This document shows positions 1-64,000 of a stretch of 64,000 bases of DNA, one piece after another. The stretch comes from Actinomycetes bacterium. Lineage in GTDB: Bacteria > Actinomycetota > Acidimicrobiia > Acidimicrobiales > Palsa-688. The first letter of the stretch is position 1. Each line of letters starts with the position of its first letter. The stretch spans positions 62,001 through 126,000 of the forward strand of contig JAJZMF010000026.1 of assembly GCA_021850325.1 (NCBI GenBank), written 5' to 3'. Below the pieces are notes generated by a model. It did no database searches. It was not told the DNA's origin and saw nothing but the letters and a program-made list of their open reading frames with translations. Position numbers and translations under genes: made by a program.

Positions 1-808
1 GGCTCAGCTCGGGAGGGGCCGCCCCGAGGCAGCGCAGGACGGCGTCGACGATGGCTCCCACCTGCTCCTCGATGGCTTCGCGCACCTCTTCGGGGGCCAG
101 GATGACGGTCTTGGGGAGGCCGCTCATCAGGTCCCGGCCTCTGACCTCGGCCTTGACCCCGTCGTCCATCGGCCACGCTGAGCCGATGGCCACCTTGATC
201 TCCTCGGCTGTGCGCTCCCCGATGGCGATGCCGTACTCCCGCCTGACGTAGGCCTGGATGGTGGCATCTATGTCGAAGCTGCCCACTCTGATGGCCTCGA
301 GGGCCACTACGCCGCCGAGCGATATGACGGCAGTTTCCGTCGTGCCCCCACCGATGTCGCACACCATGTTGCCCAGAGGCTGGTGTATGGGCAGCCCGGC
401 ACCGATGGCGGCCGCCGTGGGCTGCTCGATCAGGCTCACGCTGTTGGCCCCGGCCGCCCGCGCCGCCTCCTCCACCGCCCGACGCTCGACGGCCGTTATC
501 GCTGAGGGCACACAGATGAGCACCCTCGGGCGCCCGAACCGGGATATGCCTGCCCGCTTGAGGAGCAGCTCGATCATGCGCTGGGTGATGTCGAAGTCGG
601 TGATGGCCCCTTTGCGCAGCGGCCTCACGGCGACGATGTAGCCCGGCGTCCGCCCGATCATCTGCCATGCCTCGCGGCCCATGGTCAGCACCGTGTTGGT
701 GCGGCTGTCGAGCGCGATCACCGTGGGCTCGTTGAGCACTATGCCCCGGCCCTTGGCGTAGACCAGGGTGTTGGCCGTACCGAGGTCGATGGCGAGGTCC
801 CTAGACAG
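1..808 (-). CDS. mreB: Rod shape-determining protein MreB (C-terminus cut by window edge)
   Basis: Actin-like ATPase that polymerises under the membrane and guides lateral cell-wall synthesis. About 269 codons are visible. The frame opens SRDLAIDLGTANTLVY (phosphate-1 loop), has DIGGGTTE (phosphate-2 loop) near residue 155-165 and GERTAEEIK near 205, all typical of MreB. No ATG, GTG or TTG precedes this block in frame. The best start is CTG at 808-806, giving MSRDLAIDLGT as in other actinobacterial MreBs, with a GAGGGGAG ribosome site just upstream. This start overlaps the stop of the preceding membrane-protein gene by 8 bases, so the two are probably translationally coupled. The family call is certain; the CTG start is inferred. 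Confidence 0.93.
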   Translation of the reverse strand, partial: MSRDLAIDLGTANTLVYAKGRGIVLNEPTVIALDSRTNTVLTMGREAWQMIGRTPGYIVAVRPLRKGAITDFDITQRMIELLLKRAGISRFGRPRVLICVPSAITAVERRAVEEAARAAGANSVSLIEQPTAAAIGAGLPIHQPLGNMVCDIGGGTTETAVISLGGVVALEAIRVGSFDIDATIQAYVRREYGIAIGERTAEEIKVAIGSAWPMDDGVKAEVRGRDLMSGLPKTVILAPEEVREAIEEQVGAIVDAVLRCLGAAPPELS

Positions 809-1112
809 CTTCGGTCTCCCCTCTACGAGCCCGCAACGGGCTCTCGTCGTACTTGGCCGTCGGCCCTAGCTGGACGTGGTCGCCGCTCGGGCGTTGCCCC
901 AACCGGTGCACCGGTGCGACAGCCTGCAACGAGCGCGAGAACTCGGCGATGCCGTCCTCCATGGACTTGGGCCGGCGGGACAGGAGGACGATGACAGCGA
1001 TTATGAGGGTCGCAGCCACCGCTGCCCCGGCGATCCAGGCCAGTGTCGCCCACTGGACCGACGTGTGCGCTGTGGGAGTGCGCGCCGCTGCGGCGCCGAG
1101 CAAGGCATGCAC
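801..1112 (-). CDS. Small single-pass membrane protein of unknown function
   Basis: Predicted 103-residue protein. The GTG start at 1112 is preceded by AGGAG at 8 bases and lies 5 bases after the moaE stop. A longer reading would overlap moaE. The protein has a short N-terminal segment, one hydrophobic helix (about residues 20-42, rich in Ala, Ile, Leu and Val) and then a basic RRPKSMEDGI stretch, so the roughly 60-residue polar tail should be cytoplasmic. No enzyme motif is visible. It sits between moaE and mreB on the same strand and its last codons overlap the mreB start, so it is probably co-translated with mreB. A cell-envelope role is only a guess from position. Confidence 0.7.
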   Translation of the reverse strand: MHALLGAAAARTPTAHTSVQWATLAWIAGAAVAATLIIAVIVLLSRRPKSMEDGIAEFSRSLQAVAPVHRLGQRPSGDHVQLGPTAKYDESPLRARRGETEAV

Positions 1113-1116
1113 GGCT

Positions 1117-1581
1117 CTAGCTCCTAGAGGGTTCCAATGGGCGGGCGTCGAGGCCCCAGCCCGAGCCACCCTCCCAGCTCTCACGCTTCCAGATGGGCAC
1201 GCTCGCCTTTATCTCGTCGATGCCGGCACGGGCGGCTTCGAACGCCTCGGGCCGGTGCGGTGCCGAGACGGCCACCACGACAGCGACCTCGGTCAGCGAC
1301 AACAACCCCGTCCTGTGCAGGGCTGCCACTCGTCCCAGGCCCGGCCAGCGCTCCCGTAGCCCGCCCACGACGCCCTCCATCCGCTGTCTGGCCACCCGTT
1401 CGTAGGCCTCGTACTCCAGGGTCGTCACCCCGGGACGTCCCTCGGCATGGTCCCGCACCGTGCCGACGAAGAACACGGACGCCCCACAGCTCGGCAGCAC
1501 GACCCACTCGGCCACCTCGGCCACGGGGAGGACCGAAGGACCGATGAAGACCCAGTTGTCCCCGGGGGGAGCCGACGCCAC
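1117..1581 (-). CDS. moaE: Molybdopterin synthase catalytic subunit MoaE
   Basis: MoaE is the large subunit of molybdopterin synthase; with thiocarboxylated MoaD it inserts the dithiolene sulfurs into precursor Z to make molybdopterin. The 154-residue length is normal. Family landmarks are GASVFFVGTVRDHAEGR near residues 33-49, LEYEAYE near 55, the HRTGLLSLTEVAVVVAVSAPHR block and PIWKRE near residue 130, which carries the conserved active-site Lys. The GTG start at 1581 has AGGA about 8 bases upstream. No moaD or other moa gene is visible here, so the partner must lie elsewhere. It is the first gene of a short minus-strand run with the membrane protein and mreB. Confidence 0.93.
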   Translation of the reverse strand: MASAPPGDNWVFIGPSVLPVAEVAEWVVLPSCGASVFFVGTVRDHAEGRPGVTTLEYEAYERVARQRMEGVVGGLRERWPGLGRVAALHRTGLLSLTEVAVVVAVSAPHRPEAFEAARAGIDEIKASVPIWKRESWEGGSGWGLDARPLEPSRS

Positions 1582-1672
1582 CGGGCAATCCTACGTTGCC
1601 CGGCCAGCTGAGGTGCAAAGGAGAGGCCGACCTCAGCGTCAGATGGCAGGTGGGTAACCTCGGCGTACAGCT

Positions 1673-2959
1673 ATGGGCCCGGACGACCAAGAGGAACAGG
1701 GGCCGGGCGACGATTTCGAGGACGAGGGCCCGGCTTCGGCGTGGTTGCCGCCAGACGACCGGCTCTGGCGGCACCCGTCGGAGGTGGCAGGAGGCGCCGG
1801 TCCCACCACTGGGCCGGGGCCGCAGCAGGGCCGGCGACGGGCCGGTCCGTACGCCAGCCCGTTGCTGGTGGGCCTGGCTTCCGGTCTGGCCGGGGCGCTC
1901 CTGGCGGTGGGGGTGCTCGTCGGTTCGGGCGTGGTCGACGGAGGGGCGCCCGTGGCCACGCCGGTGAGGACCCAGGCCACGGTCAACAGCACCCGTCCGG
2001 CCAGCGCCCAAGGGCTCACGGCCCTCGTGGACATGGTGGCACCCTCGGTCGTCGGGCTCGATGTGACCGGTGCCCAGGGCCAGGCCGTCGGTTCGGGGGT
2101 GATCCTCAGCTCGTCGGGCACCAACTGTTACGTGGTCACCGATGGCGCCCTCTTTGCCGAGGCCGGTCCCAACAGCCAGGTCGTGGTGTCGGACTACTGG
2201 GGTGGTTCCGCACCCGGCCGCCTCGTGGGCACGGACCCCTCGGCAGGTATCGCCGTCGTCCGTTACGGCCGGGCGCCGTGTGCTTCCAACACCGCCACCC
2301 CGGGGACCGTCGCTTCGGTCCAGACCGGCGAGCCGGTGGTGGCGGTGGGCTCGAGCTCGGTCGCCGTGCCCAACAACGTTGCCCCCTTCACCAGCGGCTA
2401 CATAAGCGACACGGCGGCCTACCTGGCGCCTGTCAACGGTGCCACCAATGCCATGTACTCGATGCTCGTGGCCAACCTGGACATGGGCCAGACAGGAGCC
2501 GGTGAGCCCGTGGTCGACGGGACCGGCGCCGTGCTGGGCATAGCCAACCCCGTTGCCGACCCGTCGAGCCAGCCCGGGTTGACCTACGTCACGCCCATAG
2601 ACACGGTGATGGCCGACCTCAGCTCGATGATGAAGACAGGGCAGCCCGCCGCTCATCCCTGGTTGGGTGTGACCCAGGCGGACGATGTGTCCGGCCCCGG
2701 TGCCCAACGTCTCGGTGTCCGGGGCGCGGTGCAGGTGGAAGGCGTAGCAGGAGGCAGCCCGGCGGCCAAGGCAGGCCTGGTGACCAGTGACGTGGTGACG
2801 GCGATCGCCGGCCAGAGCATCTCGTCGGTGGGTGCTCTGATCGCCTGGCTCTCGAGCGCCCGCGTGGGGCAGGTGTGCACCCTGGTCTGGCTGCACAACG
2901 GCCGCACGAGACGTGCTGTCGTCACGCTCGGACAGCAACCGGCCAGCGTCAACTCATGA
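1673..2959 (+). CDS. HtrA/trypsin-like PDZ protein, predicted proteolytically inactive
   Basis: Predicted 428-residue membrane-anchored protein. Order: acidic cytoplasmic head with the DRLWRHPSE motif seen in actinobacterial HtrA-like proteins (about residues 26-36), one TM helix (about 63-86), a trypsin-like beta-barrel domain (about 115-315) and a C-terminal PDZ domain (about 325-420). The three catalytic positions are changed: the TNxHV segment reads VVTDGALF (no His), the DPxTDLAV segment reads DPSAGIAVVR (no Asp) and the GNSGGP segment reads TGAGEPVVD (no Ser). The fold and PDZ look intact, so a binding or scaffold role outside the membrane is likely. It is divergent from moaE with a 91-base gap. 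Confidence 0.85.
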   Translation: MGPDDQEEQGPGDDFEDEGPASAWLPPDDRLWRHPSEVAGGAGPTTGPGPQQGRRRAGPYASPLLVGLASGLAGALLAVGVLVGSGVVDGGAPVATPVRTQATVNSTRPASAQGLTALVDMVAPSVVGLDVTGAQGQAVGSGVILSSSGTNCYVVTDGALFAEAGPNSQVVVSDYWGGSAPGRLVGTDPSAGIAVVRYGRAPCASNTATPGTVASVQTGEPVVAVGSSSVAVPNNVAPFTSGYISDTAAYLAPVNGATNAMYSMLVANLDMGQTGAGEPVVDGTGAVLGIANPVADPSSQPGLTYVTPIDTVMADLSSMMKTGQPAAHPWLGVTQADDVSGPGAQRLGVRGAVQVEGVAGGSPAAKAGLVTSDVVTAIAGQSISSVGALIAWLSSARVGQVCTLVWLHNGRTRRAVVTLGQQPASVNS

Positions 2960-2989
2960 CGTCGCAGCCCGGCGGGCCAGGCTGCGACG
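2960..2989. terminator. Bidirectional terminator-like hairpin
   Basis: A perfect 10-bp inverted repeat (CGTCGCAGCC and GGCTGCGACG, loop of 10) lies exactly between two convergent genes. There is no T-run, as is common for actinobacterial terminators. Confidence 0.6.
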
Positions 2990-2998
2990 GGGCCCGGC

Positions 2999-4006
2999 TC
3001 AGCCCCTGTGCCTCCACCACACGGCACCGCCTGCACCCAGTGCTACCAGGGTGCTCCCAGCCGCGCCCAGGGTGAGGGCGACGCGCTTGGCCTGAGGCAG
3101 GTCGTCCCAGTGCTGCCGCTGGTCGGTCACCACGAGAGCCTGCTCGGAGCTGTACTCCGGCACCCAGCCCGTGCTGCGGAGCTTGTCGGCGGAGACCACC
3201 CAGGTGTGCTCCACGTAGGGCTTCGACCCGGGCCCCCAGCTACCGTCCCGGCCGGTCAGGAGGGACGGCAGGCGGGCCGCTCCCGCTCTCAGCAGGGGGC
3301 CTCTCCCTCGCAGGGCAGCCGCCGTCCCTTCCGCGGTCCCCTCGTCAGGGGCAACGTTGAACACCCCTTGCAGGCCCCGGTCACAGACGTGGGCCACGGC
3401 GGAGGCCAGGTCCTCGGCATGCAGGAACTGGACCAGGCGCTCGTCGCCCGGAGCAACGGGTGAGCGTCTGGCCAGCGCCAGTACGGCCGGGAGCACCCGG
3501 TCTGCCCCGAGCGTGGTGGCGGCTCTGAGCAAGGCCAGACGCGTGGACGGGCTGCGCTCAGCCCACTGCTGGGCCATGAGCTCGGCCGCCCTCATGTCCA
3601 TGGCGAAGGCGGAGCGCGGGTTCGGCCTGACCGGTGCCGCCTCGGTCAGTGGCACCGGGTTGTCGGGCCAGGCACCGTACACGGCTGCGCTCGAGAGGTG
3701 GACGAGCTGTTCCGGCCGAATGGAGGAGGCGGCGGCCAGGAGGTTGCCCATGGCAGGGCGCCACTGGGAAGGCCTGCCCCAGGCCAACGCCACGACGGCA
3801 CGGGCGCCCTCGCCCAGGGCCGCGAGCTGGTCGGCTGCCCCCGGTGCGGCCGGGCCCAGGGCGTGCACCTCGAGGGCGGGGAACGACCGCGGAGCACGGG
3901 TGACGTCGATGGCGACCAGTCGTTCAACCCAGGGCAGCTGGGCCAGTCGGGCGGTGACCAGCTGTGCCTGGCGGCTGGCGGCACCGACGACCAGGACGGT
4001 GCTCAC
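2999..4006 (-). CDS. Degenerate extended SDR (epimerase-like), tail-anchored
   Basis: A 335-residue member of the NAD-dependent epimerase/dehydratase family. The overall pattern fits (beta strand VLVVGAA at the N-terminus, LVHLSSAAVYG near 115, LLRAATTLG, a VFNVAPDEG segment). Two hallmarks are lost: the glycine-rich TGxxGxxG loop reads VGAASRQA, and the YxxxK catalytic pair reads FAMDM in a context (PRSAFAMDMRAAE) that aligns well with the usual PYxxSKxxAE. A C-terminal hydrophobic helix (about 308-330) ends WWRHRG, predicting a tail anchor with the domain in the cytoplasm. It may bind a nucleotide or a protein rather than catalyse. It converges on the HtrA-like gene and is divergent from the DUF2342-like gene. 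Confidence 0.8.
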   Translation of the reverse strand: MSTVLVVGAASRQAQLVTARLAQLPWVERLVAIDVTRAPRSFPALEVHALGPAAPGAADQLAALGEGARAVVALAWGRPSQWRPAMGNLLAAASSIRPEQLVHLSSAAVYGAWPDNPVPLTEAAPVRPNPRSAFAMDMRAAELMAQQWAERSPSTRLALLRAATTLGADRVLPAVLALARRSPVAPGDERLVQFLHAEDLASAVAHVCDRGLQGVFNVAPDEGTAEGTAAALRGRGPLLRAGAARLPSLLTGRDGSWGPGSKPYVEHTWVVSADKLRSTGWVPEYSSEQALVVTDQRQHWDDLPQAKRVALTLGAAGSTLVALGAGGAVWWRHRG

Positions 4007-4151
4007 CGGTGACCGGGCCTGGACGGGTCTGGGTGGGCCATGGGTCAGCAGGCGAGGTTAGCGCGCCCGGTAACCTTGGGACGATGCCATACTGCAGGCC
4101 GCTGTGCGGCGGCCCGGCTCCCCACGGGTGCCCGGCCCGCGGGGGGGACCG

Positions 4152-5330
4152 GTGAGCGGGCCCTCCTTTTCCGGAGGTGGGCCCCTGGGCGACCTCTTGC
4201 GCGACCTGGCCCGCCTCCTGACGGCGCAGGGCCCGGTCAACTGGGAGGTGGCGCGCCAGCTGGCCGTGTGGACGGCGACAGGTGGCGAGAGCGAGGCCAA
4301 CCCCGAACCGCTGGCCCGCATGAAGACCGAAGAGCTGCTCCGGGTGGCTGAAATGTACGTGGCACAGGGCACGGGCCTGCCCACCTCGCGGCGCGGGTGG
4401 CTCGGCCTGCGCTGTGTGACGCGGGCCGAATGGGCGGGGGCGATGCTCAGCCTCCTGCACGACCCACTGGCCGAGCTGGCCACGTCCGTGCAGGCGACCA
4501 TGGGCACCGGAGCCCCGGAGGAGCACCCGGCTGTGCCGGGCCCCATGGGTGACCTGCTGGGCAACCTCCCACAGGTCCTGGGCCCGCTGATGCTCGGCGT
4601 CCAAGCAGGCACAATGGTGGGCAACCTGGCAAGCCGGGCACTGGGCCAGTACGACGTGCCCTTGCCGGGGCCTCCGGACGACGAGCTCCTGGCTGTGCCG
4701 GGGACGGTGGGCTCGTTCGCTGCCGAATGGGACCTGCCGGTCGACGACGTGCGCATGTACGTCTGCCTGAGGGATGCCACCTACCACACGGTGCTGAGCC
4801 GGCCCCACGTCTCGCAGCTGTTCCGGCAGCACCTGCGCGCCTACGCCAGGGCCTTCGACATGGACCTCGGTTCGTTGGAGGGACGTCTGGCGGCGATCGA
4901 CCCCATGGACCCCATGGCCTTCCAGCAGTCGCTCGGCGACCCCGATGCCCTGTTGGGCGAGCTCCGCAGCGACGAGCAGCGCCGGCTCATGGTCCCCTTC
5001 CGGGCCTTCCTGGCTGCGTTGGTCGGGTACGCCGACCACATGGTGGACACCGTCGGCCGGCGTCTCGTCGGTTCCTACTCCCTCGTGAGCGAAGCGGTAC
5101 GCCGCCGCCGCCTGGAGGACGGCCCGGGCCAGCGGGCATTGGGCAAGTTGCTCGGGGTGGAGGTCGACCAGCAGGTCGTGGACGCCGGCCACGGGTTTGT
5201 CGCGGGTGTGCTCGAGCGCGCCGGCACCGAGGGCCTCAGCCGGCTGTGGGAGAGCGAGGCCACCCTGCCCACCCCGGCCGAGGTGGACGCTCCTGGGCTC
5301 TGGCTGGCCCGGATCGACCTTCCCGCTTAG
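4152..5330 (+). CDS. DUF2342 / zincin_2-like protein
   Basis: About 392 residues from the GTG at 4152, which follows a run of seven G with suitable spacing; an in-frame start at 4104 would add 16 Pro/Gly/Arg-rich residues and is less likely. The sequence resembles the actinobacterial DUF2342 (coenzyme F420 biosynthesis-associated or zinc-dependent metalloprotease-like) family: an amphipathic N-terminus, a VNWEVARQLAVW block, repeated PLAELATSVQ/GNLASRALGQYDVPLPG segments, and a helical C-terminal half ending in a WLARIDLPA tail. No HExxH is present. The segment at the expected metal site reads LVGYADHMVDTVG, so protease activity is doubtful. The family assignment rests on remembered motifs and needs a profile search. 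Confidence 0.65.
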   Translation: MSGPSFSGGGPLGDLLRDLARLLTAQGPVNWEVARQLAVWTATGGESEANPEPLARMKTEELLRVAEMYVAQGTGLPTSRRGWLGLRCVTRAEWAGAMLSLLHDPLAELATSVQATMGTGAPEEHPAVPGPMGDLLGNLPQVLGPLMLGVQAGTMVGNLASRALGQYDVPLPGPPDDELLAVPGTVGSFAAEWDLPVDDVRMYVCLRDATYHTVLSRPHVSQLFRQHLRAYARAFDMDLGSLEGRLAAIDPMDPMAFQQSLGDPDALLGELRSDEQRRLMVPFRAFLAALVGYADHMVDTVGRRLVGSYSLVSEAVRRRRLEDGPGQRALGKLLGVEVDQQVVDAGHGFVAGVLERAGTEGLSRLWESEATLPTPAEVDAPGLWLARIDLPA

Positions 5331-5381
5331 CCGAGCACCGGCCGGCTCAAGTAGGGGGCCTGCGCAGCCGACCGTTCTCTC

Positions 5382-6659
5382 ATGGCACTTGTGGAGCCGG
5401 ACGAGCAACCGGCACCGGGCCTGGTCGGTCGCTCACCCCGTCGTCCCGGGCCCTCACGGGGCCCGGTCGGGCGCCGGGCGTTGTTCGCCGTACCCCTCCC
5501 CGCTGTCCCTCAACTGGCACCGAGCTCGAACGTGCACCTCCCGGGCGGACGGGCACGGGCCATCCTGAGCTCGTTCACGGGCCTGGCGGAGGACGGCTCG
5601 GTCAAACCCTCCCAGCTCCCTCGGCCCAGGCCCACGGCCGCCACCTCACCACCGGCCGACGACCCGGTGCCCGTCAGGCCGGTGCTCCGCCCCGCCGCCG
5701 CACTGGCTGCTGCCGTCGAGGCAGCGGGCCGCGTCGCGGCAGAACAGGAGGCGTCGCGCCGGGCCGATGTCAGGACCAGTGCTGCCCTGGGCAGCGTGGC
5801 CCGCTTGCTCGGCGGGGCATCGGGCCAGGAGGGCCAGGCTGCTGCCGGTGGCGGCCAGCTGGAGCAGGCCGCCGTCCCCGATCCCGGCTCCCCTGTGGGG
5901 CCAGCGACGGCAGGCACCGAGCGCCCCGAGGTCCCGGGCAGGTCGGTCCGTCCCGGGGTGGCCGAAGCCGTCGTCCCCGCGGGCCCGCCCGTGACGGGTG
6001 ACGGGCCCCCGGTCAGTACGCGGCCCTCCATGGGGGTCACGAGCGCCGCCGCAGCAGCCCTGGCCGCCGTGGCCCGCTCCTCGGCAGCTGCGTCCGCAGG
6101 TGGGGCCGTGCCGGCACGACCGGCGGTGCCCCCGCCGCCCGCACCGGCCGCAGCGCGGAGCCGTGTGGCCTCCCAGATGGCCGTTCTCGCCGGCCTGGTC
6201 GCGCAACGGCCCTCGCATGCTGCCGGGCCCGGGGAGGGTACGGGCACGGCGCGCCCGGCACCCGGCCCGCCCCCACCGCCTGCGAGCACGACGACACCCC
6301 AGCCCATCGGATCGCCGTTCGGCCCCGGCGGCGGCGCACCCGAGCCGCCCATCGGGGACAGCAAGGGTGACGGTGGCCCGTTGCAGGCCCAGGCGAGACC
6401 GTCCATGGGCCTGGCAGCCCAGGAGGGGGCAGGCCGAGGTGCGGCGGCATCGGCCCGTGCCCTGAGCAGCCTCGTGGGTGCCTCCGCCGGCTCTGCCGCC
6501 CAGGCGCCCCAGGACAGCGGTGCTGCAGCTCCGAACGCCGGGTTGCCCGATGGCGGGCGGGAGGCGCCCAGCACGGTCCCCGAGCCGCCCGTGCCCCGAG
6601 GGGACGACATCCTCCCCAGCCGGGGTAAGGGCTTCAGCCTCCGTCTGCGGCGTCGCTGA
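5382..6659 (+). CDS. Ala/Pro-rich low-complexity protein of unknown function
   Basis: An uninterrupted 425-codon frame starting with ATG. The first 90 residues are Arg/Pro-rich with one less biased segment (HLPGGRARAILSSFTGLAED). The remainder is alternating Ala-rich and Pro-rich sequence, with recurrent RPSMG(V/L) motifs at about residues 211 and 340, and a basic end, GFSLRLRRR. No domain is recognised and most of it should be disordered. A minus-strand frame of similar length (5510-6676) covers the same DNA, a GC-rich artefact, so the strand is judged from orientation after the DUF2342-like gene and from the more natural N-terminus. No good ribosome site is visible. It could be a disordered linker or scaffold, or not a gene. 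Confidence 0.5.
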   Translation: MALVEPDEQPAPGLVGRSPRRPGPSRGPVGRRALFAVPLPAVPQLAPSSNVHLPGGRARAILSSFTGLAEDGSVKPSQLPRPRPTAATSPPADDPVPVRPVLRPAAALAAAVEAAGRVAAEQEASRRADVRTSAALGSVARLLGGASGQEGQAAAGGGQLEQAAVPDPGSPVGPATAGTERPEVPGRSVRPGVAEAVVPAGPPVTGDGPPVSTRPSMGVTSAAAAALAAVARSSAAASAGGAVPARPAVPPPPAPAAARSRVASQMAVLAGLVAQRPSHAAGPGEGTGTARPAPGPPPPPASTTTPQPIGSPFGPGGGAPEPPIGDSKGDGGPLQAQARPSMGLAAQEGAGRGAAASARALSSLVGASAGSAAQAPQDSGAAAPNAGLPDGGREAPSTVPEPPVPRGDDILPSRGKGFSLRLRRR

Positions 6660-6696
6660 GCCGCTCCAGGGGGCAACGGCCGCGGCGGTGGCTCAG
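6656..6696. terminator. Weak bidirectional terminator-like repeat
   Basis: CTGAGCC at 6656-6662 pairs with GGCTCAG at 6690-6696 across the gap between convergent genes and includes both stop codons. The stem is short with a 27-base loop. Confidence 0.35.
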
Positions 6697-7394
6697 GCCC
6701 CCTCCATCTTGTAGCCCAGGCCTCGGATGGTGGTGATGCGGCGCGGGTGGGCGGGGTCGTCCTCGATGCGGGCCCGCAGCCGTTTGATGTGCACGTCCAG
6801 GGTCTTGGTGTCGCCCACGTAGTGGGGCCCCCAGATGCGGTCGATCAGCGTTTCCCTGGTCAGGACACGGCCTGCATTGGCCATGAGGAGCTCGAGCAGT
6901 TCGAACTCCTTCAACGGCAGCGTCACCTCCTGGTCGCGCAGGTAGACCTCATGGCGCTCGGGGTCGAGCCTGAGATCTCCCACCTCCACGGTCTCCGCCT
7001 GCACGAGCGTCGGCTCGTTGGCGGGAGCACGTCTGAGCACCGCCCGCATGCGGGCCACCAGCTCCCTCAGCCGGTAGGGCTTGGTCACATAGTCGTCCGC
7101 CCCCACCTCGAGGCCGACCACTGTGTCTATCTCGCTGGCCTTGGCTGTGACCATGATGACCGGGGTCATCGAGCCCCCGGCCCGGATGGTGCGGCACACG
7201 TCGATGCCGGAGACCTTGGGGAGCATCAGGTCCAACAGGACGATGTCCGGGCGGACGGCCGCGAACTTGTCCAGAGCCTCGGCGCCGTCATAGGCCACCT
7301 CGACCCGGAAACCCTCGCGCTTCAACCCGACCACGAGGGCCTCGACGAAGGAAGGCTCGTCTTCGACGAGCAGCACGGTCTGCTGCTCAGCCAT
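6693..7394 (-). CDS. OmpR/PhoB-family response regulator, RegX3-like
   Basis: A 233-residue two-domain DNA-binding response regulator. The receiver domain (1-120) has the acidic pair E11/D12, phospho-acceptor D55 (VLLDLMLP), T83 and K105 (DDYVTKPY). The C-terminal winged helix (about 135-230) includes LPLKEFELLELLMANAGRV, RETLIDRIWG and the DVHIKRLRARIEDDP recognition segment. The ATG at 7394 has GGAGG 8 bases upstream and overlaps the kinase stop; a GTG nine bases earlier would use that same site and is less likely. It is co-transcribed with the kinase. The closest known type is RegX3 of the SenX3-RegX3 phosphate-sensing pair, and polyphosphate kinase lies nearby, so phosphate control is a reasonable inference. 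Confidence 0.93.
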   Translation of the reverse strand: MAEQQTVLLVEDEPSFVEALVVGLKREGFRVEVAYDGAEALDKFAAVRPDIVLLDLMLPKVSGIDVCRTIRAGGSMTPVIMVTAKASEIDTVVGLEVGADDYVTKPYRLRELVARMRAVLRRAPANEPTLVQAETVEVGDLRLDPERHEVYLRDQEVTLPLKEFELLELLMANAGRVLTRETLIDRIWGPHYVGDTKTLDVHIKRLRARIEDDPAHPRRITTIRGLGYKMEGA

Positions 7395-8469
7395 TGTCTG
7401 CACCTCCGGCGCTCAAGGGCAGGCGGATGGTGAAAGTGGAACCCTGGCCCTCTGCTGAGGTGAGCGTAACGTCGCCTCCGTGGTAGGCGGCCACGTGACG
7501 GACGATAGCCAAGCCGAGGCCGGTGCCTCCAGTCCAACGCGACCGGGCGCGGTCCACACGGTAGAAGCGCTCGAAGATGCGTTCCTGGTCCCTCTTGGGC
7601 ACCCCGATACCCTGGTCGCTCACCTCGATGCAGGCCAAGTGGTCGTGCTGTTCGGCCTTGACCGTGACCGAGCCCCCGGGTTCGGAGTACTTGATGGCGT
7701 TGTCCACCAGGTTCGCGATGGCCGACGCCAGGTCACGGCGGTTGGCTGCGACCCAGATGCCGCTCTCGACCGGGCTTATGTGCAGTGTGATGCCGCGTGC
7801 CGCCGCAGTGTCCCCGAAGCCCTCGACGGCCTCGTCCACCACGCCCGCCAGCCGTACGGGCACCAGGGTGCCCGTACCACCTGCCTCGATCCGGGAAAGG
7901 TCGAGGAGGTCGTCGACCAGGCGCGAGAAGCGGCGGGCCTCGGAGCCGAGCCGGGCCGTGAGACGCGAGACCACCTCGGGGTCGTCCTCGCCATCGAGCG
8001 TCTCGGCCAGCAGGCTGAGAGCCCCCAGCGGCGTCTTCAGCTCGTGGCTCAGGTTGGCCACGAAGTCCCGCCTGACCGCTTCCAGGCGTCTCAGCTCGGT
8101 GACGTCGTCGACAAGGGCCACAGCCCCCGTCGGCCGTGACCGCTCCCCGAGCGGGTAGGCCCGCAGGTCCAGGGTGTGCCGGGTAGGCGAGTACAGGTCG
8201 AGCACCTCGGCATGGTCCTGGCCGGAGAGCGCCCGGGCCAGGGCGGCTTCGAGGGCATTGGCGGCCAGTACGTCACCGCTGTGGGCGCTCAACAGGCGGG
8301 CGCACTGGGCGTTGCGCAGGAGCACCCGGCCCTGGTCGTCACAGACGACCACGCCCTGGTTCGTATGGTCGAGGGCCTCGGTCAGAAGAGCCAGAAGGCC
8401 CAGGGGATCCGGGGCCGCGGGCGGGGCGGCCGCACCGGAGGGTGGTACCGCGGCAGGCTCCGCGCTCAA
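7387..8469 (-). CDS. Sensor histidine kinase, SenX3/PhoR-like, without membrane segments
   Basis: Predicted 360-residue kinase. After a Pro/Ala-rich start there is a PAS-like domain (about 30-120), then a HisKA domain with His142 in LSHELKTPLGA, and a HATPase domain with the N box (NLVDNAIKYS), G1 (VSDQGIGVP), F box (ERFYRVDRARS) and G2 (GTGLGLAIV). SenX3 and PhoR normally carry N-terminal TM helices; none is seen here, so the protein should be cytoplasmic. It starts with TTG, whose TTGA overlaps the stop of the upstream phosphatase gene, and its own end overlaps the regulator start. Three genes are thus tightly coupled. Confidence 0.93.
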   Translation of the reverse strand: MSAEPAAVPPSGAAAPPAAPDPLGLLALLTEALDHTNQGVVVCDDQGRVLLRNAQCARLLSAHSGDVLAANALEAALARALSGQDHAEVLDLYSPTRHTLDLRAYPLGERSRPTGAVALVDDVTELRRLEAVRRDFVANLSHELKTPLGALSLLAETLDGEDDPEVVSRLTARLGSEARRFSRLVDDLLDLSRIEAGGTGTLVPVRLAGVVDEAVEGFGDTAAARGITLHISPVESGIWVAANRRDLASAIANLVDNAIKYSEPGGSVTVKAEQHDHLACIEVSDQGIGVPKRDQERIFERFYRVDRARSRWTGGTGLGLAIVRHVAAYHGGDVTLTSAEGQGSTFTIRLPLSAGGADNG

Positions 8470-8942
8470 ACCCGCTCCGCTCCGACCGGCGCTGTGTAGG
8501 TGGCCGAGGAGAACCTGCCTTCAGCACCGGCGAGGGCCCACACCGAGCCCTTGGCCTGCTTCGGGTTCGGCCCCAGGTCCACGTGGTCCTCATCTGCCAA
8601 GCTGACCAGGACCTCGACGATCACGTCGCCGTGGGTGCACAGTGCCACGTCCTGTCCGGCGAGCTGGCGCACGAGCTGCACGGCAGCGGAGCGTTGGCCC
8701 TCGGCCAGCGCCTCGTCCACCTCGAGGGGGATGCCCCGGTGGCTGGCCAGGGGGGCCAGCGTCTGCTGGCAGCGCAGGTAAGGGCTGCAGATGACCCTGC
8801 TCACGGTGGCCAGCCCTTCGGCCACTGCCACCAGGCTCTCCGCCTGCCTGGCGCCGTGACCGGTCAAAGGCCGCAGAAGGTCGTCCCCCGACCAGTCCTT
8901 GCGGGCCTTCGCCAGGGCGTGACGAACCAGCAACAGCGGCAC
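8466..8942 (-). CDS. SixA/MutT1-C-like histidine phosphatase
   Basis: A 158-residue histidine phosphatase (RHG fold). The GTG start at 8942 gives MPLLLVRHALAKARKDW, with catalytic His8 in the RHA motif; the second His is H104 in LCTHGDV. The block GDDLLRPLTGHGARQAESL closely resembles the C-terminal phosphatase domain of mycobacterial MutT1 and also SixA, which removes phosphate from phosphohistidine. A longer reading upstream has no plausible motif. Its stop overlaps the start of the kinase gene, so it is the first gene of a phosphatase-kinase-regulator operon. The substrate could be a phosphohistidine in the signalling pathway or a nucleotide product. The start codon is moderately sure. Confidence 0.88.
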   Translation of the reverse strand: MPLLLVRHALAKARKDWSGDDLLRPLTGHGARQAESLVAVAEGLATVSRVICSPYLRCQQTLAPLASHRGIPLEVDEALAEGQRSAAVQLVRQLAGQDVALCTHGDVIVEVLVSLADEDHVDLGPNPKQAKGSVWALAGAEGRFSSATYTAPVGAERV

Positions 8943-9111
8943 CCTGACAATCTTGGCAGAACGGAGGCCGCCGGGCGCAGGCGACAAAGGGCACGTCGGC
9001 GACCACTGAGCGTGCGGGAAGGGATGGAAAACCGAGACGTTGGCCGCACCAGGCGTCGAAGAGACCGGCGGTGACGAGCTTGACGGGCGGCCGGGCCCTA
9101 GCTTGTGGGGC

Positions 9112-10350
9112 GTGCAGGCCAAGCAGGCGGGCGGACGGGGGCGCACCCGCCAGCGCCTGCTCTTCGAGATCGGTGCGGCGGCGCTGACCCTGGGTGTGCT
9201 GGTCGTACTGTTCGTCGTTTACGACCTGTGGGGCACCGGGATAGCCGAGGGCCGCAGCCAGGTGGCCCTCGCCCGTCAGTTCGGGACCGAGCTGCACCGC
9301 TCCGAGCGCCTGCCTGCCGCCGGGGCGACAGGGGTGCCGGCGGGCGCCAGGGACGCCTCCAACCGGTCGTCCGCCCCGGCGCAGGGCCACCGGCCCGCCC
9401 CGGCCGAGGTGCAGGCGCGCCGACCCCTCACGACCGGTGGGGCGAAAGGCACTGCCCGGCCCGGCGTGCCGGGTGCCACGCGCCCTGTGGTACTGGTACC
9501 GCCCCCGGGGGGCGCGCTCGACCACCTGCTCATCCCGGCCATCGGAGTCGACCGCTACGTGGTCCAGGGGGTCGACGAGGCCGACCTGCAGATGGGCCCT
9601 GGCCATTACCCGGGGACCGCTCTGCCGGGCCAGGCCGGCAACGTGGCGATCGCCGGCCACCGCACCACCTTCGGGGCCCCCTTCTTCGACCTGAACGCCC
9701 TGAAGGCCGGGGACTTCGTCTACATCACCGACACCTCGGGGACCACGTGGGTCTACCGGGTGCAACGCCAGTGGGTGGTGGCTCCCACCGACGTGGCGGT
9801 GCTGACCCGGACAAGGACACCCGAGCTCACGCTTACGACCTGCAACCCGCGCTTCGAGGCGACCACGCGCCTGGTGGTCCGTGCCGCGCTGGCCGGTCGC
9901 ATCGCCGCCGGGGCCAAGCTTGCAAGGGGACTGGCCCTGGCCGCCGGGGCTCCGGCGGCGCCGCCCCACCACCAGGGCAAGAGCACCGCCGTGGCGGCGG
10001 TGGCCGCTCCGGCACCGCGGGTGCCCGCGGGGCAGGACGGTGGCCCCACGGCAGCCGGCGGGGTGCACGACCCGGCCGTGTCACTACCCGGGACGAGCAC
10101 ACCCGCCCCGGTGCTCGAACGTTCCACCACGCCCTCCCTGGCCCGTCCGCCTGCCGGTGCCTGGAGCTGGGTGGGGGCAGCCGGGTGGGGCCTGCTGGCG
10201 CTCATGGTGTGGACAGCAGCCCGGGTGGCGGGTGCGAGGCGCCGGCGGTGGGCCAAGCTGGGCACGGTGGGGGCGGGCGCATTGGTGGCCCTGGTCCCGG
10301 TGTGGTTCCTCTTCGAGAACCTGGTGAGGCTGCTGCCAGCGAACTTCTGA
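9112..10350 (+). CDS. Class E-like sortase with C-terminal membrane helices
   Basis: About 412 residues from the GTG at 9112 (a TTG at 9040 is an alternative). Order: basic N-terminus, TM helix (about 17-40), Ala/Pro-rich linker, sortase domain (about 140-265) and a C-terminal part with two further TM helices (about 340-405). Catalytic residues are His183 (AGHRTT), Cys244 (TLTTCNPRF) and Arg253 (TTRLVV). The TLTTCNP signature fits actinobacterial class E enzymes, which join LAxTG-type proteins to the wall. The extra membrane helices are unusual, and no sortase substrate or pilin is seen in the window. It lies between the phosphatase and Nudix genes on the opposite strand. Confidence 0.88.
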   Translation: MQAKQAGGRGRTRQRLLFEIGAAALTLGVLVVLFVVYDLWGTGIAEGRSQVALARQFGTELHRSERLPAAGATGVPAGARDASNRSSAPAQGHRPAPAEVQARRPLTTGGAKGTARPGVPGATRPVVLVPPPGGALDHLLIPAIGVDRYVVQGVDEADLQMGPGHYPGTALPGQAGNVAIAGHRTTFGAPFFDLNALKAGDFVYITDTSGTTWVYRVQRQWVVAPTDVAVLTRTRTPELTLTTCNPRFEATTRLVVRAALAGRIAAGAKLARGLALAAGAPAAPPHHQGKSTAVAAVAAPAPRVPAGQDGGPTAAGGVHDPAVSLPGTSTPAPVLERSTTPSLARPPAGAWSWVGAAGWGLLALMVWTAARVAGARRRRWAKLGTVGAGALVALVPVWFLFENLVRLLPANF

Positions 10351-10375
10351 GGTCGTGGCCGGTTGGCCTCGCTCC

Positions 10376-10861
10376 TCAGTGCCAGCCGAGCTCGGTGTGC
10401 AGAGCGTCGAGCACCACCACGTCCCTGGGGTAGGTGAGCAGCTTGCGCACCTCGTCGAAGGTGCCCCAGCGCACCTCGTCGACCTCGTCCCGGCCGTCCA
10501 CGGTGGGGGCGGGGCCTCCGGGCGGGGCGCCGCCGGCGACGACAGTCATGGACCAGTAGCGCACCACCTTGAGGCGACCGTCCGGAGCGCGGTAGGTGGT
10601 GCTCGGCAGAGGGGACAGGAGCCGGCACTGCAGGCCCGTCTCCTCCAGGACCTCGCGCAGTGCACACTCCTCGTCGCTCTCCCCCGGGAGGGCTTTGCCC
10701 TTCGGCAGGCCCCAGTCGTCGTAGGAAGGCCGGTGCACGGTCACCACCTCGGTCCCTGTGGGGACCCTCCGCCACACCACTCCGCCGGCCGCCCTGACCG
10801 GTCCCGGGCCGAGTGCGCCCGCCGGGGCCGACGTCCGGGCCGCCTCCGCCGCGCTGCTCAC
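10376..10861 (-). CDS. Nudix hydrolase (MutT1-like N-terminal domain only)
   Basis: A 161-residue Nudix protein. The GTG start at 10861 overlaps the ppk1 stop (GTGA). The Nudix box is complete: G(x5)E(x7)REVLEETGL, spanning GKALPGESDEECALREVLEETGL, preceded by VHRPSYDDWGLPKG. In mycobacteria the neighbouring mutT1 product carries such a domain plus a C-terminal histidine phosphatase and hydrolyses oxidised guanine nucleotides and dinucleoside polyphosphates. Here the protein stops after the Nudix fold (…DALHTELGWH), and a matching phosphatase is encoded separately at 8466-8942. Co-translation with ppk1 suggests a role in nucleotide or polyphosphate metabolism. Confidence 0.93.
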   Translation of the reverse strand: MSSAAEAARTSAPAGALGPGPVRAAGGVVWRRVPTGTEVVTVHRPSYDDWGLPKGKALPGESDEECALREVLEETGLQCRLLSPLPSTTYRAPDGRLKVVRYWSMTVVAGGAPPGGPAPTVDGRDEVDEVRWGTFDEVRKLLTYPRDVVVLDALHTELGWH

Positions 10862-13071
10862 AGCGCCGGCGGCACGCCGTCGCCCTGCGCCCGCCGGCGG
10901 GAGCGTGAAAGAGCCAGTTCCTGGAAGTGCTTCTGGGCGTTGAAGTGCTTGACGACCGGGACTTTGCCCCAGGTGCCATCGGGCTGCAGCTCCCAGGCCA
11001 GCTCGTCGTCGGCCAGTACGACCTCCAGGATCTCCCTGAGGCGCGCCTGGACGTGAGGCTCCTGCACGTCGACCAGGGCTTCCACCCGTCGGTCCAGGTT
11101 GCGCTCCATGATGTCCGCGGACCCCATGAGGTAGCGCCCGCCGTCCGGGAGCGCAGGCGCCAGCCCTCCCCGGTCCCGCTCGACCTGCACCGGGGCCCTG
11201 GTGGCACCTGCCGAGCCGTCGCTGAAATAGAAGATGCGTGAGTGCTCCAGGTACCGCCCGACCAGTGACCGCACCCTGATGTTGTCCGACAGGCCGGGCA
11301 CTGCCGGCCTCAGGCAGCACATGGCCCGCACGATGAGGTCCACCTGGGTGCCGGACTGGGAGGCCGCGTAGAGGGCGTCGATCACCTTGCGGTCCACCAG
11401 GTTGTTGACCTTCCACACGATGCGGCCGTCGGCGCCGTAGGAGCTCTCGCGCTCGATGAGCTCGATGATCCTCGATCGCAGCGCGAGCGGTGCCACGACC
11501 AGTTGGCGGTAGGTGGCCTGCCTGCTGTAGCCGGTCAGGAAGTTGAACAGGTCGGTCAGGTCCTCTCCCAGGGCAGGCGAGGAGGTGAGGATCCCGATGT
11601 CCTCGTACAGGCGTGCCGTGGACGAGTTGTAGTTGCCGGTGCCGATGTGGCAGTAGCGGCGGAGCCCGTCGCCCTCCTCCCGCACCACCAGGGCTGTCTT
11701 GGCATGGGTCTTCAGGCCGATGAGCCCGTAGACGACGTGGACTCCCACCTGCTCCAGCGCCCTGGCCCACCCGATGTTCGCCGCCTCGTCGCCCCGGGCC
11801 TTGAGCTCGACCAGGGCCGCCACCTGCTTACCCCTCTCGGCGGCCCGGATGAGGGCCCTGACGACGGGGCTGTCACCCGAGGTGCGGTAGAGGGTCTGCT
11901 TGATGGCCAGCACCTTCGGGTCCCGGGCCGCCTGCTCCACGAACGCCTCGGTCGACATGGCGAAGCTCTCGTAAGGGTGGTGCACCATCACGTCCTCCGC
12001 CCGGACGGCGGCGAATATGTCCACGGGTTCGTCGTCCAGGGGGGCAAGCCGGACGGGGTTCACCGGGGTGAAGGGCTCGTCCTTCAGCTCCGGTCGGTCC
12101 AGGGCGTGGACCGCCCACAGGCCCTCGTAATCGAGCAGGCCGTCGACCTCGTAGACGTCGTCGGGCAGGAGGTCCAGCTCCCGGGCCAGCAGGTCCCGGA
12201 CCTCAGGGCTGAAGCCCCGCTGGACCTGCAGGCAGACGGCGCGACCGAACCGCCGCCGACGCAGCTCCATCTCCACCGCCTCGAGCAGGTCGTCGGCCTC
12301 CTCTTCGGCCAGCGTCAGGTCCGCGTTGCGGATGACCCGGAAGGCGTGGCAGCTCTCGATCTCCATGCCCGGGAAGAGCTCCCCGAGGAAGGCGGCGATC
12401 ACCTGCTCCACGGGCACGAAGCGCTCCCCGTCCGGCAGGGCCATGAACCCGGGCAGCAGTGGCGGCACCTTGACCCGGGCGAACCGACGTTCGCCCCGCT
12501 GAGGGTCCCTGACCATCACCGCCAGGTTGAGGGACAGGTTGGAGATGTAGGGGAACGGATGCCCGGGGTCGACACCGAGCGGGGTCAGGACCGGGAACAT
12601 CTGCGACTCGAAAACGGACTCGGCATGGGCCATGTCCGCAGGGCCGAGGGAGGCCCACTCGACCAGACGGGTGCCATGGCGGGCCAGTTCGGGTACGAGG
12701 GCGTCGGCGTAGGTCGCCGAACGTTCGGCGAGCATCTCCTGCACCCCACGCCGTATGGCCCGCAGCTGGCTGGGCACCGAGAGCCCGTCGGCAGCCGTGC
12801 CCGAGACCCCGGCCGCCAGCTGGTCCTTGAGGCCTGCCACCCGGACCTGGAAGAACTCGTCCAGGTTGCTGGAGAAGATGGCCAGGAACTTGGCCCGTTC
12901 CAGCAGCGGTTGGTCCGGGGAAGCCGCCAGGGCCAGCACCCGACGGTTGAAGTCCAGCCACGACAGCTCCCGGTTGAGGTAGCGCCGCTCTCCGCCCGGG
13001 TGGAGACCTTGGTCAGCTCCACCTTCGACGGCACCTGTGGCGAGGCTTGTGTCGGTTGGCACAGGCCTCAC
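10858..13071 (-). CDS. ppk1: Polyphosphate kinase 1
   Basis: Makes inorganic polyphosphate from ATP, reversibly. 737 residues is normal for PPK1. The N-domain begins RYLNRELSWLDFNRRVLALA, then come the head domain (FSSNLDEFFQVRVAGL), the catalytic core with VLAIKQTLYRTSGDSP, the autophosphorylated His in RYCHIGTGNYN, and the ALVELKARGDE and RIWKVNN-like C-terminal segments. The GTG at 13071 is followed by another possible GTG nine bases on; either leaves the domain whole. It is co-translated with the Nudix gene. The two-component system about 3.5 kb downstream is of a phosphate-sensing type, so regulation by phosphate is plausible. Confidence 0.96.
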   Translation of the reverse strand: MRPVPTDTSLATGAVEGGADQGLHPGGERRYLNRELSWLDFNRRVLALAASPDQPLLERAKFLAIFSSNLDEFFQVRVAGLKDQLAAGVSGTAADGLSVPSQLRAIRRGVQEMLAERSATYADALVPELARHGTRLVEWASLGPADMAHAESVFESQMFPVLTPLGVDPGHPFPYISNLSLNLAVMVRDPQRGERRFARVKVPPLLPGFMALPDGERFVPVEQVIAAFLGELFPGMEIESCHAFRVIRNADLTLAEEEADDLLEAVEMELRRRRFGRAVCLQVQRGFSPEVRDLLARELDLLPDDVYEVDGLLDYEGLWAVHALDRPELKDEPFTPVNPVRLAPLDDEPVDIFAAVRAEDVMVHHPYESFAMSTEAFVEQAARDPKVLAIKQTLYRTSGDSPVVRALIRAAERGKQVAALVELKARGDEAANIGWARALEQVGVHVVYGLIGLKTHAKTALVVREEGDGLRRYCHIGTGNYNSSTARLYEDIGILTSSPALGEDLTDLFNFLTGYSRQATYRQLVVAPLALRSRIIELIERESSYGADGRIVWKVNNLVDRKVIDALYAASQSGTQVDLIVRAMCCLRPAVPGLSDNIRVRSLVGRYLEHSRIFYFSDGSAGATRAPVQVERDRGGLAPALPDGGRYLMGSADIMERNLDRRVEALVDVQEPHVQARLREILEVVLADDELAWELQPDGTWGKVPVVKHFNAQKHFQELALSRSRRRAQGDGVPPAL

Positions 13072-13185
13072 GCTATCGCCGCGAGCGGCCGTGGCCCCGG
13101 ACGGTGCCCCGGAGCCGGCCTGGTGGCACGACGACGGGCTTCTCCAGTGCGCGGCCTGCAGACGGCGTCTACGCGGGGGCCCCGT

Positions 13186-13497
13186 TCAGGCCTCCGGTGG
13201 CGTGCTGAGCCCGTCCTCTTCGGCTTCGGGCATCCCGAGGTCCCACTCGAGGAGCACGTTCTCCCGCTCGGCATCGCGGATGATACGTTCCCGGTTGCGC
13301 CGGAACTGGGGGTCGTGGGGCGGCAGCAGCAGCAGCCGGGCCAGTACGCGTTGGCGCAGCTCCTCGATGAGGTTGCGGTCACCGAAGTCGGAGTCGACCC
13401 GCCAGTGCGGGGCGACAGGGCCGAGGTAGACCACCCTGATATGACCCCGTGGCGGCCCGGCGTTTTCGACTTGCTGGCTGGACATGGGGCCGAGCAT
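13186..13497 (-). CDS. Conserved small protein of unknown function
   Basis: About 103 residues from the ATG at 13497; a second ATG at 13485 is equally possible. The folded-looking core is GHIRVVYLGPVAPHWRVDSDFG followed by a charged helical region (LIEELRQRVLARLLLLPPHDPQFRRNRERIIRDAERENVLLEWDLG) and an acidic tail. No TM segment, metal site or known domain is visible. It lies between ppk1 and leuA on the same strand, 58 bases after the leuA stop in gene order, so it may be transcribed with leuA. The even mix of hydrophobic and charged residues supports a real protein. Confidence 0.6.
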   Translation of the reverse strand: MLGPMSSQQVENAGPPRGHIRVVYLGPVAPHWRVDSDFGDRNLIEELRQRVLARLLLLPPHDPQFRRNRERIIRDAERENVLLEWDLGMPEAEEDGLSTPPEA

Positions 13498-13555
13498 AGA
13501 CGCAGGCTGCTGCTCCGCCCGTTGCAGAGGGCTGGGCAGGGCATCCGGCAGTGGC

Positions 13556-15262
13556 TCAGCCCTGGTCCGACGCGGGGCGGCGCAGCCGGTTCGCCGCACT
13601 GATCAGTGCCTGGAGCGAGGCGTCCAGGATGCTCGAGTCCATGCCCACACCCCAGGCGCTCTCACCGTCACGCTCGGCCTCGACGTAGGCGGCGGAGGAA
13701 GCGCCGCTGCCCGACGTCAGCGCGTGCTGGTGGTAGTCGCGCACCGACAGCTCGAGGCCTAGGGAACGCAGCCCGTCGACGAGGGCATCGATCGGGCCGT
13801 TACCTCGGCCCTGGACCGTGCGGTGCTCGCCGTCCACCAGGACCTGGGCTGTCACCTCGGTGATGTGGTCGGTCCCGGAACGCTCGCTCGAGACCTCGGT
13901 GGAAACCAGGCGCAGGCCGCCCGCCTCCTGGCGGAGGTAGGACTTCTCGAAGACCTCCCACATCTGGTCGGGCTTGATCTCGGTACCGGTGGCCTCGGTG
14001 ACGGCCTGCACCGCCTTGGAGAACTCGACCTGGAGCCGGCGCGGCAGGTCCAGGCCGTGCTCGGTGCCCATAACGTAGGCGACGCCGCCCTTGCCCGACT
14101 GGCTGTTGACCCGGATGATGGCCTCGTAGCTGCGTCCCAGGTCCTTGGGGTCGACGGGCAGGTAGGGGACTTCCCACCGGGCGGAGCCGTCGGGCAGTGC
14201 GGCCATTCCCTTCTTGATGGCGTCCTGGTGGGACCCCGAGAAGGCGGTGTAGACCAGGTCACCGACGTAGGGATGGCGGGGGTGGACGGGCATCCGTGTG
14301 GCGTGCTCGGCTACCCGCCGCACCGAGTCGATGTCGTGGAAGTCGAGCTCGGGGTCGACGCCCTGGGACAGCAGGTTGAGCGCCAGGTTGACGATGTCCA
14401 GGTTCCCGGTGCGCTCACCGTTGCCGAAGAGGGTGCCCTCGACCCGGTCGGCGCCGGCCAACAGAGCCATCTCCGCCGCCGCAACGGCCGTTCCCCGGTC
14501 GTTGTGGGGGTGCACGGAGAGCACGAAGGAGCTCCGGTCGGGGAGCCGGCGCCCGAACCATTCGATCACGTCGGCGAACACATTGGGGCTGTAGTTCTCG
14601 ACCGTCGAGGGAAGGTTGAGCACCAAGGGCCTTTCCGGCGATGGTTCGATCACCTCGGCGACGGCCCGGCATATTTCCAGGGCGAAGTCCGGCTCGGTAC
14701 CGGTGAAGCTCTCAGGGGAGTACTCATAGCGCAGCTCGGTGCCGGACAGGTCGTGCTCCAGCTTCCGGCACAGACGGGCGGCGGCCGTCGCTATCTCGAC
14801 GATGCCCTCCCGTTCCTGGCGGAAGACCACCCGGCGCTGCAGCTCCGAGGTCGAGTTGTAGAAGTGGACGATGGCCCTGGGTGCGCCGTCGATGGCCTCG
14901 AAGGTCCGCTCGATCAGCTCGGCCCGGCACTGTACGAGCACCTGTACCGTCACGTCCTCGGGGACCATGTCCTCCTCGATGATGTGGCGGACGAAGTCGT
15001 AGTCGGGGGCCGACGCCGAGGGGAAGCCGACCTCGATCTCCTTCAGGCCGACAGCGATGAGCGTCTCGAAGAGCTCCAGCTTGCGTTCGGGGCTCATGGG
15101 GTCGATGAGCGCCTGGTTCCCGTCCCGCAGGTCGACACTGCACCAGCGTGGGGCCTTGGTCAGCTGGCGCGAGGGCCAGGTCCTGTCGTCCAGGACGAGT
15201 GGCAGCGTGGGGCTGTAGCGCTGGAACGGCATCTGCTTGACGGTTGTCGCTGAGCGGGTCAT
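13556..15262 (-). CDS. leuA: 2-isopropylmalate synthase
   Basis: First committed step of leucine synthesis: acetyl-CoA plus 2-oxoisovalerate gives 2-isopropylmalate. The 568-residue length fits the long actinobacterial LeuA form. The TIM-barrel domain (about 40-330) carries SVDLRDGNQAL (metal ligand Asp), the GFPSAS loop, SVHPHNDRGT (His-x-His metal ligands and Asn) and the GNGERTGNLD motif. The C-terminal regulatory domain (about 430-560), where leucine feedback acts, is present. ATG start at 15262. The upstream region contains a full transcription attenuator with a leucine-rich leader peptide, so expression should depend on charged tRNA-Leu. Confidence 0.97.
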   Translation of the reverse strand: MTRSATTVKQMPFQRYSPTLPLVLDDRTWPSRQLTKAPRWCSVDLRDGNQALIDPMSPERKLELFETLIAVGLKEIEVGFPSASAPDYDFVRHIIEEDMVPEDVTVQVLVQCRAELIERTFEAIDGAPRAIVHFYNSTSELQRRVVFRQEREGIVEIATAAARLCRKLEHDLSGTELRYEYSPESFTGTEPDFALEICRAVAEVIEPSPERPLVLNLPSTVENYSPNVFADVIEWFGRRLPDRSSFVLSVHPHNDRGTAVAAAEMALLAGADRVEGTLFGNGERTGNLDIVNLALNLLSQGVDPELDFHDIDSVRRVAEHATRMPVHPRHPYVGDLVYTAFSGSHQDAIKKGMAALPDGSARWEVPYLPVDPKDLGRSYEAIIRVNSQSGKGGVAYVMGTEHGLDLPRRLQVEFSKAVQAVTEATGTEIKPDQMWEVFEKSYLRQEAGGLRLVSTEVSSERSGTDHITEVTAQVLVDGEHRTVQGRGNGPIDALVDGLRSLGLELSVRDYHQHALTSGSGASSAAYVEAERDGESAWGVGMDSSILDASLQALISAANRLRRPASDQG

Positions 15263-15289
15263 GAGCAGCCTTTCGGTCCCTGAGGTATG

Positions 15290-15320
15290 AAAAAACCTCC
15301 TGGCCAGAGGCGCAGGAGGT
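15290..15320 (-). terminator. leuA attenuator: intrinsic terminator
   Basis: On the minus strand ACCTCCTG pairs perfectly with CAGGAGGT (8 bp, 10-base loop) and is followed at once by six T. It ends 27 bases before the leuA start, so it would stop transcription before the gene. It is one of very few T-tailed terminators in this window. Confidence 0.85.
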
Positions 15321-15323
15321 GGG

Positions 15324-15349
15324 GACGAGCACCGGGTGCGGTGCTCGTC
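15324..15349 (-). promoter_or_regulatory. leuA leader hairpin next to the leader-peptide stop
   Basis: A perfect 10-bp stem (GACGAGCACC with GGTGCTCGTC, loop of 6) begins at the last base of the leader-peptide stop codon. Its position between the leader peptide and the terminator fits the pause/antitermination element of a ribosome-mediated attenuator. The competing antiterminator fold was not resolved by eye. Confidence 0.6.
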
Positions 15350-15387
15350 TAGGTAAGAAGGAGCAGGCTCGTACGAGGTGACTGCAC
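15349..15387 (-). CDS. leuL: leuA leader peptide (12 codons, four consecutive Leu)
   Basis: Short frame GTG to TAG encoding MQSPRTSLLLLT. The Leu codons are CTG, CTC, CTT and CTT in a row; CTT is uncommon in this GC-rich genome, so decoding should be sensitive to its tRNA. A GGGGG stretch lies about 5 bases before the GTG. Ribosome stalling at these codons when leucyl-tRNA is scarce would expose the downstream RNA to refold and let leuA be transcribed. The call is based on position, codon content and the two following hairpins. Confidence 0.8.
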   Translation of the reverse strand: MQSPRTSLLLLT

Positions 15388-15396
15388 AGTGCCCCC

Positions 15397-15425
15397 ATGT
15401 TCCCGGGCCCCGGGCCTGTTGTCAA
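15397..15425 (-). promoter_or_regulatory. leuA promoter
   Basis: Minus-strand TTGACA (15425-15420, perfect -35) is followed after 17 bases by GAACAT (15402-15397, weak -10). Transcription would start a few bases before the leader peptide, giving a very short untranslated lead. Confidence 0.55.
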
Positions 15426-15559
15426 GGGCGGCCCTGGGCTCTCCCCACCCTCCGGCCAGGCCATGTGAACTTGACAAGCGAGAGTGCAGTAGAGTAACCC
15501 TTGCCGACTCCTTCCAGTGCTCTGACTGACCTCCAGCCGCCAGGGAACCGGTCAAGGAT

Positions 15560-15907
15560 GTGCGGGGGTTGGACACGTTGCGACGGCGCGACGCGGAGCG
15601 TACGGAGGTCGAATTGGACACTTCCTGGATGGTGCAGGGGCGTTGCCGGGAGCTTCCCCCAGAGGTCTTCTTCCCCAGCGACGGGGTTGGGGTGGAAGTG
15701 GCACGCCACTACTGCGCCGAGTGCCCCGTGAAGGGCCAGTGCTTGGAGTACGCGCTGGAGAACCACATAGAGCACGGTGTTTGGGGCGGAGCTTCCGAGC
15801 GCGAACGCCGCCGCATCGCACGAAGCCGGCGAGGTGTACCGGCGCACGTCAGCGGTGCGCTGGCGGTGCGACCGGCTGCTGCGCCCTCGGCCACCACCCG
15901 CAGGTAG
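15560..15907 (+). CDS. WhiB-family iron-sulfur regulator
   Basis: A 115-residue WhiB-like protein. Four Cys (C29, C52, C55, C61; pattern C-x22-C-x2-C-x5-C) would bind a 4Fe-4S cluster, followed by the GVWGG turn and a basic SERERRRIARSRRG segment that contacts DNA or the sigma factor. The tail is Ala/Pro-rich and disordered. The GTG at 15560 lies 4 bases after AAGGA; an ATG at 15558 is out of frame. A TTGACA stands at 15471 upstream. WhiB proteins act with the primary sigma factor in redox, division or stress control; which subtype this is cannot be told from sequence alone. Confidence 0.9.
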   Translation: MRGLDTLRRRDAERTEVELDTSWMVQGRCRELPPEVFFPSDGVGVEVARHYCAECPVKGQCLEYALENHIEHGVWGGASERERRRIARSRRGVPAHVSGALAVRPAAAPSATTRR

Positions 15908-15956
15908 GTCGCCGGCCGGAGGGCCGCAGGCCGCGCGGGCGGCTCTGCCAGTACGA

Positions 15957-15993
15957 ACGAAGGCCGGGCGCTGCACCAGCGCCCGGCCTTCGT
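15957..15993. terminator. Strong bidirectional terminator hairpin
   Basis: A perfect 17-bp inverted repeat (15957-15973 with 15977-15993) with a 3-base CAC loop lies between the convergent whiB and tatA genes. No T-run follows. Confidence 0.8.
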
Positions 15994-16024
15994 CTTCGGT
16001 TGGCCCCTCAGGCCCGAACGGCCC

Positions 16025-16354
16025 TCAGGCTTGAGCGCTGGGCGGTTCGGCTCCGGCCCTGGCCTTGGCCTCGCGGTCGGCCAGCAAGGCGTCCAGCTCG
16101 GAGCGGGTGAGCGTGACATGGTCGTCATTGACGGCAGGGCTGGGGCCGACGGCGGCCGGGGCAGGCGCTGGGGCTACGGCAGGCTGAGCGGACACCGCAC
16201 TGGCCACGTCGGAAGCATCGGCGTGCGCCTTGCGGAACTCCTTCATGGCATCCCCCGCGTTACGGGCCAACTTGGGCAGCTGGCTGCCGCCGAAGAGGAC
16301 CACGACGATGAGCGCAACCCAGATCCAGTCGCTGCTCGCAATTGTTGCCAACAT
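16025..16354 (-). CDS. tatA: Twin-arginine translocase subunit TatA/TatB
   Basis: A 109-residue Tat component: one N-terminal TM helix (about 10-26, IWVALIVVVLFGGSQLPKLAR with the conserved FG hinge), an amphipathic helix (ARNAGDAMKEFRKAHAD) and an Ala/Pro-rich then acidic tail. The ATG at 16354 has an excellent GGAGGTGGAG site. Short amphipathic helix and the FGG-x-LPKLARN hinge fit TatA better than TatB. It helps form the pore that exports folded proteins such as Rieske proteins with twin-arginine signals; the QcrA in this window has an SRRGFL motif. No tatC is nearby. It is divergent from the formiminotransferase gene. Confidence 0.93.
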   Translation of the reverse strand: MLATIASSDWIWVALIVVVLFGGSQLPKLARNAGDAMKEFRKAHADASDVASAVSAQPAVAPAPAPAAVGPSPAVNDDHVTLTRSELDALLADREAKARAGAEPPSAQA

Positions 16355-16401
16355 CACTCCACCTCCAGATGAGCCGGCCAACCTCCGTATCCTACCTTCA
16401 A

Positions 16402-17301
16402 GTGCAGTGCCCTTTCCCACCCCCGCGCGATCTGGGCCAAGAAGGCGTCCTCGAGTGCGTGGCCAACGTCAGCGAGGGCCGTCGCCAACAGGTGGTCGAG
16501 CAGCTGGCCCGCTCCTGCGGGCCGTCCCTGGCGGACGTGCACAGCGACCCCTTCCACCACCGGTCCGTCTTCACGCTGGTGGGCCCGGGCAGGCAGGTGG
16601 AGGAAGGTGCGCGCTCGCTGGCCCGAGCAGCCCTGGCCAGCGTCGACCTGAACGGCCATACCGGTGCCCATCCACGCACAGGGGCTCTCGACGTGGTGCC
16701 GTTCGTGGCGCTGGAAGGCTGGCCGCTCGCTGACGCGGGGCCGCTGGGGCGCGCCCGCGCCTGTCGGGCGCGGGACAGCTTCGCGGCCTGGGCGGCCAGG
16801 GAACTGGGCCTGCCGGTGTTCGTCTACGGGCCCGAGCGCAGCCTTCCTGAAGTGCGCCGGAGCGCCTGGCAGGGCCTGAGGCCCACCTACGGGCCGACCG
16901 GGCCCCATCCCAGCGGCGGGGCCGTTTCCGCTGGCTGCCGGCCGCTCCTTGTCGCGTACAACCTCTGGCTCGAGGAGGCCGACCTCGACCTGGCGCGGCG
17001 GGTCTCGGCGGCGCTACGGGGGCCGGGCGTCAGGGCACTGGGGCTGGCGGTGGGCGGTGGGGTGCAGGTGTCGCTCAACCTCGTGTCCCCGTTGGAGGTC
17101 GGCCCAGCCGAAGCCTGGGACAGGGTTTCCGCCCTGGCCCCGGTGGCAAGGGCTGAGCTCGTTGGCCTGCTGCCCTTCGCCGTGCTCGAACGGGTGCCCG
17201 AACAGCGCTGGGAACAGCTCGACCTGTCGGCTGAGCGAACTGTGGAAGCGGCCCTCAATGGCTTCGGGAAGGCAGCGAGGCACGTCCCGGGCCGGGCCTG
17301 A
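16402..17301 (+). CDS. Glutamate formimidoyltransferase-like protein
   Basis: About 299 residues from the GTG at 16402; starts up to 60 bases earlier are possible. It matches the formiminotransferase domain of FTCD: ECVANVSEGRR at the N-terminus, DPFHHRSVFTLVG, then GHTGAHPRTGALDVVPF with the catalytic His (about residue 90), and the folate-side segments SLPEVRRSAWQGL and GGGVQVSLNL. The enzyme moves the formimino group of formiminoglutamate to tetrahydrofolate in histidine breakdown; single-domain actinobacterial members may serve folate recycling instead. No hut genes or cyclodeaminase are near. One-carbon genes (metF, folD, purN) lie elsewhere in the window. Confidence 0.88.
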   Translation: MQCPFPPPRDLGQEGVLECVANVSEGRRQQVVEQLARSCGPSLADVHSDPFHHRSVFTLVGPGRQVEEGARSLARAALASVDLNGHTGAHPRTGALDVVPFVALEGWPLADAGPLGRARACRARDSFAAWAARELGLPVFVYGPERSLPEVRRSAWQGLRPTYGPTGPHPSGGAVSAGCRPLLVAYNLWLEEADLDLARRVSAALRGPGVRALGLAVGGGVQVSLNLVSPLEVGPAEAWDRVSALAPVARAELVGLLPFAVLERVPEQRWEQLDLSAERTVEAALNGFGKAARHVPGRA

Positions 17302-17315
17302 GACGTGCCTCGCTG
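17273..17315. terminator. Bidirectional terminator overlapping a gene end
   Basis: CAGCGAGGCACGTC (17273-17286) pairs perfectly with GACGTGCCTCGCTG (17302-17315), a 14-bp stem. The formiminotransferase stop codon is in the loop. It separates convergent genes. Confidence 0.75.
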
Positions 17316-17340
17316 GGGGAAGTCCCGCCGGCCAGGACGC

Positions 17341-17655
17341 TCAGGACGCCTGGCCGACGCTGTAGGGAGTGCCGTTGCGCCGGCGCCGCAGCCGGCGGCG
17401 CTCCCGCTCGGAGAGCCCACCCCAGATGCCGAACTTCTCGCTGTTGTCCAGGGCGTACTGCAGGCACTCCTCGCGCACCACGCAACCGCGGCACACCTCC
17501 TTGGCCTCCCTGGTCGAGCCTCCCCGTTCGGGGAAGAACAGGTCCGGGTCGACCCCCAGGCAGTTTGCAGCCCGCTGCCAGGTCGGTGTTCCGTTCTCCC
17601 GGCGGAGCCCGGTCAAGTCGGCCGGTAGGCGCAGCATGCGCACAATGTCTGACAC
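17341..17655 (-). CDS. WhiB-family iron-sulfur regulator, WhiB2/WhmD-like
   Basis: A 104-residue WhiB protein. The GTG at 17655 has GGGGAG 7 bases upstream and removes a Pro/Arg-rich extension that a longer reading would add. The four cluster Cys are C32, C55, C58 and C64, in ANCLGVDPDLFFPERGGST and VCRGCVVREEC. The GIWGG turn and the SERERRRLRRRR basic segment follow. The DPDLFFPERGGSTREAKEVCRGC block is characteristic of the WhiB2/WhmD group, which controls septation, so a cell-division role is a reasonable inference. It is well conserved and the call is secure. Confidence 0.94.
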   Translation of the reverse strand: MSDIVRMLRLPADLTGLRRENGTPTWQRAANCLGVDPDLFFPERGGSTREAKEVCRGCVVREECLQYALDNSEKFGIWGGLSERERRRLRRRRNGTPYSVGQAS

Positions 17656-17846
17656 CGGTGGCTCCCCTCGTTGTCGGATCGGGTCGGACGGGGCGGTGGG
17701 CCGGCTCGTGCGGCTCACCACGGTGCAACTACGAACGACGTAACTACACCTGTGTCATCTTCCCGCATCGATGCCGGGACCGCAAGGGGAAGTTGCAGCC
17801 GGCGGCGTGCACGCGAGCACTTTGCAGCCCGGCTGGCCCCTGAGCC

Positions 17847-18938
17847 TCAGCCTCCTCCCGCGCTCGCCAACGCCGGTTGGTGGGGCAGGGGCACGGCCAG
17901 CTTGGCCCGGCGGCGAGGGGGCGTCCGGGTACGGCTCGATTCGCGCTCGACCAGCTCGGGTTCGAAGACGACCTTGCGGTGGCGGTGGCGCTCGTCGGTG
18001 GTCTCCTCGAGCAGGAGCTGTGTGGCCTGGTAGCCGAGCTGGTAGCGGGGCTGGCGGACCGAGGAGAGAGGGACCGCCCCGGCTTCGGCGAGGTCGATGT
18101 CGTCGTAGCCGACCACGGCCATGTCGGTGGGCACCCGGGTGCCGGCCCGGGTCAGCTCCTGGAGCAGGCCGAGGGCCAGGAGGTCGTTGGCGCAGAAGGC
18201 CGCGCTCGGCCTGCTCCGGGGAGGCAGGGCGAGCAGAGCACGGCCCGCCTGTCGCCCGCCCGCCACGCTCAGGCTGCTGGTCCCCACCACCTCGAGGCCC
18301 ACGGCCCCGCCGGTGGCGGTCACGGCCTTCTGGGCACCTCGCAGGCGGTCTGCCACCTGGTGCTCGCGGTTGTCGCCGCCGACGAAGGCGATACGGCGGT
18401 GACCACGCTCGATCAGGTGCTCGACGGCGACCTCCCCACCCCGCTCGTCGTCCACGGAGACAGAGCACCCGAGCGTCTGGGAGATCTGGGCGTCGACCGC
18501 CACTACGGGGATGCCCTGTTGGCGCAGGGCCTGGGGCCGGCGGGGGGCGCCCTCGACCGGGACGAGGAGCACTCCGAGGGCCCGTTGCTCTGCGAGGAGC
18601 GTGAGGTAGTGCCGCTCCTTGGCCCGGTCCCCGTCGCTGTTGCACAGGATGACTGCTATACCGGCCTCGTTGGCGGCGTCCTCGGCTCCTCGGGCCAGGT
18701 CGGTGAAGAAGGGGTTTGCGATGTCCAGGACGACCAGGCCCACCGTCCGGCTGCGAGCCGTCCTGAGCTGACGCGCCGATTCGTTGCGGACGAAGCCCAA
18801 CGTGGCGATGGCAGACTCGACGCGCTCGCGGGTGGGCGGGGCCACCAGCTCGGGCCTGTTCAGCACGTTCGACACGGTGCCCAGAGAGACCCCGGCCAGG
18901 GTCGCCACCTCTCGTATGCTGACCCGTCCAGGGGACAA
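17847..18938 (-). CDS. LacI-family transcriptional regulator
   Basis: A 363-residue LacI/GalR repressor. The N-terminal helix-turn-helix (about 6-26: VSIREVATLAGVSLGTVSNVLN) and hinge RPELVAPPTRERV are followed by a periplasmic-binding-like sensor domain (VGLVVLDIANPFFTDLARGAE, VVAVDAQ, GHRRIAFVGG, SAAFCANDLLALGLL, VGYDDIDLAE). The C-terminus adds a basic, Pro-rich tail. It starts with TTG at 18938, supported by an AGGAAAGG site. The 156-base gap upstream includes ACCGGTT-like and GGGAC…GTCCC palindromic sequence that could be an autoregulatory operator. No sugar operon is adjacent; the nearest candidate is the degenerate GH2 gene 3.3 kb away. The ligand is unknown. Confidence 0.93.
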   Translation of the reverse strand: MSPGRVSIREVATLAGVSLGTVSNVLNRPELVAPPTRERVESAIATLGFVRNESARQLRTARSRTVGLVVLDIANPFFTDLARGAEDAANEAGIAVILCNSDGDRAKERHYLTLLAEQRALGVLLVPVEGAPRRPQALRQQGIPVVAVDAQISQTLGCSVSVDDERGGEVAVEHLIERGHRRIAFVGGDNREHQVADRLRGAQKAVTATGGAVGLEVVGTSSLSVAGGRQAGRALLALPPRSRPSAAFCANDLLALGLLQELTRAGTRVPTDMAVVGYDDIDLAEAGAVPLSSVRQPRYQLGYQATQLLLEETTDERHRHRKVVFEPELVERESSRTRTPPRRRAKLAVPLPHQPALASAGGG

Positions 18939-19094
18939 TTCGAGCCTTTCCTGGGACTCAACCGGTCCCGGGTGACTCTACCGTGGCCATGCGGCGGGAG
19001 CGACAGGGTGAGCAGGTCTTGCTCGACCTCGAGGCCCCTCCCGGTGCGCAGGCCCGCTCTCCCGGGCCCGGCAACGGCCGTGCCGGTCCGGGCC

Positions 19095-20807
19095 TCAGGC
19101 GGGGCGCCGTCCCCGGCGGCGCTGGGCCCTCTTGCCCTCGAGGAAGTCGACGAGCACGTAATCGCCCAGTTCGGAGGGTGACGTGAAGAACGCCTTGCCC
19201 TTGTTGAGGCGGGCCATCTGTTCGACGAAATGGCGCAGGTGGCCCGTCGCGTCGAGGGCGAAGGTGTTGACCCTGATCCCGTCGCGGGTGCAGCGGGCGA
19301 CCTCGACCAGGGTGGCGTCAACCGTCTCCCGGGTGGGAGGGTACGAGAAGACGGGTTCGGGCGCACCCACCGGCCAGTGAGCCGTCGGCTCTCCGTCAGT
19401 GACCATGATTATCTGCCTGGTGCCTCTCTGGTGGGCCAGCAGCCGGCGGGCGACGGCCAGGCCGTGCTGGATGTTGGTCCCCCAGTCGTAGTCCCAGGAC
19501 ACCTCGGGCAGGTCGCGGAACGCTATCTCCCGGGCCGAGCGCGAGAAGCCCACGATGCCGAGGTAGTCAGCCGGGTAGCGCCCGGATATCAGGGCGTGCA
19601 GGGCCATGGCCATCTTCTTGGCGGGCAGGAAGTTGTCGCGCATGGGCATCGACAACGACAGGTCGAGCATTATGACCGTGGCCGAGCGGGTCAGTGCTTC
19701 GGTCTGTTCGACCTCGAAGTCGACAGGGTCGAGGTGCACGGGGGCTCCCGGCCCCTGACGGGCCACCGCGTTGCGCAAGGTCTGCTCGATCGACAGGTTG
19801 AAGGGGTCTCCCCACTCGTAGGGCTTGGTCTCCCCCGCCCGCTCGTGCCCGGCCCCGGGTACCCCGACCGGGTGCTGGCCCGATCGGTACCGCTCGAGCC
19901 GGCTGTAGAGGTCGGCCAGGGCCAGTTCTCCCGTGCGGCGCAGGCCGCGTGGCGTGAGACGGAGCTGCCCCTCCCTCTGTTCCACCAGGCCCGCGGCCTT
20001 CAAGCGGTTGGCCATCTCCGAGAGGGCCTGGAGCGAACGGGCCTCCTGGTCGCCGAGCAGCTGACGGGCGCGCTCGATGTCCACTTCGGCCAGGGCGCCC
20101 GGGCTGGGGGCACCGGCCAGCAACTGCTCCAGGTCGGACAGGTCGGAGAGCTCGGACAGGACGCCGGAGCCGGGGCCGAGCTGGAGGCCGATCTCGAACT
20201 GGTCGCCTGCCAGCGGGGTCCCTGCCAGGTTCGCCGCCAGCCTGCCCAGTTCGAGCTCGAGACCGGCGTCGCCTTCGAGCACGGCCTCCGAGAGCTCGGC
20301 CAGCCGGGCCCGCTGCTCGGGGGTCATGGCGTCGAGCAGGGCACGACTACGGGCCATTTGTGCGCTGAGCGCTTCCATCAGCTCGTCCAGGTTCCTCGGC
20401 CGGCCGGGTACGGCGTCGCCGTAGCGGCGCATGAACTGCTCGAACTCTGCGTCCACGTCCTCGCCGGCCTGGCGTCTTTCGACCATGTCGTTGAGGTCGG
20501 CCAGCATCTGGCGCGTGCGCGCCAGGTCCTCGGGAGACGTCCGGGACAGGGCGTCCTGCAGGCGCGAGAAGGCCTGACGTGCCAGCTCCTGGCGCCGGTG
20601 CCGCACGCGTTCGAGCAGCTCCCGTAGGCCCTGCACCTGACCAGGGCCGCTACCGAAACCCTGCTGCATCAGGCGCCGCAGAGCCTGGTCGGGGTTGCCG
20701 TGCTCCACCAGGTCGTCCGCCAGTTGGGGAAAGAGGTCCTCGGCGCCCGGGGAAGGGACCTCCTGCGACCCGTCCCAGCGGGAGTAGTAGGCCCGGGCCC
20801 GCCTCAC
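19095..20807 (-). CDS. VWA-domain protein partnered with a MoxR-like ATPase
   Basis: A 570-residue protein. The long N-terminal helical region (about 1-330) is rich in Glu, Leu and Arg; the C-terminal von Willebrand A domain (about 375-550) has a complete MIDAS: DLSLS (near residue 380), the Thr in WGTNIQHGL and the Asp in MVTDGEPTAHW. The GTG start overlaps the stop of the upstream AAA gene (GTGA), so the two are co-translated. Such AAA-VWA pairs act like magnesium-chelatase D/I or MoxR chaperones, inserting metals or remodelling complexes. The client is not visible from neighbours. The protein ends in an Arg-rich tail. Confidence 0.9.
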   Translation of the reverse strand: MRRARAYYSRWDGSQEVPSPGAEDLFPQLADDLVEHGNPDQALRRLMQQGFGSGPGQVQGLRELLERVRHRRQELARQAFSRLQDALSRTSPEDLARTRQMLADLNDMVERRQAGEDVDAEFEQFMRRYGDAVPGRPRNLDELMEALSAQMARSRALLDAMTPEQRARLAELSEAVLEGDAGLELELGRLAANLAGTPLAGDQFEIGLQLGPGSGVLSELSDLSDLEQLLAGAPSPGALAEVDIERARQLLGDQEARSLQALSEMANRLKAAGLVEQREGQLRLTPRGLRRTGELALADLYSRLERYRSGQHPVGVPGAGHERAGETKPYEWGDPFNLSIEQTLRNAVARQGPGAPVHLDPVDFEVEQTEALTRSATVIMLDLSLSMPMRDNFLPAKKMAMALHALISGRYPADYLGIVGFSRSAREIAFRDLPEVSWDYDWGTNIQHGLAVARRLLAHQRGTRQIIMVTDGEPTAHWPVGAPEPVFSYPPTRETVDATLVEVARCTRDGIRVNTFALDATGHLRHFVEQMARLNKGKAFFTSPSELGDYVLVDFLEGKRAQRRRGRRPA

Positions 20808-22222
20808 TTGCGCCTCGACTGGTATCGGGAGCCGCCCTCCTCGGAGTACTTGTTCAGGCGCTTGGACAGATGGAGGCCCTCCAGCACGAACTCCAGCGCA
20901 GCGGCGAGCGCGGCAGGTGAACCGTCCTCGGCCAGGGCCTCCACCGGTGCCCGCAGCCCGGGATGGTGCTCCAGGGCGGCCACGTAGTCGGCGGAGGGCT
21001 TGTCCTCACCCACTTCGAGGACCGACCCGTCCTCCAGTTCGGCCACCGCCTTGGCCAGGTCGGCCGGGCCCAACCGGGCGCGGAACACGCTGAGCACAGC
21101 CTGGTGGCAGAGGCGCTGGAAGAGCTCCTCGGTGCCGTCCTCCTCGAGGGAGTCGACCTCCACCTTGCCCGCCGTGGAGTAGATGAGGCTCTCCAGGTCA
21201 CTGACCCGGGGCACCGCCTGCTCCTCGCCCCGGCGCAGGGCCCGGCGGACGGCGTTGGCCAGCAGGGTCTCGTAATTGGCCACCCCCAGGCGGACCGAGA
21301 CGCCCGAGCGCTGGTTGACGCTGGGGCTCTGCCTGGCCACCTGGGAGATCGTGGCCACCACCTCCGCCATGTACGGGGGCATCGTCACCGACGGCCCGGG
21401 CACCTCGGCCACCTGCGCCTCCTGGGCGATGACCTCGACCTCGGTCTGGGTGTCGAGCGGGTAGTGGGTCCGGACCTGGGCCCCGAAGCGGTCCTTGAGC
21501 GGCGTGATGATGCGCCCGCGGCTGGTGTAGTCGTCAGGGTTGGCCGAGGCGACAAGCATTATGTCGAGGGGCAACCGGATCTTGTAGCCCCGGATCTGCA
21601 CATCGCGCTCCTCGAGGACGTTGAGCAGGCCCACCTGGATGCGCTCGGCCAGGTCGGGGAGCTCGTTGATGGCGAAGATGCCCCGGTTGGTGCGCGGCAC
21701 CAGGCCGTAGTGGAGGGTCAGCTCGTCGGACAGGTACCTGCCCTCCGCCACCTTCACCGGGTCGACCTCGCCTATGAGGTCGGCAATGGAGGTGTCCGGT
21801 GTCGCCAGCTTCTCGCTGAAGCGCTCCGAACGGTGCACCCATTCCACAGGGCAGTCGTCGCCATGGCGGTCCACCATGTCGCGGCCGTAACGGGACAGCG
21901 GGGCGAACGGGTCGTCGAGCACCTCCGAGCCCGCCACCACCGGCAACCACTCGTCGAGCAGCTCCACCAGCCCTCGCATCAGACGGGTCTTGCCCTGCCC
22001 TCGTTCGCCCAGGAAGACGATGTCGTGCCCGGCCAACAGGGCGTTCTCCACGGCGGGCAGGACGGTCGAGCCGTAGCCGACGAGGCCGCTGACCACCGGC
22101 ACCCCGGCTGCGACCCGTGCGGCGGCATTGTCTCTCAGCTCCTGTTTGACGCTGCGGGGACGCCACCCGGAGGAGCGCAGCCCGCCGATCGTCGCCGGTC
22201 TGTGGGGCGAGGGGGAAGCCAT
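20804..22222 (-). CDS. MoxR/magnesium-chelatase-like AAA+ ATPase
   Basis: About 472 residues from the ATG at 22222; a TTG two codons earlier is possible. Walker A is GERGQGKT (72-79), Walker B-like IFAINELPDL, followed by VLEERDVQIRGYKIRLPLDIMLVASANPDDYTSRGRIITPLKDRFG with sensor 1 Asn and an arginine-finger region, typical of the ChlI/MoxR clade with its helix-2 insert. The C-terminal 150 residues form the lid and a long helical domain. It probably works as a hexamer that drives its co-translated VWA partner. No bch or chl gene is present, so it is a chaperone-type member rather than a chlorophyll enzyme. Confidence 0.92.
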   Translation of the reverse strand: MASPSPHRPATIGGLRSSGWRPRSVKQELRDNAAARVAAGVPVVSGLVGYGSTVLPAVENALLAGHDIVFLGERGQGKTRLMRGLVELLDEWLPVVAGSEVLDDPFAPLSRYGRDMVDRHGDDCPVEWVHRSERFSEKLATPDTSIADLIGEVDPVKVAEGRYLSDELTLHYGLVPRTNRGIFAINELPDLAERIQVGLLNVLEERDVQIRGYKIRLPLDIMLVASANPDDYTSRGRIITPLKDRFGAQVRTHYPLDTQTEVEVIAQEAQVAEVPGPSVTMPPYMAEVVATISQVARQSPSVNQRSGVSVRLGVANYETLLANAVRRALRRGEEQAVPRVSDLESLIYSTAGKVEVDSLEEDGTEELFQRLCHQAVLSVFRARLGPADLAKAVAELEDGSVLEVGEDKPSADYVAALEHHPGLRAPVEALAEDGSPAALAAALEFVLEGLHLSKRLNKYSEEGGSRYQSRRK

Positions 22223-22278
22223 CCCCAAAAGCTACCTTTGTAACCATCGTTGTCACGCCTCCGCCACCCAGGTCGCCG

Positions 22279-24210
22279 GTGCCCGGCGCCCCTGTCCCGC
22301 TCGGCGGGCCCTGGAGGGCGGCCGAGGGTGACGAGGCGCTCCGTCGCCGGGCGGCGGCCCCCGACTTCGACGACTCCGGTTGGCTGCAGGTGGCCGGGGC
22401 CGGCGCACCGCTCGTGCGGGGCGGTGCGGCTGCCACCGGGGCCGGGGCCGGCACCGCCCGCACCCTCGTCTACCGCCGCCGGTTCAGCCTGGGGCCACTG
22501 CCCCCGTCCCGGCGGGCGTGGTTGGTGGCCGACGGTGCCAACTGGGACGCCGAGCTCTGGCTCGACGGGTCGTACCTGGGGGATGTCGGTGGCCCCGGCC
22601 CCCCCAGGTCGTTCGACGTCACCAGGGTGCTTTCCGGCGGTGGCGACCATGTCCTCGCCATGGAGGCGCCCGAGGCCGCCCCACCTGCCACCGACCGGGG
22701 CGGCGCGAGCCCGCACCTGGTGTCGACCGGCCCAGTCAAGCTGCTCAGCGTCCGTGCTGCGTGCCGCGACGCCAACAGCCGCCGGGCCGTCCTCTCGCTC
22801 TGGGCGGTGGTCGACTCTTCCGTAGGCCTGAACGCCGACCTGGTGACCACCCTGGCCCCGGTCGCCACGGGGACCGAGGCGGTCATCTCGGAGCGCCGGC
22901 ACCCTCTGGCACCGGGGGTGAACCGGCTGCGCTGGTCGGTCGAGGTGGCCGACCCCGAGCTGTGGTGGCCGGCCGGCCTCGGGGCGCAGCCCATGTACTC
23001 TGTCAGCCTTCGCTTGGCCTGCGACGGCGAGCCGAGCGACTCAGTGGCTCTGGAGACAGGCCTGCGCCAGGTCCGGGTACGGGACATGCGCTGGTCGGTG
23101 AACGGCGTACCGGTGTTCGTGCGGGCGCTGGACCTGGGCGCCGAGGCCGACAGCCGGGACCTGCCGGCGCCGGAAGAGCTCCTCGGATCGGGCCTGAACG
23201 CGCTCAGGCTGGTCGGGGCGGGAGCGGGGCCGGCCTTCTACGAAGCGGCCGACCGGCACGGCCTGATGGTGTGGCAGGAGCCCCATGTGCCCGCCCGCAG
23301 GCTCGGACGCGCCCATGCCGTGCGCAGGGCGGGCGAGCTCGCAGCCCTGCTCGGCCACCACCCGAGCATCGTCGCCTGGGGGGCGGGCGCCGGTCCGCGC
23401 AAGCTGGGCCGGAGCGGGCTCTCCTGGGCACACGGGCGGGCCGCCAGCAGTGCCGCCGCTCTGTCCGGGGCGGGAAGGCCGGGATGGCTCGTGGCGCGCG
23501 CCGTACGACGTGCCCTGACCCGCTCGGACGGGTCCCGGCCGGTGCTGAGCCCGCCCCGGGTCGTGACCGCCGTGGGCGTCGCCAGCGTCGGACGGGCAGC
23601 CGCCTGGTGGCCCGCCAGTGCCCGTTTCCCCCTCCTTGCCGCGAGCCCCGGCCAGGACGACGAGCTCCAGGCGAGCGTGGAGGACCTGCGCCGCCTGAGG
23701 CTGCGTGCCTGTTCCGGTTTCCTGGTCGTGGGGGCAGGCGCCCTGGTGGTCCCCGCGGCTGGCCCCGCTCCTGCCGGCCCCTCAGCCGACGGGCCGGCTA
23801 TGGGGGGTGAGGGAGAGCGGCAGGTCTCACCGGCGCTGCGGCGCGCCTGCGCCCCCGTCCTGGTCACCGCCCGCTGGCCGGTGCGTGCCCTCACCGGGGT
23901 GGCAGCCACCTCTCTCGCTCTGCATGTCGTGAACGACACCCCTGCCAGGTTCCCTGCCGCGGTGCTACGGGCGACGGTCACCTGGCCCGGGGGGGGACGT
24001 CGGGTCGAGCTGCGCGGGGACGTCGAGCCCCTCAGCACGGCCTACGTCGGGCACCTCGAGCTGCCGCCCGGCCGGCGCGCGGTGACGGGCCGTGCCCCGG
24101 TGCCGGTCGTCCATGTAGACCTGGTACTCGACGCAGCGGACGGCAGGACCGTGTCGACCAACTCCTACAGCCGCGCTCTGCGGGGTGCCGTACCGGTTAC
24201 GAACTGGTAG
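22279..24210 (+). CDS. GH2 beta-mannosidase-like protein lacking catalytic glutamates
   Basis: A 643-residue protein with a clear family GH2 layout: sugar-binding jelly-roll (about 1-170: APDFDDSGW, WDAELWLDG), immunoglobulin-like domain ending PELWWPAGLGAQPMYSV, and a TIM-barrel part with VNGVPVFVRALDLG and GLNALRLVGAGAG…FYEAADRHGLMVWQE. In true beta-mannosidases the acid/base Glu follows in HPS-x-x-x-W-x-x-NE; here it reads HPSIVAWGAGAGP, with no Asn-Glu. The nucleophile SEFG segment also cannot be found, and the barrel region is short. It is probably a non-catalytic carbohydrate-binding relative. No signal peptide is seen at the GTG start. It is divergent from the AAA gene and followed by SCP2-like and DUF2510 genes. 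Confidence 0.78.
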   Translation: MPGAPVPLGGPWRAAEGDEALRRRAAAPDFDDSGWLQVAGAGAPLVRGGAAATGAGAGTARTLVYRRRFSLGPLPPSRRAWLVADGANWDAELWLDGSYLGDVGGPGPPRSFDVTRVLSGGGDHVLAMEAPEAAPPATDRGGASPHLVSTGPVKLLSVRAACRDANSRRAVLSLWAVVDSSVGLNADLVTTLAPVATGTEAVISERRHPLAPGVNRLRWSVEVADPELWWPAGLGAQPMYSVSLRLACDGEPSDSVALETGLRQVRVRDMRWSVNGVPVFVRALDLGAEADSRDLPAPEELLGSGLNALRLVGAGAGPAFYEAADRHGLMVWQEPHVPARRLGRAHAVRRAGELAALLGHHPSIVAWGAGAGPRKLGRSGLSWAHGRAASSAAALSGAGRPGWLVARAVRRALTRSDGSRPVLSPPRVVTAVGVASVGRAAAWWPASARFPLLAASPGQDDELQASVEDLRRLRLRACSGFLVVGAGALVVPAAGPAPAGPSADGPAMGGEGERQVSPALRRACAPVLVTARWPVRALTGVAATSLALHVVNDTPARFPAAVLRATVTWPGGGRRVELRGDVEPLSTAYVGHLELPPGRRAVTGRAPVPVVHVDLVLDAADGRTVSTNSYSRALRGAVPVTNW

Positions 24211-24216
24211 ATCTGT

Positions 24217-24603
24217 GTGGTGGCCCGGTTCTTGTCCCCGGAGTGGTTCGACCAGCTGGAGCGGCTGGGGGAGCACATGCCGGCAGATGTCCCCGACCAG
24301 TTGGTGGTGGACATCGAGGTGCAGGGTGCACCGGGCGGCGAGGTATGGTACCAGGTCGTGGTCGGTGGGGGTCGGGCCGAGGTTCGCAGGCCCGGCGCGC
24401 CGCGCCGTCCGCCCGGCGCCCGGCTGATGACCGACTATGCCACGTTGGCCGGCATGGTCTCGGGCCAGCTGCAGCCCGAGGAGGTCCTGGCTGGCGGTCG
24501 TGCCCGAGTGGGCGGTGACGTGCGTGTGCTCATGGCCGTAGGGGAGAGGGGCGGTCTCGTCGACCTGCTGCCCGCCTCTTTGAGGGCGGGGACCACCTTC
24601 TAG
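24217..24603 (+). CDS. Small SCP2-like (sterol carrier/lipid-binding) protein
   Basis: Predicted 128 residues starting GTG GTG. FLSPEWFDQLERLGEHMP, the strands VVDIEVQG…WYQVVVGGGRAEVRRP and the ARLMTDYATLAGMVSGQLQPEEVLAGGRARVGGDVRVLMAV segment match the SCP2 sterol-transfer domain fold, which binds lipids or acyl-CoA in a hydrophobic tunnel. It starts 6 bases after the GH2-like stop, so it is co-transcribed with that gene and with the DUF2510 gene (5-base gap). The ligand is unknown. Confidence 0.75.
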   Translation: MVARFLSPEWFDQLERLGEHMPADVPDQLVVDIEVQGAPGGEVWYQVVVGGGRAEVRRPGAPRRPPGARLMTDYATLAGMVSGQLQPEEVLAGGRARVGGDVRVLMAVGERGGLVDLLPASLRAGTTF

Positions 24604-24608
24604 AGCCG

Positions 24609-25466
24609 ATGGCCCGTTCCTACCCTTCCAAACCGGGATGGTACCGGGACCCCGGGCAGCTCAGGGCCCTGCGCTACTGGGACGGTGAGCGCTGGACCGA
24701 CCGGGAGCGTCCTCGGCCCTCGTGGTACCTCGGTACCGATCGCTTCGAGGTGGACCAGGAGATGGACCGCTCCAGCGAGGGCCCGGCGCAGCCGCACGAG
24801 CTGAGAGAGCCTGTAGCCAGCGGTGCGTGGTCACGCGAATGGCTGCCCTGGCGGTTGCACCAGCCCGACCCCACCTGGCCCAGACCGCTCGGACGGGCGC
24901 TGCCCCGCTCCTGGCACCCACCGCGTACCGCCCCCCAGGTGAAGCTGGGGCCGGCACGGCGGCCGTTGCTGGCCATGGTCAGCCTGCTCGTCGTGGCGGT
25001 GGCCGTGGTGGTCTCCAGCGTGGCTTTCATCACCCCTTACGAGGTAAAGCGCCCCTCGCCCATCACCCTGCAGCCTGCTCAGGACCCCACTCTCAAGCTG
25101 GCGAACAAGGCCTGCGCCTCGGTGGTGCCCTCGGTCCGCCACGTCTTCGAGGCGAGCACCGACCCCCGGGCCCTGACCAGGGCAGCGGCGAGCCTCGACG
25201 CACTGAGCCGCCAGATGTGGGCACTGAGCTGGAGGGTGGACCAACTGGGCCGGGCCCAGGAGTGGTTGAGCACGCTGGCCGAGCTCAGCGCCGACCAGAG
25301 GACGTACGCCATGAGGCTCGCCTCTGCGCCCACCGGGTCGGCGCTCACGGCCCAGGCCGTGCAGGCCCGTGACCGCGCCTGGGCCGATGCAGCACGGGCG
25401 GACCGCTTCAGCGCCAACCTGCTGCTCGGGCCGTCCTGCACTTTCGGTCTCCGGACGGCTGCCTGA
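24609..25466 (+). CDS. DUF2510 membrane protein
   Basis: A 285-residue protein. An N-terminal DUF2510 domain (about 8-32: PGWYRDPGQLRALRYWDGERWTD) is followed by a Pro/Arg/Trp-rich linker, one TM helix (about 120-142) and a roughly 140-residue helical extracellular region with two Cys (CASVV and GPSCTFGL) that may pair. DUF2510 is common in actinobacterial membrane proteins and its function is unknown. ATG start 5 bases after the SCP2-like stop. Confidence 0.85.
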   Translation: MARSYPSKPGWYRDPGQLRALRYWDGERWTDRERPRPSWYLGTDRFEVDQEMDRSSEGPAQPHELREPVASGAWSREWLPWRLHQPDPTWPRPLGRALPRSWHPPRTAPQVKLGPARRPLLAMVSLLVVAVAVVVSSVAFITPYEVKRPSPITLQPAQDPTLKLANKACASVVPSVRHVFEASTDPRALTRAAASLDALSRQMWALSWRVDQLGRAQEWLSTLAELSADQRTYAMRLASAPTGSALTAQAVQARDRAWADAARADRFSANLLLGPSCTFGLRTAA

Positions 25467-25537
25467 GGCAGGTGGCCCGGGCCCGGAGCTGCGGCGGGCC
25501 ATGGAGCTGAGGCCTCCCGAAGAACTCCCGCAGACAG

Positions 25538-25567
25538 TTGCAACGGGGCGACGCCCGGGGGGATAGT
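25538..25567 (+). promoter_or_regulatory. Candidate promoter for the small acidic protein gene
   Basis: TTGCAA (25538-25543) and GATAGT (25562-25567) are separated by 18 bases, placing transcription start about 40 bases before the gene start at 25615. Confidence 0.4.
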
Positions 25568-25614
25568 GGTACTTCTAGGCCCAGTCCAGTACGGAACACC
25601 GGAGGTGCAGCGCA

Positions 25615-25830
25615 ATGCTGAGCGAAGTCGTGGACGACCAGTTCATCACCAGGTACCGCGCACTGCTCGACGCGGAAGACGAGGCGTTCGACGAGCTCGA
25701 GCACGCCTACGAGGAGGGCGACCGGGCCCACTTCGACGCAGACCTGACGGCGTGGCGGGCCGCCCTGGAGCGCAAGCTGTCCTACCTCCACCACCTGGGC
25801 CTGGTGAGCCCGCCCGCCCTCACCCACTGA
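25615..25830 (+). CDS. Small acidic helical protein of unknown function
   Basis: A 71-residue protein with an ATG start and a good GGAGGT site 9 bases upstream. It is strongly acidic and predicted mostly helical (FITRYRALLDAEDEAFDELEHAYEEGDRAHFDADLTAWRAALERKL), with no Cys, TM or known motif. The strong ribosome site, own promoter-like sequence and terminator hairpin downstream support a real, single-gene transcript. Function unknown. Confidence 0.7.
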   Translation: MLSEVVDDQFITRYRALLDAEDEAFDELEHAYEEGDRAHFDADLTAWRAALERKLSYLHHLGLVSPPALTH

Positions 25831-25840
25831 TGTCGGTGGG

Positions 25841-25875
25841 CGTACCCCGGGCGCCGCGAGGCGGCCCGGGGTACG
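25841..25875. terminator. Bidirectional terminator hairpin
   Basis: CGTACCCCGGGC (25841-25852) pairs perfectly with GCCCGGGGTACG (25864-25875), 12 bp with an 11-base loop, between convergent genes. Confidence 0.7.
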
Positions 25876-25897
25876 GCTCGGCCCTGGGGCCGGGCTG

Positions 25898-26902
25898 TCA
25901 GGGCAGCAGGCCCAGCTCCACCACGCTGTTGCGTTCCTCGACCAGCTCGGCGGTGCTCCGGTCGATCCTCTCCCGGGAGAAGTCGTTGACCTCGAGGCCC
26001 CCGACGACCTCGTAGCTGCCGCCGCCGGCGGTCACCGGCACCGAGGAGTAGATGCCCTCGGGTGTGCCGTAAGAGCCGTCCGACCACACGGCCATGGAGG
26101 TCCAGTCGCCGCCGGGGGTGCCGAGGAACCAGTCCCGCACCGTGTCGATGGCAGCGTTGGCCGCGGAGGCGGCGCTGGAGGCCCCTCGGGCCTCGATGAT
26201 GGCTGCCCCTCGTTGCTGGACGGTCGGGATGAGCGTGTCGCGCGCCCAGTCGACGCCGCCTACCTGGTCGAGGGCGGGCTTGCCCTGTACCCGGGCATGG
26301 AAGATGTCGGGGTACTGGGTGGCGGAGTGGTTGCCCCATATGGTCACGTTGCTCACCTCGGTCACCGCCGCCCCGGCTCTCGCCGCCAGCTGGCCCACCG
26401 CCCGGTTGTGGTCCAGCCTGGTCATGGCTGCGAACTGCTGGGGCCGCAGCGGGGTCGGCGACGCCATGGCATTGCTGGCTGCGATCAGGCAGTTGGTGTT
26501 GGCCGGGTTGCCCACCACCAGGACGCGCACGTCCCGGCTGGCGCTGGCGGCCAGGGCGCGGCCCTGGACGCTGAAGATGGCCCCGTTGGCCTCGAGCAGG
26601 TCCGCCCTCTCCATCCCCTTGCTGCGGGGCCTCGCACCCACCAGCAGGGCCACGTCGGCGTCCCCGAAGGCTTCTTCGGCGTCGTCGGTCACGGTGACGC
26701 TGCGCAGGAGCGGGAAGGCGCAATCGTCGAGCTCCATCACGACGCCCTTGAGCGCGCCCAGAGCCTGGGGGATCTCGAGCAGGCGCAGGGCAACGGGCTG
26801 GCCCGGGCCCAGCATGGCACCGCTGGCGACCCGGAAGAGCAGGCTGTAGGCGATCTGGCCGGCACCGCCGGTGACGGTGACGGTCTTGGTCTGGTTGGTC
26901 AT
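25898..26902 (-). CDS. mdh: Malate dehydrogenase
   Basis: NAD-dependent oxidation of malate to oxaloacetate in the TCA cycle. The 334 residues match the cytosolic-like type 2 family. The Rossmann motif is [18 protein letters not shown]; substrate Arg residues lie in [21 protein letters not shown] and TRLDHNRA; the catalytic His is in [13 protein letters not shown]. The ATG at 26902 has GGAGG upstream. It follows icd by 15 bases on the same strand and should be co-transcribed with it, a compact TCA unit. Confidence 0.97.
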
Positions 26903-26917
26903 TTGTGCTGCCTCCGC

Positions 26918-28114
26918 TTACAGGCGCTCGATGATTGCGCTGGCGAACTCCGAGGTCTTGACTTCCTTGGCACCCTCCATCTGGCGGGCGAAGTCGTAGG
27001 TTACGACCTTGTCGACGATGGTCTGCTCCATCGCCCGGACGATGTCGTCGGCTTCGTGTTGCCACCCGAGGTGCTCGAGCATCAGGACACCGGAGAGCAG
27101 CACGGAGCCCGGGTTGACCTTGTCCTGGCCGGCGTACTTGGGGGCCGTGCCATGGGTCGCCTCGAAGATGCCGTGGCCCGTGACGTAGTTGATGTTGGCG
27201 CCCGGGGCGATGCCGATGCCCCCCACCTGGGCGGCAATGGCGTCCGAAAGGTAGTCGCCGTTGAGGTTGGTGGTGGCTATGACGTCGAAGTCCTCAGGCC
27301 GGGTGAGGACCTGCTGCAGGGTGATGTCGGCGATGTTGTCCTTCACCAGGACCCGGTCCCCGGGCTTGCCGCCGCAGTCGTCCCAGCCGACGGCGACATC
27401 GGAGAACTCCTCCCGGGTCAGCTCGTAGCCCCACTTGCGGAAGGCACCCTCGGTGAACTTCTGGATGTTCCCTTTGTGCACCAGGGTCACCGACTTGCGG
27501 CCGTGGTCGACCGCGTACTTGATGGCGGCTCGGACAAGGCGCTTGCTGCCGGTCTCGGAGATTGGCTTCACGCCCACCCCGGAGTCGGGCCGGATGTCCC
27601 AGCCCAGTTGCTCGTGGAGGGTCTCGATGAGCCGCTTGGCCTCAGGGGTGCCCTCCTCGACCTCCAGCCCGGCATAGATGTCCTCTGTGTTCTCCCGGAA
27701 GATCACCATGTCGACGAGGTCCGGCCGCTTGACCGGTGAGGGCACGCCCTGGAACCAGCGCACCGGACGGAGGCACACGTAGAGGTCGAGCAGTTGGCGC
27801 AGGGCCACGTTGAGGGAACGGAACCCTCCGCCCACCGGCGTGGTCAGCGGGCCCTTGATCCCGATGAGGTACTCGCGGAAGACGTCCAGGGTCTCGTCCG
27901 GCAGCCAACTGCCGGTCTGGTTGAACGCCTTCTCGCCTGCAAGCACCTCCTTCCACACGATGTGCCGGCCCCGCTTGGCGACCGCAGCATCGATGACGCT
28001 CTTCGCCGCGGGCCAGATGTCGACGCCCGTGCCATCGCCCTCGATGAAGGGGATAATCGGCTCGTCCGGCACGTGAAGTTTGCCGTCGGGCCCCATGGTG
28101 ATCTTTTCGGCCAT
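26918..28114 (-). CDS. icd: Isocitrate dehydrogenase (NADP-type)
   Basis: Converts isocitrate to 2-oxoglutarate and CO2. The 398 residues include [12 protein letters not shown], the [24 protein letters not shown] substrate loop, [16 protein letters not shown]-like [21 protein letters not shown], metal ligands in [10 protein letters not shown] and [17 protein letters not shown], and the cofactor loop [17 protein letters not shown]. The lysine/tyrosine pattern after the HGTAPKYAG loop suggests NADP use but is not proof. ATG start. First gene of the icd-mdh unit, divergent from the DNA methyltransferase gene with 63 bases between them. Confidence 0.96.
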
Positions 28115-28177
28115 GGTCCGCTAGCCTACGCCCGCCCGGCCGAGGGGGCGCCAACCGGCCCCGCTAACGTTCGGAGG

Positions 28178-29071
28178 GTGAGCACGGCGCTTCCCCCGGC
28201 CGCACCCGAAGGCGTGCTGCTGGCCGACAACCTCGATGTGCTGCGCTCGCTACCCGAGGGCTGTATCGACCTGGTGTACGTGGACCCGCCCTTCGGGACG
28301 GGCCAGGTCCGTCGCCTGGGCACCATACGGACCGGCGGCGGCACCTCGACCCGGCGCGGCTTCGCCGGCCGCACCTACAACTACGAGGTGACCTCCCGCT
28401 ACGCCTACCGGGACGACATGGCGCTGGAGGACTACCTGTGCTTCCTGGAGGTCCGTCTACGCGAGATGCACCGGGCCCTGACACCCTCCGGGTCGCTCTA
28501 CCTGCACCTGGACTTCCACGCGGTGCACCATGCCCGGCTGCTGATGGACGAGATCTTCGGCCCGGAGCGTTTCCTCAACGAGGTCATCTGGGCCTACGAC
28601 TTCGGGGGCCGGGCCCGGGACCGCTGGCCCCGTAAGCACGACAACATCCTCTGGTACGCGAAATCCGACCACTGGACCTTCAATACGGCCGACATCGACC
28701 GCATCCCCTACATGGCGCCGGGCCTGGTCGGGCCGGAGAAGGCCCGGAGGGGCAAGCTGCCCACCGACACCTGGTGGCTCACCATCGTCCCCACCTCCGG
28801 GCGGGAACGGACGGGCTACCCGACCCAGAAGCCGTTGAAGCTCCTGGAGAGGGTGGTGGCGGCATCGAGCAGGCCCGGTGACCTGGTAGCCGACTTCTTC
28901 TGCGGTAGCGGGACAACCGGGGTGGCCGCCGCCCGCCTGGGAAGGCGCTACCTGCTGGTGGACTCGAACCCTGAGGCGGTGTCCATCGCCAGGCGGCGGT
29001 TGCAACTGGACGGCCCGCCCCGTCCGGCCCCGGGGGAGACGGCCTCCGGGGCCGGGAGCAGTCCCGGCTAG
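28178..29071 (+). CDS. Orphan DNA methyltransferase, beta class (N6-adenine or N4-cytosine)
   Basis: About 297 residues from the GTG at 28178, preceded by GGAGG. Motif IV (DPPFG, 36-40) comes first and motif I (DFFCGSGTT, about 238) last, with YPTQKPLKLLERVV before it; this order defines the beta class, which includes M.HinfI and CcrM. The central region (about 60-200) holds the target-recognition part and motifs such as LYLHLDFHAVHHARLLMDEIFG. No restriction endonuclease or specificity gene is adjacent, so it looks like a solitary methylase. Its stop shares a CTAG with the convergent metF stop. Target sequence is unknown. Confidence 0.92.
   Translation: MSTALPPAAPEGVLLADNLDVLRSLPEGCIDLVYVDPPFGTGQVRRLGTIRTGGGTSTRRGFAGRTYNYEVTSRYAYRDDMALEDYLCFLEVRLREMHRALTPSGSLYLHLDFHAVHHARLLMDEIFGPERFLNEVIWAYDFGGRARDRWPRKHDNILWYAKSDHWTFNTADIDRIPYMAPGLVGPEKARRGKLPTDTWWLTIVPTSGRERTGYPTQKPLKLLERVVAASSRPGDLVADFFCGSGTTGVAAARLGRRYLLVDSNPEAVSIARRRLQLDGPPRPAPGETASGAGSSPG
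29051..29068. terminator. Terminator-like hairpin at convergent gene ends
   Basis: GCCGGGA and TCCCGGC pair perfectly (7 bp, GCAG loop) just before the shared CTAG stop of the methyltransferase and metF genes. Confidence 0.45.
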
Positions 29072-29955
29072 AGGGGTTGCCCGAGGTGCCCCAGGGCCAG
29101 GTTGGTGTGGATCCGCCTGGTGGCCTCGGAGCGGTTGAGGGTGTAGAAGTGCAAGCCCGGTGCGCCCTTTTCCAGCAGTTGGGCGCACAGCTCGGTGGCG
29201 GCCTCGATGCCCTCCTCGGTCACGGCCGCCGGGCCGCCCCGCCGGTCGGCGGACTCGAGACGTCCCACGAGCCAGGAGGGTACGGCGCACCCCATCTGGG
29301 CCATGCGGGGGATGGAGGCCAGGCTGACCACGGGCATGATCCCCGGTAGCACCGGCTTGTCCAAGCCTCGGCCGACCATGTCGTCCACGAGCGAGAAGTA
29401 ATCCTCGGCCTCGAAGAAGAACTGCGTAATGGCGAAGTCGGCGTGACGCAGCTTGTGGGCCAGGTGCCGGCGGTCGCTGGACAGGCTGCGCGAGCGGGGG
29501 TGCCCGGCCGGGTGGGCAGCAACGCCGATGCAGAAACCCCCGATGGCCCTGGCAAGCTCGACCAGTTCCGAGGCGTGCTCCAGCTCGTCGGCCACCGGCT
29601 GCGCCTGCTCGAGGGGCCGGGGTACCGGGTCCCCTCCCAGGGCCATCAGGTTCTCGATACCGGCCTTGCGGAACGAGACGAGGATGTCGGCCAGTTCGAG
29701 CCGGGTGTGGCCGGCGCACACCAGGTGGGCCATGGGGTTGAGGGCGGTGAGCCGCAGCATGGACACGGCCAGGTCTGTCGTGCGCTGGCGCGACGAGGGA
29801 CCTCCCCGGTAGGTGACCGAGACGAAGGAGGGCGCCAAGGGCTGGAGCTCCACCAGGGTCTGGACCAGACGCGCCTGCTCCAGGTCGTTCTTGGGAGGGA
29901 AGAACTCGAAGGAGTACGTCCTGGCCCGCGCCAGCAGGTCGGTGACCCTGGTCAT
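29068..29955 (-). CDS. metF: 5,10-methylenetetrahydrofolate reductase
   Basis: FAD enzyme that makes 5-methyl-THF for methionine synthesis. 295 residues. Landmarks: SFEFFPPKN with the catalytic Glu, SVTYRGG, HLVCAGHTRLELADIL, the GDPVP flavin segment (LMALGGDPVPRP), ITQFFFEAEDYF and PGIMPVVSLASIPRMAQMGCAVPSWLVGRL. The ATG at 29955 overlaps the folD stop (ATGA). A much longer reading into folD in another frame is not real. Last gene of a purN-folD-metF one-carbon group. Confidence 0.95.
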   Translation of the reverse strand: MTRVTDLLARARTYSFEFFPPKNDLEQARLVQTLVELQPLAPSFVSVTYRGGPSSRQRTTDLAVSMLRLTALNPMAHLVCAGHTRLELADILVSFRKAGIENLMALGGDPVPRPLEQAQPVADELEHASELVELARAIGGFCIGVAAHPAGHPRSRSLSSDRRHLAHKLRHADFAITQFFFEAEDYFSLVDDMVGRGLDKPVLPGIMPVVSLASIPRMAQMGCAVPSWLVGRLESADRRGGPAAVTEEGIEAATELCAQLLEKGAPGLHFYTLNRSEATRRIHTNLALGHLGQPL

Positions 29956-30833
29956 CCGGTCAAGGATAAGCCAGGCCCGGTCCGGGCGGAGGCGGCCTTC
30001 ACCGTGTTGAGCAGGAGCATGGCGATGGTGGTCACGCCCACGCCTCCCAGGCGCGGGGTCACCCAGCCGGCCACCTCGGCGCACCGCTCGTCGACATCGG
30101 AGAGCAGCTTGCGGCCCTCGAAGGTGATGCCTCCTCCCACCACGCACGCACCGGGCGCCACCACGTCGGGGGTGATCATGTTGGGCACACCCGCCGCTCC
30201 GATGACGATGTCCGCCCGGCGCGTGTGCTCCTGCCAGTCCTTGACACCGGTGTGCACCACGGTGACAGCAGCGTTGCAGCCCGGCTCCTTGAGCGACAGC
30301 AGGAGAGCGAGGGGCCGTCCGAGGGTTGGCCCCCGGCCGACGACCACCACTGAACGACCTTCGACCGGCACGCCGTAGTGGCGCAGCATGGCCACCACCC
30401 CCAGCGGCGTGCACGGCCTGGGGTGGCCCTGCGCCCCGAGCGCCAGGTAGCCCAGGTTCACCGGGTGCAGCCCGTCGACGTCCTTGGCCGGCAGGACGCG
30501 CGCCAGCGCCTCGGTGTAGTCGAAGCCTGCGGGCACGGGGTTCTGGACCAGGAACCCGTCCACTGCCGGGTCGGCATTGAGCCGGTCGACGGCCTCGAGC
30601 AGGTCGGCCTGGCGCGCGCTCGCCGGGATGCGGACGTCGACCGAACGGATCCCGTAGCGCTCGCACGTCTCGTGCTTGCGGGCCACGTAGTGGGCGCTGG
30701 CAGGGTCGTCTCCGACGAGGACCGTGCCCAGGCCCACGCTACGGCCCTGCCCGGCCAGTCGGGCCACCTGGGCCTGGACTTCTGCCAGGGCGGCATCGGC
30801 CACCGGTGCGCCCGCCATGATCACTGCCGTCAT
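29952..30833 (-). CDS. folD: Bifunctional methylenetetrahydrofolate dehydrogenase/cyclohydrolase
   Basis: Converts 5,10-methylene-THF to 10-formyl-THF. 293 residues from the ATG at 30833, which has GGAGG upstream; a start 48 bases earlier would add Arg-rich residues. Catalytic Lys lies in SAHYVARKHETC, then come DGFLVQNPVP, the KDVDGLHPVN signature, PCTPLGV and the NADP loop VVGRGPTLGRPLALLL, with GVGVTTIAMLLLNT at the end. The product feeds purN upstream and fMet-tRNA synthesis; overlap with metF links both branches of one-carbon flow. Confidence 0.96.
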   Translation of the reverse strand: MTAVIMAGAPVADAALAEVQAQVARLAGQGRSVGLGTVLVGDDPASAHYVARKHETCERYGIRSVDVRIPASARQADLLEAVDRLNADPAVDGFLVQNPVPAGFDYTEALARVLPAKDVDGLHPVNLGYLALGAQGHPRPCTPLGVVAMLRHYGVPVEGRSVVVVGRGPTLGRPLALLLSLKEPGCNAAVTVVHTGVKDWQEHTRRADIVIGAAGVPNMITPDVVAPGACVVGGGITFEGRKLLSDVDERCAEVAGWVTPRLGGVGVTTIAMLLLNTVKAASARTGPGLSLTG

Positions 30834-30945
30834 CGTGCTGCCTCCAACCGTAGGCGGGCCCGCTCTCCGCCGGGCACGCACACCGGGTGCCGCACCGCGG
30901 GCCCGGCGCCCGGTCCGATGCTAGGCGCAGGTGAGGGGGCGCCCG

Positions 30946-31551
30946 TCACGAGGGTGCCCGAGGGCCTTCTGCGAGCTGGTGCATGTAGCGCCTGATGGTC
31001 TCGGGGTAGAGGCGGCGTTCGACCGCCTTTATGCGCTCGTGGAGCGAGGCCTCGGTGTCCCCGGGGAGCACCGGTACCTCCTCTTGGGCGAGGACCGGGC
31101 CGTCGTCGACGTCCTCGGTCGCGATGTGCACGGTGGTCCCGGTCACGCTCACCCCGGCCTCCAGGGCGTCACGTACGGCATGCCAGCCCTTGAAGGCGGG
31201 CAGCAGGGCCGGGTGGGTGTTGAGGACCCGGCCGGGGAAGGCGGTGAAGAGGGACGGGCCGAGGACGGTGCCGAACCCGGCCATGGCCACCACGGTGATG
31301 CCCCGGGCCTGCAGGGCCCCCACCAGCCGGTCGGTGTAGGCGTCCCTGTCGAAGGCCTCGCCGAAGCTCCCCCGCGCCACCAGCTCGGTAGGTACGCCGC
31401 CCGCCTCGGCCACCTGGAGGGCCCGGCACGGGCGGTCAGCCAGTACGGCGCGCACCTCCAGCCCCGAAGCCAGGAGAGCCTCCAGGACGGTGCCACTGCC
31501 CGAGACCAGGGCGCCCAGGTTCACCGGCCGGCGCCCACGTTCGGTGGTCAT
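30946..31551 (-). CDS. purN: Phosphoribosylglycinamide formyltransferase
   Basis: Transfers formyl from 10-formyl-THF to GAR in purine synthesis. 201 residues from the ATG at 31551; a longer frame through the upstream gene is not real. Motifs: VSGSGTVLEALL at the N-terminus, VMAGFGTVLGPSLF, the catalytic NTHPALLPAFKG (Asn, His) and TVHIATEDVDDGPVLAQ with the catalytic Asp. The usual neighbour purH is absent. A 112-base gap separates it from folD, so folD may also have its own promoter. Divergent from the DedA gene. Confidence 0.95.
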   Translation of the reverse strand: MTTERGRRPVNLGALVSGSGTVLEALLASGLEVRAVLADRPCRALQVAEAGGVPTELVARGSFGEAFDRDAYTDRLVGALQARGITVVAMAGFGTVLGPSLFTAFPGRVLNTHPALLPAFKGWHAVRDALEAGVSVTGTTVHIATEDVDDGPVLAQEEVPVLPGDTEASLHERIKAVERRLYPETIRRYMHQLAEGPRAPS

Positions 31552-31582
31552 CCAGCGAACATAGTGCGGGTAAGGTGGGCCA

Positions 31583-31618
31583 ATGAGCCGCCCGGTCTCG
31601 TCCCGTCCCCAGCCTTGA
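31583..31618 (+). CDS. Possible short upstream frame coupled to the DedA gene
   Basis: ATG at 31583 opens an 11-codon frame, MSRPVSSRPQP, whose TGA overlaps a TTG in the DedA frame (TTGA at 31615-31618). A TAAGGT lies just upstream, so the frame could be read from a nearly leaderless message. Its existence is a guess from layout; chance is possible in such short spans. Confidence 0.3.
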   Translation: MSRPVSSRPQP

Positions 31619-32313
31619 GCCTTTCCCCCCAGCTCCCGGGCATATTCCACGCCCTGGGGCCCACGATCCAGAACTACGGGTACCTGGCGGTGGGGAGCCT
31701 CGTGCTGCTGGAGGACTTCGGTGTGCCCGTGCCGGGTGAGACCGTCCTCATCGCGGCAGCCGTGTACGCCGGAGCGGGACGGCTGAACGTGGTCGCCGTG
31801 GCGGCCCTGGCCTTCGTGGCCGCGGTGGTGGGCGACAACATCGGCTACCTCATAGGGCGGCTGGGCGGCAGGGCCCTGGTCGCCCGTTTCGGCCGCTACG
31901 TGCTGCTGACGCCCGAGCGCTTCGACCGGGCCGAGCACTTCTTCCGCCGCCACGGGGGCAAGGTCGTCACGGTGGCGAGGTTCATCGACATCCTGCGCCA
32001 GGCCAACGGCATCATCGCCGGGATAACCGAGATGCCGTGGGCCTCACGTTTCCTGCCCTTCAACGCTCTGGGAGCCGCGCTCTGGGTGTCGCTGTGGACG
32101 GCAGTGGGCTACACCGCCGGCTCCAACATCAATGCCGTCTACAACGACATCGTCCGGTACGAGCTCTACTTCGCCGGGCTGGCGGCGGTGGTGGTGCTGG
32201 TCCTGGTGGGCCGTCACCTGATGGCCCGTCGTCGTAACCCGGGCACTACGGGCTCGGCACAAGGCGCTGTAGCCGAGGGGGAAGGGGAGCCGCAGGGCGT
32301 CCGCAGTTCCTAG
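31615..32313 (+). CDS. DedA-family membrane protein
   Basis: About 232 residues from the TTG at 31615; a GTG at 31564 in the same frame would leave only 12 bases to the divergent purN start. DedA features: an N-terminal re-entrant segment with the acidic LLEDFGVPVPGET motif, several TM helices, VVGDNIGYLIGRLGG, ERFDRAEHFFRRHGGKVVTVARFI with the conserved Arg, and IIAGITEMPWASRFLPFNALGAALW. The family flips undecaprenyl phosphate or related lipids across the membrane, so a wall or envelope lipid carrier role is likely. A polar Gly/Glu tail follows the last helix. Confidence 0.9.
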   Translation: MSLSPQLPGIFHALGPTIQNYGYLAVGSLVLLEDFGVPVPGETVLIAAAVYAGAGRLNVVAVAALAFVAAVVGDNIGYLIGRLGGRALVARFGRYVLLTPERFDRAEHFFRRHGGKVVTVARFIDILRQANGIIAGITEMPWASRFLPFNALGAALWVSLWTAVGYTAGSNINAVYNDIVRYELYFAGLAAVVVLVLVGRHLMARRRNPGTTGSAQGAVAEGEGEPQGVRSS

Positions 32314-32387
32314 CCCTCTCCCCGCCGGCCGGGGCAGCCCGGGCAGGCTCACCCAAGGTGGCGGTTTCGCCGTTTGCACGCCTGGGG

Positions 32388-32462
32388 CCCTCCACCTGTC
32401 CCAGCGGCCGGAGCGGCCGATCTGTCCTGTTGGCAACAGGCACGGGAGGCAGAGGGGACGAC
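32388..32462 (+). promoter_or_regulatory. Structured mRNA leader before the EAL-HDOD gene
   Basis: Two perfect small hairpins, CGGCCG-gag-CGGCCG (32405-32419) and CCTGTT-ggc-AACAGG (32426-32440), lie between CCCTCC (32388-32393) and the purine-rich GGGAGGCAGAGGGG ribosome site (32444-32457). CCTCC can pair with GGAGG, or CCCTC with GAGGG, which would hide the ribosome site. A regulatory role is only a suggestion. Confidence 0.35.
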
Positions 32463-33665
32463 ATGCCCAAGTTCATGGTGGCTCGCCAGCCGGTCTTCGA
32501 CTCCCGGCTCCGGGTGGTCGGCTACGAGCTGCTCTTCCGTGGCTCCGACGGGGGTGTGACCGGGGACGCCATGACCGCCGACGTCCTGGTCCGGGCCTGC
32601 CTCGACCTGGGCCTGGGCTCCCTCGTGGGGGACAAGTTGGCCTTCTTGAACACCACTCGTACCTACCTGGTCGGCGGGCAGGAGATCCCGTTCCCGCCCC
32701 GGCAGACCGTGCTCGACATCGTCGAGGAGGTGACAGCCGACGCCGAGGTGGTCGCCGGGTGCCGCAGGCTCGTCCAGAACGGCTACACGCTCGCCGCTGA
32801 CGGCCGCTCACAGGGAGCCGGTGACCCGCTCCTGGAGGTCGTGTCGATCATCAAGCTCGACGTCAGTGCGCTCAGCCCGGCCGAGCTGCGCTCGAGCGCC
32901 CTGCAGTGCTCGGCCTACGGGGCACGGCTGGTGGCCAAACGGGTCGAGAGCCGTGACCAGCTCGAGGCCTGTCAGGCCCTCGGCTTCGACCTGTTCCAGG
33001 GCTACCTGCTCTCGCACCCCGAGCTGGTGGAAGGGCGCGCCATAGCACCAGGCCGGTTGACATGCCTACGGGTCCTCGAGCGGCTGTGCGACCCGATGGT
33101 CTCGGCCGCCGAGGTCGAGGACATCGTGAAGAGCGATGCCGCCCTCAGCTACCGCTTCCTGCGCATGGCTGGGGAGGGTGCCGCCCGTGGGCTGTCACGG
33201 CGCGTCGGCTCGGTGCGCGAGGGCGTGGTCCTGGTGGGCCTGCGCCGGCTTCGGGCCTGGGTGTCCCTGATGCTGCTCTCGGAGGACGCGCACGACGGTT
33301 CGGACGAGCAGTTGGTGATGGCGATGACCAGGGCCAGGATGTCGGAGCTGTTGGCCGAGCGCACGTGCCCGCGCCAAGCGGAGGAGGCCTTCACCGCCGG
33401 CCTTGTCTCGGCCCTCGACCTCCTGCTGGGCGTGCCCATCGAAGAGGTGCTCGGGGAGCTGTCCCTGACCGCGGAGCTAACCGACGCCGTCCTCAGCGGC
33501 ACGGGCCGCCTGGGTGCCATCGTGGCGGATTCGGTGGCCTGGGAACTGGGCCGGGCCGATGTCAGTTGCGGGCTGCCCGACCACGCAGTGGACGAGTGCT
33601 ACCGGGAGGCTCTCGGCTGGGCACGGGACCTCTTTGACGCCGTCAGCCAGAGCGCTGCCGGCTGA
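32463..33665 (+). CDS. EAL-HDOD (YuxH-type) signalling protein
   Basis: A 400-residue protein. The N-terminal EAL-like domain (1-200: MVARQPVFDSRLRVVGYELLFRG, VEEVT, IKLDVSALSPAELRS, GFDLFQGYLLSHPE) keeps the fold, but the EAL signature reads ELL and several metal ligands of active c-di-GMP phosphodiesterases are not evident. The C-terminal HDOD domain (about 205-390) contains the VEDIVKSDAALSYRFLRMA helix typical of the family. This architecture generally acts as a scaffold in signalling. ATG with GAGGGGA upstream. No GGDEF gene is nearby. Confidence 0.93.
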   Translation: MPKFMVARQPVFDSRLRVVGYELLFRGSDGGVTGDAMTADVLVRACLDLGLGSLVGDKLAFLNTTRTYLVGGQEIPFPPRQTVLDIVEEVTADAEVVAGCRRLVQNGYTLAADGRSQGAGDPLLEVVSIIKLDVSALSPAELRSSALQCSAYGARLVAKRVESRDQLEACQALGFDLFQGYLLSHPELVEGRAIAPGRLTCLRVLERLCDPMVSAAEVEDIVKSDAALSYRFLRMAGEGAARGLSRRVGSVREGVVLVGLRRLRAWVSLMLLSEDAHDGSDEQLVMAMTRARMSELLAERTCPRQAEEAFTAGLVSALDLLLGVPIEEVLGELSLTAELTDAVLSGTGRLGAIVADSVAWELGRADVSCGLPDHAVDECYREALGWARDLFDAVSQSAAG

Positions 33666-33686
33666 CCCGGTGGCACGCGGAGGCGC

Positions 33687-34085
33687 TCAGCGGGGACGGC
33701 CCCGCCCGGCCTGCTTGATGGTGCCCGGGGGCAACCCGGGGCGGTAGCCGCCGCCCTTGCCGCTCTTGCGTTGGCGCGCTGTCGCCCGGCGCATCTGCCG
33801 GCCCAGGTCCTGAGGGTTCTCCAGCTCCTGGTTGGTGGTGATCGCCTCTTCGAACTTCTTGGCCCGCTCGTACTTGGGCACCCGGGCCAGGTAGCGGGCC
33901 AGGTCCTCCATGCCCTCGGGCAGAGGCCTCCCCTTGTCCCGGTACTTGTCGATGTACCTGAGCGTCCGGCGGATGTACCAGCGGCGCAGGAACCCCACGC
34001 TGAGGAACCTGCGGCTCAGCGACCCCCAGATGCGGCGCGTCCTCTTGGGCTTGGCCGCTACCTGCTTGGCCTGGTTGCGCTTCAC
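33687..34085 (-). CDS. Very basic small protein of unknown function
   Basis: A 132-residue protein, rich in Lys and Arg throughout. N-terminal MKRNQAKQVAAKPKRTRRIW is followed by RRWYIRRTLRYIDKYRDKGRPLPEGMEDLARYLARVPKYERAKKFEEAITT and a disordered Gly/Lys/Arg tail. The charge suggests nucleic acid or ribosome binding. No known domain is recognised. ATG start; convergent with the EAL-HDOD gene and located just before tRNA-Thr in transcription order on the same strand. Confidence 0.6.
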   Translation of the reverse strand: MKRNQAKQVAAKPKRTRRIWGSLSRRFLSVGFLRRWYIRRTLRYIDKYRDKGRPLPEGMEDLARYLARVPKYERAKKFEEAITTNQELENPQDLGRQMRRATARQRKSGKGGGYRPGLPPGTIKQAGRGRPR

Positions 34086-34168
34086 AAGGCCAGCATATGC
34101 GGCCAGGCACCTGTGGCCCCAAGTGACGCGTCGTCACTGTCCGCCGTCCGTGAGGACAGGCGCACGTG

Positions 34169-34241
34169 AGCCCGAGACCAGAATCGAACTGGTGACCTAC
34201 GCATTACGAGTGCGTCGCTCTGCCGACTGAGCTACTCGGGC
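34169..34241 (-). tRNA. tRNA-Thr (anticodon CGU)
   Basis: A complete cloverleaf on the minus strand. Acceptor arms GCCCGAG and CTCGGGC pair 7/7, the D arm is GCTC…GAGC, the anticodon stem ACGCA/TGCGT holds loop CTCGTAA with anticodon CGT (codon ACG, Thr), and the T arm is ACCAG-TTCGATT-CTGGT. The discriminator is T and no CCA is encoded. Hairpins without a T-run lie downstream at 34122-34159. No clear promoter was picked. Confidence 0.95.
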
Positions 34242-34373
34242 TGGTGCTCCTGAGCCGGCGCTTCGCGCCTGGGGCCAGCTCAGCTTAGCCGAGCACCCGC
34301 AGGGGCGGGCAAAGCGGGGAGGCGGGCGCGACCGCTCGTCGGGCCCGGCACGCGGGCAGCAGCCGGCCCGGCC

Positions 34374-35086
<713 letters not shown>

Positions 35087-35090
<4 letters not shown>

Positions 35091-36010
35091 GGGAGGGCAC
35101 CCGGCCCGTCGGGACCGGCCTGGCCCGGCGCGGCGTCGGGGCCGGCCTGGCCCCGGCGTTTGCGTTGCCGCAGCCCCTGGCCCGTCGAGCCCAGGTAGGC
35201 CTCGACGACCGCCGGGTCACGCTGCACCTCCGCCGGTGTGCCGGCGGCGATCACCCGACCGAAGTTCAGGACCACGATGCGTTGTGCAACGGACATGACC
35301 AGTCCCATGTCGTGCTCTATGAGAAGGACGCTCACGCCCATCTCGTCGCTGGTCCTCTGGATCAGGCGGGCCAGGGCCTGCTTCTCCGAGGGGTTGGTGC
35401 CCGCCGCCGGCTCGTCGAGCAGGAGCAGCTCCGGGTTGGTCCCGAGCGCCCGGGCGATCTCGAGCCTCCGTCTGTCCCCGTAGGGCAGCGAGCTGGCTAT
35501 GTCGTTGCTCCGGGCCTTGAGGCCCACGAAGTCGAGCAGCTCGAGCACCCTGGCGTCGCTTTCGCGCTCCTCGCGTCGGGTCCGGGGTAGGCGGAGCATG
35601 GCACCGATGGGCCCGGTGTGCTGGCGGGACTCCACCCCCACCTTCACGTTCTCGAAGGTGGTCAGGGCGTTGAAGAGGCGGCTGGTCTGGAAGGTCCGGG
35701 CGATGCCGGCATGGTTCAGCTGGTGAGGCTTGCGGCCGACCACGGCGACGGTCGCCCCGTTCCCGCGGCGGAAGCTGATCGAGCCCTCCTGGGGCTTGTA
35801 CACGCCGGTCAGGCAGTTGAAGAGCGAGGTCTTGCCGGCGCCGTTGGGCCCGATCACCGAGAGGATCTCGTTGCGGCGCTGGTCCAGGCTCACGCCGGCC
35901 AGGCTGGTGACCCCTCCGAAGCGGAGCGTGACGTCACGGACCTCGATGATCCGGTCGACGTCTCCCGGCACCTCACCCGAGACGCTCTGGGTCGGAGCGG
36001 CCACGCTCAC
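35087..36010 (-). CDS. livG: Branched-chain amino acid ABC transporter ATPase LivG
   Basis: A 307-residue LivG-type ATPase. Walker A GPNGAGKTS, LivG-typical switch region RTFQTSRLFNALTTFENVKVG, the relaxed signature SSLPYGDRRRLEIARAL, Walker B LLLLDEPAAG and IEHDMGLVM. The C-terminus is longer than usual, a Pro/Gly-rich extension of about 40 residues. GTG start overlapping the livM stop (GTGA), so translation is coupled. Partner of LivF in the same transporter. Confidence 0.95.
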
Positions 36011-37410
36011 TGGATCTCCGCTGTGGTCGTGGTCATGGCGTCAGCGGTGCCCACGCCGTGCTCCGCCAGGCCGATCTCGCGCTTGCGCCGCTTGGAGGGC
36101 AGGATGCCCTCGGGGCGGAAGATCATCATGACTATCAGCAGTGCCCCCAGGTAGATGTAGAGGTCCTGCTGCTGGAAGCCGAACAGGGGGTGCAGGCGCA
36201 GGAACTCCGGGAACCACTGGAGGACCGCGGCGCCCACGACCGCTCCCGGCAGTGACCCCATGCCCCCGAAGATGACCAGCACCAGGATGAGGATGGAGAG
36301 GTAGTAGGTGAAGTCCTGGGGCTCGATGTAGCCGACCTGGCTGGCCGTCAGGACCCCGGCGAAGCCCGATGTGGAGGCGCCGATGGCGAAGGCCATCACC
36401 TTGTACTTGAGGACGTTGACCCCGCTCGCCTCGGCGGCCACCTCGTCCTCCCGGACCGCCGTCCAGGCCCGGCCCACCCGGGACTCCTCCAGGGAGTGGA
36501 AGAGCACGAGTATGAGCACGACAAAGGCGAGCAGGAGGTAGTAGTAGGGCAGGTTGCCCAGCCCCCAGGTGTAGTGGACGCCCAGCAGGTTCACCGAGAA
36601 GTGGGGGATGCCGAGCACACCGCCGGAGCCGCCCGTGATGCTGGTCAGGTTCTGGGCCACGATGGAGACGATCTCGCCGAAGCCGAGGGTGACGATGGCC
36701 AGGTAGTCGCCCCGGAGGCGCAGGGTAGGCACGCCGAGCAGGACGCCGGCCATCATGGCGGCCAGGATGGCGAGAGGGATGGTCCAGAAGGGGTTGAGGT
36801 GGAAGGGCAGGTGCACGGGCATGGCACCGGTCCAGAAGGCCGCCGAGTAGGCGCCGATGGCGTAGAAGGCCACGTAGCCCAGGTCCAGCAGCCCGGCATA
36901 GCCGACCACCACGTTGAGGCCCACGGTGAGCAGTACGTAGACGCCTATCTGCTGCACTGCCACCTGTTGCCAGAAGCCGGAGACGTGCATCGGGTAGATG
37001 ATGGCGAACACCAGCAGGGCCAGGTAGAAGCCGTAGCGCACCCGCTTGTCCGGCATCAGGCGACGGGGGAGGGCCAGGACGGAGTCGTTCCAGGCCCTGA
37101 TCCTCGCCTGGTACCTGTGCCGCGCCGTCGTGGCACCCCAGAAGACGACGGCGAGGCCGATGAACCAGAAGACCCGCGGGTTGAACAGGGAGCCGGTGAA
37201 ACCCGAGGTCGGAGCGCTCGAGCTCCCCGACGGCCCTGTCATGACCGCCAACACGAGGAAGCCCACCAGGTAGGCGAACGCCCTGCGGGCATCGACGCTG
37301 GACACCAGGCGCGCCCAGGCCGTCGGCCTCTCGTCCCAGGTGACGGCGGGCTGGGCCCCGGCCTCGGGGCCTGCGGGCGGCCGGGCCGCGGGTGTGCCGG
37401 GTGCGGTCAT
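36007..37410 (-). CDS. livM: Branched-chain amino acid ABC transporter permease LivM
   Basis: A 467-residue permease. After a Pro-rich cytoplasmic head and extra N-terminal helices (about 40-75 and 80-100) comes the LivM core of roughly 8 helices with VGYAGLLDLGYVAFYAIGAYSAA, GDYLAIVTLGFGEIV, RAWTAVREDEVAAEASGVNVLKYK (the EAA-type loop to the ATPases) and GGMGSLPGAVVGAAVL. It is longer than typical LivM (about 425) because of the N-terminal helices. ATG start overlaps the livH stop (ATGA). Confidence 0.94.
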   Translation of the reverse strand: MTAPGTPAARPPAGPEAGAQPAVTWDERPTAWARLVSSVDARRAFAYLVGFLVLAVMTGPSGSSSAPTSGFTGSLFNPRVFWFIGLAVVFWGATTARHRYQARIRAWNDSVLALPRRLMPDKRVRYGFYLALLVFAIIYPMHVSGFWQQVAVQQIGVYVLLTVGLNVVVGYAGLLDLGYVAFYAIGAYSAAFWTGAMPVHLPFHLNPFWTIPLAILAAMMAGVLLGVPTLRLRGDYLAIVTLGFGEIVSIVAQNLTSITGGSGGVLGIPHFSVNLLGVHYTWGLGNLPYYYLLLAFVVLILVLFHSLEESRVGRAWTAVREDEVAAEASGVNVLKYKVMAFAIGASTSGFAGVLTASQVGYIEPQDFTYYLSILILVLVIFGGMGSLPGAVVGAAVLQWFPEFLRLHPLFGFQQQDLYIYLGALLIVMMIFRPEGILPSKRRKREIGLAEHGVGTADAMTTTTAEIQ

Positions 37411-38339
37411 GCCGAACGTCCCAGTCGTTCACCGAGCAGGCCCATGGGCCGGAACAGCAGGACGACGATCAGGATCCCGAAGGCGATGACGTCCTGCCAG
37501 TTGAAGTTGACGCAGCTCAGGGGCAGGCTCTCCGCCACACCGAGCACCAGGCCCCCGAGCATGGCCCCCCGCAGGTTGCCTATGCCGCCCAGCACGGCGG
37601 CGGTGAAGGCTTTGAGGGCGGGTGTGAAGCCCATCGTGTAGACGACACCGAAGTTGAGCGCGTAGAGGAACCCGGCCGCGCCGCCCAGCAGTCCACCGAG
37701 CACGAAGGCCTGGGAGATCACCCGGTCGATGTTCACGCCCATGAGGCTCGCCGTCTCGGCGTCCTCGGCCACCGCCCGGATCCCCTGGCCTAGCTTGGTC
37801 TTGGCCACCACGCGGTCGAGCGAGACCAGCAGGACTATGGCGGCGGCGGCCCAGATCAGGTACATCGTCTGCACCTGGGCGCCGAGGAACGTGAAAGCTA
37901 TCCCGCTGTTGGTCCCGTTGAATATGTACGGCACGCTCAGAGAGGTGCGCCCGAACTCCTTGCCGGCCAGGTTGAAGAGGAAGTACGACGCGCCGATGGC
38001 GCTTATCAGGAACGCGAGCTTGGGTGCCTTACGCCTGCGCAGCGGCCGGTAGGCCACCCGCTCCAGCAGGAAAGCTATCAAGCCTCCGCCGCAAGCCCCG
38101 GCGACGATACCGAGCACGATCATGAGCACTGACATCAAGCCGTGCGGTTGTCTGCCCACAACTGCCTGGAGGACGAAATAGCCGGCGAAGCCCCCGCTCA
38201 TGAAGACCTCGCTGTGGGCGAAGTTGATGAGCTGGAGAACCCCGTAGACCAGGGTGTACCCGAGGGCGATGAGGGCGTAGAGGAAGCCGTTCGCCAGCCC
38301 GTTGACCAGGTACTGCATGAAGTTCTCGGTGAAGCACAT
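37407..38339 (-). CDS. livH: Branched-chain amino acid ABC transporter permease LivH
   Basis: About 310 residues from the ATG at 38339, which has GGGAG 8 bases upstream; an in-frame start 30 bases earlier is less likely. LivH features: LVNGLANGFLYALIALGYTLVYGVLQLINFAHSEVFMSG, RAVAEDAETASLMGVNIDRV (loop to the ATPases) and GGIGNLRGAMLGGLVLG. About eight TM helices. It follows the binding-protein gene after a terminator-like hairpin, so its expression is probably lower than that of the binding protein. Confidence 0.95.
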   Translation of the reverse strand: MCFTENFMQYLVNGLANGFLYALIALGYTLVYGVLQLINFAHSEVFMSGGFAGYFVLQAVVGRQPHGLMSVLMIVLGIVAGACGGGLIAFLLERVAYRPLRRRKAPKLAFLISAIGASYFLFNLAGKEFGRTSLSVPYIFNGTNSGIAFTFLGAQVQTMYLIWAAAAIVLLVSLDRVVAKTKLGQGIRAVAEDAETASLMGVNIDRVISQAFVLGGLLGGAAGFLYALNFGVVYTMGFTPALKAFTAAVLGGIGNLRGAMLGGLVLGVAESLPLSCVNFNWQDVIAFGILIVVLLFRPMGLLGERLGRSA

Positions 38340-38372
38340 CGCGTGTCTCCCGGGATGTGGGCCGCCCAAAGA

Positions 38373-38407
38373 GGCCCGGGCACCCGCATTGGGCGGGTAC
38401 CCGGGCC
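38373..38407 (-). terminator. Terminator-like hairpin between the binding-protein gene and livH
   Basis: A 15-bp stem (38373-38387 with 38393-38407) with one G-U wobble and a 5-base loop. In the minus direction it is followed by TCTTT. It would give partial termination, leaving more message for the binding protein. Confidence 0.65.
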
Positions 38408-38460
38408 TGTTTCATGTCCAGAGCATAGTTACCCCGGTCCGGAGCCCGAGGTTGCGGTGC

Positions 38461-39657
38461 TCAGGGGGCGAGGCCGAGCTCGACGATCTTGCCGTTGACC
38501 ACGTGGTAGATGTAGACGGCCGTCCCGGCGATGTTGCCGTTGGCCTGGAACTTCACGACTTTGGTGAGGCCCTTGTAGGTCACGTGGTGCAGGGCGTTCA
38601 CGATATTGGCCCGGCTGATGCCCTTGACGCCCAGCTTCTTCATGACCGAGATAATGACGTTGGTGGCGTCGTAGGACTCGGCCGAGTAGGTGCCGACCGG
38701 GAAGTGCGCCAGAGCGCGGAACTGCTTTGCGAACGGTGCCGCAGCAGCGTTCTTCGACAGGTCGGCGCAGGCGCAGCTGATATAGGTGCCGTTGGCCACC
38801 TTTGCGCCGGCTTCGCTCACGTAGTGGGGGTCCAGGCTCCCGTCGTCCGACATGAGGATGCCCTTGTAACCGGCGGAGCGCAGTGACTTGGCCAGCAGGG
38901 CGAAGTCGCAGTAGTAGCCCGCATAGAAGGTGACCGGTGCGTGGCTGGAGATGATGCTGGTGGCGACGGCACTGTACTGCTGCACGTTGCCGGTACCCGC
39001 CTGGCACTGGGTGGTGCCGAGGGCCGTGGCATGGGTGACCGAGGCGCCCAGCTTCTTGGCTGCAGCGTCGAAGGCGGTGGCCAGGCCCTGCGCGTAGGCA
39101 CTCCCGTCGTCGATGCTGTAGATCTTCTTCGCCTTGAGCTGCTTGACGGCGAAGGTGGCGTCGGCCGGGCCCTGGGCATTGTCGTCGGCCACGACGCGGA
39201 AGAAGTTCTTCCACCCGTGCTGAGCCAGCTCGGGGGCGGTGGCGGACGGGCTCACGGTGGCGAGCTTGGCCTGGGCGTACAGGGGCTCGGCCGCCTTGGT
39301 GGCACCCGAGAAGGCGGGGCCGACCAGGGCCATGACCGATGAGTTGCCGATGACCTGCTGGGCGGCGGTCGGTGACTGGGTGGCCGAGCCCTGGTCGTCA
39401 GCTGCCAGGAAGGCGAGCTTGAAGGGGAGGTGGCCGAAGGTCGTACCTGCGTTGGCCTGGTTGATCGCCAGCTGGACTGCGAACTTCATGTTCAGGCCGA
39501 GCTGGGCGTTGCCACCTGACAGGGGCCCTTCGTAGGCGATGGTGTATGTCGGTTCGCTGCTGGCCGACGCCGCTGTGACCGTTGCGCTCAGCGACAGCGC
39601 CGAGACTGCGGCTGCGAGCGCCGCCCCAGCGAACTTGCTCAGCAATTTTGTGTGCAT
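38461..39657 (-). CDS. livK: Branched-chain amino acid-binding protein (LivK-like)
   Basis: A 398-residue substrate-binding protein from the ATG at 39657 (GAGGAGA site upstream). A Sec signal (KLLSKFAGAALAAAVSALSLSATVTAASA) ends in an AxA cleavage site; no lipobox Cys is present. The mature part has YTIAYEGPLSGGNAQLG, INQANAG, FLAADDQGSA, VMALVGPAFSGAT, a SDDGSLDPHYV strand and AESYDATNVIISVMKKLG, the type I periplasmic-binding fold. Five or more Cys in the mature protein may form disulfides. It is first in the liv cluster. Absence of a lipid anchor is odd for a monoderm. Confidence 0.93.
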   Translation of the reverse strand: MHTKLLSKFAGAALAAAVSALSLSATVTAASASSEPTYTIAYEGPLSGGNAQLGLNMKFAVQLAINQANAGTTFGHLPFKLAFLAADDQGSATQSPTAAQQVIGNSSVMALVGPAFSGATKAAEPLYAQAKLATVSPSATAPELAQHGWKNFFRVVADDNAQGPADATFAVKQLKAKKIYSIDDGSAYAQGLATAFDAAAKKLGASVTHATALGTTQCQAGTGNVQQYSAVATSIISSHAPVTFYAGYYCDFALLAKSLRSAGYKGILMSDDGSLDPHYVSEAGAKVANGTYISCACADLSKNAAAAPFAKQFRALAHFPVGTYSAESYDATNVIISVMKKLGVKGISRANIVNALHHVTYKGLTKVVKFQANGNIAGTAVYIYHVVNGKIVELGLAP

Positions 39658-39964
39658 TGGGTCTCCTCTCGTGCACTCCAGCCGCTCGGCGCACCTGGCG
39701 CCGACCACTGGTGCAGGAGCGTGGTGGGCTGATGGACGGCAGTCCCCACGCCGGCGGTCCTTGCCGTAGGCTGGTGGAGGGGCGGACTACCTGTGTCTGC
39801 TTGAAGCATTGTCGGGGCAGTATAGATGGGCCGTGTTGCGGGCACGTTGCGCGCCGGGAGAGGTCTGCCCGGATGCCCGCGGGCACCACCAGTCCGGTTG
39901 ACCAGCGCGCTGAGCGCGGTGCACCTGGGGACGGCGCTCCCCTCCGTTCCAGCCCCCGGCCTGG
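39658..39964 (-). promoter_or_regulatory. Upstream region of the liv cluster
   Basis: Noncoding stretch of 307 bases. The best promoter element is TATACT on the minus strand at 39824-39819, about 160 bases before the binding-protein start; no convincing -35 is seen. A GGCGC-acctg-GCGCC inverted repeat lies in the leader (39690-39704). The ribosome site GAGGAGA is next to the start. No small gene was found. Confidence 0.4.
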
Positions 39965-42154
39965 TCAGCCCCCGGCCTGGGTGCCCCCGGGGCGTTTTGG
40001 GGTCGGGACGGCATGCCCGGCGCCCGTCCCTGCCCCGCCCCGGAGCACGAAGGGGTCGATCCGCAGTTGCTCGCTCACCGGGGTGGCCGGCGCCTGGTCC
40101 CCGTCGTAGAAGTGGAGGACCCGTAAGCGGTACCAGATGGCCATGGTGTCCAGGAGCGAACGGTAGACGGAGCGCCAGGAGACGGTGCTCGTGAACTGGT
40201 GGCGCAGGCGTATGGGGGCCTCCAGGAAGCGCCGGTAGCCCAGCCGGCGGGCGATCACGAACAGCTCGAGGTCGAAGGCGAAGCGCTTCTCAACCATGCG
40301 GGGCAGGACGGCGGAGAGCACGTCACGGCGGACGAGCTTGATCCCGGTCTGGGTGTCCCTGATGTTCAGCCGGAACCCCAGCCGCACCAGCTGCTGGTAG
40401 CCCCAGGAGTAGACCCGGCGCAGCAAGGGGTACTCGACCTCGGACAGCGGGTGCCTCTTGCTCCCGAGGATTATGTCGGGGTGATAGAGGTCCACCATGG
40501 TCTGGAACGACGTGAGCAGGACCGGGTCGAGGTCGCCGTCGGCGTCGATGAACCCCAGGTAGCGGCCCCGCCCACGGGCCAGGCCGATGCGCAACGCCGC
40601 TCCCTTGCCCTGGTTGCGGGCGAAGACCAGGTTCGTCAGGTGGGGGTCGCCGGCCAACGCAGTGTCCAGTTCGACGTCGCTCCCGTCCGTCGAGCCGTCC
40701 GATACGGCTATCACCTCGTAGGCCACCCCCGTGCCGCCCAGCACCTCCAGGAGCCGGCGCATGGTCGGTACCAGCAGTTGGCCCGGGTTGTAGTACGGCA
40801 CGACGACCGTGAGGTCGAGGTCGGCGTCGAGGAGGGCCAGGTTGGCTGCCTCGACCAGGGGCCGGCGGTCACCCTCGGCATGGCCGAGGGTGACCACGAG
40901 CATCACGGCGCACACTGTCGAGACGGACACGACCATCACAATGGCGACCTCGGTCATCGACCGGTGCCAGAGAGCGGTCCCCACGACGGTCATTGCCAGG
41001 CCGGGCCAGCACAAGGCGGCCGTGAGCCGTCCGCCCCGGTTGAGGTGGTAGTGCAGGAGCACCGTGACCAGGCCGAGCATGGCACCGGCGAAGCTCAGGA
41101 GCCCGACGACGCTTGCCGCCCCCTCGTAGGGCTTGCCGAAGAGCGCATCTACGGTCGGGCGGGCCAGGAGGCTCACCACGACGGCCGCCACCGAGCCGGT
41201 GACGGCGACGGCTGCCGAGCCCAGGGCGAACATGAGCCGTTGGTTGGGCCTGCTGTCCGGCCCGACCAGGCGCGGGACCTCGCTGCCGACGAGCCGGGGG
41301 AAGGCCAGAGCGGCCACGGCCCCCGGCGCGACCAGGGCCAACTGGGCGACCGTGGCGGCGGCAGCGTACCGGCCCGAGACCTCGGCACCCAGCCAGTGAC
41401 GCCCGAGGACCACGTCGGCGGCGGCCAGGGCCCAGTAGCCGGTGAAGGCAATGGCCGGGGCCCGCACGCCCTGCCAGCTCAGGTGGGCGGAACGCGAAGA
41501 CCCGGGGCCCTGTGCGGCCGGGGCCCCGGGCCGCTCCGCCCCCAGGGGGGCGCCGGCCAGCTGTCGTAGGCCCACCATCACGATGGCGGCGGTCACCACC
41601 TCGCCCCAGACCATGGCCAGGAAGGCACCCTCGGTGCCCCCACCCCGCCGCACGAGCACGACACCGGCGACTATGCGTACCGCCGTTCCGGCCAGCAGCC
41701 CGGTGGCCAGCACGGGGAGCTTGCCCCGGGCGACCAGCACGCCCTTGGGCACCACGCTGAGGCCGACCGGGAGGGCGTACGCCCCCAGGAGCAGGGCGCT
41801 GGTCAAAGTGGGCAGGTGCAGGAAGCCCTTGACGAGCGGCGACAGGGCCAGGAGCAGGGCGCAGGCCCCGGCGCCCAGGGCGCTGGCATCGACCAGCAGC
41901 GCTCCCACGGCCAGTGGGGCGTCACCCACCCGGTCCCCTACCGCAACCTGGAGGGCGTTGGCGGGCACGTCGAAGAGCAGGGCCAGGCCGGCCAGGGCGG
42001 CGAGCCCTCCGAACACGCCGGGCGAGGAGGAGCGGGCTACCAGGACCAGGAAGAGGAAGCTCCCCAGGTTGACGGCCAGGGTGAGCGCGGCCACCACCCA
42101 GCGCCGGCGGTCCCGGGCTGCCCTCGGTCCAGGCTGGTTGGTGTTGTCCGACAT
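39965..42154 (-). CDS. Flippase-glycosyltransferase fusion protein
   Basis: A 729-residue protein from the ATG at 42154. Residues 1 to about 435 form a polysaccharide flippase-like (MATE/MOP) membrane domain with roughly 12 helices: AALTLAVNLGSFLFLVLVARSSSPGVFGGLAALAGL, ALPVGLSVVPKGVLVARGK, GRYAAAATVAQLALVAPGAVAALAFPRLV. From about 447 a GT2 domain starts (DLTVVVPYYNPG), with VSDGSTDGS, GKGAALRIGLARGRGRYLGFIDADGDLDP (the DXD-type site) and KRHPLSEVEYPLLRRVYSWGYQQLVR, RDTQTGIKLVRRDV, like dolichol-phosphate mannosyltransferase relatives. The frame runs unbroken through the junction. It could couple lipid-linked glycan transfer and export. Confidence 0.85.
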   Translation of the reverse strand: MSDNTNQPGPRAARDRRRWVVAALTLAVNLGSFLFLVLVARSSSPGVFGGLAALAGLALLFDVPANALQVAVGDRVGDAPLAVGALLVDASALGAGACALLLALSPLVKGFLHLPTLTSALLLGAYALPVGLSVVPKGVLVARGKLPVLATGLLAGTAVRIVAGVVLVRRGGGTEGAFLAMVWGEVVTAAIVMVGLRQLAGAPLGAERPGAPAAQGPGSSRSAHLSWQGVRAPAIAFTGYWALAAADVVLGRHWLGAEVSGRYAAAATVAQLALVAPGAVAALAFPRLVGSEVPRLVGPDSRPNQRLMFALGSAAVAVTGSVAAVVVSLLARPTVDALFGKPYEGAASVVGLLSFAGAMLGLVTVLLHYHLNRGGRLTAALCWPGLAMTVVGTALWHRSMTEVAIVMVVSVSTVCAVMLVVTLGHAEGDRRPLVEAANLALLDADLDLTVVVPYYNPGQLLVPTMRRLLEVLGGTGVAYEVIAVSDGSTDGSDVELDTALAGDPHLTNLVFARNQGKGAALRIGLARGRGRYLGFIDADGDLDPVLLTSFQTMVDLYHPDIILGSKRHPLSEVEYPLLRRVYSWGYQQLVRLGFRLNIRDTQTGIKLVRRDVLSAVLPRMVEKRFAFDLELFVIARRLGYRRFLEAPIRLRHQFTSTVSWRSVYRSLLDTMAIWYRLRVLHFYDGDQAPATPVSEQLRIDPFVLRGGAGTGAGHAVPTPKRPGGTQAGG

Positions 42155-42257
42155 CACTGCCCCCGGGCGTCGGGCGAGGGAACGGCTCCCGGCCGGCCTG
42201 TGCCCATATCGGCCTGTTCGGGCCCAGGCTCCAGTCCGCAACGGTACCGTGCAGCCA

Positions 42258-43616
42258 ATGGGACGACGCGCAGGCACCGACCAGCACACGGCCGACTGGC
42301 CCTCTCGACCGGGGGGCGGCACCTGGGGCCCCCCGCCCACCAGGGACGAAGAGGGGGAGCTGCTCGTGCCGGTGGACGTGGGCCGTGTGAGGGCAGCCGT
42401 CCGCTTCGACGTTGCCACCAGGGAGGCGGAGGTGAGCGCCACCATGTCGTTCACCTCGGGCGACCGGGAGGGCAGGCCGGTGTTCGACCTCCGCCAGGAC
42501 GTCGACGAGGCCTTCTTCGACGGCCGCCCCCTGCCACCGGAGGCCCTCAGGTACCGCTCGACCGGCGCCGGCGACGAGGCCCGCGTGAGGGCCGTCGACC
42601 TTGTCTGTGACCCCGGGAGCCGCCATGAGCTCGTCCTTCGCTACCGGCTGGGGTTGCCCCAGGCCACCGGGGCCGTGCCCGTCGCCTGGGCGCCGTCCGG
42701 GGACGGCGTCACCTTTGACCTGTGGATGTCAGACCTCGAGCCGGGCCGCTACCTGGAGATGTGGTTCCCGGCCAACCTCTGCCACGACGAGCTCGCCTTG
42801 GAGCTCGACATCGAGGTGAACGGCTCGGACCGGCCGCACACCGTCCTGGCCAACGGGGCGGTCAGGCAGAGCGCGCCAGGTCGTACCTTCGAGGTCCGCT
42901 ACCCGCCGTCGTACACCTCTTTATCTCCCATGCTCGTCCTGGCCCCCTCGGACGAGGTGGTCACGGCCCAGGGGGACGCGACGTGCGCCGGCCGCCCCCT
43001 GAGGGTGGGGGTGGCAGCCCTGCGCGGGGCGGGGGCCGATGTCGCCGGTGCTCTGGCTGACACGCAGGCCTGGCTCGGCTACTTCGGCAACCGCTACGGC
43101 CCCTGGGCGCACGGCGACCGGTTCACGGCGGTGCTCTGGGCCCCGGGGCGGGGTATGGAGTACGACGGCGCGACCACCTCGAGCCCCGAGGCGCTCGAGC
43201 ACGAGATCTTCCACAGCTGGTTCGGTCGTGGCGTCAAACCGGCGAGCGCCGGTGACGGGTGGATGGACGAGGCCATGGCCACCTGGGCCACCGCCTCCCG
43301 GAGAGCCGGGGCTGGCCGCTTCGGCTCGGAGGAGCTGGGCCTCGACCAGGCGCCTGTGGAGCTGAGGCCCCCCCACCCCTGGTCGAGGCACACGCCCCGC
43401 GAGGCCTACGGGGACGGTGCCCGCCTGTTGGCGGGGGTGGCCCACATGGCCGGTGGCCCCGACCGGTTGCGCAACGCGCTCGCCGCCTGGCACCGGGCCT
43501 ATGCCGGCAGGCACGCCTCGACCAGCGACCTGTGCCGGCACCTCAGCCAGTGGTGCGGACAGGACCTCGGGCCGTGGTGGCGGCGCTACGTGGACGGCCT
43601 GGCGGAGCCGGCCTGA
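42258..43616 (+). CDS. M1-family-like metallopeptidase
   Basis: A 452-residue gluzincin. The zinc site is complete: HEIFH (His315, Glu316, His319) followed after 18 residues by Glu338 in WMDEAMATW; the exopeptidase-type GMEY segment (residues near 295) stands where M1 enzymes have GAMEN. The N-terminal beta-sheet domain (RVRAAVRFDVATREAEVSATMSF) is also M1-like. It lacks the large C-terminal helical domain of full M1 aminopeptidases. ATG at 42258, just after a possible GTG at 42249. Divergent from the flippase fusion. Immediately upstream of the ribosomal promoter, where rpsJ would normally be. Confidence 0.88.
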   Translation: MGRRAGTDQHTADWPSRPGGGTWGPPPTRDEEGELLVPVDVGRVRAAVRFDVATREAEVSATMSFTSGDREGRPVFDLRQDVDEAFFDGRPLPPEALRYRSTGAGDEARVRAVDLVCDPGSRHELVLRYRLGLPQATGAVPVAWAPSGDGVTFDLWMSDLEPGRYLEMWFPANLCHDELALELDIEVNGSDRPHTVLANGAVRQSAPGRTFEVRYPPSYTSLSPMLVLAPSDEVVTAQGDATCAGRPLRVGVAALRGAGADVAGALADTQAWLGYFGNRYGPWAHGDRFTAVLWAPGRGMEYDGATTSSPEALEHEIFHSWFGRGVKPASAGDGWMDEAMATWATASRRAGAGRFGSEELGLDQAPVELRPPHPWSRHTPREAYGDGARLLAGVAHMAGGPDRLRNALAAWHRAYAGRHASTSDLCRHLSQWCGQDLGPWWRRYVDGLAEPA

Positions 43617-43634
43617 GCCGGCGACCAGGGGCGG

Positions 43635-43663
43635 TTTGCAGGACAGGCCGGGCTGGCTATACT
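43635..43663 (+). promoter_or_regulatory. Promoter of the S10-type ribosomal operon
   Basis: TTTGCA (43635-43640), 17-base spacer and TATACT (43658-43663). Transcription would start about 115 bases before rplC, giving a long leader. Confidence 0.65.
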
Positions 43664-43735
43664 GGGCGGGCCGTGTAACTGACGTCCGTGGCCGCCTGCG
43701 CTCGAGCAGGGACCCCACGGCACATCGTGAAGCGA

Positions 43736-43762
43736 GCTCCGCCCGGGCAACCCGAGCGGAGC
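43736..43762 (+). promoter_or_regulatory. Leader hairpin before rplC
   Basis: GCTCCGC pairs with GCGGAGC, then after a C/A mismatch CGGG pairs with CCCG around a CAA loop, 11 base pairs in total. It ends 22 bases before the rplC start and is a candidate site for autogenous control by a ribosomal protein such as L4. Confidence 0.5.
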
Positions 43763-43783
43763 ATCTGCGTGTAAGAGGACCAA

Positions 43784-44437
43784 ATGCCCGCTAAGGCCCC
43801 TAAAAGAGCGCTTGTCGGCGAAAAAGTCGGCATGACCCAGATCTGGGACGAGAGCCAGCGTCAGATCGCCGTCACCGTCGTGAAGGTGGCACCGCTGCGC
43901 GTCGTCCAGGTGAAGAACCAGGAGCGGGACGGCTACGCCGCGCTCCAAGTGACCTACGGCACCCGGCGGCCCAACACTGTGAACAAGCCCATGGGCGGCC
44001 ACTACGCCAAGGCCGCGGTCCCCCCCGGTCGCAAGCTCGTGGAGCTGCGCGTCGAGGGTGCGGAGTCCTACGAGGTGGCCCAGGAGATCGGGGTCGACGT
44101 CTACAGCGCCGGGGACAAGGTCGACGTCACGGCGTCGAGCAAGGGCCGGGGCTTCGCCGGCGGGATCAAGCGTCACAACTTCAAAGGCCAGGGCGCCAGC
44201 CACGGCAACCACAAGCACCACCGTGCCCCCGGTTCGATCGGTGCCTGCGCCACCCCCGCCCGGGTGTTCAAGGGGACGAGGATGGCAGGTCAACTGGGGA
44301 ACCAGAGGGTGACCACTCTCAACCTGGAAGTGGTCTCCGCCGACCCCGAGCGCAACCTCCTGCTGCTCAAGGGTGCGGTCCCCGGCCCCCGTGGGGCGGT
44401 AGTGGTCATCCGGGACGCCGTGAAGGGGGCCAAATGA
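43784..44437 (+). CDS. rplC: 50S ribosomal protein L3
   Basis: 217 residues, normal length. Early assembly protein near the peptidyl-transferase entry. GEKVGMTQIWDE at the N-terminus, the GKGFAGG-like loop (SSKGRGFAGGIKRHNFKGQGASHGNHKHHRAPGSIG) that reaches the catalytic centre, and RMAGQLGNQRVTTLNLEVV. ATG with AGAGGA. It is the first gene of the operon here; the usual rpsJ is absent. Overlaps rplD by 4 bases. Confidence 0.97.
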   Translation: MPAKAPKRALVGEKVGMTQIWDESQRQIAVTVVKVAPLRVVQVKNQERDGYAALQVTYGTRRPNTVNKPMGGHYAKAAVPPGRKLVELRVEGAESYEVAQEIGVDVYSAGDKVDVTASSKGRGFAGGIKRHNFKGQGASHGNHKHHRAPGSIGACATPARVFKGTRMAGQLGNQRVTTLNLEVVSADPERNLLLLKGAVPGPRGAVVVIRDAVKGAK

Positions 44438-45135
44438 CCCGCGTTGACGTGCGGTCGCTCGACGGGTCCGTGACGGGCTCGGTCGAGCTCGACCCCGAGT
44501 ACTTCGGTGCCCAGCCGAACGTGCCCCTGATGCACCAGGTGGTGACGGCCCAGCTGGCTGCGGCCCGGGCCGGCACCCAGAGCACCAAGACCCGGGCGGA
44601 GGTGTCCGGCGGCGGCGCCAAGCCCTTCAAGCAGAAGGGCACAGGCCGCGCCCGCCAGGGCAGCACCCGGGCGCCCCACTATGCGGGTGGAGGTATCGCC
44701 CTCGGCCCCAAGCCCCGCAGCTACCGCCAGCGCACCCCTCGCAAGATGGTGCAGTTGGCGTTGCGTGGCGCCCTCTCGGACCGCGCCTCGGGCGGCAACG
44801 TGGTAGTGGTCAGCTCCTGGGACCTCGATGCTCCCAGCACCAAGGCCGCTCTGGCAGCCCTGCGGGCGATCGGTGCCGAGGGCAGGGCCCTGGTGGTCCT
44901 GTCCCGGGACGACGAGACCGCCTACAAGTCCCTGCGCAACCTGGCCGAGGTCGACCTCGTGCTGGTGGGCGAGCTGTCGGCCTATGACGTCCTGTGCTCG
45001 GACACGGTGGTGTTCAGCCGCCGGACCCTGCCCGGCTCTGCCCGGTGGTCCGAGGCGGCGCCAGCTGCGGGGCAGGGCACCGCAGTCGGGGGCGCCGGCG
45101 ACGGCGCCGATGAGGAAGCCACTGAGGAGGCCTGA
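44434..45135 (+). CDS. rplD: 50S ribosomal protein L4
   Basis: 233 residues. The core matches L4 (globular domain, the exit-tunnel loop [53 protein letters not shown]). An acidic Ala/Gly/Glu tail (about 25 residues after SARWSEAAP) goes beyond the usual length. L4 is the classical autogenous regulator of the S10 operon in enterobacteria. ATG overlaps the rplC stop. Confidence 0.96.
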
Positions 45136-45428
45136 TGGAAGACCCCCGGGACATCATCGTCCGGCCTGTGGTCTCGGAGAAGTCCTACGCCCTGAGCGAG
45201 ACCGGCGTGTACATCTTCGTCGTGCCCAGCCAGGCGAACAAGGTCGAGATCCGCCGCTCGGTGGAGAAGGTCTTCGACGTCAAGGTGGTGAAGGTCAACA
45301 CCCTCAACCGCCCAGGCAAGCGCAAGCGCAACCGCAACAAGCCGACCTACGGCAAGCGCCCGGACACCAAGCGTGCCTTCGTCACACTTGCCACCGGCCA
45401 GTCGATCCCGCTGTTCGAGACCAGCTGA
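45135..45428 (+). CDS. rplW: 50S ribosomal protein L23
   Basis: 97 residues. [21 protein letters not shown] at the start and [33 protein letters not shown] define the family; the tip at the exit tunnel binds trigger factor and SRP. Begins one base inside the rplD stop (TGATG). Confidence 0.97.
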
Positions 45429-45436
45429 AGGTAGAG

Positions 45437-46270
45437 ATGCTCCGATCCCGTAAACCGACCAGCGCCGGTCGTCGCTTTCAGACCGTTTCGGCGTTCACCG
45501 AGATCACCAAGGACCGGCCAGAGCGTTCCCTTACCGTACCCAAGCCCGGGACGGGGGGGCGCAACGCCTACGGGCGCAAGACGGCGCGCCACCGGGGAGC
45601 CGGCCACAAGCGCCAGTACCGCATCGTCGACTTCAAGCGGGCCAAGGACGGTGTGCCGGCCACGGTGGCCAGCATCGAGTACGACCCCAACCGCAACTGC
45701 CGGATCGCCCTCCTGCACTACCACGACGGGGAGAAGCGCTACATCCTGGCGCCCAACCGGGTCGCGGTGGGGGACGTCCTGCGCAACGGCCAGGGTGCGG
45801 AGATCCGCCCCGGCAACGCTCTGCCCATGCGCTACATCCCTGTGGGCTCGGTCGTGCACAACGTGGAGCTCAAGCCGGGCGGCGGCGGCAAGTTGGCCCG
45901 CAGCGCCGGTTCCAGTGTGCAGCTCGTGGCCAAGGAGGGCGACTTCGCCACGCTCCGGCTCCCTTCGACCGAGATGCGCCGGGTCCCGATCGACTGCCGT
46001 GCCACGGTGGGCGAGGTGGGCAATGCCGAAGCGGAACTGGTCAAGATCGGCAAGGCCGGGCGTAACCGCTGGAAGGGTGTCCGGCCCCAGACCCGTGGTG
46101 TAGCGATGAACCCCGTTGACCACCCGTTGGGTGGTGGCGAGGGCAAGACCTCCGGCGGTCGCCACCCTGTTTCGCCCTGGGGGCGCCCCGAGGGCCGTAC
46201 CCGGCACTCTCACCGGCCGTCCGACGGCCTGATCATCCGTCGCCGCCGGGGACGCGGCGCCAGGAGGTAA
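45437..46270 (+). CDS. rplB: 50S ribosomal protein L2
   Basis: 277 residues. The ATG at 45437 sits after GAAGGTAGAG; an in-frame extension far into rplW is not real. Conserved [28 protein letters not shown], the zinc-free core, [33 protein letters not shown] (the conserved loop with the His needed for peptidyl-transferase assembly) and a basic end [10 protein letters not shown]. Core 50S protein. Confidence 0.97.
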
Positions 46271-46273
46271 CGC

Positions 46274-46552
46274 ATGCCCCGAAGCCTCAAGAAGGGCCCG
46301 TTCGTGGACGGCCACCTGCTACGCAAGGTGGACGACCTCAACAGCCGCAACGAGAAGCGGGTGATCAAGACCTGGTCGCGCCGCTCGACGATCATCCCCG
46401 ACATGGTCGGCCACACGATCGCTGTCCACGACGGCCGCAAGCATGTACCGGTCTACGTGACCGAGTCGATGGTCGGCCACAAGCTGGGCGAGTTCGCTCC
46501 CACGAGGACCTTCAGGTACCACGCGGGCCAGGAACGCCAGGGTAAGCGCTGA
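46274..46552 (+). CDS. rpsS: 30S ribosomal protein S19
   Basis: 92 residues. [72 protein letters not shown] are textbook S19. Binds the 30S head with S13. Ends one base into rplV (TGATG). Confidence 0.97.
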
Positions 46553-47208
46553 TGACCGGCCCCAAGACCAACGAGCGGGAGGGCACCCGCGCCGTCCTGC
46601 GCTATGCGGGCATGAGCGCCTTCAAGGTGCGCCAGGTCCTGGACGTCGTCCGGGGCAAGCCTGTGCACGAGGCGGCCGACGTGCTCCGCTTCGTCGAGCG
46701 GGGAGCGGCCGAAGTGGTGGCCAAGGTCCTCCAGTCGGCCGTGGCCAACGCGGCAAACAACGAGGGCCTCGACCCCGAGGAACTGTACGTGTCGGCCTGC
46801 TTCGCCGATGAGGGCCCCACCGCCAAGCGGTGGCGTCCCCGTGCCCGTGGCAGGGCGACGAGGATCCGCAAGCGTTCGTGCCATATCACGGTGATCGTGA
46901 GCCGGATGCCCGAGACCGAGCTGGCCCGTCTGCAGGCCAGGCGCCGGGCCGAGAACCTCTCACTGCGCCAGCGGCGGGTGGAAGCGACGCGCCGGGCACA
47001 GGCAGAGGGCGCGAGCCGGCGTGAGCGCCGCCATCCCGAGGCCTTCGCGGCACCGGCGGAGGCTGAGGGCGCCGAGCCGGAGGAGGCCGAGGCCGGACAG
47101 GCCACCGAGGCCGGACAGGCCACCGAGGCGCCGGTCGCGACAGCGGAAGCCAGCCCCGGCGAGCACGAGGCGGCTGACGCGGCCTCCGAGGAAGAGAAGG
47201 GCATCTGA
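46552..47208 (+). CDS. rplV: 50S ribosomal protein L22 with a long acidic tail
   Basis: 218 residues, against about 110-130 for most L22. The core (1-112: [71 protein letters not shown]) is complete. It is followed by a charged helix and then an Ala/Glu-rich tail with two tandem 18-base units, each encoding EAGQAT (47089-47124). The tail is presumably disordered and solvent-exposed. No frameshift is involved; the frame runs into the rpsC ATG. Confidence 0.96.
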
Positions 47209-48146
47209 TGGGCCAGAAGGTCAACCCGTACGGTTTCCGCCTCGGGACAACCACGGACTGGAAGTCCCGCTGGTTCACCGACCGGGAGTACAAGGACTAC
47301 CTCATCGAGGACATCCACATCCGCGACTACCTGAACCGGGAGCTGGAGCGGGCGGCCGTGAGCCGGGTGGAGATCGAGAGGACCCGTGACCGCCTGCGCA
47401 TCGACGTGCACACTGCACGGCCGGGCATCGTCATCGGCCGGCGGGGTGCCGAAGCCGACCGGCTGCGGGCCCACCTGGCGGAGATCACCAAGAACCCCAA
47501 GGTCCAGCTCAACATCCAGGAGATCAAGCAGCCCGAGCTCGACGCGGCACTGATGGCGCAGGGCATCGCCGACCAGCTGGCCGGCCGGGTCAGCTTCCGG
47601 CGGGCGATGAAGCGCACGGTCCAGACCGTCCAGAAGGCGGGTGCCCTCGGGGTGAGGGTCCAGTGCTCGGGACGGCTGGGTGGAGCCGAGATGTCCCGGC
47701 GGGAGTCCTACCGGGAGGGCCGTGTCCCCCTGCACACGCTGCGGGCGGACATCGACTACGGCTTCCGGGAGGCCAAGACCACCTACGGCCGGATCGGTGT
47801 CAAGGTGTGGATCTACAAGGGTGACATCCTGCCCTACAAGACCTCGGCCGAGGAGAAGATAAGCCGTGAGGCGGCCATGGCCGTGGGGGAGACCTCCGGT
47901 CTGGCGGCCCCACGCCGGGTGGTCAGCGCCGGTGGCGGTCGTCGCCGCCCGGAGATGGGTGAACCCGGGGCAGTCCCCGCTCCCGCCGTGGTCGAGAAGG
48001 AGGTCGTCGAGCAGCCGGCGCCCGTCGCCGACCGCGAGATAGTCCAGGTCGACCCCGAGCTGGAGCGCCTCTTGCAGGAAGAGGAAGAGATCGAACGCCG
48101 GACACGGGGCGAGCACCACGAGACGCCCCACTTCCCGAGGGACTAG
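47208..48146 (+). CDS. rpsC: 30S ribosomal protein S3 with a C-terminal extension
   Basis: 312 residues; most S3 are 210-280. The KH domain ([34 protein letters not shown]) and the S3 C-domain ([79 protein letters not shown]) are intact. From about residue 220 an extra segment, rich in Glu, Pro and Arg and ending [10 protein letters not shown], follows. Sits at the mRNA entry of the 30S head. Confidence 0.96.
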
Positions 48147-48151
48147 CTGCC

Positions 48152-48583
48152 ATGTTGATGCCCCGTAAGGTCAAGCACCGCAAGCAGCAGCGCGGTCGCA
48201 TGGAGGGTATGTCCAAGGGCGGCACGGAGATCACCTTCGGTGACTACGGCATCCAAGCCCTGGAGCCGGGCTGGATCACCGCACGCCAGATCGAAGCCGC
48301 CCGTATCGCCATGACCCGTCATGTGCGCCGCGGTGGCAAGGTGTGGATCCGGGTCTTCCCGGACAAGCCGGTGACGGCCAAGCCGGCCGAGACCCGGATG
48401 GGCTCAGGCAAGGGCAACCCCGAGTTCTGGGTGGCCGTCGTGCGACCCGGCAGGGTCATGTTCGAGCTGGCCGGAGTGGCCGAGCCCCTGGCCCGTTCCG
48501 CCATGGAGCGCGCCATCCAGAAGCTGCCGATCAAGGCACGTTTTGTGACCCGTGCCCACCAGGAAGAGGTGGAGGTCCAGTGA
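48152..48583 (+). CDS. rplP: 50S ribosomal protein L16
   Basis: 143 residues, [57 protein letters not shown] pattern (read in pieces) and the [24 protein letters not shown] loop near the A-site tRNA. Starts 6 bases after rpsC; its stop is overlapped by the rpmC GTG. Confidence 0.97.
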
Positions 48584-48810
48584 CGAGGCCCACGCAACTG
48601 AGGGAAATGACCGACCAGGAGCTGGCGCAGCACCTGGCAGAGACACGTCAGGAGCTGTTCCACCTGCGCTTCCAGCTCGCGCTGGGCAAGCAGGACAATT
48701 CGGCGCGGGTCGCCGACGTGCGCCGCGAGGTCGCACGTGTGCTGACCCTGCAGACGGAGCGGGCGTCCGGTAGCCAGGCCCGAGCGGACAAGAGGAAGGT
48801 TGCGCGCTGA
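48580..48810 (+). CDS. rpmC: 50S ribosomal protein L29
   Basis: 76 residues. [52 protein letters not shown] is the two-helix L29 fold. GTG start in GTGA overlap with rplP; ends one base into rpsQ. Lies at the tunnel exit. Confidence 0.96.
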
Positions 48811-49097
48811 TGAGCGAGGACATTTCAGCCGTCGAGGCTGCTCCCTCCCGCGGCCGCCGCAAGGTGCGCGAGGGCATCGTGGCGTCCAATGCGATGGAGA
48901 AGACCGCCGTTGTCGAGGTGGTGGAGCGGGTACGTCACCCGCGCTATGCCAAGACCGTGCAGAGGACCAAGCGCCTGTACGCCCACGACGAGGCGAACGA
49001 CGTGCGTGTCGGTGACCGGGTGCGCCTGGTCGAGACGCGGCCGTTGTCCAAGCTGAAGCGCTGGCGTGTCGAGCAGGTGCTCGAGCGGGCGCGATAG
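48810..49097 (+). CDS. rpsQ: 30S ribosomal protein S17
   Basis: 95 residues. REGIVASNAMEKTAVVEVVERVRHPRYAKTVQRTKRLYAHDE and VGDRVRLVETRPLSKLKRWRV identify S17; an 18-residue N-terminal lead is longer than in E. coli, as is normal in actinobacteria. Last gene of the S10-type part. Confidence 0.97.
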   Translation: MSEDISAVEAAPSRGRRKVREGIVASNAMEKTAVVEVVERVRHPRYAKTVQRTKRLYAHDEANDVRVGDRVRLVETRPLSKLKRWRVEQVLERAR

Positions 49098-49106
49098 GGA
49101 GAGGCG

Positions 49107-49475
49107 ATGATCCAACAGGAGAGCCGGCTGAGGGTGGCCGACAACTCGGGTGCCCGCGAGGTGCTCTGCATAAAGGTGCTGGGCGGGTCGCGTCGGCGTT
49201 ACGCCTCCATAGGTGACGTGTTCGTGGCCACGGTCAAGGACGCGATCCCTGGGGCGAACGTCAAGAAGGGCGATGTGGTCAAGTGCGTCGTCGTCCGGAC
49301 CCGCAAGGAGAAGCGGCGGCCCGACGGGAGCTACATCCGCTTCGACGAGAACGCGGCCGTGCTCATCAACGACCAGATGCAGCCCCGTGGTACCCGCATC
49401 TTCGGTCCTGTGGGCCGCGAACTGAGGGACAAGCGCTTCATGCGCATCATCTCGCTCGCTCCGGAGGTGCTGTGA
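49107..49475 (+). CDS. rplN: 50S ribosomal protein L14
   Basis: 122 residues, start [28 protein letters not shown], very conserved, then [35 protein letters not shown]. Binds 23S near the 30S interface and is the site of RsfS docking. Ends with TGATG overlap into rplX. Confidence 0.97.
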
Positions 49476-49783
49476 TGAAGATCCGCAAGGGTGACCATGT
49501 GGTGGTCCTCTCGGGCAAGCACAAAGGCCAGCGCGGCCAGGTCGTGCGGGCGTTGCCGGGCCAGGAGCAGGTGGTGGTCGAAGGTGTGAACCGGGTGAAG
49601 CGCCATCAGCGCACGACCCAGCTCCGCAAGCGTGCCGGCATCATCGAGAAGGACCTGCCGGTGCCCGTTTCGATCGTTGCCATCGAGTGCCCCAAGGAGC
49701 ACATCCCGGCGCGTATCGGTTACCGGGTGGCCGAGGACGGAAGCAAGAAGAGAGTCTGCTCTCGTTGCGGAGAGGGTCTGTAA
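49475..49783 (+). CDS. rplX: 50S ribosomal protein L24
   Basis: 102 residues. [28 protein letters not shown] (KOW motif), [12 protein letters not shown] and a CSRCGEGL end; the Cys pair is only half a zinc site. The stop overlaps the rplE start (TAATG). Assembly initiator protein of the 50S. Confidence 0.96.
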
Positions 49784-50511
49784 TGGCACCAGCCAAGGGT
49801 TCGTCAGGTAAGGGAGCCAAGGCGCCGGCCAAGGGCGGCAAGGCCACCTCGGCCAAGCGGCCGACCGGCCCGTCACCCCAGCAGCAGGCGCGTGGCGGGG
49901 GTGGGCGCTCCGCGCCGGCAGTGAAGGCTGCGGCCGGACGCCCGGCCGGCGCCAGCGAGCCGCCCCGCCTGCGGGTGAGGTACAACAGCGAACTGAAGCA
50001 GGGCCTGCAGCGTGACCTGGGCCTCGCCAACCCCATGCTCGTCCCCCGTATCGAGAAGATCGTGGTGAACATGGGTGTCGGCCGGGCTGTGGCCCAGCCG
50101 TCCCTGCTCGAGGGCGCGGTACGCGACCTGACGCTCATCAGTGGGCAGAAGCCGGTGGTGACCAAGGCGAAGAAGTCCATCGCCGCGTTCAAGCTCCGCC
50201 AGGGCAACCCAATCGGCGCCAAGGTGACCCTGCGCGGTGACCGGATGTGGGAGTTCCTCGACCGGCTCATCTCGCTCGCCATCCCCCGCATCCGTGACTT
50301 CCGGGGCCTGCCCGGCCGCGGCTTCGACGGGCGGGGCAACTACACCTTCGGTGTCACCGAGCAGCTGATCTTCCCCGAGATCGACTACGACAAGATCGAC
50401 GCACCCCGGGGTATGGACGTCACCATCGTGACCACGGCCCGGACCGACCAGGAGGGCCGGGCCCTGCTGGACGCGTTCGGTTTCCCCTTCCGCCGGGAGG
50501 GCGCAGCGTGA
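49783..50511 (+). CDS. rplE: 50S ribosomal protein L5 with N-terminal extension
   Basis: 242 residues; the normal size is about 180-187. The first 60 residues are Lys/Ala/Gly/Pro-rich (repeated [17 protein letters not shown] type) and disordered. The L5 core follows: [82 protein letters not shown] and [23 protein letters not shown]. The start shares bases with the rplX stop, so the extension is genuine translation. Binds 5S rRNA. Confidence 0.95.
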
Positions 50512-50559
50512 TGCGCACTCGCGGACCAGTCCTGAGCGGTTCTTAGGAGCAACGACCAC

Positions 50560-50745
50560 ATGGCCAAAAAGGCTCTAATCATCAAGGCTCAGCGCAAGCC
50601 CAAGTACAAGGTGCGGGCCTATACCCGTTGCCGTCGTTGTGGCCGGCCGCATTCGGTGCTGCGTAAGTTCGGGCTGTGCCGTATCTGCCTGCGTGAGCTA
50701 GTCCATGCCGGCGAGATCCCCGGCGTCACGAAGTCGAGCTGGTAG
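50560..50745 (+). CDS. rpsN: 30S ribosomal protein S14, zinc type
   Basis: 61 residues, the short zinc-binding S14 (type Z). The four Cys are in CRRC (after YTR) and CRIC. ATG start 48 bases after rplE. Binds the 30S head near the decoding site. Confidence 0.96.
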
Positions 50746-50757
50746 GAGGGCAGGCAT

Positions 50758-51162
50758 ATGACGATGACCGATCCCATCGCGGACATGCTGACCCGCCTGC
50801 GGAACGCGAACGTGGCGCACCACGACACGGTGCGGATGCCTTCGTCCAAGCTGAAGGAGTCCCTGGCTGCGATCCTCCTCAAAGAGGGGTACATCTCCGG
50901 CTACAACGTGGTCTCCGACGAACGGCGCCCGGGACGGGTGCTCGAGGTGGCCATGAAGTACGCGCCGGACCGCACTCGCACCATCTCGGGCATCCGCCGC
51001 GTCTCCAAGCCGGGCCTGCGTGTCTACACTGGGGCCGACAAGCTGCCCCGTGTCCTTGGCGGGTTGGGTGTGGCCGTGCTTTCCACCAGCCATGGCTTGA
51101 TGACGGACCGCGAGGCCCGCAAGCGCCGGGTTGGTGGGGAAGTCCTCTGTTACGTCTGGTGA
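50758..51162 (+). CDS. rpsH: 30S ribosomal protein S8
   Basis: 134 residues. [43 protein letters not shown] and [32 protein letters not shown]8 is the translational repressor of the spc operon in E. coli; no matching leader was searched in detail here. ATG start. Confidence 0.97.
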
Positions 51163-51203
51163 GCGCGCCTGTCAGCGTTCAGGTATCGAACTAGGAGCAT
51201 CGC

Positions 51204-51743
51204 ATGTCACGCATAGGTAGGGCACCGGTACCCGTGCCGTCAGGAGTGGACGTCACTCTCGACGGCCGTTCGGTGACCGTACGCGGTCCCCGGGGCACGC
51301 TGCACCACGAGGTGGCGGGTGACATAACTGTGCGCCAGGAGGGCCAGGTGCTGCTCGTAGAGCGTCCTGACGACGAACGGCGCAACCGGGCCCTGCACGG
51401 GCTGACCCGTACCCTGGTCAACAACATGGTCGTCGGTGTGACTGCCGGCTTCAGCAAGGACCTGGAGATTGTGGGCGTCGGCTACAGGGCCACGCCCAAG
51501 GGACCGGCCACCCTCGAGCTCGCCCTCGGCTTTTCTCACCCGGTGACGGTCGAGGCCCCCGAGGGGGTCACCTTCGAAGTCCCTGCACCCACCCGGGTGA
51601 GCATCCGGGGCAGCGACAAACAGGTGGTGGGCGAGGTGGCGGCCAAGATCCGCAAGCTGCGGCCACCTGAGCCCTACAAGGGCAAGGGTGTGCGGTACGC
51701 GGGCGAAGTAGTCCGGCGCAAGGCCGGCAAGGCTGCGAAGTGA
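51204..51743 (+). CDS. rplF: 50S ribosomal protein L6
   Basis: 179 residues. [64 protein letters not shown] and the C-terminal [14 protein letters not shown] loop. ATG with AGGAG. Binds the sarcin-ricin region. Confidence 0.97.
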
Positions 51744-51750
51744 GGACCCG

Positions 51751-52116
51751 ATGAGCAATGTGAGCGACAAGCGCAGCGCCCGAGCCAGGCGGCACCACCG
51801 TGTACGCAAGCACCTGACCGGCAGCCAGGAGCGGCCCCGTCTGGCCGTCTTCCGTTCCAACCGTCACGTGGTCGCCCAGGTCATAGACGACGCCACCGGG
51901 CGCACGCTGGCGGCTGCGTCTTCTCTCGAGGCCCCGGTGCGCAACGCCGGCGCCACGGGCAACCGTACGGCGGCTGCTTCGGTGGGCCGGCTCGTGGCCG
52001 AGCGGGCCAAGGCCGCTGGGGTCACCAAGGTGGCCTTCGACCGGGGCGGTTTCCTCTACCACGGGCGGGTCGCGGCCCTGGCCGATGCCGCCCGAGAAGC
52101 CGGACTGGAGTTCTGA
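51751..52116 (+). CDS. rplR: 50S ribosomal protein L18
   Basis: 121 residues. [48 protein letters not shown] and the Gly-rich tail [28 protein letters not shown]. Binds 5S rRNA with L5. Confidence 0.97.
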
Positions 52117-52119
52117 GCA

Positions 52120-52671
52120 ATGGCTGAACAGCAGCAGTACCAGGACCGCACCATCAAGGTGAACCGGGTGGCCAAGGTCGTCAAGGGCGGCCGCCGGTTC
52201 TCGTTCGCCGCGCTGATGGTGATCGGTGACGGGGCAGGCACGGTGGGCCTCGGCTACGGCAAGGCCAAGGAAGCCGGCCTGGCCGTGCAGAAGGGCATCG
52301 AAGAGGCCAAGAAGGACCTGTGCAAGGTCCCGCTGGCGGGGTCGACGATCACCCATCCTGTGATCGGGGAGGCCGGGGCAGGTCGCGTCCTGCTGAAGCC
52401 GGCAGCACCGGGCACCGGCGTCATTGCCGGCGGCGCGGCCCGGCCGATCCTCGAGCTGGCCGGGATCCACGACGTGGTTGCCAAGTCGCTCGGTTCGTCC
52501 AACAGCATCAACGTGGCCCAGGCGACCATGGCCGGGCTGCGGGCGCTGATGAGGCCCGACGAGGTGGCCCGCCGCCGCGGCCTGTCGGCCGAGGAGGTCA
52601 CCCCGGCCGGGGTGCTCCGGGCTTACCAGGAGGCGCAACGGGCGCCCCATGTTCCCACCGAGGTGGCCTGA
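52120..52671 (+). CDS. rpsE: 30S ribosomal protein S5
   Basis: 183 residues. [38 protein letters not shown] and [43 protein letters not shown]5 at the mRNA entry, involved in decoding accuracy. Stop overlaps rpmD start by one base. Confidence 0.97.
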
Positions 52672-52880
52672 TGGCTGAGCAGATGCTCGAGGTGACCCAG
52701 GTGCGCTCGGCAATCGGGGTCAAGCCCCGGCACCGGGGCACGCTGCGCGCGCTGGGCCTGGGGCGCATCGGGCGCACCCATGTCCTGCCCGACCGCCCCG
52801 AGATCCGGGGCATGATCGCCACGGTCACCCACCTGGTCGAGGTGCGGGCCCAGGAGGCAACGAAAGGGGCCACCAAGTGA
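52671..52880 (+). CDS. rpmD: 50S ribosomal protein L30
   Basis: 69 residues. LEVTQVRSAIGVKPRHRGTLRALGLGRIGRTHVLPDRPEIRGMIATVTHLVEV. Short polar tail beyond the domain. Overlaps rplO by 4 bases. Confidence 0.95.
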   Translation: MAEQMLEVTQVRSAIGVKPRHRGTLRALGLGRIGRTHVLPDRPEIRGMIATVTHLVEVRAQEATKGATK

Positions 52881-53365
52881 AGATCCACGACCTCGCCCCC
52901 GCTCCGGGGTCGAAGCGGCCCCGTCGTCGGGTCGGCCGCGGCATCGCAGGCAAGGGTGGCAAGACGGCGGGCCGGGGCACGAAGGGCGCCGGCGCGCGCG
53001 ACAACACCAAGCCGGGCTTCGAGGGTGGCCAGTTGCCCCTCACACAGCGCATCCCCAAGCTGAAGGGGTTCAAGAACCCCTTCCGGGTCGAGTACGCGAT
53101 CGTCAACCTCGAGGCGCTCGAGAACATGGAAGCAGCGGAGGTCACTCCCGAGGTGCTGCGCGAGGTGGGGCTCGTGCACAAGCGCGGCCTGGTGAAGGTG
53201 CTCGGTGAGGGCACCTTGAACCGCAAGGTCGACGTGTCCGCCCACGCCTTCTCGGCGTCCGCCCGGGCGGCCATCGAGGCAGCCGGGGGCCAGGTCACCG
53301 TGCTGCCGCCGCCGTTCGGCCACGGCCGTCCGCCGGCGAAGGGCAACGCGCTCACTGCGCGCTAG
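52877..53365 (+). CDS. rplO: 50S ribosomal protein L15
   Basis: 162 residues. DLAPAPGSKRPRRRVGRGIAGKGGKTAGRGTKGAGAR and GFEGGQLPLTQRIPKLKGFKNPF. GTG start in overlap with the rpmD stop. Late-assembly 50S protein. Confidence 0.96.
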   Translation: MKIHDLAPAPGSKRPRRRVGRGIAGKGGKTAGRGTKGAGARDNTKPGFEGGQLPLTQRIPKLKGFKNPFRVEYAIVNLEALENMEAAEVTPEVLREVGLVHKRGLVKVLGEGTLNRKVDVSAHAFSASARAAIEAAGGQVTVLPPPFGHGRPPAKGNALTAR

Positions 53366-53434
53366 CGTCGCCTGCTAGGACTGGTTAGACGATTTCCAGG
53401 GTGAACCGGACACAGGAGTAGGTAGGGCCTGCCC

Positions 53435-54757
53435 ATGGCAACGAACAGTCTCCGCAACCTGCGGGCCGCATTCCAGATAGGGGATCTCCGCAACAAGATC
53501 CTGTTCACCCTGTTCATCATCGCCGTGTACCGGGCGGGGGACAATGTGATTACCCCCGGTATCGACTTCAACGCCGTCCAGTCGCTCGCGGCAGCCGCGA
53601 GCAAGGGCGGGGTGATCGCCTACCTGAACCTCTTCTCCGGGGGCGCCCTCACCAAGATGGCGGTGTTCGGGCTGGGCATCATGCCCTACATCACCAGCTC
53701 GATCATCATCCAGCTCTTGATGGTGGTGATACCCAAGTTCGAGCAATGGCGGGAAGAGGGCCCGAGCGGCGAGCGCAAGCTCACCCAGGTCACCAGGTAC
53801 ATGACCATCGCCCTGGCCATCATGCAGTCCACCGGGCTCGCCTACGCCTTCCACAACGGCGGTGGGGGCCTCATCGGGGGTGCCCCGCTCAACGTGGACC
53901 TGGTGCCGAACTTCACCGTTCCCCGGGTCCTGCTCATCGTGGTCACGATGACCGCGGGCACCGTGGTGGTCATGTGGCTGGCGGAGCTCATCACCCAGCG
54001 GGGCGTCGGGCAGGGCATGTCCGTGCTCATCTTCGTCAACGTGATCTCGGGCCTGCCCACCCAGGGCGACTCCCTGCTGCAGAGCGCCGGGGTGGCCAAG
54101 TTCAGCTTCCTGGTGGCGCTGTCGCTGATCTTCCTGGTGTCGATCGTCTTCGTGGAGCAGTGCCAACGCCGCATCCCGGTGACCTTCGCCAAACGGGTGG
54201 TGGGCCGCCGGATGTACGGGGGCCAGAGCACGTACATCCCGATGAAGCTGAACACCGGTGGGGTCGTGCCGATCATCTTCGCCGCCTCGGTCCTGTACTT
54301 CCCGATCCTCATCTCCAACGTCTTCCCGAGCACCGGGTGGGGCCGGCACGTGCAGACCTGGATCAGCAACCACTTGGCGCAGCCGAGCAACCTGATCTAC
54401 GTCCTGCTCTACGGCGCGCTCATCCTCGTGTTCGCCTACTTCTATGCAGGCATCACCTTTGACCCGCACCAGCAGGCAGATGTGATCCGCAAGCAGGGCG
54501 GGTACATCCCGGGCATCCGGCCGGGGTACCCGACGGAGCGTCACCTGCAGAACATCCTCTACCGCATCACTCTGCCCGGAGCGCTCTTCCTGGCCCTCAT
54601 AGCCCTCCTGCCGTCGCTCTTCCTCGCCATGTGGCAGATCCAGAACTACCCCTTCGCGGGTACGACGCTGCTGATCGCTGTCGGAGTGGCGTTGGAGACC
54701 ATGAAGCAGGTGGACAGCCAGCTCATGCTGCGCAACTACGAGGGCTTCCTCCGATAG
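53435..54757 (+). CDS. secY: Preprotein translocase subunit SecY
   Basis: 440 residues, ten TM helices. Channel of the Sec translocon. Landmarks: IYRAGDN-like AVYRAGDNVITPGID, NLFSGGALTKMAVFGLGIMPYITSSIIIQLL, the plug region, VIWLAELITQRGVGQGMS-like VVMWLAELITQRGVGQGMSVLIF and YGGQSTYIPMKLNTGGVVPIIFA. SecA and ribosome contacts lie in the C5-C6 loops. 69 bases after rplO; the stop overlaps the adk GTG. Confidence 0.97.
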   Translation: MATNSLRNLRAAFQIGDLRNKILFTLFIIAVYRAGDNVITPGIDFNAVQSLAAAASKGGVIAYLNLFSGGALTKMAVFGLGIMPYITSSIIIQLLMVVIPKFEQWREEGPSGERKLTQVTRYMTIALAIMQSTGLAYAFHNGGGGLIGGAPLNVDLVPNFTVPRVLLIVVTMTAGTVVVMWLAELITQRGVGQGMSVLIFVNVISGLPTQGDSLLQSAGVAKFSFLVALSLIFLVSIVFVEQCQRRIPVTFAKRVVGRRMYGGQSTYIPMKLNTGGVVPIIFAASVLYFPILISNVFPSTGWGRHVQTWISNHLAQPSNLIYVLLYGALILVFAYFYAGITFDPHQQADVIRKQGGYIPGIRPGYPTERHLQNILYRITLPGALFLALIALLPSLFLAMWQIQNYPFAGTTLLIAVGVALETMKQVDSQLMLRNYEGFLR

Positions 54758-55425
54758 TGGCGGGCCCTGCACCTCGGATCGTCCTGCTCGGGCGCCAGGG
54801 GTCGGGCAAAGGGACCCAGGCCACGCGCCTCTCGGCCGTGTACGAGGTACCGCACGTGTCCACCGGTGAAGCGTTCCGGGCCGCGGTGAAGGAAGGGACC
54901 GAGCTGGGCCGTGCCGTGCAGGGCTACATGGACCGGGGCGACCTGGTACCCGATGACATGGTGGAGGCGGTGATCAAAGCCCACCTGTTCGGCCCCCGGG
55001 CGCCGGAGGGCTTCATCCTCGACGGGTTCCCGCGCAACGTCGCGCAAGCCGAGGCATTGGAGCTCATGGCCGGCCACCGGAGCCTGGACGTGGCGGTCAA
55101 CCTCGATGCCAGCACGGCCGAGGTGCTGCGCCGGATCGCCGGCCGCCGGGTCTGCTCCAAGTGCGGGGCCAACTACAACGTCGTCGACAACCCGCCACGG
55201 GTGCCAGGGTCGTGCGACGAGTGCGGGTCCGCCCTCTACCAGCGCGACGACGACACCGAGGAAGCAGTGGCACGCCGGTTGGAGCTGTACGAGAAGGCCA
55301 CCGCCCCCCTCATCGACTGGTACCGCCAGCGGGGCCTCCTGGCCAATGTGGACGCCATGGGCGAGCCCGACGCGGTGACCGGCCGGGTCGTGGCTGCCGT
55401 GCAGGCTGCTCTGGCCCGGCGCTGA
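54757..55425 (+). CDS. adk: Adenylate kinase, zinc-lid type
   Basis: 222 residues. AMP + ATP to 2 ADP. P-loop GRQGSGKGTQ, HVSTGEAFRAAV (the usual TGDLLR varied), DGFPRNVAQAE, and a lid with four Cys (CSKC…CDEC) that binds zinc, then RLELYEKATAPLIDWYRQRG. GTG start overlapping the secY stop. Downstream a hairpin (55433-55464) may end this part of the operon. Confidence 0.95.
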   Translation: MAGPAPRIVLLGRQGSGKGTQATRLSAVYEVPHVSTGEAFRAAVKEGTELGRAVQGYMDRGDLVPDDMVEAVIKAHLFGPRAPEGFILDGFPRNVAQAEALELMAGHRSLDVAVNLDASTAEVLRRIAGRRVCSKCGANYNVVDNPPRVPGSCDECGSALYQRDDDTEEAVARRLELYEKATAPLIDWYRQRGLLANVDAMGEPDAVTGRVVAAVQAALARR

Positions 55426-55432
55426 CCCGGTT

Positions 55433-55464
55433 GCCCGGCCGTCGTTGGGTACGGGAGGCCGGGC
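55433..55464 (+). terminator. Possible terminator after adk
   Basis: GCCCGGCC (55433-55440) pairs with GGCCGGGC (55457-55464), 8 bp with a 16-base loop and no T-run; the map gene starts 69 bases later with its own ribosome site. Confidence 0.35.
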
Positions 55465-55532
55465 CGGGCCGGCGAGCCGTCCCACGCCTGCCTTCTCTTC
55501 GGTCTCCCGGCGAGGGCAGTAACTTGGAGGCC

Positions 55533-56273
55533 ATGAGGCGGCGCCCGGACGAGATAGCCAAGATGCGCAAGGCCGGGCGTGTGGTGGCGGAGATGTTGGC
55601 TGTGACGTCGGAGGCGGCACGCCCCGGCGTGACCACAGCGCAGCTCGACCGCCTAGCCCGGGACGTCCTCGAACGCAGGGGGGCCAGGTCCAACTTCCTC
55701 AACTACCACGGCTACCCCGCCGTGATCTGCACCTCCCCCAACAACGTGATCGTCCACGGCATCCCGGGCGACTACACCCTGGCCGAGGGGGACATCATCT
55801 CGATCGACTGTGGGGCGATCATCGAGGGCTACCACGGCGACGCCGCGGTGACCGTGCCTGTCGGTGAGGTGCCTCCCCTGACCGAGAAGCTGCTCAGGGT
55901 CACCCAGGAGAGCCTGGCGGCGGGCATAAGCCAACTGGTCCCGGGCAACCGCCTCCATGATGTGGGTTACGCCGTGCAGACGGTGGCGGAGGGGGCAGGG
56001 TTCTCTGTCGTCCGTGGCTACACGGGCCATGCCATCGGGACCCGCATGCACGAGGACCCGAGCGTCCCCAACTACTGGCCCGGGACACCGGGGCCTGCTC
56101 TGCGCACAGGTATGGTCTTCGCCATCGAGCCCATGGTCAACATCGGTGGCGCCGAAACGGTGGAGCTGGACGACGGCTGGTCGGTGGTGACGGCTGACGG
56201 GAGCCTCTCGGCCCATTTCGAGCACACCATCGCGGTCACCGAGGAGGGCCCGGAGGTGCTCACCGTCCCCTGA
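55533..56273 (+). CDS. map: Methionine aminopeptidase type I
   Basis: 246 residues. Removes N-terminal Met during translation. Metal ligands Asp92 and Asp103 (ISIDCGAIIEGYHGDAA), His166 (GYTGHAIG), Glu199 (FAIEPMV) and Glu230 (HFEHTIAVTEEG). ATG with GGAGG at 7 bases. Usually infA follows at once; here a promoter and leader to rpmJ follow instead. Inferred separate transcription from adk. Confidence 0.96.
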   Translation: MRRRPDEIAKMRKAGRVVAEMLAVTSEAARPGVTTAQLDRLARDVLERRGARSNFLNYHGYPAVICTSPNNVIVHGIPGDYTLAEGDIISIDCGAIIEGYHGDAAVTVPVGEVPPLTEKLLRVTQESLAAGISQLVPGNRLHDVGYAVQTVAEGAGFSVVRGYTGHAIGTRMHEDPSVPNYWPGTPGPALRTGMVFAIEPMVNIGGAETVELDDGWSVVTADGSLSAHFEHTIAVTEEGPEVLTVP

Positions 56274-56310
56274 CCGCCGACCGTGCTCCTTAGCACATGG
56301 CGCGACGCGC

Positions 56311-56340
56311 TTGGACGACCCCCCGGTTCTGCGCTAACAT
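56311..56340 (+). promoter_or_regulatory. Promoter before rpmJ (alpha operon)
   Basis: TTGGAC (56311-56316), 18-base spacer, TAACAT (56335-56340). The predicted start lies at about 56347, within the first leader hairpin. Confidence 0.6.
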
Positions 56341-56344
56341 GTGA

Positions 56345-56459
56345 CCCCGTCCCCGACGGGGCTGAGTGCGTGCGCGCTTAGGCGGTCCGTACCTGCCCTG
56401 CCGGGCAAGCCGATCTCGAGGGCCCCCTGCGGGGAGCCCTTCAAGCCGAGGTAGACCTT
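56345..56459 (+). promoter_or_regulatory. Structured leader of the rpmJ-rpsM-rpsK-rpsD-rpoA-rplQ operon
   Basis: Three hairpins in 115 bases: CCCCGTC-ccc-GACGGGG (56345-56361), TGCCC-tgcc-GGGCA (about 56394-56407), and a bulged GGGCCCCC…GGGGAGCCC stem (about 56420-56439). In E. coli the protein S4 binds the alpha operon leader; the site here could have such a role, which is inference. No infA frame is present. Confidence 0.45.
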
Positions 56460-56573
56460 GTGAAAGTACGCCCCAGCGTCAAACCGATCTGCGAGAACTG
56501 CAAAGTCATACGTCGCCACGGCCAGGTCATCGTGATCTGCACCAACCCGCGCCACAAGCAGCGGCAGGGTTAG
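56460..56573 (+). CDS. rpmJ: 50S ribosomal protein L36
   Basis: 37 residues, too short for standard size filters. [22 protein letters not shown] and [11 protein letters not shown]; zinc ligands C11, C14, C27 and H32. GTG start with GAGGT 9 bases before. Stop TAGGAGG forms the ribosome site of rpsM. Confidence 0.96.
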
Positions 56574-56582
56574 GAGGCTCCC

Positions 56583-56963
56583 GTGGCACGTATCGCCGGC
56601 GTTGACATCCCCCGCGAGAAGCGGTTGGAGATCTCGCTCACCTACATCTACGGCATCGGCCGTACGACCTCGAACCAGGTCTGCCAGGCGACCGGGGTCA
56701 ACCCGGACACGCGGGTGAGGGACCTCACCGACGAGGAGGTGGCCAAGCTCCGGACCTGGATCGACGCCAACCTCAAGGTCGAGGGAGACCTGCGCCGGGA
56801 CGTGGCGCAGGACATCAAGCGCAAGATGGAGATCGGCTCCTACCAGGGCCTCCGGCACCGCCGGGGCCTTCCCGTGCGCGGTCAGCGCACCCATACCAAT
56901 GCCAGGACGAGGAAGGGCCCGAAGAAGACCGTGGCGGGCAAGAAGAAGCTGAGGAAGCACTAG
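56583..56963 (+). CDS. rpsM: 30S ribosomal protein S13
   Basis: 126 residues. [53 protein letters not shown] and a Lys/Arg tail [13 protein letters not shown] that reaches the P-site tRNA. GTG start after TTAGGAGG. Confidence 0.97.
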
Positions 56964-56966
56964 GAC

Positions 56967-57365
56967 ATGCCGAAGCCCAAACCAGGCGGCCGTCGACCCC
57001 GTCGCCGCGAGCGCAAGAACGTCGCCTACGGCGTGGCGCACATCAAGAGCTCTTTCAACAACACGATCGTGTCCATAAGCGACCTGGACGGCAACGTCCT
57101 GGCGTGGGCCTCTGCCGGGAACGTCGGCTTCAAGGGCTCGCGCAAGTCGACCCCCTTTGCCGCCCAGCTCGCAGCTGAGGCATGTGCGCGCCGTGCCATG
57201 GAGCACGGGGTGCGCAAGGTAGACGTCCTCGTGAAGGGGCCGGGATCGGGACGCGAGACGGCTGTGCGGTCCATCATGAACACGGGGATCGAGGTGGCCG
57301 GCATCAAGGACGTGACCCCCATCCCCCACAACGGGTGCCGCCCCAAGAAGCGGCGGAGGGTCTGA
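56967..57365 (+). CDS. rpsK: 30S ribosomal protein S11
   Basis: 132 residues. [44 protein letters not shown] and the [19 protein letters not shown] end. ATG start 3 bases after rpsM. Confidence 0.97.
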
Positions 57366-57368
57366 GGC

Positions 57369-57995
57369 ATGGCGCGTTACATCGGCCCGGTGTGCCGGCT
57401 GTGCCGGCGCGAGAAGATGAAGCTCTTCCTCAAGGGCCCCAAGTGCGACTCGATGAAGTGCCCGATCGAGCGGCGGCCCTACCCTCCCGGGGAGCACGGC
57501 CGGGACCGTACCCGTCAGGGTTCCGAGTACCTTGCCCAGTTGCGGGAGAAGCAGAAGGCTCGTCGCATCTACGGGGTGCTCGAGAAGCAGTTCCGTAACT
57601 ACTACGAGGAAGCGAACCGCCAGCAGGGCATCACCGGTGAGAACCTGCTCCGCATGCTCGAGCTGCGCCTGGACAACATCGTCTTCCGTTCCAACTGGGG
57701 TGCAAGCCGTTCGCAGGCTCGCCAGTTGGTGCGCCACGGCCACGTGCTCGTGAACGGCCGGCGGGTGACCATCCCTTCCTACCGTGCCCGCAGGGGTGAC
57801 GTCATCTCGCTCAAGGAGAAGGCCCGCAACCTGATCATCGTGCGCCACAACCTCGACACGCTCGGTCGGCAGATCCCCCAGTGGCTGGAGGGCGGTGCCG
57901 AGGGCTTCGAGGTGACGGTGCGTGAGCTGCCGCTGCGCGAGCACATCGACGTGCCCGTGCGCGAGTCGCTGATCGTCGAGCTCTTCTCCAAGTAA
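57369..57995 (+). CDS. rpsD: 30S ribosomal protein S4, zinc form
   Basis: 208 residues with a four-Cys zinc site near the N-terminus (C9, C12, C26, C31: CRLCRREK…CDSMKCPIERRPYPPG). The S4 RNA-binding domain (about 97-160: LELRLDNIVFRSNWGASRSQARQLVRHGHVLVNGRRVTIPSYRARRGD) follows. S4 starts 30S assembly and is the alpha-operon repressor in E. coli. Confidence 0.97.
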   Translation: MARYIGPVCRLCRREKMKLFLKGPKCDSMKCPIERRPYPPGEHGRDRTRQGSEYLAQLREKQKARRIYGVLEKQFRNYYEEANRQQGITGENLLRMLELRLDNIVFRSNWGASRSQARQLVRHGHVLVNGRRVTIPSYRARRGDVISLKEKARNLIIVRHNLDTLGRQIPQWLEGGAEGFEVTVRELPLREHIDVPVRESLIVELFSK

Positions 57996-58019
57996 CGCCC
58001 CGCCAGGAGGCCGCCCCCC

Positions 58020-58964
58020 ATGCTCATCATCCAACGCCCTTCAGTCGAGCCCCTCGGCGAAGAAGAGAACAACCGCCAGAGGTTCGCCATAGGCCCCTTG
58101 GAGCCGGGCTTCGGCCACACCCTCGGGGTGTCCCTACGCAGGACACTGCTCTCCTCGATACCGGGGGCGGCCGTCACCCAGGTCCGCTTCGACGATGCCC
58201 TGCACGAGTTCACGACCCTGCCCGGGGTCAAGGAGGACGTCACCGACATCATCCTCAACCTGAAGGACATCGTCCTCACGGTTGAGTCGGACGAGCCCGT
58301 CACCTTGCGCCTCGACCAGCGTGGCCCGGCCACCGTGACGGCGGGCGACATCCAGACCACGGCCGACGTCGAGATCCTCAACCGGGACCTCCCCCTGGCC
58401 ACGCTCAACAGCAAGGGCCGCCTGGCCTGCGACATCACGGTCGAACGGGGCCGGGGCTACGTGCCCGCCGACCGCAACAAGAAGTCGTCGACCATAGGCG
58501 TCATCCCCGTGGACTCGATCTTCTCGCCCATCCGCCTGGTGGCCTTCTCGGTCGAGCCGGCCCGGGTCGAGCAGGCGACCAACTACGACCGGCTCGTGAT
58601 CGACATCACCACCGACGGGTCGATCACGCCCAGGGAGGCCCTGGCCTCGTCGGGCAGCACACTGCGATCGCTCTTCGGCCTCGTGGCCGAGATGAGCGAC
58701 GCCCCCCAGGGACTTGTCCTGGGGGAGGTGGCAGGCGCCGGGACCGGGTCCCCGGATCTGGACCTGCCCATCGAGGACCTGGACCTCTCCGAGCGCCCCC
58801 GCAACTGCCTGAAGCGGGCACAGATCAACTCGGTGGGCGAACTGGTCTCCAAGACCGAGGACGACCTGCTGGCCATCACGAACTTCGGCCAGAAGTCGCT
58901 CGACGAAGTACTACAGAAACTGGACGAGCGAGGGCTCTCTCTTCGCGGCAAGCAGGGGCAGTAA
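58020..58964 (+). CDS. rpoA: RNA polymerase alpha subunit
   Basis: 314 residues. The N-domain (1-230: GPLEPGFGHTLGVSLRRTLLSSIPGAAVTQVRFDDALHEFTTLPGVKEDVTDIILNLKD) dimerises and binds beta/beta'. The C-domain (about 245-310: LDLSERPRNCLKRAQINSVGELVSKTEDDLLAITNFGQKSLDEVLQKL) binds UP elements and activators. ATG after CAGGAGG. Confidence 0.97.
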   Translation: MLIIQRPSVEPLGEEENNRQRFAIGPLEPGFGHTLGVSLRRTLLSSIPGAAVTQVRFDDALHEFTTLPGVKEDVTDIILNLKDIVLTVESDEPVTLRLDQRGPATVTAGDIQTTADVEILNRDLPLATLNSKGRLACDITVERGRGYVPADRNKKSSTIGVIPVDSIFSPIRLVAFSVEPARVEQATNYDRLVIDITTDGSITPREALASSGSTLRSLFGLVAEMSDAPQGLVLGEVAGAGTGSPDLDLPIEDLDLSERPRNCLKRAQINSVGELVSKTEDDLLAITNFGQKSLDEVLQKLDERGLSLRGKQGQ

Positions 58965-58968
58965 GCAA

Positions 58969-59331
58969 ATGTCTGGAATACCTGGTCGTCCCAAGAAGGG
59001 CCGTCGTTTTGGCGGCGACGCTGCGCACCAGAAGGCGATGATGGGCAACCTTGTCGCCTCTCTCATAGCGGCTGAGGGCCTGGTCACCACCGAGGCCAAG
59101 GCCAAGGCTCTCCGGCCTGTCTTCGAGAAGACCCTCACCAAGGCCAAGAAGGGCGGGGTCGACCACCACCGGCAGGTGGTGGCCTTCATCCGGGACAAGG
59201 ACATGGCGCACAAGCTGTTCGCCGAGATCGCTCCCCGCTATGTCGACCGGAACGGCGGCTACACGAGGATCCTCAAGCTCGGGCCTCGCCAAGGTGACAA
59301 CGCACCGATGGCCCGTATCGAGCTGGTCTGA
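58969..59331 (+). CDS. rplQ: 50S ribosomal protein L17
   Basis: 120 residues. RPKKGRRFGGDAAHQKAMMGNLVASLIAAEGLVTTEAKAKALRPVFEKTLTKAKKGG and the C-terminal TRILKLGPRQGDNAPMARIELV. ATG 4 bases after rpoA. The ribosomal block ends here with a strong hairpin. Confidence 0.96.
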   Translation: MSGIPGRPKKGRRFGGDAAHQKAMMGNLVASLIAAEGLVTTEAKAKALRPVFEKTLTKAKKGGVDHHRQVVAFIRDKDMAHKLFAEIAPRYVDRNGGYTRILKLGPRQGDNAPMARIELV

Positions 59332-59334
59332 GGT

Positions 59335-59371
59335 CGACTGCGGACGCCCGGCTGCCGGGCGTCCGCAGTCG
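59335..59371 (+). terminator. Terminator-like hairpin after rplQ, with a third repeat copy in truA
   Basis: A perfect 16-bp stem (59335-59350 with 59356-59371) and GCTGC loop, no T-run. The first 14 bases of its left arm (CGACTGCGGACGCC) recur exactly at 59408-59421 inside the first codons of truA. Confidence 0.75.
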
Positions 59372-59403
59372 CAGCGTGCCCAGCGGGCGCGGGACCGGGT
59401 GCC

Positions 59404-60177
59404 ATGACGACTGCGGACGCCGGTGCGGCCCGCCGATGCCGGCTCCTGGTGGCCTATGACGGAGCCGCCTTCCACGGGTTCGCCGCCCAACCGGGGGTGA
59501 GCACCGTGGCCGGGGCGCTGGCGGGCGCTCTCGGGAGGTCAGCCCGCACGGTAGTCGAGCTCACCTGCGCCGGGCGGACGGACGCCGGGGTCCACGCCTG
59601 GGGACAGGTGGTGAGCCTCGACCTGCCGGGCAACGTCGACCTCGTGCGGGTGCAGCGGTCCGTCAACCGCCAGCTGGCGCCGACCGTCGTGGTCCGGGAG
59701 GCCAGCTGGGCCCCGCCGGGCTTCGACGCCCGTCGCTGGGCCGTGTCGCGCACGTACCGCTACAGCATCGACTGCTCCGGTACGCCCAGTCCCTTCAGTG
59801 CGGCCACCTCGTGGCACGTGGGCAGCCCCTTGGACGTCCGAGGCATGCAGGCTGCCTCGGACGCTCTGCTCGGTGAGCACGACTTCCGGTCGCTCTGCCG
59901 GCCCCCAGCCGGTCACAGCGGTCCCCTGGTGCGTCGCGTGACCAGGGCCGATTGGGCTGACGTGGGTGACGGCGGGCTGCGCTTCGAGGTGGAGGCCACG
60001 GCCTTCTGCCACCAGATGGTCCGCTCGACGGTGGGCCTGCTGGTCGAGGTGGGCCGCGGGCGACGCCGGGCAGCCGACGTCCTCGCGGTCCTCCGGGCGG
60101 CCGACCGGGCGGCCGCTGGCCCGGTGGCTCCCCCCCACGGCCTCTGTCTCTGGGCGGTCAGCTACCCGGAAGGGTAG
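59404..60177 (+). CDS. truA: tRNA pseudouridine synthase A
   Basis: 257 residues. Makes pseudouridine at positions 38-40 of tRNA anticodon arms. Catalytic Asp60 in CAGRTDAGVHAWGQ; RLLVAYDGAAFHGFA at the start, and EATAFCHQMVRSTVGLLVEVGRGRR with the conserved Gln-Met-Val-Arg. ATG start; the first codons contain the repeat described above. Its last 20 bases overlap the end of the convergent VUT gene. Confidence 0.95.
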   Translation: MTTADAGAARRCRLLVAYDGAAFHGFAAQPGVSTVAGALAGALGRSARTVVELTCAGRTDAGVHAWGQVVSLDLPGNVDLVRVQRSVNRQLAPTVVVREASWAPPGFDARRWAVSRTYRYSIDCSGTPSPFSAATSWHVGSPLDVRGMQAASDALLGEHDFRSLCRPPAGHSGPLVRRVTRADWADVGDGGLRFEVEATAFCHQMVRSTVGLLVEVGRGRRRAADVLAVLRAADRAAAGPVAPPHGLCLWAVSYPEG

Positions 60178-60817
60178 CCATGGCAGGCGCAGGAGCCGGC
60201 TGGGCGAAGGGAGCCGTGCGGCGCAGGAGGCCGGCCACCAGGCCCCCGGCCAGTACCACCCAGGCTTTGCCCACCAGCTGCCCGGGCAGGGCAGTGGCAA
60301 GAGGGATCCCGGCCAGGGACAGGAACACGGTCGAGTCGACGACGTCGCTGACGAGACCGGACCCGAGGACGGCCAACGGGAAGTGGCGTCCCTGCAGAGG
60401 CGTGTAGACGAGGAAGTCACAGCTCTCCGAGAGCAGGAAGGTGCCCGCCGATGCCAGGGCCAGCGTCGGCGTGGACACGGCCCAGGAAGCCACAGCCCCT
60501 ACGAGGATGGCGGCCAGGCCTGCGCCGGTGCCCGCCAGGCGCTGGAGGAGGTCCCGGGCGATGAACGTGCTCGCCGCGACGTAGACGCCGGACGGGGCGT
60601 CCAGTCCCGGCCACACCGGGAGGACGTGAGCGCCCGGCACCGAGCGGCCGACGTGGGAGATCATCCAGTTGGCCAGCGCTATCGAGCCCACGTAGAGAAC
60701 GAACACGCCCACTGCCAGCAGCGCCCGTCCCGGTGCCCGGGCCAGCGAGGCCAGCCGGCGCGTGCCGAGTGCCCTGGAGAGCAGGTGCACGGGACGGAGG
60801 GGCTGCTCAGGCCCCAT
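60158..60817 (-). CDS. VUT-family (YhhQ-like) queuosine precursor transporter
   Basis: 219 residues, about six TM helices. GPAHVLPVWPG and VYVAASTFIARDLLQRLAGTGAG, LASAGTFLLSESCDFLVYTPLQGRHFPLAVLGSGLVSDVVDSTVFLSLAG match the VUT/DUF165 family that imports deazapurine precursors of queuosine. ATG start; overlaps the queF stop by 11 bases, so it is co-translated with queF. A salvage role with QueF follows from this pairing. Confidence 0.87.
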   Translation of the reverse strand: MGPEQPLRPVHLLSRALGTRRLASLARAPGRALLAVGVFVLYVGSIALANWMISHVGRSVPGAHVLPVWPGLDAPSGVYVAASTFIARDLLQRLAGTGAGLAAILVGAVASWAVSTPTLALASAGTFLLSESCDFLVYTPLQGRHFPLAVLGSGLVSDVVDSTVFLSLAGIPLATALPGQLVGKAWVVLAGGLVAGLLRRTAPFAQPAPAPAMATLPGS

Positions 60818-61340
60818 GCGAGGAGGCGGACAGGCTCAGAGCCTGCTCCAGCAGCTCGAGGTGATGGCGCCTGTCCTCCGGGGACGACCCGGGCCAGGCC
60901 CGGAGGGCGACGGGCTTGATGGCTATGCCGCCGCGGGGTGCGAAGTCCCCGTACACGCGGATGAGGGCCGGGGAGAGGACCTGGTAGAGGTCGTCCGCCA
61001 CCCGGTTGACGCAGGCCTCGTGGAACGTACCGTGGTTGCGGTAACCGATCAGGTAAAGCTTGAGGCTCTTGCTCTCCACGCACAAGGACCGGGGCACGTA
61101 GTCGATGCGCAGCCGCCCGTAGTCGGGCTGGCCCGTGACCGGGCACAGCGTGGTGAACTCCTGGCACAGCAGCGAGACGGCCCAGGCGCCCGTAGGGGAG
61201 GGGTTGGCGAACGTCTCCAGGCTGGCGGCGTCGGGGTGGTCGTACCGGTAGCTCGTCGTGCCCCCGAGGGCCGTGAGCCCGGCGCCGGAGCTGCCCGGGG
61301 CCGGTGGTAGGGGAGTGCTGTCGCCGGGTACAGGGCCCAT
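60807..61340 (-). CDS. queF: NADPH-dependent 7-cyano-7-deazaguanine reductase
   Basis: 177 residues, the short QueF type. Reduces preQ0 to preQ1. Catalytic Cys66 (TTLCPVTGQPD) and Asp73, ESKSLKLYLIGYRNHGTFHE with the substrate Glu/His and the NADPH site. The N-terminal 25 residues are extra. ATG at 61340. Queuosine biosynthesis genes queC/D/E are not in the window; the transporter next door may import preQ0. Confidence 0.94.
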   Translation of the reverse strand: MGPVPGDSTPLPPAPGSSGAGLTALGGTTSYRYDHPDAASLETFANPSPTGAWAVSLLCQEFTTLCPVTGQPDYGRLRIDYVPRSLCVESKSLKLYLIGYRNHGTFHEACVNRVADDLYQVLSPALIRVYGDFAPRGGIAIKPVALRAWPGSSPEDRRHHLELLEQALSLSASSHGA

Positions 61341-61466
61341 GGGGCCAGCGTAGGGCAAACCCGACGGCCCCCCGCCGCCCGGGCGTGGGCGCGTCAGGGG
61401 CCCCGAAGCTCGGACGTTAGGACTGATTGGGATCGCGGCCGCCGCGTTGTGTAGAAAGTAAGGGTC

Positions 61467-62093
61467 ATGACTGCTGTGAGCGCAACGACATCTCCTCCTG
61501 CGCACCCGGCGAAGCCGTTGCACCCGGGCGACTACCGCCCGGCGATCGTCAACGTGGGCACGATCGTGTGGCTCGCCTCGGAGCTGATGTTCTTCAGTGG
61601 CCTCTTCGCCGCCTATTTGACCCTGCGTGCCGCCACCCCGGTGTGGCCCCCCTTCCATGACAAGGTCGACATCCCCACCGTGGCCGTGGCGACCGTCATC
61701 CTGGTGGCCTCGTCCGGCACCATGCAGCTGGCAGTGAGGGAGGTGCACCGCAACAACCTCGGCGCCTTCAGGGCCTGGCTGGCCTTCACGTGGGCCCTCG
61801 GTGCGGTGTTCGAGGGGATGCAGGTCGTGGACTACATGACCCGCAACTTCTCGCTGCAGCAGAGCGCCTACAGCGGGGCCTTCTATGTCCTGACAGGCAT
61901 CCACTTCCTGCACGTCCTGGGTGGCCTGGCGGCCATGGTCTTCATGTACCTGCGCTCGGCCAACCCGCGCATCCGCTTCGGTGGCCACCGCAGTGCCCCG
62001 CATGTCGAGATGCTCTCCTACTACTGGCACTTCGTCGACGTCGTCTGGGTAGCCCTCTACGCCATGATCTTCCTCCTGCCGGCCACCAAATGA
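61467..62093 (+). CDS. ctaE: Cytochrome c oxidase subunit III
   Basis: 208 residues, five TM helices as in actinobacterial CtaE. VNVGTIVWLASELMFFSGLFAAYLTLR, REVHRNNLGAFRAWLAFTWALGAVFEGMQ, TGIHFLHVLGGLAAMVFMYLR and SYYWHFVDVVWVALYAMIFLLP. First gene of the ctaE-qcrCAB cluster, which in actinobacteria encodes the bcc-aa3 supercomplex. ATG start; stop overlaps qcrC. Confidence 0.96.
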   Translation: MTAVSATTSPPAHPAKPLHPGDYRPAIVNVGTIVWLASELMFFSGLFAAYLTLRAATPVWPPFHDKVDIPTVAVATVILVASSGTMQLAVREVHRNNLGAFRAWLAFTWALGAVFEGMQVVDYMTRNFSLQQSAYSGAFYVLTGIHFLHVLGGLAAMVFMYLRSANPRIRFGGHRSAPHVEMLSYYWHFVDVVWVALYAMIFLLPATK

Positions 62094-62950
62094 GCACCGC
62101 CGTTCCTTCCTCGGAGAGGGGTTGGCGCCGACCGCTCGCGGCACTTCGGCGCAAGGCCATGGGCGGCCCCCTGGCGCTGGTCGGTGTGGCCGTGGCACTG
62201 TTCGCCGTGCTGGCCTGGGCGGGGCCGGCGCAGGCGGGCCCACCGGTCCACTGGACCGTGCCCGTGTCGACCAAGCCGGCGGACATCCAAGCGGGCAACG
62301 TCCTGTTCAACGAGCACTGCTCGGCGTGCCACGGTGTGGGCGCGGTGGGGGCGAGCGCCCCCTCACTGCTGAACGTCGGGCCGGCCGCCGTCGACTTCTT
62401 CGTCGCCACCGGGCGCATGCCGCTGAACTCGCCCAAGGCGCAGCCGATGCGGAACAAGCCCTACTTCAGCCCCAAGCAGATAGCGGAAATCGTTGCCTAC
62501 GTCAACGCCCTGGACGTTGCCCACGGTACGCCGGGGCCGGGCATCCCCAACGTGGTCGCCGCCTGCAAGACGCAGTCGGCCGAGTGCCCCACGTTGTCCG
62601 AGGGCAACCAGCTGTTCCTGCTCAACTGCGCCCAGTGCCACGACGCCTCCGGCTCGGGCGGGATGCTCAGCCAGGGGTACGTGATACCGAGCCTGCGTGA
62701 CGCCACCGCCACCCAGGTGGCCGAGGCCATCAGGGTCGGCCCCCGTCCCATGCCCAACTTCGGGCCCGGGCAGCTCACCGACCAGCAGGTCATGGCGGTC
62801 GCCGACTACGTGACGTGGCTCAGCCACCGACCGGACCGGGGTGGCCTGGGGATCGCCCACTTCGGGCCGGTGCCCGAGGGCTTCGTCGCCATCATCTTCG
62901 GCCTGGGCATCCTGCTCGTGATCTCCCGTCTGATCGGTAACCGAGGCTAG
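62090..62950 (+). CDS. qcrC: Cytochrome bc1 complex di-haem subunit QcrC
   Basis: 286 residues. An N-terminal TM/signal segment (about 27-50), two CxxCH haem c sites (C77-C80-H81 in CSACH; C180-C183-H184 in CAQCH), and a C-terminal TM helix (about 258-282). The two haems replace a separate cytochrome c between bc1 and aa3. ATG overlaps the ctaE stop (ATGA). Confidence 0.96.
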   Translation: MSTAVPSSERGWRRPLAALRRKAMGGPLALVGVAVALFAVLAWAGPAQAGPPVHWTVPVSTKPADIQAGNVLFNEHCSACHGVGAVGASAPSLLNVGPAAVDFFVATGRMPLNSPKAQPMRNKPYFSPKQIAEIVAYVNALDVAHGTPGPGIPNVVAACKTQSAECPTLSEGNQLFLLNCAQCHDASGSGGMLSQGYVIPSLRDATATQVAEAIRVGPRPMPNFGPGQLTDQQVMAVADYVTWLSHRPDRGGLGIAHFGPVPEGFVAIIFGLGILLVISRLIGNRG

Positions 62951-62954
62951 GTAA

Positions 62955-63980
62955 GTGACTGCCACCAAGTACCCGCGCATCGTCACCGGCACCCATGGCC
63001 CTGAGGAGGGCGCAGGTGCCGGGACCCCCTGGCCCGACGACGTACCCCCGGAGCAGGACGACACCTGGTACCCCCTGCGTGACGACCCCTGGAAGGCGCG
63101 TCGGATGGAGTACCTGATCGCTGCCTTCTGGGCCGTGACCGCCGTGTGCGGGATCGGCCTGATGGTCGTCTACTGGACGGGTGGCCAGACCCAGCTCGAG
63201 GGCGCCCTGTTCGCAGCCGGGGCCGGGTGCCTGGGGACGGGCCTCGTCCTGTGGGCCCGCTTCCTGCTGCCCGGCCATGAGGTGACCGGCAGCCGTGGGC
63301 ACCACGTCTCCAGCCCGGAGGAGCGAGCCGCGGTGGTCGAGTCCCTGTCCCGGGGCACCGATGCCATGATGTCTCGCCGCGGCTTCCTGGTGAAGAAGGT
63401 GCTGGCCCCGGTGGGAGGCATATTCGGCATCGCAGCCATTTGGCCGCTGGCGTCCCTCGGGCCCCGGCCCGGGCGTTACCTCTACCACACCAAGTGGTAC
63501 GCAGGAGCGCGCCTGGTCACCGAGGACAACCGGCCCGTCCACGTGAGCGACGTGATGGTGGACGGCCTGCTGACCGTCTTCCCCGAAGGCTACATAGGGG
63601 ACGCGTCCTCACCGGCCGTCCTGCTCAACGTCGGCACGGCGGCGGTGTCCGAGCCCTATGGGGAGAGCGGCTTCGAGGTGGTCTCAGGGGCCAACGGACT
63701 GGTCTGCTTCTCCAAGATCTGCACCCACGCCGGGTGCGCGGTGAGCCTGTTCAACGTGCTGTCGATGCAGCTCATCTGCCCGTGCCACCAGTCGACCTTC
63801 GATGTGCTCGACGGCTGCAAGCCCGTCTTCGGCCCCGCCCCGCGGGCCCTGCCGCAGCTTCCGTTGGGCGTGCGGGAGGACGGCTACCTGTACGCCAAGC
63901 ACGACTTCTACCAGCCCATCGGACCAGGCTTCTGGAACCGGGGCAGTGACAGGCAGTACTTCCCGAAGGTGAGCTCATGA
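62955..63980 (+). CDS. qcrA: Rieske iron-sulfur subunit QcrA
   Basis: 341 residues with three predicted N-terminal TM helices (about 53-75, 80-102, 135-155), the last preceded by SRRGFL, a Tat-like motif. The Rieske domain holds the 2Fe-2S ligands C256-H258 (CTHAGC) and C275-H278 (CPCHQS) with the disulfide Cys C261 and C277. GTG start 4 bases after qcrC. Overlaps the qcrB start. Confidence 0.95.
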   Translation: MTATKYPRIVTGTHGPEEGAGAGTPWPDDVPPEQDDTWYPLRDDPWKARRMEYLIAAFWAVTAVCGIGLMVVYWTGGQTQLEGALFAAGAGCLGTGLVLWARFLLPGHEVTGSRGHHVSSPEERAAVVESLSRGTDAMMSRRGFLVKKVLAPVGGIFGIAAIWPLASLGPRPGRYLYHTKWYAGARLVTEDNRPVHVSDVMVDGLLTVFPEGYIGDASSPAVLLNVGTAAVSEPYGESGFEVVSGANGLVCFSKICTHAGCAVSLFNVLSMQLICPCHQSTFDVLDGCKPVFGPAPRALPQLPLGVREDGYLYAKHDFYQPIGPGFWNRGSDRQYFPKVSS

Positions 63981-64000
63981 GCACGGTAGAGGAGCGCTCG
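63977..64000 (+). CDS. qcrB: Start of cytochrome b subunit QcrB (cut by window edge)
   Basis: Eight codons, MSTVEERS, from an ATG overlapping the qcrA stop (ATGA). The identification rests entirely on the conserved ctaE-qcrC-qcrA-qcrB order. Confidence 0.55.

Follow-up and report, generated by a model that had tools for sequence, protein, structure and literature searches.

In Streptococcus pyogenes, GacI is a C55-P-GlcNAc synthase, GacK is of the Wzx type and GacL is a GT-C enzyme (PMC10821137, PMC8035078). The protein described here, encoded in a 64,000-nucleotide stretch of actinobacterial DNA (the window), probably pairs a GT-A polyprenyl-P-sugar synthase with a Wzx-type flippase, as does the GacI-GacJ-GacK-GacL system, which then makes use of a GT-C enzyme. 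However, in Gac the flippase is a different protein from the synthase and its small membrane partner GacJ, whereas the window protein contains the GT-A synthase fold and the flippase fold of such a multi-component transmembrane glycosylation system in one chain; a possible counterpart of the GT-C part is a GT-C-like protein found beside or within the fusions of relatives. The GtrA-GtrB/CsbB pairs and GtrA-GT2 (PF04138-PF00535) fusions likewise bring together a polyprenyl-P-sugar synthase and a putative flippase, sometimes in one chain and in the same N-to-C order, but GtrA is a small protein of 3-4 helices whereas the window flippase is a 12-helix MOP transporter.

Each half also has close relatives that lack the other. 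DPMS, ALG5, GtrB and ArnC share with the window GT2 domain the GT-A fold, the DxD motif and the acceptor-phosphate site, and the RDTQTG motif of the window protein resembles ALG5. These enzymes, however, have no transmembrane part or only a few C-terminal helices, and to our knowledge none of them carries a MOP flippase. The WzxE/PST flippases (PF13440, PF01943) adopt the same 12-helix fold as the window protein (Z 33), but WzxE has no glycosyltransferase domain. The components are known; we found no description, in the open-licence literature, of the flippase-glycosyltransferase (MOP-GT2) joint or of the four-part frame discussed below.

A single frame and its two halves

The features of the gene are as follows.

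39965..42154, minus strand: flippase-GT2 fusion (P0001), a single ORF of 729 aa, ATG at 42154 and stop at 39965
40871..42127, minus strand: MOP/PST flippase domain, residues 10-428, 12 TM helices (from the model, the fold match and PF13440 in homologues)
40820..40870, minus strand: linker, residues 429-445 (17 residues), with a short helix at 431-442 and no start codon (from the model and the sequence)
40097..40819, minus strand: GT2 domain (GT-A fold) of the polyprenyl-phosphate glycosyltransferase type, residues 446-686 (from PF00535 and the fold)
40538..40546, minus strand: DxD metal/donor motif D537-A538-D539, aligned to the DAD of DPMS
40406..40459, minus strand: putative acceptor-phosphate site K566, R579, S583, corresponding by alignment to PfDPMS R117, R131, S135
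39968..40096, minus strand: C-terminal tail, residues 687-729, mostly of low confidence in the model

The frame of 729 codons proposed in an earlier, sequence-only reading, which gave no strand, is real and runs on the minus strand from the ATG at 42154 to the stop at 39965, with no internal stop; the plus-strand reading of 39965-42154 contains two stops, has no comparable protein and was rejected. Third-position GC amounts to 0.88-0.97 per 60-codon block and is unbroken across the junction. Codons 421-451, in the junction region, include no ATG, GTG or TTG, so that the GT half has no separate initiation there and the C-terminal part is translated together with the N-terminal part. In the structure model, which was built from a 56-row alignment (mean pLDDT 86.9, pTM 0.72), the TM helices extend to about residue 428 and the GT-A fold follows from about 446, in agreement with the junction near residue 440 that had been read from the sequence, and the stretch 40790-40850, where a sequencing error had been suspected, is exactly the domain junction. 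In two same-genus genomes (L033/L034; L035/L045), the assembly is interrupted near residue 215 of the fusion, within a GC-rich loop connecting helices 6 and 7.

The solved structure closest to the flippase part is WzxE (9g9p; Z 33.0 over 384 residues, rmsd 3.0), with further matches to a MATE protein (Z 30.0) and MurJ (Z 28.6); the 12 TM helices in a MOP fold bear out the MOP-type domain of about 12 helices in the initial reading. Within the window protein, Pfam detects only Glycos_transf_2 and no flippase family, and the flippase assignment therefore rests on the fold and on homologues. The fused homologues P0006, P0014, P0015, P0017 and P0019 score above the cut-off of the PST profile (PF13440/PF01943), with PF13440 (Polysacc_synt_3) matching the N-terminal part (P0017, 4e-18; P0006, 1.6e-14; P0014, 4.7e-14). 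Inside the helices, Q69 and D247 are invariant, and R41 nearly invariant, across fused and separate flippases. The N-terminal half is, judging from the model, probably a Wzx-type MOP flippase and a predicted mover of lipid-linked sugars.

The C-terminal half matches PF00535 (Glycos_transf_2) at residues 449-615 (8.1e-20; 71.9 bits against a cut-off of 23.3), and its fold matches PfDPMS with product (5mm1, Z 25.5), ArnC (9bhe, Z 24.4) and GtrB (9nyd, Z 23.6), as well as RmlT, TarP and WrtF. Among 13 fusions, D539 of the DxD motif is invariant and D537 nearly so, whereas K566, R579 and S583 are all invariant. In DPMS, R117, R131 and S135 hold the lipid phosphate (PMC5526996). Compared with PfDPMS, R579 and S583 are identical to R131 and S135, but K566 is a conservative change for R117 and, as such, a counterpoint to the synthase reading. 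After the GT-A fold, no C-terminal TM anchor of the GtrB or type III DPMS kind is predicted, only a helix at 660-679, and because C-terminal TM helices of its own are absent, the GT2 half is not placed in that subgroup. The Pfam match, the GT-A fold with its DxD motif and the similarity to DPMS vindicate the dolichol-phosphate-mannose-synthase-like domain of the sequence-only reading, and the GT half, by its motifs and modelled fold, is probably of the polyprenyl-P-sugar synthase type.

Fused, separate and longer relatives

Full-length fusions in genomes of the same family have identities of 44-75%. In an even draw of 397 genomes from the order, about 19 (~5%, in nine family codes) have one match across both halves, one of those counted (G769) having a stop inside the match, and in a sample of the phylum a fusion match is present in 3 of 396 genomes; the remaining strong matches in these samples are mostly standalone GT2 genes. 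A scan of named genomes with domain HMMs recovered the fusion in Hamadaea tsunoensis DSM 44101, Dactylosporangium vinaceum (complete chromosome) and Kitasatospora phosalacinea, and in several metagenome genomes, whereas a plasmid search found no full-length match to it. The fusion, initially called unusual, is indeed uncommon in the order, but it is recurrent and present in other actinobacterial groups. In other families, three ORFs with a standalone GT2 domain, long enough to resemble fusions, were rejected as such: in L016 the GT frame extends upstream and the real flippase gene there is in another frame, L021 is a GtrA-GT2 protein, and L030 has no flippase-profile match.

Elsewhere, the flippase and the GT2 are encoded by adjacent genes on the same strand, flippase first (L047, L048, L155, L162, L166). 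In L047 and L048, GT4, flippase and GT2 genes follow one another, the flippase and GT2 genes overlapping by 4 bp, and in L166 the order is flippase, GT2, GT4. Such adjacency commonly marks a functional link, which a fusion then makes permanent. Of the outcome that the sequence-only reading had named as its refutation, separate genes in relatives and a junction due to assembly error, the first part holds and the second does not.

In the window, the fusion gene stands alone between liv and ribosomal genes.

42216..43616, plus strand: M1-peptidase-like divergent neighbour, start codon uncertain, part of the rplC-peptidase-fusion synteny
34374..39708, minus strand: branched-chain amino-acid ABC transporter (liv) genes, flanking the fusion gene opposite the peptidase, context

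G001, G002 and G022 share the gene order rplC - M1-like peptidase - fusion - liv, which in G001 and G002 is spread over two contigs; the ribosomal side of this order is also present in G018 and G028. In G004 and G026, the syntenic site holds an unfused 318-aa GT; G004 has, in addition, a fused paralogue at another site. In a GT2 tree of 74 rows (a quick tree with SH-aLRT support only), the unfused syntenic copies group inside the clade with the fused ones, and the fused state must change 8 times, with 5 or more of these changes forced by well-supported branches; the flippase half was therefore acquired, lost or both on several occasions, the tree being blind to direction. Standalone GT2 orthologues in two families of the order (L041:6280-9601, L042:1323-4335) adjoin hrcA-/dnaJ-like genes, an odd site for a glycan gene.

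The fusion itself is extended in some relatives. A GT4 gene of one family, to which the GT4 of L166 also belongs, directly follows it in L067, L071, L102, L117, L203 and others, and in L069 and L072 the GT4 forms the C-terminus of a flippase-GT2-GT4 chain. Of these last two, one lies on a contig labelled Acidobacteria, and its flippase-GT2-GT4 protein shares 63% identity with the actinobacterial one, either through gene transfer or because of mis-binning. In two loci, a flippase-GT4 fusion lies divergently beside the flippase-GT2 fusion (L032:4703-7438 minus, L101:2566-5199 minus). The longest chain is a stop-free frame of 2,173 aa (L196, G502:C210, 1179-7700 minus) with PF13440 at 58-347, PF00535 at 452-618, GT4 at 724-1024 and then about 1,100 residues with many TM helices; together with L195:3-5636 (5' end open) and L197:827-6619, it makes up a set of single frames of 1,877-2,173 aa that combine flippase, GT2 and GT4. 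GT-C-like profile matches fall inside the frame in L196 and L195, and in a separate downstream frame in L197.

The C-terminal ~1,100 residues of L196 are homologous to large membrane proteins beside other fusions (L102:9688-13509; L113:1-3642 and 6746-10324; L117:8853-13544; L205:8268-11001), which are ~1,000-1,250 aa long, with a long non-membrane C-terminal part and an invariant G-D-x-x-P after the first helix. Searches of Pfam, NCBIfam and PDB sequences gave no match for these proteins, which, we infer, may be GT-C enzymes. A parallel development is seen in the same order, where GtrA (PF04138) is fused N-terminally to GT2 (L019, L020, L021, L022, L026): two different flippase folds in the same position, attached to related GT2s, suggest that the joining of synthase to flippase is itself what is selected.

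Searches of the window genome, with positive controls, gave no close copy of this module's GT4 or of the GT-C-like protein, so the fusion may feed a PMT_2 protein there; the genome encodes three such proteins elsewhere, and that one of them receives the fusion product is a conjecture. The fusion is the only match in this genome to the flippase-group profile A7, which was used because PF13440 misses the fusion itself; a PF13440 search of the genome accordingly gave no match. About 8 kb from the fusion, the window also encodes a VTT/DedA-type domain protein (30931-32313), with an EAL + HDOD protein (32358-33665) beside it; some DedA proteins recycle polyprenyl phosphate.

Probable synthesis and flipping in one chain, and the alternatives

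The fusion, its two folds and intact catalytic motifs, its recurrence and the adjacency of the separate genes are established, and the reading that we favour on balance, with confidence somewhat above even, is that one chain makes a polyprenyl-P-sugar at the inner leaflet and then flips either this product or a short glycan assembled on it. The cytosolic GT2 domain would load polyprenyl phosphate with a sugar taken from a nucleotide-sugar, with the 12-helix MOP domain anchoring the enzyme at the membrane; the even number of helices places both termini on the same side, which is the cytosol if the N-terminus is inside, as expected for MOP flippases. What the MOP domain would deliver to the outer leaflet is the polyprenyl-P-sugar, or a short glycan extended from it by the GT4 enzyme, and there the flipped product would serve a GT-C-type enzyme as donor. 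Within this scheme, the acceptor lipid, the substrate that is flipped, the coupling and the final acceptor are our inferences. The coupling of glycan-lipid synthesis to export, already raised in the sequence-only reading, is well supported by context, that is, by adjacent genes, recurrent fusion and the GtrA-GT2 parallels, and remains predicted. Counterpoints are that the window genome yields no close copy of the GT4 or of the GT-C-like protein and has the fusion gene isolated from such partners, that Pfam sees no flippase in the window protein, and that Wzx-type transport of polyprenyl monophosphate sugars is only proposed, even for GacK.

The same architecture could belong to a classical Wzx pathway, in which the GT2 would add a later sugar to a polyprenyl-PP oligosaccharide, rather than synthesize a polyprenyl-P monosaccharide, and the MOP domain would flip the finished repeat unit. 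Wzx flippases normally carry polyprenyl-PP glycans, the fusion often has a GT4 gene directly after it, and GT2 folds are versatile, as the matches to RmlT, TarP and WrtF illustrate; but the top fold and profile matches are polyprenyl-phosphate synthases, the equivalents of DPMS R131 and S135 are kept and invariant, and the same order has GT2 domains joined to GtrA, the usual flippase for polyprenyl-P-sugars. We regard this pathway as unlikely, though it retains appreciable weight. Much less probable is a flippase half that transports nothing and merely anchors or scaffolds the GT. The divergence of the window flippase domain past Pfam detection, a GT domain devoid of TM anchors of its own and same-site orthologues that, in some cases, do without the flippase half all fit such a role, for which, however, one helix would be enough, whereas all 12 are retained in a WzxE-like fold at high confidence, with intrahelical residues conserved across fused and separate flippases.

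An artefact, whether through assembly or frameshift error or through separate translation of two products, is scarcely credible, even though the relatives are mostly metagenome assemblies and G001 and G002 break within the flippase part. Those breaks are contig ends near residue 215, away from the junction, and the same fusion is present in about 19 genomes and one complete chromosome. The suspected error at 40790-40850 was checked and rejected: independently assembled relatives, including the complete D. vinaceum chromosome (L117), read through the same junction, the GC by codon position is even across it, and it offers no start codon.

Beyond the favoured reading of synthesis and flipping by one chain, the window protein may represent one stage of a progression towards a complete transmembrane glycosylation pathway on a single actinobacterial polypeptide of up to 2,173 residues, with the polyprenyl-P-sugar synthase, elongation by GT4, the MOP flippase and GT-C transfer combined and substrate channelled from synthase to flippase. 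We hold this view tentatively and below even confidence. If true, it would assign to a MOP protein the translocation of sugars linked to polyprenyl monophosphate, which for actinobacteria is so far no more than a hypothesis. The actinobacterial polyprenyl-P-mannose flippase, in particular, is still hypothesised (PMC12757957), and the natural joining of a polyprenyl-P-sugar synthase to a MOP flippase in one chain points to a candidate flippase type. The fusion is a ready-made construct for assaying synthesis and flipping together, and with the 2,173-aa relative an assembly line for membrane glycans could be tested within one protein.
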